Origin: Paenarthrobacter sp. PH39-S1
Lineage (GTDB): Bacteria; Actinomycetota; Actinomycetes; Actinomycetales; Micrococcaceae
Assembly: GCF_030063245.1 (NCBI RefSeq)
Contig: NZ_JASISR010000032.1
Coordinates: 1-44,128 of the forward strand
Length of the DNA stretch: 44,128 nt
Direction: 5' to 3'
Shown here: in pieces, positions 1-44,128 of the stretch
Layout: each line of letters starts with the position of its first letter
Numbering within the stretch: the stretch's first letter is position 1
The notes under the pieces: generated by a model
Databases searched by the model: none
What the model saw: only the letters and a program-made list of their open reading frames with translations
Told to the model about the DNA's origin: nothing
Position numbers and translations under genes: made by a program

Positions 1-19
1 CCATGCCAATACCATACTT

Positions 20-135
20 TAGGTCATACATATCTGGGTGACATGAAGGCCCCGACACGCCGCAACTTACGCGGTTTCTATTTCGCCGGGGCCCTCAAAA
101 ACAAAATAACCGGGAAACTCCCGCTAGGTCATACA
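20..135. repeat. 11-bp direct repeat flanking an inverted repeat
   Basis: The 11-mer TAGGTCATACA occurs at 20-30 and again at 125-135. Between the copies, AAGGCCCCG and CGGGGCCCTC form an inverted repeat (about 48-56 and 87-96) with a smaller CCGC/GCGG pair inside, followed by an A-rich stretch. It could be a terminator of a gene to the left or the scar of a small insertion. Two copies of an 11-mer are weak evidence for either. Confidence 0.3.
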
Positions 136-302
136 CGCGCCCGCTCGTGAGGAAAAAACTGTCCAAATGCAGATTCGTCCCCCTGCGCAATCAGGTGGGG
201 CAGCGTTGACAGTTGGTCGCGCTCTCCCGTTACAGAAGAGGCAATTCTCGCCCCGCCTTGCTCGCTCGCTAAGTCATCAAGAGTCGTCGTGGAGGTGACC
301 AT
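90..302 (-). pseudogene. Possible N-terminal remnant of an ECF sigma factor
   Basis: Reading leftwards from an ATG at 302, the peptide contains LPHLIAQGDESAFGQFF, which resembles region 2.1 of ECF sigma factors (usual form: LL..VA.GDE.AFA.LY). The frame stops at 129, just after HERARV. A shift of one base continues it as YDLAGVSRLF before another stop near 90. No region 2.4 or region 4 follows. I infer a frameshifted, truncated sigma gene. The rest of 303-531 holds no gene I can support. A chance resemblance is possible because the match is short. Confidence 0.3.
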
Positions 303-531
303 TAAGGTTAGGCATAAAGTGCTGAAGTCTGAACGCGAATCGATCCCCTGGCCAGACCTAATAATTTTGTTGGGATGGCAATCTTGTTGGGATGGCAAAA
401 AGTGCCGATCGTTCCGCCTTTGGACTCACTGTCGGCTTCCGAGCGATTACCGGTCAGGAGGCGGGAATGCAGGAGGCCTCGTAGATACCAAAATCATCAT
501 GAGGTGCCCTTCCAGCAGGTGACATCCAGTG

Positions 532-1329
532 TTAGGCGGATTTTGACTGCCTTCTGCGGATTCGGGTTTCCTGCAGTGATTCGTCCTGGAGGCTGCGTTG
601 GAGGTTCGTGAGGACGCGGGACAGCAGGCGGGACACCTGCATTTGCGTCATTGCCAGATGTTTGCCGATCTCTTCCTGGGTTTCTTCCTGAAAGTACCGC
701 CGATACAGCAGCTGCTGTTCCTGTGCAGGGAGCCTGCGGATGGCGCCGCGGAGCATTAGAATTTCCTCGATCCTGTCAGGCCGGTTGTCCCTGGCCGTAA
801 TGATCTCTGACAAGGTGACCGCGGTCTCGTCCATCGGCGCCTCCAGAGATTCCGGGTGGAGACTGCTTTGACAGTTCAGGGCTTCGGCTATGTCCTGCTC
901 GTCGTAGCCGAGTTCGGCTGCGAGTTCGCACAGGGTTGGTTCCCTGCCGAGCTGCTGGGCCAACGCCGGCTGTGTTTTGGAAACGGTAGTGCGCAGGTCC
1001 TGTAGATGCCGGGGCGGCCGCACCATCCAACTGCTGTCGCGCAGATAGCGCTTCAACTCCCCTCTGACCGTCGGCACGGCGTAGGCCAGAAAACTCGTTC
1101 CCCTGTCCGGATCGAAGCCGCGCACCGCCTTGATCAGACCCAGCGAAGCAATCTGCTTCAGATCATCCAGATCCCGTCCCGCTATGACATACGCACGGGC
1201 CGCCGTGTCGGCGATGTCCAGGTGGCCAAGAACCAGCTCATCCTCGATGGCCCGCCGCAGTGAGCCCTCGGACCGTCGTGCCTTGCGGAATGACTCCAGG
1301 GCCTGGCCGTGGCCCATGACTGGGGACAT
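532..1329 (-). CDS. SigB/SigF-type (group 3) RNA polymerase sigma factor
   Basis: This 265-residue protein is an alternative sigma factor of the stress/sporulation SigB-SigF-SigG group, which directs RNA polymerase to general-stress promoters. Region 2 is recognisable by DDLKQIASLGLIKAVRGFDP and YAVPTVRGELKRYLRD, followed by region 3. Region 4 carries a helix-turn-helix (QEEIGKHLAMTQMQVSRLLSR) near the C-terminus. The reading frame extends 66 codons further upstream, but the ATG at 1329 is preceded by a well-placed GGAG and begins just before conserved sequence, so I prefer it. No anti-sigma or anti-anti-sigma gene lies beside it, which is unusual for a partner-switching sigma factor. It diverges from the iron redox enzyme gene across about 255 bp. 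Confidence 0.88.
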   Translation of the reverse strand: MSPVMGHGQALESFRKARRSEGSLRRAIEDELVLGHLDIADTAARAYVIAGRDLDDLKQIASLGLIKAVRGFDPDRGTSFLAYAVPTVRGELKRYLRDSSWMVRPPRHLQDLRTTVSKTQPALAQQLGREPTLCELAAELGYDEQDIAEALNCQSSLHPESLEAPMDETAVTLSEIITARDNRPDRIEEILMLRGAIRRLPAQEQQLLYRRYFQEETQEEIGKHLAMTQMQVSRLLSRVLTNLQRSLQDESLQETRIRRRQSKSA

Positions 1330-1479
1330 GATGATCTCCGCTCCATTTAGTGGACGGCCGCTTGGGCTTCCTCCCAGAGAATCAGAAGCATGCTTCCAAT
1401 ACAACAGATTTTCCAAAAAATTCGTGCGGCAAACTTCTACTCCCGCGAAGCAGAAGGTATAAGCCGGTCCTCCGAAGAT

Positions 1480-1494
1480 GTTTGGTGGCCAAAC
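1480..1494. promoter_or_regulatory. Inverted repeat in the divergent sigma/redox-enzyme intergenic region
   Basis: GTTTGG-TGG-CCAAAC is a perfect 6-bp inverted repeat between two divergent genes that start at 1329 and 1585. Its location suits an operator, but no regulator in the window is tied to it and a motif this short may occur by chance. Confidence 0.25.
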
Positions 1495-1584
1495 CAGTGA
1501 CGTGTCAGCGCTCCGGGAAATCATCAAGCATACTTATCGTAAGGTAGGGCCATGATCCGCGGCCCTTAGGTCAGGAGAGCAGCC

Positions 1585-2619
1585 ATGAAGTTTCCCTCAG
1601 CCCGCGGCCCGGTCAGCATTTTCCTGTTTGACCTCCTCCGCGCCGGGCCGGAAGGTACCGCCGACCAGACGTACGTCTTACGGACGCTGGCGGCACGGAG
1701 TGTGGCGTCGACGGAGAATGTCATCAATGATGAGGATCTTCAGCTGGCCATGTTCTGCCTGTACGAGCTTCACTACGGTGGGCTGGCCGGGGCGGATGAG
1801 CGGTGGGAATGGAATCCCGGTCTTATCGCCATCCGGCAGGAGATCGAGGAGGGTTTTGAGCGCGCCCTGCGCGCCGCCGTCGAACTTCCTGCCCTCGATG
1901 CTGCAGACAGCGACAGCGTGGCCAGCGTCCTCTTCGGCCTTGCAGCCGCGGATAACGGCCCGTCCATGTCGCGCTACGTCGCCAAGGAAGCGTCCTTGGA
2001 ACAGCTGCGGGAGTTCCTGATCCACAAATCCATCTACCAGCTCAAGGAAGCCGATCCGCACACGTGGGCGATTCCCAGGCTGAACGGCCGCCCGAAGGCT
2101 GCGATGGTTGAAATCCAGGCTGACGAGTACGGCGGAGGGCGCCCGCAGCGCATGCATTCCGTCCTTTTCGCCCGGACCATGCGCGGGCTCGAACTCGACG
2201 ATGTCTATGGCGAATACGTCGACGCCGTACCGGCACTCACCCTCGCATCCACCAACATGATGTCCATGTTCGGGTTAAACCGACGGCTGCGCGGCGCCAT
2301 CGTGGGGCATCTGGCGGCCTACGAGATGACGTCGTCCCAGCCCAACCGGCTGTACGGCAACGGATTCCGCCGCCATGGCTTCAACGAAGATGTCACCTGG
2401 TACTTCGACGAGCATGTCGAAGCCGACGCCGTACACGAGCAGATCGCCGGCCGGGACCTGGCCGGCGGACTCGTCGAGGCCGAGCCTGCGCTCCTGGAAG
2501 ACGTGTACTTTGGCGCCGCCGCGGCCTTGGCCGTCGACGCGTTGCTGTCCGCCCAGACCATGGCGGCATGGAAAACCGGGACGTCCTCGCTGCGGATTCC
2601 GCTGCCGGCCGGCGCGTAA
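1585..2619 (+). CDS. Iron-containing redox enzyme family protein (haem-oxygenase-like fold)
   Basis: A 344-residue protein resembling the iron-containing redox enzyme family, whose members adopt the helical haem-oxygenase/TenA fold and often bind a di-iron site used for oxygen chemistry. Candidate metal ligands are E61 and H63 (YELHYGG), E176, D180 and E181 (VEIQADEYGGG), H191, E247 (AAYEMTS), and the cluster D275-E276-H277...D281...H284. The substrate cannot be read from sequence. An ATG with AGGAGAG six bases upstream fixes the start. The stop lies six bases before the glycosyltransferase start, so the two are almost certainly co-transcribed with the CDGSH gene that follows. Confidence 0.8.
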   Translation: MKFPSARGPVSIFLFDLLRAGPEGTADQTYVLRTLAARSVASTENVINDEDLQLAMFCLYELHYGGLAGADERWEWNPGLIAIRQEIEEGFERALRAAVELPALDAADSDSVASVLFGLAAADNGPSMSRYVAKEASLEQLREFLIHKSIYQLKEADPHTWAIPRLNGRPKAAMVEIQADEYGGGRPQRMHSVLFARTMRGLELDDVYGEYVDAVPALTLASTNMMSMFGLNRRLRGAIVGHLAAYEMTSSQPNRLYGNGFRRHGFNEDVTWYFDEHVEADAVHEQIAGRDLAGGLVEAEPALLEDVYFGAAAALAVDALLSAQTMAAWKTGTSSLRIPLPAGA

Positions 2620-2625
2620 CCGGGC

Positions 2626-3714
2626 GTGGAGTCCGCCGGCCTGTTACAGGGTGCGAGCTACATTCTGCCGCTGCGCTGGGAGGCGGATGAGGGGCTGGAA
2701 GAACTGGCCGGATACCTGCTGCGGCTCAGCGGCTGGCTGTCGGTGATCGTGGTGGACGGTTCGCCCTACGCGCTGTTTTCCTGCCATGCACTGGCGTTTC
2801 CGCCTAAGGTCCGTCATGTTGCCCCGCAGCCGCGGCAGGGCGCGAACGGCAAGGTGGCCGGTATCATGACGGGAATCGCGCTGGCCGAGGACGAGCTGCT
2901 GGTGCTGGCCGACGACGACGTCAGGTACGACCGCGCGACGCTGCAGCAGGTGCTCGGCCTGCTCGAGGACGCAGACGTGGTCCGCCCGCAGAATTACTTT
3001 CTGGCACTACCGTGGCACGCCCAATGGGATACCGCAAGAACACTCGTGAACCGGGCCTTCTCGGCGGACTACCCCGGCACGCTGGCGGTCCGACGGTCGG
3101 CGCTGCTGGCCACCGGAGGCTATGACGGCGACGTCTTGTTTGAAAACCTCGAACTCCTGCGGACCATCCGGGCGGCCGGCGGACGGGAGCTGTGTGCCAA
3201 GGATGTATTTGTGGGACGGATTCCTCCGCGGACCGGACACTTCCTGCGCCAACGCGTCCGGCAGGCCTACGACGACTTTGCCCAACCGGCACGCCTGGCC
3301 GTTGAGCTGTCGGTATTGCCGCTGATCCTGGCCACCGGCTACCAGGCGGTCCGCCGCGGGTCGGCCCATCACGGGGCTGGCCACTACCTGGCCGCCCACC
3401 ACAGGGCCGGCCGCCGCCGTCGTCCCGTGGCGGCCCTGACGATCCTCGCCGCGGTTGCCGTCGCCGCGGCCGAAACCGGACGCAGGAAAGACGGCGGCCA
3501 GCACTTTTTTGGTCCATCCGCCGCGCTCTGGGCCCCGCTGTGGCTGCTGGAGCGCTCCGTCTGCATTTGGGCCGCCGTCGCCCTTCGCTGTACGGGAGGT
3601 GTCCGGTACGCCGGGACCCGTCTTCGCCTCGCCGCCAACTCCCCGGCAACACTGCGTGAACGGTACGCCGGAAAAATCAGCACATCGCGAACAGAAAAGA
3701 GTGACCATGTCTGA
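2626..3714 (+). CDS. Family 2 glycosyltransferase
   Basis: A 362-residue GT-A-fold glycosyltransferase of the GT2 superfamily. The N-terminal part has the nucleotide-sugar binding pattern (SYILPLRWE, VIVVDGS), then GANGKVAGIMTG and the metal-binding acidic triplet in VLADDDVRYD near residues 94-103. The C-terminal 120 residues are Arg/Ala-rich with hydrophobic stretches, suggesting membrane association. The acceptor is unknown. The start is GTG at 2626, six bases after the preceding stop, with no strong Shine-Dalgarno sequence, consistent with translational coupling. Its last codons overlap the start of the CDGSH gene by 8 bp. Confidence 0.75.
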   Translation: MESAGLLQGASYILPLRWEADEGLEELAGYLLRLSGWLSVIVVDGSPYALFSCHALAFPPKVRHVAPQPRQGANGKVAGIMTGIALAEDELLVLADDDVRYDRATLQQVLGLLEDADVVRPQNYFLALPWHAQWDTARTLVNRAFSADYPGTLAVRRSALLATGGYDGDVLFENLELLRTIRAAGGRELCAKDVFVGRIPPRTGHFLRQRVRQAYDDFAQPARLAVELSVLPLILATGYQAVRRGSAHHGAGHYLAAHHRAGRRRRPVAALTILAAVAVAAAETGRRKDGGQHFFGPSAALWAPLWLLERSVCIWAAVALRCTGGVRYAGTRLRLAANSPATLRERYAGKISTSRTEKSDHV

Positions 3715-3955
3715 CGAATTGTCCCCGCTGCACCGGGACCGGGAACCGAAGGATGCTATCGTCGTCTGCCCGGACGGACCACTGCTGGTGCGTGGAGACT
3801 TCGAGATCGTCTCCACCACGGGCGAAAAGCTCCCCCGCCAGCGCAGGACCGTCGCCTTGTGCCGGTGTGGTGCTTCCGGCATCAAGCCATACTGTGATGG
3901 CACCCATAAGCTGATCGGCTTCCGCACCGATTTCCCGGACCGCAAGGCAACGTAG
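3707..3955 (+). CDS. CDGSH iron-sulfur domain protein
   Basis: This small protein (82 residues) carries the full CDGSH signature near its C-terminus: CRCGASGIKPYCDGTH, that is C-x-C-x2-S-x3-P-x-C-D-G-T-H. In this family three cysteines and one histidine hold a redox-active [2Fe-2S] cluster used in electron transfer or iron/ROS sensing. There is no signal peptide, so it is probably cytoplasmic. The ATG at 3707 overlaps the end of the glycosyltransferase gene by 8 bp, marking it as the third gene of the operon. Pairing with an upstream iron oxygenase-like enzyme suggests, but does not prove, an electron-transfer role for that enzyme. Confidence 0.9.
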   Translation: MSDELSPLHRDREPKDAIVVCPDGPLLVRGDFEIVSTTGEKLPRQRRTVALCRCGASGIKPYCDGTHKLIGFRTDFPDRKAT

Positions 3956-4044
3956 CGTTCGCCGGCCGTCGGCAGGACATCCATCTACTGTCGACGGGAT
4001 TCCCGCTGTCTGATCGTGAAACATCCCCTACGTGCTGCCGTGAA

Positions 4045-4625
4045 AGGCGTCACTGCCGGTCTTCGCTGGCGCCGCCGGGGAAGTCGATGCCCAGCACACC
4101 GGCTTCATCGCCGTGATTCGTCGACTGGACACTCGTAGGCTTCCCATCGTTTTGCTCCCGCTGCCGGGCGTTGATCCAAATACCAGTCTGGTCACCCTCG
4201 CCGTCGGCGGCATTGACGCCGACTCCAACGGTGTCCTCGCCGCTTGTGCACCCGATCCGACGTCCGTCGCATGCACAGATGCCCTGAACGCGAGCCAGGC
4301 GCGGATAGTCGAACTGCCCGCGAAACTCCTGAGGACCTACGCCGCGGTGGCGGTCGCAGTGCCCCGCGCCCGTATCGCGATGCTCGGCTACCCCACGTCT
4401 TTTCAACGCGGGAAACCCCTTTGTCGACAAGATCAACCAAGCCACAGATGTCCTTAATCAAGTCATCTCCGGTGCTGTAGCCACTGCCGCAGCCACGAAC
4501 AATCCCAGAATCAGCTTCGTTGATGTCAGTCAGGAATTCCTGAACCACGGCTTCGGCGCTGCCGTCCCCAACATCAACTACAACCCAGCAGACCCGATGG
4601 CACCGGCCTCCGGCCGGGCACAGCA
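4045..4625 (+). pseudogene. Degraded SGNH/GDSL hydrolase
   Basis: Two frames together give a recognisable SGNH esterase/lipase. The first contains TSLVTLAVGGIDADSNG, which corresponds to block III (GGND, here GGID), then paired cysteines and ARIAMLGYPTSF. At about 4398-4408 the match moves to another frame: NAGNPFVDKINQATDVLNQ and ISFVDVSQEFLNHGFG. The N-terminal GDS nucleophile block is not found upstream and the C-terminal D-x-x-H block is missing, so the gene is truncated at both ends as well as frameshifted. The stretch 3956-4693 holds nothing else I can support. Confidence 0.65.
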
Positions 4626-4693
4626 GGCAACAGCGGTCAGCAACGTCCAGCGACGTCCGGCAACTTGTGAGTCTGCAGGAGACGGTCACCGCT

Positions 4694-5317
4694 TCAATGC
4701 CGCATCCCGTTCCTGCCGATGGCAGCCGCAACGGCGGCGGAGCGGGATTCCACGTCCAGCTTCGCGTAAATGTGGGCCAGATGAGTCTTTACCGTGGCTT
4801 CGCTGATCAGCAGACGCTTACTCAGTTCCCGGTTGCTGAGCCCCTGGGTCAGCAGTGCCAGGAGTTCCGCCTCGCGCGCGGTCAGCGTCTCCTCGGGGTG
4901 CTGCATCTGATGGAACAGCCGGGACGCAACCGGCGGTGACATCACACTGCGGCCGGCCACCGCGCCCCGGATAGCAGCGAAGATTTCCTCCGGCACCGAG
5001 TCTTTGAGCAAATAGCCCATGGCTCCGGCATCCACGGCGCGCACCAGGTCAGCGTCCGAGTCGTAGGTGGTGAATACCAGCACCGCTTGCGCCGGCCGCA
5101 CCCGGCGGATCTGCGCGATCGCGGCAATCCCGTCCATCCCGGCGCCCAGGGCCAGATCCATCATCACCACATCGGGCCCATGCAGCTGCGCCGCCTCGAC
5201 GCCGAGCTCCCCGGTTGCAGCCTCTGCAACGACCCGCAGATCGGGCTGGGAGTCCAGCAGCGACTTCAGACCCGCCCGAACCACCATGTGATCGTCGACC
5301 AGCAGCACCGAAATCAT
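4694..5317 (-). CDS. NarL/FixJ-family response regulator (SenR-like)
   Basis: A 207-residue two-component response regulator. The receiver domain (1-120) has the acidic pair D8-D9, phospho-acceptor D54 (VVMMDLALG), the switch threonines in VFTTYD and the lysine in LLKDS. The C-terminal LuxR-type helix-turn-helix (about 143-200) reads LTAREAELLALLTQG and SNRELSKRLLISEATVKTHL. The ATG at 5317 lies four bases after the stop of the histidine kinase gene, so the pair is one operon. Because the divergent neighbour is an HbpS/GlcG-like protein, I infer a role like SenR of Streptomyces, which controls haem/redox-stress genes. The target promoters are unknown. Confidence 0.88.
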   Translation of the reverse strand: MISVLLVDDHMVVRAGLKSLLDSQPDLRVVAEAATGELGVEAAQLHGPDVVMMDLALGAGMDGIAAIAQIRRVRPAQAVLVFTTYDSDADLVRAVDAGAMGYLLKDSVPEEIFAAIRGAVAGRSVMSPPVASRLFHQMQHPEETLTAREAELLALLTQGLSNRELSKRLLISEATVKTHLAHIYAKLDVESRSAAVAAAIGRNGMRH

Positions 5318-5321
5318 GGCA

Positions 5322-6533
5322 TCACGTCTCTGCTCGGATCGTCCGCTGCGCCAATGCCGCGGCCGGAAGCTGGGCCGCGATAATGCAGCCTTCGCCCGGT
5401 GTGCTTTCCACGAACAGCACACCGCCCAATTGCTCCACCCGCTGACGCATCGCGCGCAGGCCGTAACCCCCGGCGGCCGTGGGCTCCGGGACTGCCGCCG
5501 GGTCGAAGCCGGCGCCGTCGTCGAAAATGTCAAGCGATACAGAGTCCGGCAGATAGCTAACGGTCACACTGACCGTCAGTGCATGTGCATGGAGCTTGAT
5601 GTTCGCTGCGGCGCTTTGAGCGACGCGCAGCAGAACGTGCCGGATATCGGGCGGCAACGGCCGCGGCGTTCCATTACTGAAGAACCGGGCGTCCGGAAGA
5701 TACAGCAGGACCGCTTGCTGCAGTGCCTCCCCGAGCGGCAGCGCGTCCGCCGGAGAGGACAGAGTGTGTACCAGGTTCCGGGTTTCGGACAAATTGCTGC
5801 GCAGCAGAACGGTCGCCGCCGCCAGATTTCTGCGCGCTACCCCGTCAGGCTGTTCCCAGGACTGCTCCGCTGCTTCCAGATGCAGCAGGCTGCTGGTCAA
5901 TCCCTGCGTCACGGTATCGTGGAGCTCACCCGCCAGCCGCTCCCGCTCGGCGATGATTTTCGCGTCGTGCTCATGCCCGGCCAGCTGAGCCTGAGCCGCA
6001 GACACCTCATGCAGTAGCCGAGTGCGGGTTCTGGCATCGCGCTCGATCCGTTCGTAGACCAGCAACAGCAGGACGCCGGCGGCCAGCGGCCCGAGCAGCA
6101 TCGCGTAGTCCGTTCCACCACCGAGCAGAAACAGCCCCAGGGCCGCGGGAACGACGACTCCTGCCACGCCCACGTATCCGGCCCGGCCGGAGAACGTACT
6201 GCGGCAGACGAAAAACAGGGAAAAAGCACACCATGCGAAACTCGGGGCGTTCAGGACCAGCCCGGCCCACAACAGCACCAGCAGCCACACCCAGCCCGCG
6301 GTTTTGTCGTGCCGCGGAGCCGCGGCAATAACCCCATAGACCCCGGCCAGCGCGAGGCTGAGCACCAGCACCAGCTGCCAGCGCTGATCCAGTCCATGAT
6401 GGGTCAGATAGCGGACCGCCGAAGCACCGAGCAGGAGCAGGAAACTCAGATGCACCACCCGCCCGGCGCGCCCCGGAAGCCCGGCCAAGTCCGCAGGCAT
6501 GGCGGGTTTCTTACCCGGCGCCGCTGTGTTCAT
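5322..6533 (-). CDS. Sensor histidine kinase with membrane-embedded N-terminus (SenS-like)
   Basis: This 403-residue kinase has about five or six hydrophobic segments within residues 27-160 and no large extracellular domain. A HisKA_3 dimerisation domain with phospho-acceptor H205 (ERERLAGELHDTVTQG) and an HATPase domain (DDGAGFDP; GGYGLRAMRQR) follow. The N-box reads RVAQSAAANIKLHAHA: asparagine N311 is kept, but the glutamate usually found four residues earlier (QEA..N) is S307 here. That could lower ATPase/kinase activity. The layout matches SenS, which senses through an extracellular partner protein, and the divergent gene encodes a candidate partner. It is co-transcribed with the response regulator. 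Confidence 0.88.
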   Translation of the reverse strand: MNTAAPGKKPAMPADLAGLPGRAGRVVHLSFLLLLGASAVRYLTHHGLDQRWQLVLVLSLALAGVYGVIAAAPRHDKTAGWVWLLVLLWAGLVLNAPSFAWCAFSLFFVCRSTFSGRAGYVGVAGVVVPAALGLFLLGGGTDYAMLLGPLAAGVLLLLVYERIERDARTRTRLLHEVSAAQAQLAGHEHDAKIIAERERLAGELHDTVTQGLTSSLLHLEAAEQSWEQPDGVARRNLAAATVLLRSNLSETRNLVHTLSSPADALPLGEALQQAVLLYLPDARFFSNGTPRPLPPDIRHVLLRVAQSAAANIKLHAHALTVSVTVSYLPDSVSLDIFDDGAGFDPAAVPEPTAAGGYGLRAMRQRVEQLGGVLFVESTPGEGCIIAAQLPAAALAQRTIRAET

Positions 6534-6769
6534 TTCGCCTGTCCGTCCACCGAAAATCGTCCCGCCAGTTTATCCGACCAGCGGTCCGGGCGGCTCATCC
6601 CATTGGCGCAGGCTCCACGCCAAAAGGATGAGCTACCCGGGAACCAACGGTCGATGCGCAGCGGGACAAACGCTGCCAGCATGGAAGTGCGGGACGCTGA
6701 CCACTGGCATGCGTTCCGTTCGCTCCGGACGGAACCGTCCCGCAGCGTTCCGTCAAATAAGGAAGTCCC

Positions 6770-7384
6770 ATGAAAATCACCCGCCCGATACTTTTCTCCG
6801 CCGTTCTGGCGTCCGGCGCGCTGGCCCTGTCCGCGTGCGGCGCCCCGCAGTCCGCACCGTCCTCGCCTCCCTCGGAGGGAATTGCGTTAGCCGCGGCCGT
6901 GGGCGCCGTCAACGGCCAGCCCGTCGGCGGTCAGACCATCGGCACCGTACCCGTTGAGAACACCGTGCAGCAGAACAGGATTTCGGACGAAAAGTCCGCC
7001 GCAGCCGTGCTGGCCGCACTGCAACAGTGCAAGTCGGACCAACTGCCGTTCGTGTCTGTTGCCCTGGTGGACCGCTTCGGCACCGTGCAGGCCCTGCTGC
7101 GCGGTGACAACGCAGCCCAGCACACCATCGAGTCCGCTCAGCAGAAGGCCTACACCGCGGCTGCCTTCGGGTCCCCCACCAGCGAACTCGCCAAGCGGAT
7201 CAGCGGCAACGGCCCGGGAATCGACGATCTGCCCGGAACGCTGTTCCTGGCCGGCGGCGTCCCCCTGAAGGTCGACGGGGTGTCCGTAGCAGGCATCGGC
7301 GTCGGCGGCGCGCCCGATGGAGCCCTGGATGAGAAATGCGCCGCGGCCGGAGCCACCGCTCTCAGCCAAGCCGTGGCCAAGTAG
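6770..7384 (+). CDS. GlcG/HbpS-like haem-binding family lipoprotein
   Basis: The 204-residue protein starts with a lipoprotein signal peptide whose lipobox LSAC places the lipidated cysteine at residue 23. It is therefore probably anchored outside the membrane. Residues about 75-200 form a GlcG/HbpS domain: VSVALVDRFGTVQALLRGDNA, AQQKAYTAAAFGSPTSELAKR, the GGVPL turn and GIGVGGAPDG. In Streptomyces HbpS binds haem, is secreted and modulates the SenS kinase. Here the divergent two-component system makes the same partnership likely. An ATG with AGGAAG eight bases upstream supports the start. A 236-bp gap separates it from the kinase gene and should hold both promoters. Confidence 0.8.
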   Translation: MKITRPILFSAVLASGALALSACGAPQSAPSSPPSEGIALAAAVGAVNGQPVGGQTIGTVPVENTVQQNRISDEKSAAAVLAALQQCKSDQLPFVSVALVDRFGTVQALLRGDNAAQHTIESAQQKAYTAAAFGSPTSELAKRISGNGPGIDDLPGTLFLAGGVPLKVDGVSVAGIGVGGAPDGALDEKCAAAGATALSQAVAK

Positions 7385-7416
7385 AGCCCGACGGCGGGAT
7401 CAGCAGGGAACGCAGC

Positions 7417-8283
7417 GTGCCCACCGGCTCAGCAGATGCCCGTGCAAAAATATGGACAGGCGCCCTGACAGGGGCGCTGATGGCCCTCGCTTTGGTGTCC
7501 TGCGCAACGCCGTGGCCCGCCGGAGCTCCGGTCGTCGGCACCGGAGCCTCCGCCTCATCACCTGGCCCTGCTGCACCCAGCGTGGTGCCGCCGTCGTCGT
7601 CCCCAACCACGTTCCTTCCAGCCGTCACACCGCCCGGCATCCCATCCGGCGCCGCGCCTGGCACTCCCCGCCCGGCCGGGGAGCTGGCCGGGCTCAATGC
7701 GCGCCTGCTGCAGGCATCAGCCGCCAACGATGCCGCCGAAGTCACAGCTCTGCTGGACCGCGGCGCGGAGTTGGAGGTCCGCAATGCGGACGGCCGGACA
7801 CCTCTGATCGCCGCCACCAAAACCAACGGTGTGGGAGCCGTCGGTGTGCTGATCGCCGCTGGGGCCGATGTCAATGCCAAGGACGTGATGGCCGACTCAG
7901 CGTTTCTCTACGCAGGCGCCGAGGGGCTCGATGAGATTCTGCTATTGACCCTCAGCCATGGCGCGGACGTGGCCAGCATCAACCGCTACGGCGGAACCGC
8001 ACTGATCCCGGCCAGTGAACACGCCCACGTACGGACCGTGCAGATCCTGATCACGGCGGGAGTGCCGGTAAACCACGTGAACAATCTCGGTTACACCGCC
8101 CTGCTGGAGGCCGTCATGTTCGGCACCGGCAGCACCGATTACCAAGCGACCATCGGGCAGTTGATCGCTGCCGGAGCGGAAGTTGACCGGGCGGACAACG
8201 CCGGCGTGACAGCGCTCCGGCACGCCGAGCTTTTACGGCAGAGCGGCGTTGCCCGGATCCTGCGCGACGCCGGGGCACGCTGA
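7417..8283 (+). CDS. Ankyrin-repeat lipoprotein
   Basis: A 288-residue exported protein. The GTG at 7417 (AGGGA upstream) gives a signal peptide with lipobox LVSC and lipidated C29. A Pro/Ser/Ala-rich linker follows to about residue 85. Then come about five or six ankyrin repeats: ALLDRGAELEVRNADGRTPL, LIAAGADVNAKD, TLSHGADVASINRYGGTAL, LITAGVPVNHVNNLGYTAL and LIAAGAEVDRADNAGVTAL. Ankyrin repeats bind proteins; extracytoplasmic versions in other bacteria accompany catalases and oxidative-stress functions. It lies 32 bp after the GlcG/HbpS-like gene and is probably in its operon, so it may be a partner in the same envelope haem/redox function (inference). Confidence 0.82.
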   Translation: MPTGSADARAKIWTGALTGALMALALVSCATPWPAGAPVVGTGASASSPGPAAPSVVPPSSSPTTFLPAVTPPGIPSGAAPGTPRPAGELAGLNARLLQASAANDAAEVTALLDRGAELEVRNADGRTPLIAATKTNGVGAVGVLIAAGADVNAKDVMADSAFLYAGAEGLDEILLLTLSHGADVASINRYGGTALIPASEHAHVRTVQILITAGVPVNHVNNLGYTALLEAVMFGTGSTDYQATIGQLIAAGAEVDRADNAGVTALRHAELLRQSGVARILRDAGAR

Positions 8284-8315
8284 CGGCCGGTCCATCGTCA
8301 TGCCAGCAGACGGCC

Positions 8316-8804
8316 TCAGCGCGGGTCGAGACCGGCGGCTCCGGTCATGGCCAGGCACTGCCACAACGTGACGGCAACCGAGTCGAGCACGGCGGCATCC
8401 GATTGTTGCTCCACCTGCTGCACCACGGGTGCTCCATAGAGGTTGGTGCAAAGGTAGATCAACGCTTGCGGCCAGCTGTTCCCCGACCCGTCCGCCAACT
8501 CGGCCGAAGGTGCCAGAAGCTCTGAAGGTTCCACCCGGGCGAAGTATTCGTTGATGCTAAGACCAAGATGGCGTTCTCCGGTGATCGTCATTCCTTCGGT
8601 GCGGTAGCCGCGGATGATGGCGTCGTTCACGTCTTGGGTATACGGGCTGACTAAACCGACCCGCGAGATCCCGAAGGCTTTGAAGGCGTCCAGGTAGGCC
8701 AGCGTCGAGGTCGTGGCCGGGATTCCGGTCGCCGCACTGATCTGGCTGACCATGTCCCGGGTCGTGATCGGCTCCAAGCCAAGAACCCGCGGTGCCGTTC
8801 TAGT
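8316..8804 (-). pseudogene. N-terminally truncated Asp/Glu racemase or maleate-isomerase family gene
   Basis: The conserved peptide (LEPITTRDMVSQISAATGIP, FKAFGISRVGLVSPYTQDVN) corresponds to the C-terminal two thirds of an Asp/Glu/hydantoin racemase or maleate cis-trans isomerase, a family usually about 240 residues long. A late Cys region is present (LIYLCTNLYG). The first catalytic cysteine block should lie upstream, but the frame closes at 8805 and the DNA there belongs to another gene fragment in the opposite direction. A TTG at 8777 could start a 153-residue product, but without the N-terminal active-site half it is unlikely to be active. Confidence 0.7.
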
Positions 8805-9104
8805 TCAGCAATCGCACAGTGCCTTCGACCGTCACGACACCGAGGCGGCAAATGCGGCCAATGCGGCGTTCCACGACGAGATCATCGACTTTTCCGGGAA
8901 TCTGGCACTCCGACACCCCTCATGGGCCGGCTGCACTGGCTCTTCGGCCAGATTTCGGATTTCGATCAAGTGTGCCGGGAGCATGCCGTCCTGTGTGCCG
9001 CGATCGAATCCGGTGACCCCGTGCTGGCGGCTAAGGAAGCCCAGAAGCACGTACTTTCATACCGGAAACAGACCCTTCAGTACCTTTTCGAGAAAACGGC
9101 TTAG
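8791..9104 (+). pseudogene. FCD-domain remnant of a GntR-family regulator, frameshifted
   Basis: Only the ligand-binding (FCD) half of a GntR regulator remains. One frame reads SHSAFDRHDTEAANAANAAF and HDEIIDFSGNLAL. At about 8905-8922 the match moves one frame and continues as MGRLHWLFGQISDFDQVCRE and HVLSYRKQTLQYLF, ending at the stop at 9104. The winged-helix DNA-binding domain is absent. The fragment begins exactly where the opposing racemase fragment ends, so both lost their 5' ends together. Confidence 0.7.
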
Positions 9105-9139
9105 TCCCGCGGGACAGGGGGTGTGATTCTACGCAGGAA

Positions 9140-9173
9140 TCCCCGCCGGCGTACGTCTCCGGCGGGGAATCTT
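9140..9173. terminator. Hairpin terminator between convergent genes
   Basis: TCCCCGCCGG (9140-9149) and CCGGCGGGGA (9159-9168) form a perfect 10-bp stem with a 9-base loop, followed on the plus strand by ATCTTT. A second small hairpin (GCCGGCG/CGCCGGC, 9192-9210) lies nearer the end of the minus-strand gene at 9223. Together they separate the GntR remnant from the CotH-family gene. Confidence 0.6.
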
Positions 9174-9222
9174 TGCTGCTTGTGGTGGCCTGCCGGCGTG
9201 CATCGCCGGCGGGGGCGCCGTG

Positions 9223-12200
9223 CTACTTGGTGGCTCCGGCCCACAGATCGTCGAAGGCGACGGTCAGTGGGGTCGGTGTGCCGGTGGTGCTGAGGTAGCT
9301 GTACAGGCCGATCGCGCCGGCTGCCTGCAGACCGGCGGTGGAGTCGGTGGTGGTCAGCTGCCAGTTCGCCGGTTCGGCGGTGCCGACCTTCCAGACCTTG
9401 GCCTGGACGGTGGTCGGTGAGGTCCCGGTCACCTGCAGCCGGAGCTGGAGCTTGTCGCCGGAGTTGAAAGTCAACCCGGAGATCGTGGCGGCCTTCAGGA
9501 TCGTATCGGTGTTGCGCTGCAGGTTCAGTTGTACCGATCCGGTGGAACTGACCACGACGCGGGCACCATAGCTGGCAGTACCGACGCGGCGCCCGATCAG
9601 ACCCGCATAGATGCTGCTCGCCGTCGGCCGGTTGAAGCCGATATTGGCCCGCACCTCCGTATCACTGGAGGAGACGCCGTTGAGGTAGGCGTAACGGTTG
9701 GATTTGGCCGGGCTGGCGACGGTGGCGGCGCTGCCGTTGACCGCGAAATCGGCGACGGCGCCGGAGATCGTCCAGGCCCCGCCGGTTTCGGCCGTTCCCA
9801 GGCCGCCGCCGACGGTGCGGGTGAATGTGTCCTGCGCCAAGGCTGTCCCGGCTGGCGGCGTTGTACTGGTCACGGTGACCGGATGATTCACCGTTCCCGT
9901 GGCGCCGCCGTTGTCCGTCACGGTCAGGGTGACCGTGTAAGTTCCTGCGGTGGCATAGGTGTGCTTCGCGCTCACGCCGGTTCCCGTGCCGCCGTCTCCG
10001 AAGTTCCAGGCGTACGAGGAGATCGTGCCGTCGGGGTCCTTGGAACCCGAGGCGTCCACGCTCGCCGCCAACCCGTTCACACTGCTCGTAAACGCGGCCG
10101 TCGGAGCCACATTCGGCGGCGGGGTTGTGCTGACGGTGACCGGATGGTTCACCGTTCCCGTGGCGCCGCCGTTGTCCGTCACGGTCAAGGTGACCGTGTA
10201 GGTTCCTGCGGTGGCATACGTGTGATCCGCGCTCACGCCGGTTCCCGTGCCGCCGTCTCCGAAGTTCCAGGCGTACGAGGAGATCGTGCCGTCCGGGTCC
10301 TTGGAACCCGAGGCGTCCACGCTCGCCGCCAACCCGTTCACACTGCTCGTAAACGCGGCCGTCGGAGCCACGTTCGGCGGCGGCGTCGTGTCGACGGTGT
10401 TCGTTAGACCCGGCGTGCCGTCCGTGGTCGACGCAGCCCTCCAGTTCGCCGCCACGGCATTGTCCGCCGTCGGCGATACCAGCTCAAGCGACGGCCCCGT
10501 GCCGTCAGCTGCAGCCGGCCACGGCGCCTGGTTTGTGTACGTCACCGAGTCGACCACCCCGCCTGTGTTGCGGAGCACAACCGCCTCACCGGCGTCGTCG
10601 AGGGACCCGGTGAACTGGCCTCCCACCAGCCGGTTTGCGCCGGTGTAGGCCTGCCGGAATGCCTTGTCGTTCGCCACAAACACGACCTGGCCACCGGCCG
10701 GGATCACCGTACCGGCTTGGATCGTCAAACCAACGGCGTCGATCGCCCAGCCGGAGATGTCCACCGCGGTGTTGCCCGGGTTCGACAGCTCGATGTATTC
10801 CCCGCCGGTGCCGGACGGGTGGTACTGGATCTCGTTGATGACGACGCTCGCGTCTGCCGCCTGCGTGGTCGGCACCGGCTTCCCGGCACCGGTGTTGTTG
10901 TTGATTGCGTTGCGGCGGTCCGTCAGCCCGTTGACGAAGGCGCTCCGGGCATAGGCGGGCGTGTAGCCGCGCCACTTCGCATAATTCAGGTTCCAATCCG
11001 GAGTTGTCTTGGCCGAGATGGCGTCCCACTGCGCCTCGTACTGGCCGGCCGGCAGGAACTGGTCAGCAAGCGTGCGCAGCCGGCGGTAGAACATTTCCTT
11101 GATCTCGGGGTAGGCGAGCATGGCCTGCGTGAAGTGGTTCGATGTGTCCGGAGTCAGGAAGAGTCCCTTGCCGTCGGAGGCCGCGGTCGTGAAGATCCAG
11201 TTGAGATCCCACTGCCACATTTCCCAGCGGCCGGTTCCGTCGGTGTCGCGCGACAGCCACCAGTTGTACCAGCCGCTGTCCTGATGCCGGATGATCGAGT
11301 TGATAGCCATGTAGTTGACGAGTTCTGGAACGTTCACGTTCTGGTAGATCCAGGCCTGCTGCGCGGCCGACGGCGCCGCGTCGACCGTGTTGGACAAGGT
11401 CCAGACGTCGCTGAAATCCTCGGTCTTTCGGGTTTTCTTCTCGAGCCAGCCCGACGCAGCGAGCGTGGTCGCCGACGTCGACTTGCCGACGCTGCCGCCC
11501 GCGCCCTTGTAGATCGCCCAATCCTTCACGCCCTGGTCGGCCCGCCAGGAGCCGTCCTCGGTCTCCATGATGCGGCCGAGGCTCCAAAAATCCGCGTTGC
11601 GCTGCGTGCGCACCGGAACAATGTTCAGCGCCCGGTTGCCGGCGGCCTTCACGGTCGCCCAGCCAACATCGGCAAAGTTGTCAGAGTAGTTCTGTAGCGC
11701 GAATTCGTCGAGGGGGTAGGGCAGCTGGCCGCCGAGGTCGAAGGTGTAGCCCTTTGGGAGCTCGACCTTCCAGTTCACCTTCGCGTCGGTGCGGGAGGAG
11801 TTGCCGCGGACACTCATCAGGGCGCCGTCGATGACCTGGCCTTTGTAGGACCACACAGCCGCACCTTGGACATCGTCCTGGCGGTGATTGGCGAGGATGT
11901 CATTGTAGACGGCGTCGTCCATGAACCACTCGATGACCGGAAGCTGGCTGCTGACGGTGGTGTTCACCACGACCACGCCCCGGTAACGCACGGAATCGCC
12001 CGCCGCGGGCTCGGAGTATGTTGTGCCGCCGGTCGTCGCATCGACCCGATAGCGGATCAGCTTGCCCGCACTCTGGCCGGGAATCGAACCGGAATACACG
12101 CCGTCGCCCGCGCCGCCCGGGCTGGCTGCGTCGTCGAGGAACGGCACCACAGCGTCGGCGCCGAACATTACCTTGTACGTAAGCTGAGCGGTGGAGCCGG

Positions 12201-12864
12201 GCTGAAGCCGGGCCGAGACCACCACCGCCTCATTGACGGCGGGACGGGCTGGATTCGCCGCCAGGCTTCCGACAGCCGGGGCGCCCCCAGCGCCGTCGAT
12301 CGAGTTCCTTGCGCCGGGCGTGCCACCGGCGGCCAGGCTGGCACCCCAACTGCCGGGCAGCGTCTTGTCGGACATGAGGTCACGGAGTTCCAGCGAGGGA
12401 CCCGTTCCGTCGGGCGTCGTCGGCCAGGGGGCGACGTCGGCGTAGGTGACAGTGTCGATCGTGGCGAGCGCGCCATCGACCACCGTGACGGTCTCGCCGC
12501 CGTTGCTGAGGTTCCCGCCATAGACAGCGTTCGGCGCGAAACCGTAGGTGGTCTGGAACTGGGCCGCGTCCTTTGCGACCACAAAGTAGCCATGGGCAGA
12601 AACGACGGTGCCGGCGGCGAACGTTCCCGTTACGCCGGCACTGAACGACCATCCCGAGATGTCGAGCGGAGCGGCCGACGTGTTCGTCAGCTCCAGGAAA
12701 TCATCCGCGTCGAGGTCTGACCCCGCGTGGTAGTTCAGCTCCGAGATCACGAGGCCGCCCGCCGCTGCGCTCGCCGGCCCAGCCGCGGAAACCACCAACA
12801 TCCCGGCCATCATCGATGTTAACGCAACAGCTGATGCTGCGTGCCATGCTCTTCCAACTGTCAT
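9223..12864 (-). CDS. Secreted multidomain protein: lamin-tail, CotH kinase-like, PKD repeats
   Basis: A 1213-residue exported protein. It starts with a signal peptide (about 1-34, cleavage near SAA or ASA). A first lamin-tail domain spans about 36-165 (LVISELNYHAGS, DFLELTNTS). A CotH-type domain covers about 300-655 (MSVRGNSSRTDAKVNWKVEL, SIIRHQDSGWYNWWLSRD, MWQWDLNWIF). A second lamin-tail domain lies at about 673-790 (INEIQYHPSGTGGEYIELSN). Two PKD repeats occupy about 824-997 and a beta-rich C-terminal domain runs from about 1003. CotH proteins are atypical secreted kinases; the aspartate in the WQWDLN block fits the metal-binding part of that fold. ATG at 12864 with GAGGGG upstream. No cell-wall sorting signal or C-terminal membrane segment is visible, so it is probably released or held by its domains. 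Confidence 0.85.
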   Translation of the reverse strand: MTVGRAWHAASAVALTSMMAGMLVVSAAGPASAAAGGLVISELNYHAGSDLDADDFLELTNTSAAPLDISGWSFSAGVTGTFAAGTVVSAHGYFVVAKDAAQFQTTYGFAPNAVYGGNLSNGGETVTVVDGALATIDTVTYADVAPWPTTPDGTGPSLELRDLMSDKTLPGSWGASLAAGGTPGARNSIDGAGGAPAVGSLAANPARPAVNEAVVVSARLQPGSTAQLTYKVMFGADAVVPFLDDAASPGGAGDGVYSGSIPGQSAGKLIRYRVDATTGGTTYSEPAAGDSVRYRGVVVVNTTVSSQLPVIEWFMDDAVYNDILANHRQDDVQGAAVWSYKGQVIDGALMSVRGNSSRTDAKVNWKVELPKGYTFDLGGQLPYPLDEFALQNYSDNFADVGWATVKAAGNRALNIVPVRTQRNADFWSLGRIMETEDGSWRADQGVKDWAIYKGAGGSVGKSTSATTLAASGWLEKKTRKTEDFSDVWTLSNTVDAAPSAAQQAWIYQNVNVPELVNYMAINSIIRHQDSGWYNWWLSRDTDGTGRWEMWQWDLNWIFTTAASDGKGLFLTPDTSNHFTQAMLAYPEIKEMFYRRLRTLADQFLPAGQYEAQWDAISAKTTPDWNLNYAKWRGYTPAYARSAFVNGLTDRRNAINNNTGAGKPVPTTQAADASVVINEIQYHPSGTGGEYIELSNPGNTAVDISGWAIDAVGLTIQAGTVIPAGGQVVFVANDKAFRQAYTGANRLVGGQFTGSLDDAGEAVVLRNTGGVVDSVTYTNQAPWPAAADGTGPSLELVSPTADNAVAANWRAASTTDGTPGLTNTVDTTPPPNVAPTAAFTSSVNGLAASVDASGSKDPDGTISSYAWNFGDGGTGTGVSADHTYATAGTYTVTLTVTDNGGATGTVNHPVTVSTTPPPNVAPTAAFTSSVNGLAASVDASGSKDPDGTISSYAWNFGDGGTGTGVSAKHTYATAGTYTVTLTVTDNGGATGTVNHPVTVTSTTPPAGTALAQDTFTRTVGGGLGTAETGGAWTISGAVADFAVNGSAATVASPAKSNRYAYLNGVSSSDTEVRANIGFNRPTASSIYAGLIGRRVGTASYGARVVVSSTGSVQLNLQRNTDTILKAATISGLTFNSGDKLQLRLQVTGTSPTTVQAKVWKVGTAEPANWQLTTTDSTAGLQAAGAIGLYSYLSTTGTPTPLTVAFDDLWAGATK
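9874..10395 (-). repeat. Two near-identical 261-bp tandem repeats encoding PKD domains
   Basis: The DNA at 9874-10134 and 10135-10395 repeats with a period of 261 bp (87 codons), with only a handful of base differences. Each unit encodes VAPTAAFTSSVNGLAASVDA through NHPVTV and a TTPPPN-like linker. Near-identity at the DNA level, including silent positions, points to a recent duplication or ongoing gene conversion, so repeat number may vary between strains. Confidence 0.85.
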
Positions 12865-13204
12865 TGCAGGGTCCCCTCAACGAAGATTTGGGCGCCCGAG
12901 GTGCGAAGCCGGCCGCCCACGCCGCACTGTCATGCGGTGTCAGGCACGAGTATGGATGACAGCCCGGTAATTGTCGACGCGTATTGCAGACGGTTTTTGC
13001 GGGTCCACGCCAGGTGCCCCAGCGGCCGGCAGCGATGCGCGTTCGCGGCCCGACGTCCGAACCCAAAGGGTTCCGGTATGAAAAGTCTTCCAACCGCCGT
13101 TGCCGATCCTGCCAGACGTTCCCGCCGCGGGCGGATGGTCCACCCGTCGTCCCCCGCAGGGTATGACGGAACGGCCGCCACCCGGGGGTGGATGGTGGCC
13201 ATAC

Positions 13205-13335
13205 CCACGGCCGGTGAGGCCTTGGTCTGTGAATGTCTTCTCCGCGTCACCCCAAGAGTGACCAGGGCGTTTTTCTGAGCGGTGAGGTTTTGGTCGTTGG
13301 TGGATACGCGCGTATCCGATGAGGAGTCCGGTCAT
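13205..13335 (-). pseudogene. N-terminal stub of a serine recombinase (resolvase/invertase)
   Basis: From an ATG at 13335 the minus strand reads MTGLLIGYAR. After a one-base shift it reads VSTNDQNLTAQKNALVTLGV, and after another shift DAEKTFTDQGLTG. Together these match the start of small serine recombinases, including the Y-A-R-V-S motif with the catalytic serine. Nothing downstream resembles the rest of the catalytic domain or the helix-turn-helix. The gene is thus frameshifted twice and cut after about 45 codons. It is a trace of a mobile element or invertase. The rest of 12865-13516 shows no gene. Confidence 0.65.
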
Positions 13336-13516
13336 GGTTCTGAATGTACCGTTTAGCCTCCGCCGTCACCGGGCAGGCAGCCACCCAGGTTGATCCGGTG
13401 CCCGGCAAGGGCGGTTTCGGTCAATCAGGTGCCTCCGATTGACGCCTCCGGGAGATCGACCCGTTATCGAACGTCACTGGACCGGCCGTGCCCCTGTAAA
13501 CGCTTTCGGCGGCATC

Positions 13517-14500
13517 TCAGCGCCCGGTCACTCCCAGGGTGGTTATGTCCGAGCCGGTGGCATTCCTCAGGGCGGCCGCAAGCCGGGCGACGATGTGTAG
13601 TGGTGCGGTGGGGGCGAGTCCGGCTGTGAGATCGAGCATGCGCCGTACCTGGGCGACGTACCCATTGCAGTGGTGGCAGGCTGCTAGGTGTTCCTGGACG
13701 CGGTCTCGCAGCCCGGTGTCGAGCGTGCCCTCAAGGTAATCGGTCACCAGCTCGACGAGCTGGCGGCATACCACTGGTTCACGGGAGCCGGGACGAGCCG
13801 GGCGTCGTTGCACCGCTGGCTCGCTCATCCGTGCCCTGCTCGGTACCGCCGCTGCCGGGTCCGGTCGGCCGGTGCTTGTCGCTGCGTAGTGTTCGACGGC
13901 GGCCCGGACCTTGCTCCGGCCCCGGTGCAGAAGTACCCGCTGATTGCCGTCACCGAGCATGTACAGGGTGCCAACCTCTTCTCCGGAGAGTCCCAGCACG
14001 TCCCGGGCGATCATGACGGCCCGTTGCCGCTGGGGAAGCGCGGTCAGGGCGGTGTCGATGACGGTTCGCAGCTCAGCGGCGGTCAACTGTTCCTCTGGCA
14101 GCAGGTCCCAGCGCAATGGTGACGACACCCAGTGACCGGTCTGCGGATGGAACCGCCCTGGGGCGACCGCCGGATCCCACTCGTCCCCACGGTCGGCCCA
14201 CCCGGTTGCCGAGAATGGAAGGGTGCGGTGCTCGCGCGCTCCGGCGCGGCGGGCGGTGTTGATGACGATCCCCATCACCCATGTACGAAGCGTGCTGCGG
14301 CCCTCGAAGCGCTCGATCCCGGTGAGCACCGTGACCCAGGCGTCTTGGACGGCGTCCTCGGCGGTGGCGTCACTGACTGTGTGTGCGCGTGCCAATCGCA
14401 GCATGCCGGGAGTCCACGCCGCCACCAGCTGCCTGACCCTGGCCTCGTCGCGAGACCGCAGGGCGGCGATGGCGGCGGGGTCATCGAATGCGACGTCCAC
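13517..14500 (-). CDS. ECF sigma factor with fused C-terminal zinc-finger domain
   Basis: A 327-residue ECF sigma factor. Region 2 covers about 20-90 (LARAHTVSDATAEDAVQDAW; STLRTWVMGIVINTARR) and region 4 about 143-205 (ALTALPQRQRAVMIARDVLG; NQRVLLHRGRSKVR). A linker of about 35 residues leads to an extra C-terminal domain with C245, H271, C275 and C278. This C...H-x3-C-x2-C pattern is typical of zinc-binding anti-sigma (ZAS-type) domains. Sigma factors with such a fusion may be autoinhibited. The start is a GTG at 14500, limited by an in-frame stop four codons upstream; no clear Shine-Dalgarno sequence precedes it, so the mRNA may be leaderless. No separate anti-sigma gene is adjacent. Confidence 0.85.
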   Translation of the reverse strand: MDVAFDDPAAIAALRSRDEARVRQLVAAWTPGMLRLARAHTVSDATAEDAVQDAWVTVLTGIERFEGRSTLRTWVMGIVINTARRAGAREHRTLPFSATGWADRGDEWDPAVAPGRFHPQTGHWVSSPLRWDLLPEEQLTAAELRTVIDTALTALPQRQRAVMIARDVLGLSGEEVGTLYMLGDGNQRVLLHRGRSKVRAAVEHYAATSTGRPDPAAAVPSRARMSEPAVQRRPARPGSREPVVCRQLVELVTDYLEGTLDTGLRDRVQEHLAACHHCNGYVAQVRRMLDLTAGLAPTAPLHIVARLAAALRNATGSDITTLGVTGR

Positions 14501-14681
14501 CGGGTCAGTCTAACCGATGCCGCGAGATTTGCGGGCACTACGCAGGTTCGGGCAGCGGCGGCATGAACTACATCACCTAATCGTGTAACGAACGCGGCGC
14601 TGGCGGGACTAACTCCTGATGAAGCGATCCTGGTGCCGCTCGGTACCCGTCGGATGAATCCGTTTCTTGAGGAGCAGCAGC

Positions 14682-14847
14682 ATGCGTACCACGTCGATCC
14701 CGGTCCTTCTCACCGCAGCCGGTGCCAGTGTGGGGCATCTCCCTGACGACGCAGGCAGTGGCTGCGCCCGTCAGCGCGCCTGCGGCACACCCTCACCAAG
14801 CCCGTCCTCGGGTCGTGACGCGTCACGGATCACCCCTGTCGCCCTAA
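14682..14847 (+). pseudogene. Frameshifted small exported protein
   Basis: An ATG at 14682, preceded by GGAG, begins MRTTSIPVLLTAAGASV. After a one-base shift near 14733 the other frame continues GISLTTQAVAAPVSAPAAHP, completing a convincing signal peptide with an AxA cleavage region, and stops at 14847. Read without the shift, the hydrophobic core is interrupted. Even when joined, the product is only about 55 residues, so the mature part is also truncated. The preceding 14501-14681 shows nothing else. Confidence 0.45.
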
Positions 14848-14875
14848 ACGAGGGTGCTCAGGCAGGGACACGAGC

Positions 14876-15343
14876 ATGAAAACACGACACGACGCCACCC
14901 AGGCTCTTCAGTCGATCGGAACCTCGACTCTGCGCTCCGCGCTGGCGATGAACCTCCTATGGATCGGTGCACTGAAGTTTGAGGACTACGAGGTGGAGAA
15001 CATCCACCCCCTGGTCTCCTCGAGCCCGCTGTTTGCTCCGGTCCTCAAGAAGCTCGGCGAGAAGAAGACGGCAAGGATCGTGGGGATGACCGAGATCGCG
15101 TTGGCATCATTGATCGCCGCGAGGCCACTCGCGCCCCGGCTCTCCGTGCTCGGCGGGCTTGGAGCAGTCGGGATGTTCGCCACAACCCTGAGTTTTCTGT
15201 TCACGACACCAGGAGCCTGGCAGGAGGGCCACGGCGCCCCGAAGCTATCCATGGTGGGGCAGTTCTTGGTCAAGGACAGCGTGTTCCTCGGCGCTTCTCT
15301 CCTCGTCACCGCCGAGTCGTTGCGCGCCGCGCGGCGACGTTGA
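14876..15343 (+). CDS. DUF417 family (YkgB/RclC-like) membrane protein
   Basis: A 155-residue integral membrane protein with about four hydrophobic segments. Family hallmarks are LRSALAMNLLWIGALKFEDY, the short block IHPLVSSSPLF and the C-terminal FLFTTPGAW together with LSMVGQFLVKDSVFLGASLL. The family includes RclC of E. coli, induced by reactive chlorine species, but its biochemical role is unknown. The ATG at 14876 has a GGGA stretch upstream. It lies just after the frameshifted exported-protein gene and 151 bp before the GH15 gene; whether they form an operon is uncertain. Confidence 0.8.
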   Translation: MKTRHDATQALQSIGTSTLRSALAMNLLWIGALKFEDYEVENIHPLVSSSPLFAPVLKKLGEKKTARIVGMTEIALASLIAARPLAPRLSVLGGLGAVGMFATTLSFLFTTPGAWQEGHGAPKLSMVGQFLVKDSVFLGASLLVTAESLRAARRR

Positions 15344-15494
15344 TGGAGGTTCCGGCCCGCGGAGGCCGCCAACGTTCGACGTCCCGCGTGGCGAGCCAGG
15401 GTCCGCGACACGGAGGCGATCGTGAGGACCGAGATCCGGCTTCTGCCGGGTATCGCTTCGTTTGCCGCTCTCGGTCATCGTCCGGGGTGGGCGG

Positions 15495-17345
15495 GTGAGT
15501 GACGTCCCCCTCGGTGAGCACGCCCTGCTGTCTGACTGCGGCACGGGTGCGTTGGTGACGGCCGGGGGTTCAGTGGACTGGTTGTGCCTTCCCCGTTTCG
15601 ACAGCCCGCCGGTGCTGGGCCGGCTGCTTGATGCGCAAGCGGGGCATTTCCTGCTGGCGCCGGCCGCACGGGGCTTCGTGGCCACCTGGCGGTACCGGTC
15701 GCCGGGACTCGTGCTGGAGACCACCTGGTCCGGGCCTGGGGGTGAGTTGGTGGTGCTCGACGCGTTGGCGTTGGGCGCGGGTGAGCGGGGCCATGATCTG
15801 GGCCGGTCTGCACCGGGCGTCATACTGCGCCTGGCGAGGTGCACCCGCGGGACGGTGCCGGTGCGCGTGGAGTACGCGCCCCGCCCTGAGTACGGGTTGG
15901 TTCATCCCCGGCTGGCCCGCACCGGCGGGTCGATCGTCTCCCGCGGCGGTGCCACGGTCTTGGTGCTCAGCACCGAGGTGGACATGGACCTCACGGACGC
16001 GACGGCGTCGGCCACCGTTTCACTGGCCGAGGGTGAGGAGCTGGCGTTCGCGGTAGCGCAGTGCGACCCATGGGGACCGATACCGCCACCGTGGAGCAGG
16101 CACCAAGTCCGCCGCAGGTTGAAGGCCACCGAGGCGGGCTGGCGCAGCTGGTCTGCGCTGCATCAGCACTACGACGGGCCGCTGCGCGAACTGGTGCACC
16201 ACAGTGGGGTTGTGCTCCAAGGTCTGACCTACGCACGCAGCGGTGCTCTCATCGCCGCGCCCACCACGAGTCTGCCCGAAGGAGTCGGCAGCGGCCGTAC
16301 CTGGGACTACCGCTTCACCTGGCTACGGGATGCGAGCATGACGATGCAGGGCTTGTTCATTGCCGCCTGCCCCGAGGAAGCCGGACGCTTCTTCTCCTTC
16401 CTGTCCCGGGCTGCGGGCACCCAACTGGACCGCGGCCTGGATCTGCAGATCGTGTTCGGCGTCGGTGGCGAGCGGGACCTCAGCGAGCGAGAAATCCCAC
16501 GCCTGTCGGGGTGGCGGGACAGCGGTCCCGTGAGGGTGGGCAACCAGGCGTGGGAACAGCGGCAGCTCGACGTGTACGGCGCCGTCCTGGACGCCGCGTA
16601 CACCTTCCGCACCCACCTGGCGGACATGTCCGAGGGGACGCGGGTGTTTCTGACCGCCGCTGTCGAGGCGGCCTTCACCCGCTGGCGCCAGGATGACCAG
16701 GGCATCTGGGAGGTACGCGGGCAACCGCGGCCCTATCTGCACAGCAAGCTGATGTGCTGGGTGGCCCTGGACCGAGGTATAGCCATGGCCGAGCTGCTCC
16801 ACGCCAGTGACCGCGTCGCCCGGTGGTCCGCCGAGCGCACGGAACTGCGTGAGACCATTCTGCGTCGCGGTTGGAACGCCGACGTTGGAGCGTTCACCCA
16901 GTACTTCGGGTCTGACACCCTGGATGCGTCAATCCTGCTGATGGCGACCGTGGGATTCCTCCCACCCGTCGAGCCCCGCCTCCTGGCCACCATCGACGCC
17001 ATCGAAGCGGGCCTGACAGACCAGAGCGGGCTGCTGTACCGCTATCGCGGAGGCGACGGGCTCAAGGGCGGGGAAGGCAGCTTCCTGCTATGCACCTTCT
17101 GGTTGGCCCACGCCCTGGCCGTCACCGGTCAGGTAGGGCGCGCCCGGAAGGCTCTGGAACGCGCCGCCGGGTTCGCCACCAACCTCGGGCTATTCTCCGA
17201 ACAGATCGACACCACCAGCGGCGAGCTGTTGGGCAACTTCCCCCAGGCCTTTAGCCATCTTGGTCTGGTCACCGCCGCCCAGGCACTCGCCGATGCTGAG
17301 CGTGCCCAATTCACCAATAGCCACACCGTCACGACGTCATCCTGA
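15495..17345 (+). CDS. Glycoside hydrolase family 15 enzyme (glucoamylase/trehalase type)
   Basis: A 616-residue enzyme with the full GH15 layout. The N-terminal beta-sandwich domain (about 1-230) opens with DVPLGEHALLSDCGTGALV and GSVDWLCLPRFDSPP. The (alpha/alpha)6 catalytic domain follows with RTWDYRFTWLRDASMTM. The two catalytic glutamates are probably E406 (QGIWEVRGQPRPYLHSKLM) and E527 (LKGGEGSFLLCTFWL). Bacterial cytoplasmic members of this group split alpha,alpha-trehalose or maltooligosaccharides; no signal peptide is visible. A TTG at 15462 is an alternative start, but GTG 15495 lies immediately before the conserved N-terminus and has a G-rich ribosome site. Confidence 0.88.
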   Translation: MSDVPLGEHALLSDCGTGALVTAGGSVDWLCLPRFDSPPVLGRLLDAQAGHFLLAPAARGFVATWRYRSPGLVLETTWSGPGGELVVLDALALGAGERGHDLGRSAPGVILRLARCTRGTVPVRVEYAPRPEYGLVHPRLARTGGSIVSRGGATVLVLSTEVDMDLTDATASATVSLAEGEELAFAVAQCDPWGPIPPPWSRHQVRRRLKATEAGWRSWSALHQHYDGPLRELVHHSGVVLQGLTYARSGALIAAPTTSLPEGVGSGRTWDYRFTWLRDASMTMQGLFIAACPEEAGRFFSFLSRAAGTQLDRGLDLQIVFGVGGERDLSEREIPRLSGWRDSGPVRVGNQAWEQRQLDVYGAVLDAAYTFRTHLADMSEGTRVFLTAAVEAAFTRWRQDDQGIWEVRGQPRPYLHSKLMCWVALDRGIAMAELLHASDRVARWSAERTELRETILRRGWNADVGAFTQYFGSDTLDASILLMATVGFLPPVEPRLLATIDAIEAGLTDQSGLLYRYRGGDGLKGGEGSFLLCTFWLAHALAVTGQVGRARKALERAAGFATNLGLFSEQIDTTSGELLGNFPQAFSHLGLVTAAQALADAERAQFTNSHTVTTSS

Positions 17346-17414
17346 CGAGGATCGGACTCCGTCATGACGGCTCATCGCACTTGACGGGGCTGAGGCGCGG
17401 ATAGTCGTCCCAAC

Positions 17415-17640
17415 CTAGGATGGGGTCAGGCTGGCCAGGTTCTCCTGCACCACGCCCATCCGGTCCGCGCCAGGCTGAGCTCGCAGCCGGGCGATCATCG
17501 CGTCGCTGGCTTCGATGCCATCCACGGACACCCAGGCACGGGCCAGCGGAATGGCCAGCCGCCGGCGCCCAGTACGGACCTCCCAGCTTCGCCTCGGCAC
17601 TGCCCTGGTCAGTCCAAGCGGTGCGGCGGGCCAGAAATGC
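17415..17640 (-). pseudogene. Remnant of a class I SAM-dependent methyltransferase
   Basis: The minus strand encodes EVRTGRRRLAIPLARAWVSV and DGIEASDAMIARLRAQPGAD, matching the SAM-binding motif I (E.G.GTGRLAIPLA) and post-I acidic loop (GIEAS..M) of class I methyltransferases. The glycine-rich loop is altered (RTGRRR) and the product ends soon after, at 17415. The upstream part lies in another frame (VADLSAFLARR). I infer a truncated, frameshifted gene. In the remaining stretch up to 17979 I see only an unassigned short minus-strand peptide (STHLFPEG end, 17661) and no supportable gene. Confidence 0.5.
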
Positions 17641-17979
17641 CGACAAATCCGCAACCTCGTCTAGCCCTCGGGGAAGAGATGGGTCGAAAGCGTGACGGTG
17701 CCACCGGCGCGCAGGGCGGCTGTGACCATCAGCACATTGCTAACCACGGGAAGTACACCTCGAGGTGACGCTGGAGCCCAAGACGACACCCGCAGCAGCA
17801 TGCCAACGGGCGATGCGTCCTTCCCGATATTAGGCTGGGTATGGCATCCTGAAATGACCCCTCGGGGGGGGTAACGGGGGTCGAACCGTGAAAGGCGACC
17901 CGATCGGACGAATGGTTGGGACCAGCGAACGCACGGGGTGGAGGTACCGGACCGGATCCAGAATCGCTCCGGGACAGCC

Positions 17980-18504
17980 TCAGGCGGCTCCCCGGGCCGG
18001 GTATTCGCTCTTCTGGGCAAACTGCAGGCCGGCGAGCACGTCGTCGATAGCTGGCCGACCGAACGGCATCGAGGACACGCTGCTCCAGAACAGGGTTCCA
18101 TCGGCGTCCAGGACGAACATTCCAGGCTCGTTGAACACCGGTGCCTCGCCGTCCTTGATCGCAGTGGAAATGAACAAGCCCCACTCCCGCGCGGAGGCCT
18201 CGGTGAGGCCACATGCCACCGGCAGGTTTCGCAGGTGCCACTGCTCGACCAGTTGAGCGCTGCGCTCGGGTGTCTCCATGCTGACCGCAAGAACCCGGCC
18301 CACGCCGGCGTCGTTCAGGTCAACGAGACGTCGATCGAGTTCACCGAGCTGCTTACGGCATACCGGACAGTGCAGCCCTCGGAAGAACACCACGAGGGAG
18401 AACCGTCCGCCGGCACCACTTCCCAACGCAAGTTCATCGGTGCTCCCGCCTCCAGTGAGCGGTAGCGACAGGGTGGGTGCGGTCTGGGTGGGATGGAGAG
18501 TCAT
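17980..18504 (-). CDS. Peroxiredoxin-like (AhpC/TSA family) protein
   Basis: This 174-residue thioredoxin-fold protein carries the redox motif C46-P-V-C49 (VVFFRGLHCPVCRKQLGELD), placed as in AhpC/TSA-type peroxiredoxins, where the first cysteine attacks peroxides. Unlike typical peroxiredoxins (PxxxTxxC), it has a CxxC pair, as in the peroxiredoxin-like subgroup. Further family sequence is LAVSMETPERSAQLVEQW, GLFISTAIKDGEAPVFNEPG and FVLDADGTLFWSSVSSMPFG. There is no export signal. ATG at 18504 is chosen because it begins the conserved region; a clear ribosome site is lacking. It stands alone among degraded genes. Confidence 0.85.
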   Translation of the reverse strand: MTLHPTQTAPTLSLPLTGGGSTDELALGSGAGGRFSLVVFFRGLHCPVCRKQLGELDRRLVDLNDAGVGRVLAVSMETPERSAQLVEQWHLRNLPVACGLTEASAREWGLFISTAIKDGEAPVFNEPGMFVLDADGTLFWSSVSSMPFGRPAIDDVLAGLQFAQKSEYPARGAA

Positions 18505-18707
18505 GACAGATTCAACAAAGACACCACCAAAAAGTATTCCGGATCGGTGGTTGATCGTAAGGATCGGACCGTCCGCGCAGCCCAGCCGCAATTTAAGCCA
18601 TGGCAATGCGGCCAAGAGGAAAAACGCGAGCTTCTGTTGCGCACCCCAACAGTGTCTCCGAGGTCGTTCTAGGCGCCATCGGCGAATACCTCCATGCCAG
18701 CTGACGA

Positions 18708-18749
18708 GTTCCAGCCCGCCGTTCCCCTGCCGGGACGGTGGGCTGGAAC
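18708..18749. terminator. Long hairpin, possible terminator
   Basis: GTTCCAGCCCGCCGT (18708-18722) pairs with ACGGTGGGCTGGAAC (18735-18749): 15 bp with one G-T mismatch and a 12-base loop. It has no U-tract on either side. It begins four bases after the end of an unassigned 34-codon reading frame (18600-18704). It may be a terminator or a structured relic; the surrounding 18505-18830 otherwise shows nothing. Confidence 0.4.
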
Positions 18750-18832
18750 GAATTCTCTGAACTTGAGAGCGGCTCTGGAGAAGCGACTGACTTTGTCAAT
18801 TAGTTTCGTTTCGGGCAGTCAGTATCGTGCAA

Positions 18833-19012
18833 TTAGGTGTTCGCGGCCTGGCGGAGGTTCGTATGGCTCGGGCCAGAATGCGGTGAAAGCGCCGCTGCGT
18901 CGTGGTCCACGAGGAAGAACGTCAGCGCGGGAACGGTGTCGGCAAGGGTCGATCCGAACCGGGGCCAATCGCGGTCTTCCAAGCTGTCCCAGAACTCTTT
19001 GAAGATGGTCAT
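18833..19012 (-). pseudogene. N-terminal fragment of an NTF2-like (SnoaL-type) protein
   Basis: From ATG at 19012 the peptide MTIFKEFWDSLEDRDWPRFG followed by STLADTVP matches the start of NTF2-like proteins (typically ..FW.ALEARDW.AFGA.LADDV). After about 28 residues the similarity is lost, and the frame stops at 18833 after 59 residues; the family is about 120-140 residues long. A different frame nearby reads FTAFWPEPYEPPPGREH. I read this as a truncated, probably frameshifted gene. The flanking 19013-19490 contains no gene I recognise. Confidence 0.45.
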
Positions 19013-19492
19013 TGGCCCAGACTATAGAAGTCGCACGCGCTCTTTGGATGAAACTCCGACAGCACCGGGGGCGTAAGCAGCGGGCACCCCTCTGCGTCGC
19101 GTTTTCCCGTGCATTGAAGTATGGGCTCTTGGCTTTTCGCCACCTGCGAGGACGGCCCAGGACGCACCCGAGGAAGAGAGCTCGACAAAGTGCTTGCCCG
19201 ACAGCCGGATATGGGAGTCGGTCCGTTCGGCGTTCACCATACGGACTGAAGTTCTGTACCAGCGGGCAGCAGGCGGACAGTTCAAATGCGTCCGTTGCAC
19301 ATCCGCTTAAGTGTGCCAACAACGAGTGGAATGGCATCGAATGAGCGAACGAAAGGCGTGATGCCTCTGTTACCAACATCCGCGAGAGGATTCACCACAT
19401 GTGTTTCGGTGCCGGACAAATCATGGCTGTCCAGAACGTGCATAGACCCTGTAGCGTTTGGACGTACATCCGATGCTGACAGGAGTACTGAC

Positions 19493-19846
19493 ATGCATGC
19501 GACAAGCATCATGGCGAACCTTAGAGTGGCTAACGTCGAGGCCGCGAAGGGGTTCTATACCGACTTCCTCGGGCTCAGTACCGAGGAGTTCAACATGGGC
19601 TGGGTGGCCCGCTACACCTCGCCCGCCACACCAGCGAACGTCCAGCTCGTCGTTCGGGACGCAACCGCACCCGAAGACGCGGTCATCTCCGTTTTGACGG
19701 ATGACATCGAGGGGGCTTATGCACAAGCGCAGCAGCTCGGCTACGAGATCGTGCATCCACTAACGACAGAGCCATGGGGCCACCGCCGCTTCTTTGTCCG
19801 AGCGCCGGACGGAAACGTACTCAACGTCGGCTACCACCGGGACTGA
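19493..19846 (+). CDS. VOC family (glyoxalase/bleomycin-resistance-like) protein
   Basis: A 117-residue single-module VOC protein. It shows IMANLRVANVEAAKGFYTDF near the N-terminus, then LVVRDATAPEDAVISVLTDD, AYAQAQQLGYEIVHPLTTEP and the C-terminal RRFFVRAPDGNVLNVGYH, a pattern shared by small VOC proteins that bind metals or drugs. The usual first metal histidine of glyoxalase I is not evident, so the enzymatic role is unclear. ATG at 19493 with AGGAG seven bases upstream is a strong start. It appears monocistronic. Confidence 0.85.
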   Translation: MHATSIMANLRVANVEAAKGFYTDFLGLSTEEFNMGWVARYTSPATPANVQLVVRDATAPEDAVISVLTDDIEGAYAQAQQLGYEIVHPLTTEPWGHRRFFVRAPDGNVLNVGYHRD

Positions 19847-20128
19847 AACAACGGCGGGCGGCAAACAACCAACCGCGATTCTGACGGACGCGGCTTTCAC
19901 GGCGGCCGATGGCAGATGGCCGATCGGCTCGAGAGCGATTTGAACCGCCCTGCAACCAGTGGCAACGGGCAGCCCCGCGCGAACCCGTGAGCCTGCCGCC
20001 TCGGTGACCTTGGAAGTGCCGGCCTCGTATCGGCATTCACGAAAAGTCGCGCCCCTGGCAGCGAAACGGAAAGCCCATTTCATACTTTGTCCGAGTACTT
20101 GGGCCTTGACAACGCCACGAGACGCGGA
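19847..20128. other. Intergenic stretch without recognisable genes
   Basis: No convincing reading frame, repeat or hairpin was found between the VOC gene and the P450 fragment. The P450 similarity starts abruptly at about 20129, so this stretch lies on the far side of a deletion or rearrangement junction. Confidence 0.4.
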
Positions 20129-20671
20129 TAGGCCAATATCAAAATGACCATCGGCGGTGGTCTGAACGAGCCGAGGGATGTGCTCGGCGTGGCGGTCTGG
20201 GCCCTGCTCAACCACCCGCAACAGCTGGCCCAGGTCGTAGCCGATCCGGCACTGTTCCCGCTGACCTTTGAAGAGGCTGTCCGTTGGGTTGCCCCGATCG
20301 GCATGTACCCCCGCGAAACCACGAAATCCACTGTTCTGGACGGCATTCAACTGCCTCGGGGGGCACATTTGGGCGTAGTGATAGGCGCGGCAAACCGGGA
20401 CCCGAAGGTTTTTGCCGATCCCGAATCCTTCAACATCAACCGGGAGAAGAAGCCCCATCTGGCCTTCGGCGGCGGCAATCATTTCTGCGCCGGAACGTGG
20501 GTGGCCCGGGCCTCCGTCGCCGGCGTTGCCCTGCCCGACCTCTTCAGGGAACTGCCGGGTCTCCGGCTTGACCCCGAACGTCCCGCCGTCGATGCCGGCT
20601 GGGTCTTCCGTGGCATGACTGACCTCCCGGTGACCTGGGACAGCAACTCCGCCAGCCAACTAAGCATCTAA
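20129..20671 (+). pseudogene. Cytochrome P450 lacking its N-terminal half
   Basis: Similarity begins abruptly at ANIKMTIGGGLNEPRD, the I-helix region, immediately after an in-frame TAG at 20126-20128. From there the gene is intact: the E44-x-x-R47 motif (EEAVRW, counting from ATG 20144), the haem-binding loop HLAFGGGNHFCAGTWVARAS with proximal C115, and a normal C-terminus. A complete CYP is about 400 residues; about 220 residues including helices B-H are gone. A product starting at ATG 20144 could be translated but could not bind substrate normally. It lies 12 bp before the ferredoxin gene, so it was the first gene of a class I P450 operon. Confidence 0.82.
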
Positions 20672-20683
20672 GGAATCAGCAGC

Positions 20684-21010
20684 ATGACAAAACTCAGCTT
20701 TCACCACTCCGACGGAAGCATCGACGTCGTCGAGACGGACTCCGAAACATCCATCATGCGGGCTGCCGTGACGAACGGCGTCCGCGGCATTGTCGGCGAA
20801 TGCGGCGGCCAAGCCATGTGTGCCACCTGTCATGTGTATGTACGGCCGGAATATCTGGGCGGACTCCCCGGAATCGGTGACGACGAAGATGAAATGCTGG
20901 ACTGCACCGCGGATCCCCGCGACGACGTCCGCAGCCGCTTGGGCTGCCAGATAAAACTCGGCACCGGCTTTGATGAGCTCGAAGTCGACGTCCCGGGCAG
21001 CCAGGTCTAG
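20684..21010 (+). CDS. [2Fe-2S] ferredoxin of adrenodoxin/putidaredoxin type
   Basis: This ferredoxin (108 residues) has the C-x5-C-x2-C...C ligand set of vertebrate-type [2Fe-2S] ferredoxins: C40, C46, C49 (GECGGQAMCATCHVYV) and C88 (LGCQI). Such proteins carry single electrons from an FAD reductase to a P450. The acidic stretch GIGDDEDEMLD is typical of the partner-docking helix. ATG at 20684 with AGGAA upstream. It sits between the broken P450 and the reductase in one operon. With its P450 damaged, it is either idle or serves another oxygenase. Confidence 0.92.
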   Translation: MTKLSFHHSDGSIDVVETDSETSIMRAAVTNGVRGIVGECGGQAMCATCHVYVRPEYLGGLPGIGDDEDEMLDCTADPRDDVRSRLGCQIKLGTGFDELEVDVPGSQV

Positions 21011-21015
21011 CTCCC

Positions 21016-22275
21016 ATGGACGATCGGATGAACTTTTCCACGAACGCGCCGGCGCACCACGTCGTCGTTGTGGGTAACGGCCAGGCCGGAATCCAGCTTA
21101 TCGATTCGCTGCGTACCGAGGGCTACAGCGGTAGAGTCACCCTCCTGGGTGAGGAGACGCATTTCCCATACCAGCGTCCCCCGCTGTCCAAGGACTATAT
21201 GGCTGCGGGGAGCACACCCGAAGCGCTGCCGTTGCGGGCGGAGAAATTCTTTCCCGAGAACGACGTCGATTCCCGGCTTGGCGTCCGCGTCACGGCCATC
21301 GACCGCGCCGCCCGGACGGTAACCCTCGACGACGGCAGCACGGTGGCGTACTCCACACTGGTGCTCGCCACGGGTGCTGCCAATCGCTCGCTCAGCGTTC
21401 CCGGGAGCACGCTGGCAGGGGTCCACGGACTGCGGACTCTCGCCGACGCCGAGGCTGTCCATGCCCGTTTGGGCGATGTTGGCGCCGTCGTCGTTATCGG
21501 TGCGGGCTTTATCGGGCTTGAGTTCGCCGCGGCGGCCCGGCAGCGCGGCATCGCGGTGACGGTACTGGAATTTGCGGACCGCCCGATGGGACGCACCCTG
21601 TCCCCCGCCCTGTCACGGTATTTCGTTGGCGCGCATGAGCGCATGGGTGTCACCCTGCGCCTCGGTGAGGGAATTGCATCCTTTACCGGGAACGCCGGCC
21701 GGGTCACGAGTGTCGAGAGCACCACCGGTACGTCCTATCCGGCCGACCTGGTGCTCGTGGGGATCGGCGTGGTCCCGCGGACGGACCTGGCCGCCGCCTC
21801 CGGGCTGGCCGTGGAGAACGGGATCACGGTGGACAGCAGCCTGCGGACCGCGGACCCGAATGTCTTCGCCATCGGCGATTGTGCAAACTACCCCAGTCAC
21901 CATGCTGGTACCCGAACGCGGCTGGAGTCCGTGCAGAACGCCACAGACCAGGCTCGGCACGCGGCCAAAGCTATTTTGGGCCGCAGCGGGAGCTACGCAC
22001 AACTACCCTGGTTCTGGTCCCAGCAGGGTGCGCTGAAGCTGCAGATCGCGGGTTTGGTGCAGTCCGGTGACACAACGGTGCTGCGCGGAGATCCGGCGAC
22101 GGATAAGTTCTCCGTCTTCAGCTTCCGCGGCGGCCGGCTCGCCGCCGTCGAATCCGTCAACAAACCCGGCGATCACATGGCGGCACGCCGGCTTCTGGAT
22201 CAGGGCCGTTCGGTGTCCCCGGAGCAGGCCGCAGACCTCGGGTTCGACGTCAAGTCCTACTCCAAGGCCCAATAG
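21016..22275 (+). CDS. NAD(P)H-dependent ferredoxin reductase (putidaredoxin-reductase family)
   Basis: A 419-residue FAD enzyme with two Rossmann folds: FAD-binding HHVVVVGNGQAGIQLIDSLR near residue 13 and NAD-binding GAVVVIGAGFIGLEFAAAAR near residue 155. The FAD motif VFAIGDCANYP lies near residue 287, and the C-terminal dimerisation/ferredoxin-docking domain is present. The PPLSKDY block is typical of the ThcD/PdR/CamA group. It transfers electrons from NAD(P)H to the neighbouring ferredoxin. ATG 21016 is five bases after the ferredoxin stop; ATG 21028 is an alternative start. The protein looks intact, unlike the P450 upstream. Confidence 0.92.
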   Translation: MDDRMNFSTNAPAHHVVVVGNGQAGIQLIDSLRTEGYSGRVTLLGEETHFPYQRPPLSKDYMAAGSTPEALPLRAEKFFPENDVDSRLGVRVTAIDRAARTVTLDDGSTVAYSTLVLATGAANRSLSVPGSTLAGVHGLRTLADAEAVHARLGDVGAVVVIGAGFIGLEFAAAARQRGIAVTVLEFADRPMGRTLSPALSRYFVGAHERMGVTLRLGEGIASFTGNAGRVTSVESTTGTSYPADLVLVGIGVVPRTDLAAASGLAVENGITVDSSLRTADPNVFAIGDCANYPSHHAGTRTRLESVQNATDQARHAAKAILGRSGSYAQLPWFWSQQGALKLQIAGLVQSGDTTVLRGDPATDKFSVFSFRGGRLAAVESVNKPGDHMAARRLLDQGRSVSPEQAADLGFDVKSYSKAQ

Positions 22276-22328
22276 GCGGAGACCCGCGTCACAGTGGGAC
22301 ATGAGCTGCGTCATACTTGCACCTGATT

Positions 22329-22352
22329 ATCGTATATGATTTCATACATCAT
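22329..22352. promoter_or_regulatory. Tandem 12-bp operator-like sites upstream of the MHS transporter
   Basis: ATCGTATATGAT (22329-22340, palindromic except for one pair) is directly followed by TTCATACATCAT (22341-22352; reverse complement ATGATGTATGAA). The pair lies about 65 bp before the transporter start. The same layout of two abutting 12-mers occurs at 32149-32172. The GTATAC-like core suits a GntR/FCD-type regulator (inference). Confidence 0.5.
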
Positions 22353-22417
22353 TAGCGGTTCACCGACAGCGTTCGCCTCCGGCCACAGTGAGGTGGCCAC
22401 AATACTAAGGAAAACCC

Positions 22418-23818
22418 ATGAGCACCCTGCCCCTTGCGCAGCGCAGACCGGCCCGGGATAACCGGCGGGTAGCGTTTGCCACCATCGTCGGGACCACGAT
22501 CGAGTGGTACGACTTTTTCATCTACGCCAACGCCGCCGGATTGGTCTTCGCCAAGCTCTTCTTTGAGCCAGCTGGAAGCGACATAGGAATCCTTATTTCC
22601 TTCGCCTCAGTCGGCCTGAGCTTCCTGTTCCGTCCGTTGGGCGCCTTCCTCGCCGGGCATTTCGGTGACAGGATCGGACGGCGGGCCATGTTGGTGATCA
22701 CCCTGATCATGATGGGAGCGGCCACGACATTGATCGGTGTGCTCCCCACCTATGAATCGGCCGGAATCGTCGCCCCGATCCTCCTGCTGATGCTTCGCAT
22801 CCTGCAGGGCATTTCCGCCGGCGGCGAGTGGGGCGGTGCCGTCCTGATGGCCGTCGAGCACGCTCCCCGTTCCAGGCGCGGTCTGTTCGGTTCGTTCCCA
22901 CAGCTGGGTGTTCCACTGGGCATGCTGCTTGCCTCCGGCGTCCTGGCGCTTATGTCCGGAGTCATCTCCCCCGGCCAGGCCTTCGTTGAGTGGGGCTGGC
23001 GCGTTCCGTTCCTGCTGAGCTTCGTTCTGATCATCGTCGGATACATCGTGCGGCGCAGTGTTGACGAGAGCCCCGTCTTCGAGGAAATCGCCAGGAAGAA
23101 GAAACAGACTCGTGTGCCGATCGTGGAGCTATTCAAGAAGCATTGGCTGCTGGTCATCATTGCCGCCCTGGTCTTCGCGGGAAATAACGCCGCCGGCTAC
23201 ATGACGACCGGCGGGTACATCCTGAATTACTCCACCAACCCCAAGGGTCTGCACATGGACCGCACCGAGGTACTGCTTGCCGTCACCGGCTCTGCCGTTC
23301 TCTGGTTCATTTTCACCCTCGTGTCGGGATACCTCGCTGACTGGATCGGCCGCAAGAAGACCTACCTGATCGGCTACTCCTGCCTGGTGGTTACCGTCTT
23401 CCCGCTCTTCTGGATGGTGAATACGGGGAACATCTGGTCACTCTTCCTGGGACTCGCCATGTTCACCGTAGGGCTTGGACTCACGTACGGTCCGCAGGCC
23501 GCCCTGTACAGCGAGCTGTTCCCGGCGTCCATCCGCTTCTCTGGCGTTGCGATCTCCTATGCCCTCGGTGCCATTCTCGGTGGCGCCTTCGCGCCAACCA
23601 TCGCCACTGCGCTGGTCCAAGCCACCGGGACCACCGTTTCGGTATCCATCTACCTCCTGATCCTTGCGCTGATATCCATGGGTGCGGTCTTGCTCATTCG
23701 TGAACGCAAAGGTATTGACCTGAGCATCGACAATCAGGCCGAGCAGGAAGTTGGCGGTCTCATGCTCGACCAGCGGCGCGGCGTTTCGACCGACGATGTG
23801 GTCAAGACGAGGGCCTAA
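22418..23818 (+). CDS. MFS transporter of the metabolite:H+ symporter (MHS) family
   Basis: A 466-residue, 12-helix transporter. The MHS hallmark ATIVGTTIEWYDFFIYANAA opens helix 1. It also has GAFLAGHFGDRIGRRAML (MFS signature between helices 2 and 3), RILQGISAGGEWGGAVLMAV and, in the second half, YLADWIGRKKTYLIGYSC and LGLTYGPQAALYSELFPASI. The family includes uptake systems for shikimate, proline/betaine and aromatic acids by proton symport. An aromatic-acid substrate is plausible because its promoter shares an operator-like motif with the homoprotocatechuate genes. AAGGAAA precedes the ATG. Confidence 0.88.
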   Translation: MSTLPLAQRRPARDNRRVAFATIVGTTIEWYDFFIYANAAGLVFAKLFFEPAGSDIGILISFASVGLSFLFRPLGAFLAGHFGDRIGRRAMLVITLIMMGAATTLIGVLPTYESAGIVAPILLLMLRILQGISAGGEWGGAVLMAVEHAPRSRRGLFGSFPQLGVPLGMLLASGVLALMSGVISPGQAFVEWGWRVPFLLSFVLIIVGYIVRRSVDESPVFEEIARKKKQTRVPIVELFKKHWLLVIIAALVFAGNNAAGYMTTGGYILNYSTNPKGLHMDRTEVLLAVTGSAVLWFIFTLVSGYLADWIGRKKTYLIGYSCLVVTVFPLFWMVNTGNIWSLFLGLAMFTVGLGLTYGPQAALYSELFPASIRFSGVAISYALGAILGGAFAPTIATALVQATGTTVSVSIYLLILALISMGAVLLIRERKGIDLSIDNQAEQEVGGLMLDQRRGVSTDDVVKTRA

Positions 23819-23841
23819 CCGCACGGCAATATGAGGCAGTG

Positions 23842-23878
23842 AAATATGGGGCAGTCCGGTCCGGGCTGCCCCATATTT
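23842..23878. terminator. Rho-independent terminator after the MHS transporter
   Basis: AAATATGGGGCAG (23842-23854) and CTGCCCCATATTT (23866-23878) form a perfect 13-bp stem with an 11-base loop. The A/T ends make it usable from both sides. It lies 24 bp after the transporter stop. Confidence 0.8.
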
Positions 23879-23936
23879 CCGCATTCATCGTCTTCGGCTC
23901 GACCCGCGGGTGACGCCTCTCTTTACGACTCTCTTT

Positions 23937-23991
23937 ACGGCGCACGACGCCGTCACCCGATCTTGGTGAGTGCCGGCGTCGTGCGCCGTTT
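23937..23991. terminator. Second, very stable hairpin terminator
   Basis: ACGGCGCACGACGCCG (23937-23952) pairs perfectly with CGGCGTCGTGCGCCGT (23974-23989), 16 bp, followed by TTT. The loop itself contains TCACC/GGTGA, which could extend the structure. It probably ends transcription from the membrane-protein gene on the minus strand, or backs up the first terminator. Confidence 0.65.
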
Positions 23992-24075
23992 AACCGGTCG
24001 AGGGGACACCGTAACCCACCCTTTGCCGGTCGGCAGAGCACGGTTACGTGTCACCTCAACGGTGGGTCCGCCAAG

Positions 24076-24540
24076 TCATTCCGCGCCGCAGGAGCGTGCG
24101 CGCCGCATTGTCCACGCAGCCAGCATGGCCACACCCAGCTCAAGGGCGACGACGCCTAACATCGTGGCCGAGTTGGAAGCCGTACCGGTCATGCGAGTGC
24201 CGTTGGGACCCGTGGTGCCGTGCTGGTGGCCGGCCATGGAGCCGGGCGCCAAGAGAAGGGCGGCGTGCACAGCGACCATGATCAAAGCCATGGCGAAGAG
24301 GACGTGCACGGCCCTGTCATTGGTGTTGCGCCACACGGCCAGTGCACACGGGAGGCACGCGGCGGCCATGAGCAGCATCAGCCCGCTTTCCCAAGGCATC
24401 ACCCGGTGCTCCCAGCCCATCCACAGGTGCGCGATGACCGAGGCAAGCGCGACGGCGGCGCACAGGCGCGCGTGCTGCCTGCCTCGGACGCCAGCCCCGA
24501 TTTCGGGACGGGTGTCAGCAACGGCAGCGGTCGTCACCAT
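24076..24540 (-). CDS. Small four-helix membrane protein downstream of amine oxidase
   Basis: A hypothetical 154-residue protein with about four hydrophobic helices. Histidine and methionine are frequent: [35 protein letters not shown], and a soluble loop [19 protein letters not shown] do not recognise a named family. The ATG at 24540 overlaps the end of the amine oxidase gene by 26 bp in another frame, indicating translational coupling. The His/Met content and linkage to a copper enzyme suggest a role in copper supply (inference only). It could equally be an unrelated small membrane protein. Confidence 0.6.
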
Positions 24541-26455
24541 CGGGTCCACTCTCATGCCGGGCCGGCCCGCTGGCCGGCACGTCCAACACTGGGCTGCGGT
24601 CAAAGAACCCTTCCGGCCGCAGCTTGAAGCCGACGGAGTCAACGGGCATGATCGGCCAATCCTCCACCCTCGGGAAATGTGTCAGCCCGAACGTGTGCCA
24701 GACTACGATGTCCTGGCCGTCGATGTCGCGGTCCGCGGCGATGTAGGCGGGCAGACCGGCCCCACCACTATGCTGGTTGACGAAGTCGCCCGTCGGGTAG
24801 TGCTCGCCCTCAGCGAACTGCGTGACCCAAAGATCCTTCGTCGCAAACGCGGCCCGTTTGGCCACCGACGACTCCGGGTCCGCCAACAGCATGGGCTGGC
24901 CCTGGGGATGGAGCTTGTAGGCCACCGGGTCCCCCAGCCGGTTGAGTGACGTCGGGTTGGATATCACCCACGTCCGGCCGCTGCGCATGTCCGCCTCCCG
25001 GACGGCCTGGGACTCCGTGGCCAGCACCGTGCGCGTGCGGCTGAAGGCGTTGCCGCGTTCATTTCCCTCGCCCATCGGCACGCGCACCACGTCCTCCTCC
25101 TCCACCCGGTTCGCCAGTCCATCCACGGCCATGTCGAGGCGCGCCCCGAACAGGTGCTGGTGGTAGGGCGCGCCAAGCCCGGGCGCCAGCTCGGAAGCGT
25201 ACGGGTAACCCTTCCCGGGGTAGGCGCTGGTGAAGACGATCCCGGTGGCCTTGGCCTCAAACTCGATGGTTCCGTCCAGGTAGAGGTACCAGTAAAATCC
25301 GTAGTCGTAATTGCCGATGGTGGTGAAGAAGGAAATCACCAGGCGGCGGTTGCGGCGGGTGTAGTCGATCCCGCTCCACAGGTCCGAGTGCTTGGACAGG
25401 ATCGACCAATCCTCTTCATGCATGCAGATGCCGTTGTGGATCTCGCGGGGGTTGCCGAAGGCGTCGCTGATCACCGGGCTCAGGTAGGTGATCTCACCCA
25501 GGCAGTCGCATCCGAGTTCCAGGGAATTTGCGTACTGGCCGACCAGGTATTCACCCGTGTCGAAGTAGTTTTGCCAGGACCGCACGGGCGAGGGGTCGCC
25601 GTAGGGGACCACCATCTCGGCAATGGAGGCGCGATTGATGATGGAGCGCTTCCGGCCGCCGTCGGCAAACGAGAGGTTGTGCAGGATCACGCCTTCGCGG
25701 GCGTCGAAGCCGACGTCCAGACTCCACTTCTCCCACTCAATGTGGTTGCCGCCCGCGACGGTGAAGCTGGAGCCTTCCGGCTGGGTGATGATGATCGGCT
25801 TTTGCGTCTCCCGCATCGGACCCGTCAGCTCGGGGTCGGTGTAGTTGCCGTGCTCCGCGGGAACAGAAACCGCGCCGTAGTCCAGGACCGCGTCCACAGA
25901 CTTGTTGACGACGTCGACATAGGCCACGAGCCCGTCGACGGGGTGAGCCCAGGGGCTGTCCTCCGGGAAATTTTGCACAAAGGCGAGCCCGCGCAGGATG
26001 CGCCGGCCCTTTTCCTCCGGATATTCGAAGACACCTGCGGAAAGCGGCGCCACGCGCACCTTGGCAACGTCCAGGTTCCGGGCTGCGAGCGCCTTGAGCC
26101 ATTCGGCGTTGGTCGAGAGTATCGCCTCAACGACCTCGAATTCCTCTGCCAGGACCGGAAGCTCCCCCATCACCGCGGTGTCAAGCTCGACGGCGGATTC
26201 GACGGCGCCCCGGGTCACCGAGACCACCACGTCCTTGGTGGCGGCTCCGGCAACGTCATGCAGGAACGCGCGGTACCGGCGGTCAACCTCAGCCGCCACG
26301 GAGTGTCCCCGCGGCGGGTCCAGCAGTCCCAGATAGGCAAATCGCACGGCGTCCCCCAGCAGGCCGGCGGTGAGCAGGATGTCCCGGACTGCGGTGATTT
26401 CTGCGGCGGAGACCAGTGAATAGGAGGAGGCTTCGACGTCCGTGGCGGCAGTCAT
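24515..26455 (-). CDS. tynA: Copper-containing primary amine oxidase (phenylethylamine/tyramine oxidase)
   Basis: A 646-residue quinoprotein that oxidises primary amines to aldehydes with release of NH3 and H2O2. The TPQ cofactor forms from Y383 in the N-Y-D-Y motif ([12 protein letters not shown]). The catalytic base is D299 (NYFDTGEY). Copper ligands are H432 and H434 ([11 protein letters not shown]) and a third histidine near 593 ([17 protein letters not shown]). These are each one residue offset from the A. globiformis phenylethylamine oxidase numbering (298, 382, 431, 433, 592), and the two look alike along their whole length. No signal peptide is seen, so it is cytoplasmic. It diverges from a TetR gene, likely its regulator. 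Confidence 0.95.
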
Positions 26456-26506
26456 GGCTACCCTTTCTGTGGTGCGGCGGCCATGGCAGGCCGTTGGAAA
26501 GTTTTT

Positions 26507-26526
26507 ATTCTATGAATGTAGAGAAT
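26507..26526. promoter_or_regulatory. Inverted repeat between amine oxidase and TetR genes
   Basis: ATTCTAT-GAATGT-AGAGAAT is a 7-6-7 inverted repeat with one mismatch, in the AT-rich middle of the divergent intergenic region (26456-26599). Position and symmetry fit a TetR operator controlling both directions. Confidence 0.45.
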
Positions 26527-26599
26527 ACTCACACGTAAGATGCACCACAAGGGGTCAGCCCCATTTTGTTTGCCGCGACGGCCCGCCAGGAGAACTTCA

Positions 26600-27205
26600 A
26601 TGCCCAAGATTGTCGACCACGACCAGCGTCGGCTTGAGCTGGTGGATGCCACCTGGCGGATCATTGCCCAGCATGGGATTGAGGGTGCCACCATGCGTGA
26701 AATCGCACTGGAGGCAGGCTTTGCGAACGGCGCCCTGAAGCCCTACTTCCCCAATAAGGATGAGCTGATCACCTTCGCCTTTGGCCACGTCTTCAACCGG
26801 ACCAACCAGCGCATCGCCGGCACCTCCGCAGGCAAGGTGGGTCTGGAGGCGCTGCGCGCCTTTTGCCAGGAGGTGCTCCCCCTGGATGACGACCGCATCT
26901 ACGAAGCCCGCATCGTCATCCCGTTCTGGCAAAAGGCCCTCACCGACCCCGCCAAGGCCGAGTTGCACGAGACGTCCATGAACCAGTGGCGCTCCGCCAT
27001 GGACGGATACCTGCGAGAGGCGCGGGCCCGCGGGGAAGTTACGGCATCCACAAGCAACGAAGACATCGTCAACCAATTGCTGAGCATGCTTCTGGGTGCC
27101 CAGATCGTTGCGGCCATGTCCCCCGGGGCGCACCTGCCGGCGCAATTGAGCGCCCAGCTCGACGCCTACCTGCTGCTCCTGCATGCTGAAAGTCGGGCCG
27201 CCTGA
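26600..27205 (+). CDS. TetR-family transcriptional regulator (BetI-like)
   Basis: A 201-residue repressor-type regulator. The N-terminal helix-turn-helix spans about 12-55 (LVDATWRIIAQHGIEGATMR, IALEAGFANGALKPYFPNKD). The C-terminal part is helical, as in BetI-like TetR proteins that sense small molecules. ATG at 26600 follows AGGAGA. It is divergent from the amine oxidase gene and upstream of the AraC and aldehyde dehydrogenase genes, so an aromatic amine or aldehyde is a reasonable ligand (inference). Confidence 0.88.
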   Translation: MPKIVDHDQRRLELVDATWRIIAQHGIEGATMREIALEAGFANGALKPYFPNKDELITFAFGHVFNRTNQRIAGTSAGKVGLEALRAFCQEVLPLDDDRIYEARIVIPFWQKALTDPAKAELHETSMNQWRSAMDGYLREARARGEVTASTSNEDIVNQLLSMLLGAQIVAAMSPGAHLPAQLSAQLDAYLLLLHAESRAA

Positions 27206-27385
27206 GGCTCGCATCCGCTTTTATTCGCCAATTGTCGAAAATAAGTGACAGCGGCCACACCAGCAGCTAAAGTGAAGGAAAAGTGCTGTCCGCCACACCT
27301 TCGCAGGAGCCTCCCGCGCCCCGCAGAGGCCCGTCGGGGCGGCATGCTCCCGCCACAGGCCTTCGCACCACTAGGGAATTTGCCA

Positions 27386-28366
27386 ATGACCGTCTCCCTC
27401 GACACTTGCTCTCCCAATACCGCCGAAGCCGTCCAGACGGCCGTTGCCCACTCCTTCTCCGCCTGGCATGACCTCATCTCCGAATCCTTCGTTCCGCTGC
27501 ATGTCCGCTCCAGCGACCCGACCCACTTCCACGGCCGGCTCCGCTCCCGCCTCCTGGACGAGCTGTCCATCGTCGAGGTCACGGCCACGGGGCACAGCGT
27601 GCACCGGACCCCGTCGCTGATCTCCCGATCGGACCGGCTGTACTTCAAGTTGAACCTGCAGCTTGAAGGCAGCGGGATCCTGGTCCAGGACAACCGCGAG
27701 GCCGTCCTCCTGCCCGGGGACCTCGCCGTTTACGACACCCACCGCCCCTACACGCTGGCCTTCGAATCCGATTTCCGCACACTGGTGCTGATGTTCCCGC
27801 ACGACGCCCTGGACCTGCCGGCCGGTTCCGTGGGCGGGCTGACGGCGACGCGGATGGCCGCCGACCAGGGGCTGGGTCGCATGATCAGCCCCTTCATGAC
27901 CCAGCTGGCCGAAAACCTCGAGGTGCTCTCCGGTCCCAGCGGCCACCGTCTGGCCCACAACGCGGTGGACTTGCTCGGCACCTTGTTCGCCGCGGAACTG
28001 GACCACCGCCAGGACGGCACCGGTCACCCGCACGAGGAACTTTTGGGCAGGATCCGCCGCTTCATCGAGGTCAACCTGGCCGACCCCGGTCTATCCCCGG
28101 CAAGCGTCGCTGCGGCGCACTTCATCTCCACCCGTCACTTGCACAACGTCTTCCAGGAGGCCGGCACGACGGTGGCCCAGTGGATCCGCACGCGGCGGCT
28201 CGAGAACTGCCGCCGCGAACTGCGCGACCCGCTTCAGGCCCATCGCGCCGTCAGCGCCATTGCGGCACGCTGGGGCTTTCTGGAAGCGGCGCACTTTAGC
28301 CGCATTTTCCGTGCCGCCTTTGGCGAGCCGCCGAGCAGCTACCGCAGGGCCGCCGCCCAGGCCTGA
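27386..28366 (+). CDS. AraC-family regulator (FeaR-like architecture)
   Basis: The 326-residue protein has an N-terminal cupin-like ligand domain (about 30-180; YFKLNLQLEGSGILVQDNRE, VLLPGDLAVYDTHRPYTLAF). A C-terminal pair of AraC helix-turn-helices spans about 215-322 (LSPASVAAAHFISTRHLHNV; VSAIAARWGFLEAAHFSRIF; AFGEPPSSYRR). FeaR of E. coli has the same layout and activates the amine oxidase and phenylacetaldehyde dehydrogenase genes. Here the aldehyde dehydrogenase gene follows 165 bp downstream and the amine oxidase gene is close, so an activator role for aromatic amines is likely. ATG at 27386 with AGGGAA upstream. Confidence 0.87.
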   Translation: MTVSLDTCSPNTAEAVQTAVAHSFSAWHDLISESFVPLHVRSSDPTHFHGRLRSRLLDELSIVEVTATGHSVHRTPSLISRSDRLYFKLNLQLEGSGILVQDNREAVLLPGDLAVYDTHRPYTLAFESDFRTLVLMFPHDALDLPAGSVGGLTATRMAADQGLGRMISPFMTQLAENLEVLSGPSGHRLAHNAVDLLGTLFAAELDHRQDGTGHPHEELLGRIRRFIEVNLADPGLSPASVAAAHFISTRHLHNVFQEAGTTVAQWIRTRRLENCRRELRDPLQAHRAVSAIAARWGFLEAAHFSRIFRAAFGEPPSSYRRAAAQA

Positions 28367-28531
28367 GCCTGAAACCGCCTTTGCACCGGGCGAGGCAGTT
28401 GTTCGCCTGGGGTCAACAGCCTTTCACTAAATGACAAGACGGCCCGGTGGCGATCGGTGAAACTGGGGGCAGCAAGGAATTACAGCATTGCCCCACAGGC
28501 AGTGCACCCACCGACTCGAAGTGGAGTTTTC

Positions 28532-29941
28532 ATGGAAACGTATGCCGACCTCCTCACATCCATCGCACCGGCCGCCGGCCAGAGCCGAACACTGCTGGAC
28601 CCGGCAACGGGTGAAGCAGTGGGCGAGGCGCCGGTCCACACAGTTAAAGACCTGGAACGCGCAATCGCCGCCGCCGCGGCAGCCCAGCCGGCCTGGGCGG
28701 CCCTGGGCCACGAGGCCCGCAGCGCCGCGCTGCTCAGGGCGGCAGACGCCGTCGAACGCTCCGCCGAGGCACTGGCCGTGCTGCTCTCCCGCGAGCAGGG
28801 CAAGCCGCTCAACGGCCCCAACGCCCGCTTCGAGGTCGGCGCCTGCGCCGCCTGGCTGCGCGCCACCGCCGCGACCGAACTGTCCCCGGAGACGGTGGTG
28901 GACGACGGCGAAACGCACGCCGAGATCCACTACCGCCCCATCGGCGTCGTCGGTGCGATCGGGCCCTGGAACTGGCCCATGATGATCTCGGTCTGGCAAC
29001 TCGCCCCGGCCCTGCGCATGGGCAACGCCGTGGTCCTCAAACCCTCCGAATACACCCCGCTGAGCGTGCTGGCCCTGGTCAACGTCATCAACCAGGAACT
29101 CCCCGAGGGCCTCCTCTCGGTGGTCTGCGGCGGCCGGGACGTGGGCGCCCGCCTGGCGGAGCACCCCGCCATCGGCAAAATCATGTTCACCGGCTCCACC
29201 GCAACGGGGAAGGCCATCATCAAGTCCTCGGCCGGCACCGTCAAGCGCCTGACCCTTGAACTCGGCGGCAACGACGCCGGAATTGTGCTCCCCGACGCCG
29301 ATCCGAAAGCCATCGCTGAAGACCTGTTCTGGGGTGCGTTCATCAACACCGGCCAGACCTGTGCGGCCCTGAAACGGCTCTACGTGCACGAGGACATCTA
29401 TGACGATGTCTGCCAAGCCCTCGCAACCGTCGCCGCCGCAATGCCGATGGGCGTGGGGCTGGACGAGGCCAACGTGCTCGGACCGCTGCAGAACAAGGCG
29501 CAATACGACATCGTGGCGCGGCTCGTGGAAGCTGCCAAGGACTCCGGTGCGCGCGTGCTGCTGGGCGGGAACCCGGACCCGGCGCAGCCCGGCTACTTCT
29601 ACCCGACCACACTCGTGGCAGACATCGACAACAACAACCCCCTGGTGGCAGAGGAACAATTCGGCCCGGCCCTGCCCATCATCCGGTACAGCACCGTTGA
29701 CGAGGCGGTGGCCATGGCCAACGGCCTGGACGTCGGGCTCGGCGCCTCCGTCTGGTCCTCCGACCCGGCCAGGGCCCGCAGCGTGGCGGCGCGTATCCAG
29801 GCCGGCACCGTGTGGATCAACAAGCACGGCGCCGTGGATCCCCGCATTCCGTTCGGCGGGGCCAAACAGTCCGGCTACGGGCTCGAATTCGGCGTCGAAG
29901 GCCTCAAAGCCCTCGGCGTCCCCCAAGTGATCAACGGCTAA
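28532..29941 (+). CDS. NAD(P)-dependent aldehyde dehydrogenase (phenylacetaldehyde type)
   Basis: A 469-residue aldehyde dehydrogenase with nucleophile C277 (INTGQTCAALKRLYV) and general base E243 (LTLELGGNDAGIV). The Rossmann segment is GVVGAIGPWNWPMM with KPSEYTPLSVLALV. It is shorter at the N-terminus than many ALDHs but complete in its catalytic core. Lying after an AraC regulator and next to the amine oxidase and permease genes, it most likely oxidises phenylacetaldehyde or its hydroxylated forms to the acids. ATG at 28532 with GTGGAG upstream is preferred over an extension to 28457. Confidence 0.88.
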   Translation: METYADLLTSIAPAAGQSRTLLDPATGEAVGEAPVHTVKDLERAIAAAAAAQPAWAALGHEARSAALLRAADAVERSAEALAVLLSREQGKPLNGPNARFEVGACAAWLRATAATELSPETVVDDGETHAEIHYRPIGVVGAIGPWNWPMMISVWQLAPALRMGNAVVLKPSEYTPLSVLALVNVINQELPEGLLSVVCGGRDVGARLAEHPAIGKIMFTGSTATGKAIIKSSAGTVKRLTLELGGNDAGIVLPDADPKAIAEDLFWGAFINTGQTCAALKRLYVHEDIYDDVCQALATVAAAMPMGVGLDEANVLGPLQNKAQYDIVARLVEAAKDSGARVLLGGNPDPAQPGYFYPTTLVADIDNNNPLVAEEQFGPALPIIRYSTVDEAVAMANGLDVGLGASVWSSDPARARSVAARIQAGTVWINKHGAVDPRIPFGGAKQSGYGLEFGVEGLKALGVPQVING

Positions 29942-29951
29942 TTCCAAGCCC

Positions 29952-29984
29952 GGGACCGCAGCCATCCACCTTGGCTGTGGTCCC
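29952..29984 (+). terminator. Hairpin after the aldehyde dehydrogenase gene
   Basis: GGGACCGCAGCCA (29952-29964) pairs with TGGCTGTGGTCCC (29972-29984), 13 bp with one G-T pair, 10 bp past the stop. No U-tract follows, so it may act as an attenuator or RNA stabiliser rather than a strict terminator. Confidence 0.5.
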
Positions 29985-30139
29985 GTCGCATGCCCCGGTC
30001 GGGCGTTTCCGGCAGGCGTCTCAGGACGTGCTGGCGACAAACTTTGCACTGGCAGTCAACGGCGGTGCCGTCAACAACAAGTCGCAGTCGGTGATTCCTG
30101 CCACACTCAAGGCATCTTTATTCTCCAATGGAGGTTTTA

Positions 30140-31642
30140 ATGTCACACGAACAAACCCTTCCGGCCGCCGGCACCGCCGCCAGCAACGCGGACACCAGGG
30201 GCCTGAGCAAGCGCACGCTCGGCGTGCCCGCGCTCGTCTTCATGATCATCGCCGCATCCGCCCCGCTGACCGTCGTCGGCGGCGGAGTGCCGAGCAACTT
30301 CGCCGTCAGCGCCAACCTGGGCATTCCCTTATCCTTCGTCGTACTGGGCGTCTGCCTGGCCCTGTTCGCCGTCGGCTATGCTGCCATGAGCTCGCACATC
30401 CGCAACGCCGGGGCGTTCTACGCCTACATCGCCCAGGGCCTGGGCCGGGCCACCGGCGTCGGCGCCTCATGGGTCGCGCTGGTCTCCTACAACGCCATGC
30501 AGGTGGGCATCTACGGCCTGTTCGGCTTCGCGCTGTCGTCGTTCATCAACGGCAAGCTCGGCACCAACATCCCCTGGTGGGTCGCGGCTCTCGTTGGCTT
30601 CGTGATTGTTGGCTGGCTCGGCGTGAACAAGGTCGACCTGTCGGCGAAGGTGATCGGCGTGCTCGTCGCCGGTGAGTTCCTGGCCGTTATCGTCTTCGAC
30701 GTGATCTCCTTCGTTGTCAGCCCGGAAGGCACCAGCGGTGCCGGATTTGCGCCCTCGGACCTGTTCACGGCCAGCGTCGGGGCCGCCCTGTCGTTCAGCA
30801 TGGCCGCGTTCATGGGCTTTGAATCGGCCGCGATCTACAGCGAGGAGGCGAAGGACCCGAAGCGCTCGATCGCCCGGGCCACCTACATCGCCGTCGGCAT
30901 CATCTCGGTGTTCTACGCCGTCTCCTCGTGGGCCATGATGATCGGCATCGGTCCGGGCAACATCATCGCCGAGTCCCAGAAGCAGGGCCCGGATCTGCTG
31001 TTCAACTTCCTCACCGACCATGGCGCTGTGATCGTTTCGGACGTTGCCCAGGTCCTGTTCGTCACCAGCCTGCTCGCCGCGCTCATCGCGTTCCACAACG
31101 CCGTCGCCCGCTATGTCTTCTCGCTCGGCCGGGAGGGCGTGCTGCCGCGCTCCCTGGCCCGCGTTAACCGGCGCCATGCCCCGGTGGCTGGCTCGCTTGT
31201 CCAGTCCGCGCTGGCCCTGGTCATGCTGGCCGTGTTCGCGATCGCCGGCACCGGCTCCGAGCTCGGCCTGCTGTACCCGGTCCTGACGTTCTTCACCTGG
31301 CTGACGAACACCGGCGCGTTCGGCCTGGTCCTGCTGCTCGTGATGATCTCGGTGGCCGTGATCGGTTACTTCCGCAAGCACCGCGGCGAGTACTCGGCCT
31401 GGACGCGGCTCGTCGCCCCTACATTAGCGGCCATCACACTGGGCATCGTGTTCGTATTGATCGTGGTGAACTTCAATGTACTGATTGGCTCCACCGAGTT
31501 CTCGCCACTGTCCGTGATCCTGCCGGCCATCGTGATCCTGCCCGGCATCGCCGGCGTCTTCTGGGGGCTGCGGCTGAAGAAGCACCGGCCGGACGTCTAC
31601 CGGGGCATCGGCTTCGGCGGGGCACCGGACACCTCCTCCTGA
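30140..31642 (+). CDS. APC-superfamily amino acid/amine permease
   Basis: A 500-residue integral membrane protein with about 12 hydrophobic helices. APC features include LGVPALVFMIIAASAPLTVV in helix 1, FMGFESAAIYSEEAKDPKRS in the helix 6 region and ARYVFSLGREGVLPRSLARV in the middle loop. It fits APC-type amino acid or amine transporters. Genomic position between amine-oxidation and homoprotocatechuate genes suggests uptake of tyramine, phenylethylamine or aromatic amino acids (inference). ATG at 30140 is preferred because GGAGG lies eight bases upstream. Confidence 0.88.
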   Translation: MSHEQTLPAAGTAASNADTRGLSKRTLGVPALVFMIIAASAPLTVVGGGVPSNFAVSANLGIPLSFVVLGVCLALFAVGYAAMSSHIRNAGAFYAYIAQGLGRATGVGASWVALVSYNAMQVGIYGLFGFALSSFINGKLGTNIPWWVAALVGFVIVGWLGVNKVDLSAKVIGVLVAGEFLAVIVFDVISFVVSPEGTSGAGFAPSDLFTASVGAALSFSMAAFMGFESAAIYSEEAKDPKRSIARATYIAVGIISVFYAVSSWAMMIGIGPGNIIAESQKQGPDLLFNFLTDHGAVIVSDVAQVLFVTSLLAALIAFHNAVARYVFSLGREGVLPRSLARVNRRHAPVAGSLVQSALALVMLAVFAIAGTGSELGLLYPVLTFFTWLTNTGAFGLVLLLVMISVAVIGYFRKHRGEYSAWTRLVAPTLAAITLGIVFVLIVVNFNVLIGSTEFSPLSVILPAIVILPGIAGVFWGLRLKKHRPDVYRGIGFGGAPDTSS

Positions 31643-31661
31643 CACCACATTCACCGAAACC

Positions 31662-31905
31662 GAGGATCGCGCCGATCGCGTACCCGATGGAGATGCCCGA
31701 GTAGCGTATGTACGCCGGGAACATTTCGGCGTACATCGCCGACTGCGGCCCGTAGGACAGTCCCAAGCCGATGGTCAGGACGAACCGCTGCGAGACCCTA
31801 GCGGAAGTCGCTGCTCGCGTCGATCAGCAGGAACATGGGAATCATCCAGACGAAGATCAGCGCGTGGCCGTCCACGAACGTGGCACGGCGCCCGATCTTG
31901 GGACC
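31662..31905 (-). pseudogene. Internal fragment of an MHS-family transporter
   Basis: The minus strand encodes IGRRATFVDGHALIFVWMIP and MFLLIDASSD, then, after a frame break, LGLSYGPQSAMYAEMFPAYI and RYSGISIGYAIGAILGF. These match helices 8-10 of MHS transporters such as the intact one at 22418-23818. Both ends are missing: it stops abruptly 20 bp from the permease stop, and nothing upstream of IGRR is recognisable. It is a remnant of a second aromatic-acid-type transporter. The stretch 31906-32148 contains no gene. Confidence 0.7.
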
Positions 31906-32148
31906 TCCAGGCCCGGCCGCTGAAGTGACAGCACCTGCGGGTGTCAGGCCCGTCCACGGAATGAGAAGACAGCGCCTAGGAGTTCGCGAGCATGCAACCC
32001 TAGGATGCTGTCCTCCAAATACCCCGAATATCCGGCCACACGCAGGAGCTGTCTTCTGAATTTCGGTGCCGGCAGCCCTGGCGTGTCCCGCTCTGAATAA
32101 TTCTTTCGCCCGGGCAGTTGACGTGACGGGGGCAACATGGCAAAGTTG

Positions 32149-32172
32149 ATCGTATACGATATCGTACTTGAT
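32149..32172. promoter_or_regulatory. Tandem 12-bp operator-like sites upstream of the FAH-RraA gene
   Basis: ATCGTATACGAT (32149-32160) is a perfect palindrome, followed without a gap by ATCGTACTTGAT (32161-32172). The pair ends 57 bp before the GTG start. The arrangement repeats that at 22329-22352. The GntR gene in this operon (33729) is the obvious candidate binder. Confidence 0.55.
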
Positions 32173-32229
32173 GGTGTGGGGTCCCCGCAGGCCCCCGCAA
32201 CTCATCCATCCCCAGCCCAGGAGAGTTCC

Positions 32230-33732
32230 GTGGAACAAGTCACCGCAGCCACCGTCAAGCAGGCCGGCAAGGTTGTTGCCGTCCATCTGGCGTACCAGTC
32301 GCGGGCTGACCAGCGCGGGCGCACCCCGGCCAAGCCGTCCTACTTCCTCAAGGCGTCGTCGTCACTGAGCCTGACCGGTTCCGAGATCGAGCGCCCCGCC
32401 GGTTGTGAACTCCTCGCCTATGAGGGCGAGATCGCCCTGGTGATCGGCACCGCCGCACGCCGCGTCAGCGTCGAGGACGCCTGGTCCCACGTCGGGTACA
32501 TCACCGCCAGCAATGATCTTGGCGTCTATGACCTCAAGTACGCGGACAAGGGATCCAACGTCCGCTCCAAGTCCGGGGACGGCTTCACCCCTTTCGGCCC
32601 CGGACTGATTCCGGCGGCCGACGTCGACCCGACCGCCCTGCGCGTGCGCACCTGGGTCAACGGCGACCCCGTCCAGGACGACACCACCGAGGGATTGATC
32701 TTCCCGTTCAGCCAGATCGTCGCGGACCTGTCCCAGCTCATGACGCTGGAACCGGGCGACGTCATCCTCACGGGCACCCCGGCCGGCTCCTCCGTCGCCG
32801 TGCCCGGCGACGTCATCGAGGTGGAAGTCAGCTCCCCCGCCCCGGGAGCGGGCACTGCAGAATCGAATACGGCAGAATTGAGCACCGGGCGGCTGCGCAC
32901 CGTCGTCGTGCAGGGGGAAACGCCATTCGCGGACTTCGGCAGCGGGCCCATGGCCACCGACGCCGACCGCGAGGACGCCTACGGCTCCGCAGAAGCCGCC
33001 GGCCTGACACCAAAGGGGCTCAGCGCCGAGCTCAAGCGAAAGCTCACCAGTGTCGGCACGGCCACGCTGAGCGCGCAGCTGCGCAAGCGCGGGTTGAACA
33101 ACGTCAGCATCGACGGGCTGAAGTCCACCCGCCCCGAGCTCCGAATCGCCGGCACCGCCCGCACCCTGCGCTATGTGCCCAACCGCGAGGACCTGTTCAA
33201 GGCGCACGGCGGCGGCTACAACGCCCAGAAGCGCATCATCAACACGCTCAACGACGGCGACGTGCTGGTCATGGAGGCCCGCGGCGAGCCCGGCACGGGC
33301 ACTGTGGGCGACATCCTGGCCCTGCGCGCCCAGATCAAGGGCGCCGCGGCCATCGTGACCGACGGCGGCGTCCGAGACGTTGCGGCTGTGGCCGCCCTGG
33401 ACATGCCGACCTTCTTTACCGGCGCCCACCCCGCGGTCCTGGGCCGCAAGCACATCCCCTGGGACACGGACCTGACCATCTCCTGCGGCGGTGCCACCGT
33501 CCAGCCCGGCGACATCATCGTCGGCGACGCTGACGGGGTGCTCGTCATCCCGCCGTCGTTGGCGGAAGAGGTGGCCGACGACGCCATCACCCAGGAGCAC
33601 GAGGAAATCTACATCGCCGAAATGGTCGCGGAAGGCAACAGCGTGGAGGGACTGTACCCGATGAACGCGGCCTGGAAGGCCAGGTTCGCCGAATGGGCCA
33701 CCACGCATCCGAACCCGGCGGCACAACCGTGA
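32230..33732 (+). CDS. Fusion of a fumarylacetoacetate hydrolase domain and an RraA-like domain
   Basis: A 500-residue two-domain protein. Residues about 1-215 form an FAH domain: the acidic CELLAYEGEIALVIG, the YITASNDLGVYDL block, KSGDGFTPFGPG and GDVILTGTPAG, as in HpaG/HpcE decarboxylase-isomerases. After a linker, residues about 285-490 form an RraA-like domain carrying D361-x20-R382-D383 (GTVGDI...GGVRD). This motif marks family members with pyruvate-aldolase or oxaloacetate-decarboxylase activity. HpcE of E. coli instead has two FAH domains. I infer that the protein performs the decarboxylation and isomerisation steps after HpaE. GTG at 32230 has AGGAGAG six bases upstream and lies beyond the operator-like sites. 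Confidence 0.85.
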   Translation: MEQVTAATVKQAGKVVAVHLAYQSRADQRGRTPAKPSYFLKASSSLSLTGSEIERPAGCELLAYEGEIALVIGTAARRVSVEDAWSHVGYITASNDLGVYDLKYADKGSNVRSKSGDGFTPFGPGLIPAADVDPTALRVRTWVNGDPVQDDTTEGLIFPFSQIVADLSQLMTLEPGDVILTGTPAGSSVAVPGDVIEVEVSSPAPGAGTAESNTAELSTGRLRTVVVQGETPFADFGSGPMATDADREDAYGSAEAAGLTPKGLSAELKRKLTSVGTATLSAQLRKRGLNNVSIDGLKSTRPELRIAGTARTLRYVPNREDLFKAHGGGYNAQKRIINTLNDGDVLVMEARGEPGTGTVGDILALRAQIKGAAAIVTDGGVRDVAAVAALDMPTFFTGAHPAVLGRKHIPWDTDLTISCGGATVQPGDIIVGDADGVLVIPPSLAEEVADDAITQEHEEIYIAEMVAEGNSVEGLYPMNAAWKARFAEWATTHPNPAAQP

Positions 33733-34463
33733 GCAGCACAACCGCGAGCAGCGAAACCGGCAGCAGTGAAACCGGCAGCAAGTCCGAGCGGGCCTACGCC
33801 GCCATCAAGGAAAAGATCCTCGGCGGTGAGTACACCCCCGGCTACCGGCTGGTACTGGCCAAGCTGGCCGATGACCTCGGTTTCTCCGTGGTGCCGGTGC
33901 GCGAGGCCATCCGCCGCTTGGAGGCCGAAAGCTTCGTCACCTTCGAGCGGAATGTCGGCGCCACGGTGGCCGGGATCGATCCCACCGAGTACCTGTACAC
34001 GATGCAGACCCTGAGTATCGTGGAGGGTGCCGCCACGGCACTGTCCGCTCCCCTGATCACCGGCTCCGACATCGCCAGGGCCCGGGCCGTCAACGCCGCG
34101 ATGCGCGAGTCGCTGGAACATTTTGACCCCATCCGCTTCACAGCGCTGAACCAGGAGTTCCACAGCGTCCTGTTTGAAAACTGCCCTAACCCGCACATCC
34201 TTGACCTGGTCCACCGCGGCTGGAACCGGCTGCAGGCCCTGCGTTCCTCCACGTTCGCCTACGTCCCGGGCCGGGCCAGCGAATCAGTGGCCGAGCACGA
34301 GGCGCTGCTGAAGCTGCTGGAGAGCGGGGCCAAGGCCGACGACGTCGAACGCGCCGCCCGCGCCCACCGCGCTGCCACCTTGGACGCCTACCTTGCCCGC
34401 AACGCCCGTGACCAGCCGGTGGCCCTATTTCATGAACACGCCCCGTTAGCCCCCTCTCACTAG
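33729..34463 (+). CDS. GntR-family regulator with FCD domain
   Basis: A 244-residue regulator. After a Ser/Thr-rich N-terminal tail, the winged helix occupies about 18-85 (AYAAIKEKILGGEYTPGYRL; LGFSVVPVREAIRRLEAESF). The helical FCD domain occupies about 100-230, with probable metal/ligand histidines in LNQEFHSVLFENC and SVAEHEALLKLL. The GTG start overlaps the preceding stop (GTGA), so it is translationally coupled to the FAH-RraA gene. It probably represses the operon and responds to a pathway intermediate, binding the palindromic sites at 32149 and perhaps 22329 (inference). Confidence 0.88.
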   Translation: MSSTTASSETGSSETGSKSERAYAAIKEKILGGEYTPGYRLVLAKLADDLGFSVVPVREAIRRLEAESFVTFERNVGATVAGIDPTEYLYTMQTLSIVEGAATALSAPLITGSDIARARAVNAAMRESLEHFDPIRFTALNQEFHSVLFENCPNPHILDLVHRGWNRLQALRSSTFAYVPGRASESVAEHEALLKLLESGAKADDVERAARAHRAATLDAYLARNARDQPVALFHEHAPLAPSH

Positions 34464-34492
34464 CACCACAACAGAAGAAAAGGACATCTTCA

Positions 34493-36013
34493 ATGGCTGA
34501 GCACTACCTCCCGGAGAACCTCCCCACCCACATCCAGCACTACATCGACGGCAAGAAAGTCGATTCCATCGGAGGGGCGACCTTCGACGTGCTGGATCCC
34601 GTCTCCAACACCAACTACGCAACGGCCGCCGCCGGCCAAAAAGAGGACATTGACCTCGCCGTGGCCGCCGCCACCAAGGCCTTCAACGAGGGCCCCTGGC
34701 CGCGCATGAAGCCACGCGAGCGGGCCCGCATCCTGAACAAGATCGCCGACGCCGTCGAGGCCCAGGAGGCGCGGCTCGCCGAGTTGGAAACCTTTGACTC
34801 CGGCCTGCCCATCACCCAGTCCCGCGGCCAGGCGCTGCGTGCCGCGGAGAACTTCCGCTTCTTCGCCGATTTGATCGTGGCCCAGTTCGACGACGCCATG
34901 AAGGTCCCCGGCGCCCAAATCAACTACGTCAACCGCAAGCCGATCGGCGTCGCCGGGCTCATCACGCCCTGGAACACGCCGTTCATGCTGGAATCCTGGA
35001 AGCTGGCCCCCGCGCTGGCCTCCGGCTGCACCGTGGTGCTCAAGCCCGCCGAGTTCACGCCACTGTCCGCGTCGCTGTGGGCCACGATCTTCGAGGATGC
35101 CGGCCTGCCGCACGGCGTGTTCAACCTGGTCAACGGCCTGGGCGAGGACGCCGGCGACGCGCTGGTCAAACACCCGGACGTGCCGCTGATTTCCTTCACC
35201 GGCGAGACCACCACGGGCCAGACCATCTTCCGAAACGCCGCCACCAACCTCAAGGGACTGTCCATGGAATTGGGCGGCAAGAGCCCCTGCGTTGTCTTCG
35301 CCGACGCCGACCTCGACGCCGCGATCGACTCCGCCCTGTTCGGCGTATTCTCCCTCAACGGCGAGCGCTGCACCGCCGGCTCCCGCATCCTGGTGGAGCG
35401 CGCCATTTACGACGAATTCTGCGAAAAGTACGCCGCCAGGGCCAAAAACATCGTGGTCGGCGACCCCCACGACTCCAAGACCGAAGTCGGTGCGCTGGTC
35501 CACCCGGAGCACTACAACAAAGTCATGTCCTACGTGGAAATCGGCAAGTCCGAGGGCCGCCTGCTCGCCGGCGGCGGCCGCCCCGAGGGCCTGGACACCG
35601 GCAACTATGTGGCCCCCACCGTCTTCGCCGATGTGAAGCCGGAGGCCCGGATCTTCCAGGAGGAAATCTTCGGCCCCGTTGTCGCCATCACCCCTTTTGA
35701 GAACGACGACGAGGCGCTGGCCTTGGCGAACGGCGTCAGGTACGGACTGGCCGCCTACATCTGGACGCAAAACCTCACCCGCGCCCACAACTTCGCCCAG
35801 AACGTCGAGGCCGGGATGGTGTGGCTGAACAGCCACAACGTCCGCGACTTGCGCACCCCGTTTGGCGGGGTCAAGGCGTCCGGTCTGGGCCACGAGGGCG
35901 GCTTCCGCTCCATCGACTTCTACACCGACCAGCAGGCCGTGCACATCACCCTCGGCACCGTCCACACCCCCAAATTCGGCAGCGTGGAAGCCGCCGCCAC
36001 GCTCGAGGGCTAG
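34493..36013 (+). CDS. hpaE: 5-carboxymethyl-2-hydroxymuconate semialdehyde dehydrogenase
   Basis: A 506-residue ALDH that oxidises the ring-cleavage product of homoprotocatechuate to 5-carboxymethyl-2-hydroxymuconate with NAD. Nucleophile C293 (NGERCTAGSRILVER) and base E259 (LSMELGGKSPCVVF) are present, with GVAGLITPWNTPFMLESWKL and the C-terminal RTPFGGVKASGLGHEGG typical of HpaE. Its immediate neighbours are hpaD, hpaH and hpaI, which makes the assignment firm. AAAGGA lies upstream of the ATG at 34493. Confidence 0.93.
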   Translation: MAEHYLPENLPTHIQHYIDGKKVDSIGGATFDVLDPVSNTNYATAAAGQKEDIDLAVAAATKAFNEGPWPRMKPRERARILNKIADAVEAQEARLAELETFDSGLPITQSRGQALRAAENFRFFADLIVAQFDDAMKVPGAQINYVNRKPIGVAGLITPWNTPFMLESWKLAPALASGCTVVLKPAEFTPLSASLWATIFEDAGLPHGVFNLVNGLGEDAGDALVKHPDVPLISFTGETTTGQTIFRNAATNLKGLSMELGGKSPCVVFADADLDAAIDSALFGVFSLNGERCTAGSRILVERAIYDEFCEKYAARAKNIVVGDPHDSKTEVGALVHPEHYNKVMSYVEIGKSEGRLLAGGGRPEGLDTGNYVAPTVFADVKPEARIFQEEIFGPVVAITPFENDDEALALANGVRYGLAAYIWTQNLTRAHNFAQNVEAGMVWLNSHNVRDLRTPFGGVKASGLGHEGGFRSIDFYTDQQAVHITLGTVHTPKFGSVEAAATLEG

Positions 36014-36056
36014 TCCGGCTTCCCCTCCCCTACTTACTCAAAGAAGAGAGAACCCC

Positions 36057-37130
36057 ATGACCGACTTCATCACCACCCCCACCATCCCGGCCCCGGACAT
36101 CGTCCGCTGCGCCTACATGGAAATGGTGGTCACCAACCTGGCCAGGTCCCGCGAGTTCTACGTGGACGTACTGGGCCTACATGTCACCGAAGAGGACGAG
36201 AACACCGTCTACCTGCGCTCGCTGGAGGAGTTCATCCACCACAACCTCGTGCTGCGCCAGGGCCCTGTCGCAGCGATCGCCGTCGCCGCATTCCGCGTCA
36301 AGTCCCCGGTGGAAGTGGACGCCGCCGAGGCCTACTACAAGGAGCTGGGCTGCCGCACCGAGCGTCGCAAGGACGGCTTCGTCAAGGGCATCGGCGACGC
36401 TGTCCGCGTGGAGGACCCGCTGGGCTTCCCCTACGAATTCTTCTATGAGACCACCCACGTGGAACGCCTGACCCAGCGCTACGACCTCTACAACGCCGGC
36501 GAGCTGGTCCGACTGGACCACTTCAACCAGGTCACCACTGACGTGCCGAAGGGCCGCAAGTACCTGGAAGACCTGGGCTTCCGCGTCTCGGAGGACATCA
36601 AGGACTCCGACGGCGTCAGCTACGCGGTGTGGATGCACCGAAAGCAGACCGTGCACGACACGGCGCTGACCGGCGGCGACGGCCCCCGCATGCACCACAT
36701 CGCCTTCGCCACCCACGAGAAGCACAACATCATCCAGATCTGCGACAAGATGGGTGCCCTGCGCATCTCCGACCGGATCGAGCGCGGCCCCGGGCGGCAC
36801 GGCGTCTCCAACGCCTTCTACCTGTACATCCTTGACCCGGACGACCACCGGGTGGAGATCTACACGCAGGACTACTACACCGGAGATCCGGACAACCCCA
36901 CGGTCACCTGGGACGTCCACGACAACCAGCGCCGCGACTGGTGGGGCAACCCCGTGGTCCCTTCCTGGTACACCGAGGCCTCCCTGGTCCTGGACCTGGA
37001 CGGTAATCCGCAGCCCGTCATCAAGCGCACCGACGCGTCGGAGATGGCCGTCACAGTCGGTGCCGACGGCTTCTCCTACACCCGGGAACCGGGCGAGGAA
37101 CGCGGCTTCAAGATGGGCAACCAGCTCTAA
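36057..37130 (+). CDS. hpaD: 3,4-dihydroxyphenylacetate (homoprotocatechuate) 2,3-dioxygenase
   Basis: A 357-residue extradiol dioxygenase of the VOC type that opens the homoprotocatechuate ring next to the hydroxyls. Metal ligands H155 (LDHFNQVT), H214 (RMHHIAFATH) and E267 (HRVEIYTQDYY), and second-sphere H200, H248 and Y257, occupy the same residue numbers as in the characterised Brevibacterium fuscum enzyme. The sequence closely resembles both that Fe enzyme and the Mn-dependent MndD of Arthrobacter; the metal cannot be decided from sequence. ATG at 36057 follows AGAGAG. Confidence 0.95.
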   Translation: MTDFITTPTIPAPDIVRCAYMEMVVTNLARSREFYVDVLGLHVTEEDENTVYLRSLEEFIHHNLVLRQGPVAAIAVAAFRVKSPVEVDAAEAYYKELGCRTERRKDGFVKGIGDAVRVEDPLGFPYEFFYETTHVERLTQRYDLYNAGELVRLDHFNQVTTDVPKGRKYLEDLGFRVSEDIKDSDGVSYAVWMHRKQTVHDTALTGGDGPRMHHIAFATHEKHNIIQICDKMGALRISDRIERGPGRHGVSNAFYLYILDPDDHRVEIYTQDYYTGDPDNPTVTWDVHDNQRRDWWGNPVVPSWYTEASLVLDLDGNPQPVIKRTDASEMAVTVGADGFSYTREPGEERGFKMGNQL

Positions 37131-37142
37131 GGGAGACAGAAC

Positions 37143-37928
37143 ATGCTTGATGATGACACCATTGCGCGCATTGCCGACGAGCTGGTGGAGGCCGGCCGGA
37201 GCCGTGTTCCGGTGCCCCGGCTGACGCAGCGGTACCCGGAGATGACGGTGGAGGACTCCTACCGTGTGCAGAACTTGTGGCGGCAGCGCGGCGAGACTGC
37301 CGGACGGGTGCTCGGCGGGCACAAAATCGGCCTGACGTCCAAGGCCATGCAATACGCCACGGGCATCACGGAGCCGGACTACGGGATCATCTTCAAGGAC
37401 ATGATCCTGGAGAACGGCTGCACGGTTCAGTGGGACCAGTACTCGCACCCCCGCATTGAGGTGGAGCTGGCGTTTCTACTCAAGAATGACGTCAGCGGCC
37501 CGGACGCTTCCATTTTCGATGTCCTCCGGGCCACCGAGTACGTGGTGCCCGCCCTGGAGATCCTCGATTCCCGGATCGAAATGGAGGGCCGAACCATCGT
37601 GGACACCATCAGCGACAACGCCGCCATGGGCGCCATGGTGGTGGGCGGGACCCCGGTGAAGCCCGACGACGTCGACCTCCGCTGGGTCTCCGCCATCCTG
37701 TACAAGAACCAGACCGTGGAAGAAACCGGGGTGGCGGCCGGCGTGCTCAACCACCCGGCGTCGGGCGTGTCCTGGCTGGCGAACAAGATCGCCCCGCACG
37801 GTGACGTGCTCAAGGCCGGGGAGCTCATCCTCGCCGGCTCCTTCACCCGCCCCATGTGGGTCCATGCCGGGGACACCGTCTTCGCCGACTACGGAAAGCT
37901 GGGCACCATCACATGCCGCTTCGAATAA
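37143..37928 (+). CDS. hpaH: 2-oxo-hept-4-ene-1,7-dioate hydratase
   Basis: A 261-residue member of the FAH-like hydratase family (MhpD/HpaH). It adds water to 2-oxo-hept-4-ene-1,7-dioate, giving the substrate of HpaI. Recognisable parts are GRVLGGHKIGLTSKAMQ, EPDYGIIFKDMILENG, HPRIEVELAFLLKND with metal-binding acids, and PALEILDSRIEMEGRTIVDT. ATG at 37143 follows GGGAGA and lies 12 bp after hpaD; the 3' end overlaps hpaI by 16 bp. Confidence 0.93.
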   Translation: MLDDDTIARIADELVEAGRSRVPVPRLTQRYPEMTVEDSYRVQNLWRQRGETAGRVLGGHKIGLTSKAMQYATGITEPDYGIIFKDMILENGCTVQWDQYSHPRIEVELAFLLKNDVSGPDASIFDVLRATEYVVPALEILDSRIEMEGRTIVDTISDNAAMGAMVVGGTPVKPDDVDLRWVSAILYKNQTVEETGVAAGVLNHPASGVSWLANKIAPHGDVLKAGELILAGSFTRPMWVHAGDTVFADYGKLGTITCRFE

Positions 37929-38722
37929 AGCCCGCTCCGTCGTTCAAGGACGCGCTGGCCGCCGCGGACCGCCCGCTGGCCGGCATGTGGGTGTGTTCCG
38001 GCAGCCCGCTGGTCGCGGAAGTCTGCGCCGGGGCCGGGCTGGACTGGCTGCTGATCGACGCGGAGCACAGCCCCAACGGCCTTGAATCCATCCTGGCCCA
38101 GCTGCAGGCCGTGAACGGCTACCCGGTCACGGCCGTGGTGCGCCCGCCGGTCAACGACGCCGTGGTGATCAAGCAGTACCTGGACCTGGGCGCGCAGTCG
38201 CTGCTGATCCCCATGGTCCACACGGCCGACGACGCTGCTGCCGCGGTGGCCGCCGCCCGCTACCCGCCGCACGGCGTCCGCGGCGTCGGTTCCGCCCTGG
38301 CCCGGTCCGCGCGGTGGAACCGCATCCCGGACTACCTTGCAACGGCAGCGGAAACCATCACCCTGATGGTGCAGATCGAATCCACCCAGGCCGTGGAAAA
38401 CGCGGCCCGGATCGTGGCCACAGACGGGATCGACGCCGTGTTCATCGGGCCGTCGGACCTGGCCGCATCCATGGGCGTGCTGGGACAGCAGGAACATCCC
38501 GACGTCGTCGCCGCCGTCGAACACTGCATCAAGGTGGCCAAGGCGGCCGGCAAGCCGGTGGGGGTGAACGCCTTCGCCCAGGAAACCGCCCACCGCTACC
38601 TCGATGCAGGCGTGGACTTCATTCTGGTCGGCGCCGATGTCGCCCTGCTGGCGCGGGGCAGCGAAGCCCTTGCCAACACGTACGTCCCGGCGTCCGACGC
38701 CGGGCCAACCACCAGCTACTAA
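37913..38722 (+). CDS. hpaI: 4-hydroxy-2-oxoheptanedioate aldolase
   Basis: A class II pyruvate aldolase of 269 residues that splits 4-hydroxy-2-oxoheptanedioate into pyruvate and succinate semialdehyde. Family motifs are AGLDWLLIDAEHSPNGLESI, with the catalytic histidine in AEH, the metal ligand glutamate in MVQIESTQAVENA, and DAVFIGPSDLAASMG. The ATG at 37913 lies within the last codons of hpaH (16-bp overlap), showing translational coupling. Confidence 0.94.
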   Translation: MPLRIKPAPSFKDALAAADRPLAGMWVCSGSPLVAEVCAGAGLDWLLIDAEHSPNGLESILAQLQAVNGYPVTAVVRPPVNDAVVIKQYLDLGAQSLLIPMVHTADDAAAAVAAARYPPHGVRGVGSALARSARWNRIPDYLATAAETITLMVQIESTQAVENAARIVATDGIDAVFIGPSDLAASMGVLGQQEHPDVVAAVEHCIKVAKAAGKPVGVNAFAQETAHRYLDAGVDFILVGADVALLARGSEALANTYVPASDAGPTTSY

Positions 38723-38744
38723 TCCCCACCTCCTCCCACGTTAA

Positions 38745-38760
38745 CAGCGCTAGAGCGCTG
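38745..38760. promoter_or_regulatory. 16-bp palindrome between hpaI and the GabD-like gene
   Basis: CAGCGCT-AG-AGCGCTG is a perfect palindrome located 23 bp after hpaI and 70 bp before the dehydrogenase start. It could be an operator for a separate promoter or a small processing hairpin. No matching copy was noticed elsewhere in the window. Confidence 0.35.
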
Positions 38761-38829
38761 AACACGCGGGGCCCTCGGAGCTGTGGGCCCACCCACGCCA
38801 TCCCACAGACTTTTTCAAGGAGCACATTC

Positions 38830-40308
38830 ATGACCATCACAGTTGACCGCGAAGCGAACCTGCTTGCTTCCGTCCCCACCGGGCTGCTCATCAACGGACA
38901 ATGGCGCCAGGCCTCCGGCGGCAAGACGCTGGACGTCCACGACCCCGCCACCGGCAAGGTGCTGGCGTCCATCGCGGACGGCACCGGCGAGGACGCCCTG
39001 GCGGCGCTGGACGCGGCATCCGCAGCACAGGCCGGCTGGGCCCGGACGGCACCGCGGGTGCGCGCCGAAATCCTGCGCAAGGCGTTCGAGCTCATCACGG
39101 CACGGACCGAGGACTTCGCCCTGCTGATGACGCTGGAAATGGGCAAGCCGCTGGCGGAGGCCCGCGGCGAGGTGGCCTACGGTGCCGAGTTCCTGCGTTG
39201 GTATTCGGAGGAGGCCGTGCGCGACTATGGCCGCTATGTGACCTCGCCGGAAGGCAAAAACAAGATCCTGGTCCAGCACAAGCCGGTGGGCCCGTGCCTG
39301 TTGATCACGCCGTGGAACTTCCCGCTGGCCATGGCCACGCGCAAGGTGGGTCCGGCCGTAGCCGCGGGCTGCACCATGGTGCTCAAGCCCGCGAAGCTGA
39401 CCCCGTTGACCGCGCAGCTGTTCGCCCTGGTCATGCAGGAAGCCGGCCTGCCCGACGGCGTCCTAAACGTCGTCTCCAGCTCCAGCGCCTCCTCCATCTC
39501 CGGGCCGCTGCTGAAGGATTCGCGGCTGCGCAAAATATCCTTCACCGGTTCCACCGCGGTGGGTAAGCAACTGATGGCCGCCGCCACCGAAAACGTGCTG
39601 CGCACGTCGATGGAACTCGGCGGCAACGCCCCGTTCATTGTCTTCGGCGACGCGGACCTGGACGACGCCGTTGACGGCGCCATGGCCGCCAAGATGCGCA
39701 ACATGGGCGAGGCCTGCACGGCCGCCAACCGCTTCCTCGTCCACACGTCGGTGGCCGAAGAGTTCACGGCGAAGCTGGCCGGGCGCATCGGAGCCCTGAC
39801 CGTTGGTCGCGGCACCGAGGCCGGTACTGACGTCGGTCCCATGATCGAGGAAAAGGCACGGACCGGCATCCACGCCCTGGTCACCGAGGCCGTGGCCGCA
39901 GGTGCCACGGTCCTGGCGGGGGGCAGCGCCGTGGATGGTGACGGCTACTTCTACCGGCCCACGGTGCTGGGCAATGTGCCCAACGACGCAGCGATCCTCC
40001 AGCAGGAAATCTTCGGCCCCGTGGCCCCCGTGACAACGTTCACGGACGAGGACGACGCCATCCGCATCGCGAACTCGACCGAATACGGCCTGGCCGCCTA
40101 CCTGTACACCAAGGACTTCTCCCGGCTGCTGCGCGTGAGCGAACAGCTGGAATTCGGCATGGTCGGCTTCAACGCCGGCGTCATCTCCAACGCGGCCGCC
40201 CCCTTCGGCGGGGTCAAGCACTCCGGCCTGGGCCGTGAAGGCGGCTCCGAGGGTATTGCCGAATATACCGCAACCCAATATATCGGCATTGCGGATCCGT
40301 ACGCGTAA
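38830..40308 (+). CDS. gabD: Succinate-semialdehyde dehydrogenase
   Basis: A 492-residue ALDH of the GabD type. C296 (MGEACTAANRFLVH) is the nucleophile and E262 (SMELGGNAPFIVF) the base. The N-terminal GLLINGQWRQASGGKTLDVH and LLMTLEMGKPLAEARGEV with EFLRWYSEEAVRDYG are characteristic of the succinate-semialdehyde group. It would convert the succinate semialdehyde from HpaI into succinate, closing the pathway. A 107-bp gap with a palindrome precedes it, so it may have its own promoter. AAGGAG supports the ATG. Confidence 0.92.
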   Translation: MTITVDREANLLASVPTGLLINGQWRQASGGKTLDVHDPATGKVLASIADGTGEDALAALDAASAAQAGWARTAPRVRAEILRKAFELITARTEDFALLMTLEMGKPLAEARGEVAYGAEFLRWYSEEAVRDYGRYVTSPEGKNKILVQHKPVGPCLLITPWNFPLAMATRKVGPAVAAGCTMVLKPAKLTPLTAQLFALVMQEAGLPDGVLNVVSSSSASSISGPLLKDSRLRKISFTGSTAVGKQLMAAATENVLRTSMELGGNAPFIVFGDADLDDAVDGAMAAKMRNMGEACTAANRFLVHTSVAEEFTAKLAGRIGALTVGRGTEAGTDVGPMIEEKARTGIHALVTEAVAAGATVLAGGSAVDGDGYFYRPTVLGNVPNDAAILQQEIFGPVAPVTTFTDEDDAIRIANSTEYGLAAYLYTKDFSRLLRVSEQLEFGMVGFNAGVISNAAAPFGGVKHSGLGREGGSEGIAEYTATQYIGIADPYA

Positions 40309-40422
40309 GCCATGAAGGCAGCCGCAAGGCTGCGGAACGCGCCCCCGCGTTACTGCTCGGGCCGCCGCGCGGTAGCGTTAAAGGACAGGCGGCCCGGCGG
40401 TTCCGGGCCCGGAAGGAGCATC

Positions 40423-40713
40423 GTGTCCATCGTTGTCATTAACGCACTCAAGGTCCCCGTCGAGGCCGGGTCCGAGCTGGAAGCGCGCTTCGCTGCCCGC
40501 AAGCACTCGGTGGACGGTTCCCCGGGCTTCGAGGGGTTCCAGCTCCTGCGCCCGGTCGCCGGGGAGGACCGTTACTTCGTCTACACGCAGTGGGCCACCC
40601 GGGCAGACTTTGAGAACTGGCGGGCCCAGCGGCCCGGCCACGACAACTCCGCGCAGGCCCCGGTGGCCAGCGGCATGGACCTGCTCGAGTTCGAGGTTGT
40701 GGACCTGGGGTAA
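40423..40713 (+). CDS. MhuD-like haem-degrading monooxygenase (ABM fold)
   Basis: A small antibiotic-biosynthesis-monooxygenase-fold protein of 96 residues. From memory it aligns closely with mycobacterial MhuD: N7 (SIVVINALKVP), R26 (ARFAARKHSV), W66 (ADFENW) and a haem-ligand histidine H73, equivalent to MhuD H75 after a two-residue deletion. PGFEGFQLLRP, GEDRYFVYTQW and LLEFEV are also shared. MhuD cleaves haem without releasing CO. The GTG start has GGAAGGAG five bases upstream. Its place after the aromatic genes is unexpected. A quinol-monooxygenase role is a less likely alternative. Confidence 0.75.
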   Translation: MSIVVINALKVPVEAGSELEARFAARKHSVDGSPGFEGFQLLRPVAGEDRYFVYTQWATRADFENWRAQRPGHDNSAQAPVASGMDLLEFEVVDLG

Positions 40714-40735
40714 GCAAGGCACGCAGTTGGCAGCA

Positions 40736-40800
40736 AACGGGCCCCGCAGTGAAATCGCTGCGGGGCCCGTTAGTGCCCGCGCGGATATGCCGCGGGCACT
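40736..40800. terminator. Two tandem hairpins between convergent genes
   Basis: AACGGGCCCCGCAG/CTGCGGGGCCCGTT (40736-40749 and 40758-40771) is a perfect 14-bp stem. AGTGCCCGCG/CGCGGGCACT (40772-40781 and 40791-40800) is a perfect 10-bp stem directly after it. They separate the MhuD-like gene from the convergent monooxygenase gene and probably stop transcription from both sides. Confidence 0.75.
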
Positions 40801-40833
40801 ACGTCGGGTGATCCGTAGGTGGCCGGGCTTGGG

Positions 40834-42735
40834 TCAGGCCCTCTTGGCCTTGCTCCCCGACAGCACGGGAGCGAAGAACTCGGCCAGTTCAGCAGTTGCG
40901 GGCAGCGGCTGGATGTTCGCCACGTACTGGTCCGGGCGTACGACGACGACCACGCCGTCGCGGGACAGCCCGCGCGCCTCGAAGATGTCATCGGCCTCGA
41001 CAACGCCGTAAACCTTCTCCAGATCCGTGAGCTGGTACGGGCCAACCTCGGGCTTAAACACGTCGGGCACGGCGTTGATGTCGATGTCCTGGTGCTTTTG
41101 CTGGTAGATGACCTTCACGTCGAACCAGGCATCGGCGTCGAGCCCCTGGGGGGTGGCGGCAAGCGGTGATTCCGGAGCGTTCGCAAGCCACTGTGCCAGG
41201 TCGGCGGTGGGCGACGCGGCACCGGGCTTGGCCGCATCGGCGAAGACGTAGATACGCCAGCGGCCGTCCGCGGTGGCCTGGTGGCCGAGGTGCAGGGTGT
41301 TGGTGTCGCAGACGCGGGAGACGCGGGCGGACTTGAAGCGCTTGCCAAGCGGGAACCCCGTGGCCAGGTCCTGGTGGGCGTCCCCGGAGGTGAGCATCGA
41401 GCGCGTGTACTGCGTCATGAACCCTGCCGGGAACTCGGCAGTGCGAACGTAGAAGTCCTCCAGCTCCGTGGGGTTGGCGAATTCCTCAGGCTTCTTGGCC
41501 ATCATCGTCGACCATTGCTTGTCGAAGTCGATGAGGTTCTTCGCAACGACCTGGCGCTCGGCGGAGTAGGTGTCCAGCAGCGACTCGGGGCTGCGGCCCT
41601 CGAGCACGTGGCCGAGCTTCCAGCCGAGGTTGAAGCCGTCCTGCATGGAGACGTTCATGCCCTGGCCGGCCTTGGCGCTGTGCGTGTGGCAGGCGTCGCC
41701 GGTAATGAAGACGCGCGGGCTGCGGGTGCCGCGGTCCTGCGCCAGAACGTCGTCGAACCGGTCGGTGAGGCGGTGGCCAACCTCGTAGACGCTATGCCAG
41801 GCAACGCTGCGCACGTCCACGGTATACGGGTGCATGATCTCGTTCGCCTTGGCAATGATCTGCTCGATGCTGGTCTTGCGCACGGCGCCGCGGTCGTCTG
41901 CAGGCACCTCACCCAAGTCCACGTACATCCGGAAGAGATGGCCGCCTTCGCGCGGGATCAGCAGGATGGATCCGCCGTCATGCGACTGGATGGCGCACTT
42001 GGTGCGGATGTCGGGAAAATCAGTTTTGGCCAGCACGTCCATGACGCCCCAGGCGTGGTTGGCGGCGTCGCCGGCGAGGGTGCAGCCGATCGAGGTGCGG
42101 ACCTTGCTGCGCGCGCCGTCGCAGCCGACGACGTATTTGGCGTGAACGATGCGCTCGGTGCCCTCGTCCGGTCCGGCGCTGCGGACCAGCGTGACCTTCA
42201 CGGGGTACTCGCCCTCGTCGGTGACCTCGAGCGACTGGAAGTCCCAGCCAAAGTCGGGGGTGAGGCGGCTGGGTGAGTTGGCCGCGACCTCGGCAAAGTA
42301 GTCGAGCACGCGGGCCTGGTTGACGATGAGGTGCGGGAACTCGCTGATGCCCATCTCGTCGTCGACTGCGCGGCCGCCGCGGACGATGTTCTTGGGGTCC
42401 TCGTCGCCCGGGCGCCAGAAGTTCATCTCGGTGAGCCAGTAGGCCTCCGCGGTGATCTGCTCGGCGAAACCGAACGCCTGGAAGGTCTCGACACTGCGTG
42501 CCTGGATGCCGTCGGCCTGGCCGAGCTCCAGCCGTCCACCGCGGCGTTCCACGAGGCGCGTGGTGATGTCCGGGAACTGGGCAAGCTGGGCAGCGACGAG
42601 CATGCCAGCCGGGCCCGAGCCCACGATGAGCACGTCCACGTCGTCGGGAAGTACCTCGGGGCGGTCGATGCCGACGCCGGCGGCCGGCTGGACCCTCGGG
42701 TCACCGGAAACGTATCCATGGTGGTGGAACTGCAC
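40834..42735 (-). CDS. FAD-dependent aromatic hydroxylase (MobA / phenol 2-monooxygenase family)
   Basis: A 633-residue class A flavoprotein hydroxylase. It has the FAD dinucleotide motif G39-S-G-P-A-G44 (DVLIVGSGPAGMLVAAQLA), the DG motif (VGCDGARSKVR) and the GD motif (VFITGDACHTHSAKAGQGMN). A C-terminal thioredoxin-like domain of about 170 residues follows, as in phenol hydroxylases. The start VQFHHHGYVSGDPR and overall sequence recall 3-hydroxybenzoate 4-monooxygenase (MobA). It could therefore hydroxylate 3-hydroxybenzoate or, in this context, a hydroxyphenylacetate to homoprotocatechuate. GTG at 42735 with GAGGAG upstream. It diverges from a LysR gene. Confidence 0.88.
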   Translation of the reverse strand: MQFHHHGYVSGDPRVQPAAGVGIDRPEVLPDDVDVLIVGSGPAGMLVAAQLAQFPDITTRLVERRGGRLELGQADGIQARSVETFQAFGFAEQITAEAYWLTEMNFWRPGDEDPKNIVRGGRAVDDEMGISEFPHLIVNQARVLDYFAEVAANSPSRLTPDFGWDFQSLEVTDEGEYPVKVTLVRSAGPDEGTERIVHAKYVVGCDGARSKVRTSIGCTLAGDAANHAWGVMDVLAKTDFPDIRTKCAIQSHDGGSILLIPREGGHLFRMYVDLGEVPADDRGAVRKTSIEQIIAKANEIMHPYTVDVRSVAWHSVYEVGHRLTDRFDDVLAQDRGTRSPRVFITGDACHTHSAKAGQGMNVSMQDGFNLGWKLGHVLEGRSPESLLDTYSAERQVVAKNLIDFDKQWSTMMAKKPEEFANPTELEDFYVRTAEFPAGFMTQYTRSMLTSGDAHQDLATGFPLGKRFKSARVSRVCDTNTLHLGHQATADGRWRIYVFADAAKPGAASPTADLAQWLANAPESPLAATPQGLDADAWFDVKVIYQQKHQDIDINAVPDVFKPEVGPYQLTDLEKVYGVVEADDIFEARGLSRDGVVVVVRPDQYVANIQPLPATAELAEFFAPVLSGSKAKRA

Positions 42736-42788
42736 AAGAATCTCCTCATTGCACTGTGGCGGCGCGTTCACCACCACTGAATTTAATT

Positions 42789-42817
42789 CACTATTTGAAT
42801 ATACAGTTCTAATAGTG
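42789..42817. promoter_or_regulatory. LysR-type operator candidate
   Basis: CACTATT (42789-42795) and AATAGTG (42811-42817) form a perfect inverted repeat with 15 bp between, in the AT-rich region separating the divergent monooxygenase and LysR genes. This suits the activator-binding site of LysR-type regulators. Confidence 0.55.
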
Positions 42818-42928
42818 CACACTAAGCATAATTGTGTGCGCCATCTCACGCAAGCCTGTGAGCTGGGCTGCCCTGGACGGCTGAGTTATATTCCGCGCCC
42901 GTTTCCGCATGGTCGGTAGAATTCCAGC

Positions 42929-43837
42929 ATGTTTCGCTACACCCTGCGGCAGGTGCTCCACTTTGTCGCCATCGCCGACCATGGCTCGATCCGGGCCGCT
43001 GCCGAGGCCACCCACGTCTCCCAGGCCGGGTTGTCGCTGGCCCTGACGGAACTGGAAAAGGCCCTCGGCGTTCAGCTGGCGGTCCGGCAAAAGGCGAAGG
43101 GCATCACCCTGACCAGCGCGGGGCACAGGTTCCTCGCCGACGCCCGCATGCTGTTGCGCCGGGCGGACGATCTCCAGGCGACCACCGCGGAATCACCGGA
43201 CGCCCTGGCGGGCCCCTTGGACCTCGGCTGCTACAGCACGCTGGCCGACTTCTGGGTTCCGCCCATCACGGCAGGTTTTGCCGCCGCCAACCCGCACTTG
43301 TCACTGACCATAACAGAGGGCCCACCGCTACAGCTCCAACTCGACATGCTCGAGGGCAGGCTTGACGCCGTCCTCACCCATACCCGGCACGTGGTCGACG
43401 GCGCCGAATACCAGGTCATCAGGGAGGGCCGGCCCTACGTGCTGGTGGGTGCCATGCACCGCCTGGCGGGGCGCAGCGGCGTCCGGCTGGCCGAACTGGC
43501 TGACGACGACATGGTCCTGCTCAACATTCCCACCGTTCGCGACAACCAACTGCCCAATCTGCGCGCGTCCGGCCTGGACCCGAAAATTGCATGGCGGTCC
43601 ACCAGCTTTGAGGCCGTGCGCGGCATGGTGGCCCGTGGCCTGGGCTACACCGTCCTGGTCCAGCGCCCACCCCTGGACGTCAGCTACGAGGGCCTTCCGG
43701 TGGTCCCTCTGCCCATCGAGGGCCCCATCGGGCACAGCGACATCTGCTTCGCCTACCCCGCCCGGCAAAAGCCCAGCCGCAAGCTGCAGGCGCTCATCGA
43801 CTACTGTGCCGCGTATTCCCCACCAGTTGGCCCGTAA
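42929..43837 (+). CDS. LysR-family transcriptional regulator
   Basis: A 302-residue LysR regulator. The N-terminal winged helix spans about 1-60 (LRQVLHFVAIADHGSIRAAA; HVSQAGLSLALTELEKALGV). The effector-binding domain covers about 90-295 (GPLDLGCYSTLADFWVPPIT; GMVARGLGYTVLVQRP). It most likely activates the divergent FAD monooxygenase gene in response to its aromatic substrate. The last codons (PPVGP-stop) are contained in the first unit of the downstream tandem repeat. Confidence 0.9.
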   Translation: MFRYTLRQVLHFVAIADHGSIRAAAEATHVSQAGLSLALTELEKALGVQLAVRQKAKGITLTSAGHRFLADARMLLRRADDLQATTAESPDALAGPLDLGCYSTLADFWVPPITAGFAAANPHLSLTITEGPPLQLQLDMLEGRLDAVLTHTRHVVDGAEYQVIREGRPYVLVGAMHRLAGRSGVRLAELADDDMVLLNIPTVRDNQLPNLRASGLDPKIAWRSTSFEAVRGMVARGLGYTVLVQRPPLDVSYEGLPVVPLPIEGPIGHSDICFAYPARQKPSRKLQALIDYCAAYSPPVGP

Positions 43838-44128
43838 AGCGCTGGCGCGCTTTTCGGGAACCTAACCAGCGTGGCCCCACCCACCAGTTGGCCCGTAAAG
43901 CGCTGGCGCGCTTTTCGGGAACCTAACCAGCGTGGCCCCACCCACCAGTTGGCCCGTAAAGCGCTGGCGCGCTTTTCGGGAACCTAACCAGCGTGGCCCC
44001 ACCCACCAGTTGGCCCGTAAAGCGCCGGCGCGCTTTTCGGGAACCTAACCAGCGTGGCCCCACCCACCAGTTGGCCCGTAAAGCGCCGGCGCGCTTTTCG
44101 GGAACCTAACCAGCGTGGCCCCACCCAC
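43819..44128. repeat. 61-bp tandem repeat array, each unit containing a terminator hairpin
   Basis: Five complete copies (43819-43879, 43880-43940, 43941-44001, 44002-44062, 44063-44123) and the first 5 bases of a sixth, cut by the window end. Each unit contains CCCGTAAAGCGC and GCGCTTTTCGGG around a 4-base loop: a 12-bp stem with one mismatch and a T-run, an intrinsic terminator. The first copy carries the LysR stop codon. Copies 1-3 have loop TGGC and copies 4-5 CGGC; otherwise the copies are identical. It is not a CRISPR array because there are no spacers. Confidence 0.9.

Follow-up and report, generated by a model that had tools for sequence, protein, structure and literature searches.

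The window analysed here is a whole contig (C61, 44,128 bases) of a 135-contig assembly. At its right end a gene for a LysR-family regulator runs into a tandem array that reaches the final base of the contig. The features of this region are listed in Table 1. The genes at 37913-42849 encode a HpaI-type aldolase, an aldehyde dehydrogenase, an ABM-domain protein and a phenol 2-monooxygenase, and look like an aromatic-compound catabolism cluster. At 9872-10399 of the window a 261-bp unit is repeated twice at 95%.

Table 1. Features at the right end of the window (positions in the window)
Feature	Position	Strand	Basis
Gene for a LysR-family regulator of 302 aa; stop codon TAA, 43835-43837	42929..43837	+	ORF; Pfam HTH_1 and LysR_substrate
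Tandem array, period 61, 5.1 copies, up to contig end	43819..44128	+	Tandem Repeats Finder; copies aligned
Copy 1, loop T: final 16 coding bases, then TAA, hairpin and spacer	43819..43879	+	Sequence
Copies 2 and 3 (starts 43880 and 43941), loop T	43880..44001	+	Copies aligned
Copies 4 and 5 (starts 44002 and 44063), loop C	44002..44123	+	Copies aligned
Copy 6, first 5 bases, cut by contig end	44124..44128	+	Sequence; copies aligned
Hairpin of copy 1, LysR stop codon in its left arm; repeats at 43892, 43953, 44014 and 44075	43831..43858	+	Pattern positions; fold

The array had been predicted as five perfect-period copies with a sixth starting at the window edge, and this was confirmed with Tandem Repeats Finder (TRF), the window edge being the contig end. 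TRF reports 99% matches, no indels and a score of 606; when the window was shuffled 50 times with its dinucleotides preserved, the highest score was 65. Copy 1 opens 16 bases 5' of the LysR stop codon, and every full unit contains the last LysR codons, TAA and a hairpin. Alignment of the five copies bore out the single variable base of the original prediction: the sole variable position is column 25 of the unit (T, T, T, C, C), which is the first base of the 4-base hairpin loop. Units of bacterial minisatellites or VNTRs (variable-number tandem repeats) are about 10-100 bp long, head-to-tail and near-identical; the units described here are likewise head-to-tail and near-identical (61 bp, 5.1 copies, 99%).

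The LysR protein ends in ...AYSPPVGP*, and its nearest named orthologue, from Arthrobacter sp. SDTb3-6 (locus L040, 90% identity), in ...AYTPPVSP*, i.e. at the equivalent residue. The stop codon is therefore native and the array grew out of this gene end, in support of the predicted origin. A recent expansion in blocks, also proposed beforehand, is supported by the one variable column together with the absence of the 61-bp unit from 58 other genomes. The same search was negative (0/58) for the unit beside other genes. In the readable part of its own genome, from which 26 small contigs read as N are excluded, the unit gave five hits at up to 3 mismatches, all within the array. Another part of the unit gave one extra hit with 3 mismatches in contig C135, which is taken as chance. 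A phage, plasmid or viral origin was rejected, as the unit had no match in phages, plasmids or viral contigs. The unit is also absent, at a TRF score of at least 40, from the 3' regions of 20 LysR loci (14 named orthologous loci and six others, L011-L016). TRF repeats were found in two of these regions, 32 bp × 2.4 in L040 and 14 bp × 1.9 in L042, and both consist of other units.

These searches bear on the view that the array is one locus of a dispersed palindromic repeat family of the REP or MIRU type. The unit is palindromic, intergenic, head-to-tail and within 40-100 bp, as such a family would have it, but the confinement of all five hits to the array, the lack of matches in the 58 genomes, phages, plasmids and viral contigs, and the native LysR codons included in the unit make this view very improbable. 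MIRUs are described as scattered over 41 places (PMC2734929), whereas the LysR unit occurs at one in the readable genome, and the array was not assigned to the MIRU/REP class.

The 32-bp repeat of L040 (5990-6067) lies in the same LysR-transporter spacer and is followed by a 24-nt inverted repeat (6095-6145). It was considered as a related element and dismissed, its sequence being different from that of the LysR unit. None of 59 genomes contains it, with up to 2 mismatches allowed, and among 208 loci it was found exactly only in L040 itself, twice. That the nearest orthologue carries an unrelated array in the corresponding spacer may be chance.

On the 3' side of the LysR gene, all 14 named orthologous loci carry an opposite-strand gene like the transporter of L040, with matches covering 64-97% of the protein at 69.7-100% identity. 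The L040 transporter matches the model of the metabolite/H+ symporter family, with a score below the cut-off of that model. Among the six further loci the convergent transporter is also present in L011, L012, L014 and, orientation allowed for, L013; the 3.9 kb of L015 are without a hit, and in L016 there is only a short transporter piece, on the other side. In the window's own genome, contig C44 opens with the transporter orthologue, whose stop codon is at bases 44-46. Given the convergent transporter at all 14 loci and the position of the orthologue at the head of C44, the gap between C61 and C44 probably falls in the LysR-transporter spacer. The two contigs are linked by no read and no further contig. 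No readable contig begins inside the array, and a comparison of the array region with the initial 60 bases of C44 showed no common 8-mer. The transporter gene on C44 (locus L068, 44-946) encodes 300 aa and its L040 counterpart 447 aa; it lacks two stretches, and its frame stays open. This may reflect a decayed gene, a real in-frame loss or an assembly fault.

As the array runs to the contig end, the 5.1 assembled copies need not be its true length. Exact overlaps of 127 bases were counted for 10 ordered contig pairs and of 122 bases for two (102 contig starts and 94 ends, matches between runs of N ignored), which suggests that the assembly graph used k=127. With this k, the T block of the array contains twenty recurring k-mers, and the copy number is therefore an estimate if no reads crossed the array. 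From the start of copy 4 to the contig end there are 127 bases, a distance that would be compatible with a branch leading out of the array after CCCAC. The worry that the array is an assembly artefact, voiced at the outset, is thus justified as regards its position at a contig end and the recurring 127-mers; arrays are, however, no general feature of contig ends, since they touch three of 144 readable contig termini and the other two arrays are short. The number of arrays per 100 kb is 33.3 at less than 500 bases from a contig end, then 22.2, 12.1 and 15.5 further inward, and 20.4 beyond 10 kb. That one true unit, or a wrong number of units, was inflated at the contig end is quite unlikely: the peak in density within 500 bases of the ends speaks for it along with the contig-end position and the recurring k-mers, but a loop in a k-mer graph itself requires a tandem repeat in the reads, the T and C blocks supply a junction that an invented copy would not, and arrays remain frequent more than 10 kb from the ends.

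The hairpin consists of a 4-bp outer stem, a T.T mismatch, a 7-bp inner stem and the 4-base loop. The predicted make-up of the units, last LysR codons with stop and hairpin terminator, was found in part: codons, stop and hairpin are all there, with the TAA located inside the left arm of the hairpin, and no U-tract follows the stem. An intrinsic terminator is a stable G+C-rich hairpin at a gene end, followed by a U-tract. The LysR unit resembles one in having a stable hairpin, rich in G+C, right where the gene ends (-18.0 kcal/mol; one of 200 shuffles was as good). It differs in that the stem is not followed by a U-tract; TTTT runs into CGGG, and this CGGG forms the outer stem with the left arm. 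A terminator scan of the array made no call. Folding z of the 61-bp unit is -1.98 and -2.38 on the + strand for the two variants and -2.73 on the - strand. Among 11 other noncoding arrays of similar period (at least 30, with at least 2.3 copies), the fold z ranges from 1.84 to -1.67, compared with -2.43 for the LysR array, so that the strong hairpin is without counterpart there, which leaves room for a function of the LysR array.

Perfect hairpins (stem of at least 8) are commoner after stop codons than inside genes in the same genome (1031 genes): the four 25-base bins covering 0 to +100 contain 64, and the eight covering -300 to -100 contain 27. Not one of 49 perfect hairpins near gene stops has five or more T at its end, so gene-end hairpins without a U-tract may be normal in this genome, and termination at the LysR hairpin is possible. 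The designation of the units as terminators was nevertheless not upheld, the U-tract being absent, though it is likewise absent at all 49 gene-end hairpins. Insulation of the neighbouring genes, also suggested, is likewise unsupported. Neither is a repetitive small RNA supported: Rfam has no match at E up to 1 in 43600-44128, and a known structured RNA was rejected on this ground.

A working chain of terminators or RNA-stabilising hairpins between the convergent LysR and transporter genes, maintained by selection, is favoured by the strong hairpin at the gene end, by the convergent neighbour at all 14 named orthologous loci and by the excess of U-less hairpins after stop codons. We consider it unlikely, as the array has neither a U-tract nor a terminator call, a similar array is found in none of the relatives, and the facing transporter gene is shortened.

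Taken with the structure of the units, the evidence points to the LysR array as, probably, a young bacterial minisatellite (a VNTR-like locus) that grew by slippage or unequal exchange. In favour are the score of 606 compared with at most 65 in shuffled sequence, the one variable column, the native length of the C-terminus, the single readable locus of a unit that 58 other genomes lack, the wealth of arrays in the genome and 14 further spacer arrays that begin in the final bases of a gene and cross its stop; against it stand the copy-number uncertainty at k=127, the location at a contig end and a strong hairpin that 11 other noncoding arrays of similar period do not share. The reading is based on one strain of the species. 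A 61-bp stretch from 16 bases before the LysR stop codon would have been duplicated head to tail, with later growth through replication slippage or unequal exchange, perhaps aided by the hairpin of the unit; these two are the standard models of repeat growth (PMC3899988). The T/C change would then have occurred in one copy and spread by block duplication. Copy 1 retains the native stop and leaves the LysR protein unchanged, and the remaining copies merely lengthen the spacer towards the convergent transporter gene. The array is probably near-neutral, and we infer a slippage origin and a variable copy number.

Comparable loci are known in actinobacteria. The VNTR loci of Renibacterium salmoninarum, a member of the Micrococcus-Arthrobacter subgroup, are head-to-tail with at least two units (PMC4029610), and the LysR unit lies within their range of 4-80 bp; it differs in having a stop codon and a strong hairpin and in being known from one strain. 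VNTR3239, a MIRU-VNTR between rnc and fpg1 of Mycobacterium tuberculosis, is similarly intergenic, absent from related species and made of 37-79 bp units in an actinobacterium (PMC2734929). It stands upstream of a gene, fpg1, whose expression follows the repeat length, whereas the LysR array stands between two gene ends. As spacer arrays can alter expression in the case of VNTR3239, an effect of the LysR array on expression is conceivable. Taken alone, the array would be an ordinary minisatellite and a possible locus for strain typing.

Tandem repeats look unusually abundant in the portion of this genome that was read. This portion amounts to 1.91 Mb in 116 readable pieces, with 26 further pieces reading as N; most pieces are the 20 kb at one end of a contig, and 102 of the 135 contigs were sampled, 26 of them N. 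It holds 346 merged arrays, of which 154 are noncoding (coding fraction <0.35), and the LysR array has the top score among the latter. The relatives have 23 arrays in 358 kb, four of them with a coding fraction <0.35. The density is 18.1 arrays per 100 kb here, compared with 11.0 (100 kb sample), 5.4 and 3.6 in the samples from relatives, a small control chosen largely around LysR genes, with gene calls from codon scores trained on the genome of the window. Within this genome-level pattern, the LysR array scores highest among the noncoding cases.

The noncoding arrays are biased towards stop codons. When 126 of them were placed at random, the observed 17 that span a stop compared with 5.2 expected (none of 200 runs as high), and the one that spans a start with 5.5 expected. 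A stricter test considered only spacers of 20-600 bases with a called gene on either side (642 spacers, containing 60 arrays): 14 arrays span a stop (5.3 expected; 1/500 runs as high) and one a start (5.2 expected; 19/500 as low). The LysR array is outside these 14, as it has no called gene to its right. When seven settings were tried, between 9 and 15 arrays spanned a stop, compared with 2.6-5.7 expected (0 to 3 of 400 runs as high); the deficit at starts was less marked, with 15 to 75 of 400 runs as low. Gene calls were made by a codon-usage script with a coding fraction of 0.80, which missed some genes and used no annotation. All 14 genes with stop-spanning arrays have a Pfam hit, in 13 cases above the Pfam cut-off, and include those for TsaD, the delta subunit of DNA polymerase III, NusB and CofD. 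In the small sample from relatives, a stop codon is touched by two of the 23 arrays, and one of these reaches a start as well.

The ordinary reading of the bias is selection: a duplication over a stop would spare the protein, and one over a start would disturb expression. The bolder reading is a mutational bias at gene ends. Tentatively, and with rather less than even confidence, the arrays may stem from a lineage-specific burst of intergenic tandem duplications from stop codons, seeded by something at the 3' ends of genes, with the LysR array as its top-scoring product in the sequence read. The seed could be, for example, replication meeting ended transcription or translation; the first unit would take 4-20 gene bases including the stop, and the hairpin may drive the growth of the LysR array. 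The stop-spanning arrays do include 4-20 gene bases, the stop among them. No account of arrays anchored at stop codons was found in the literature, as represented by titles and the opening lines of abstracts. The stop-codon pattern is the part worth following; should it extend to complete annotated genomes, it would reveal where new tandem repeats arise or are tolerated in bacteria. The clearest other stop-anchored array is in locus L160 (contig C51, 5176-5330), where a perfect 16-bp × 9.7 array begins with the last 5 bases of a gene for an SseB-domain protein, stop codon included.
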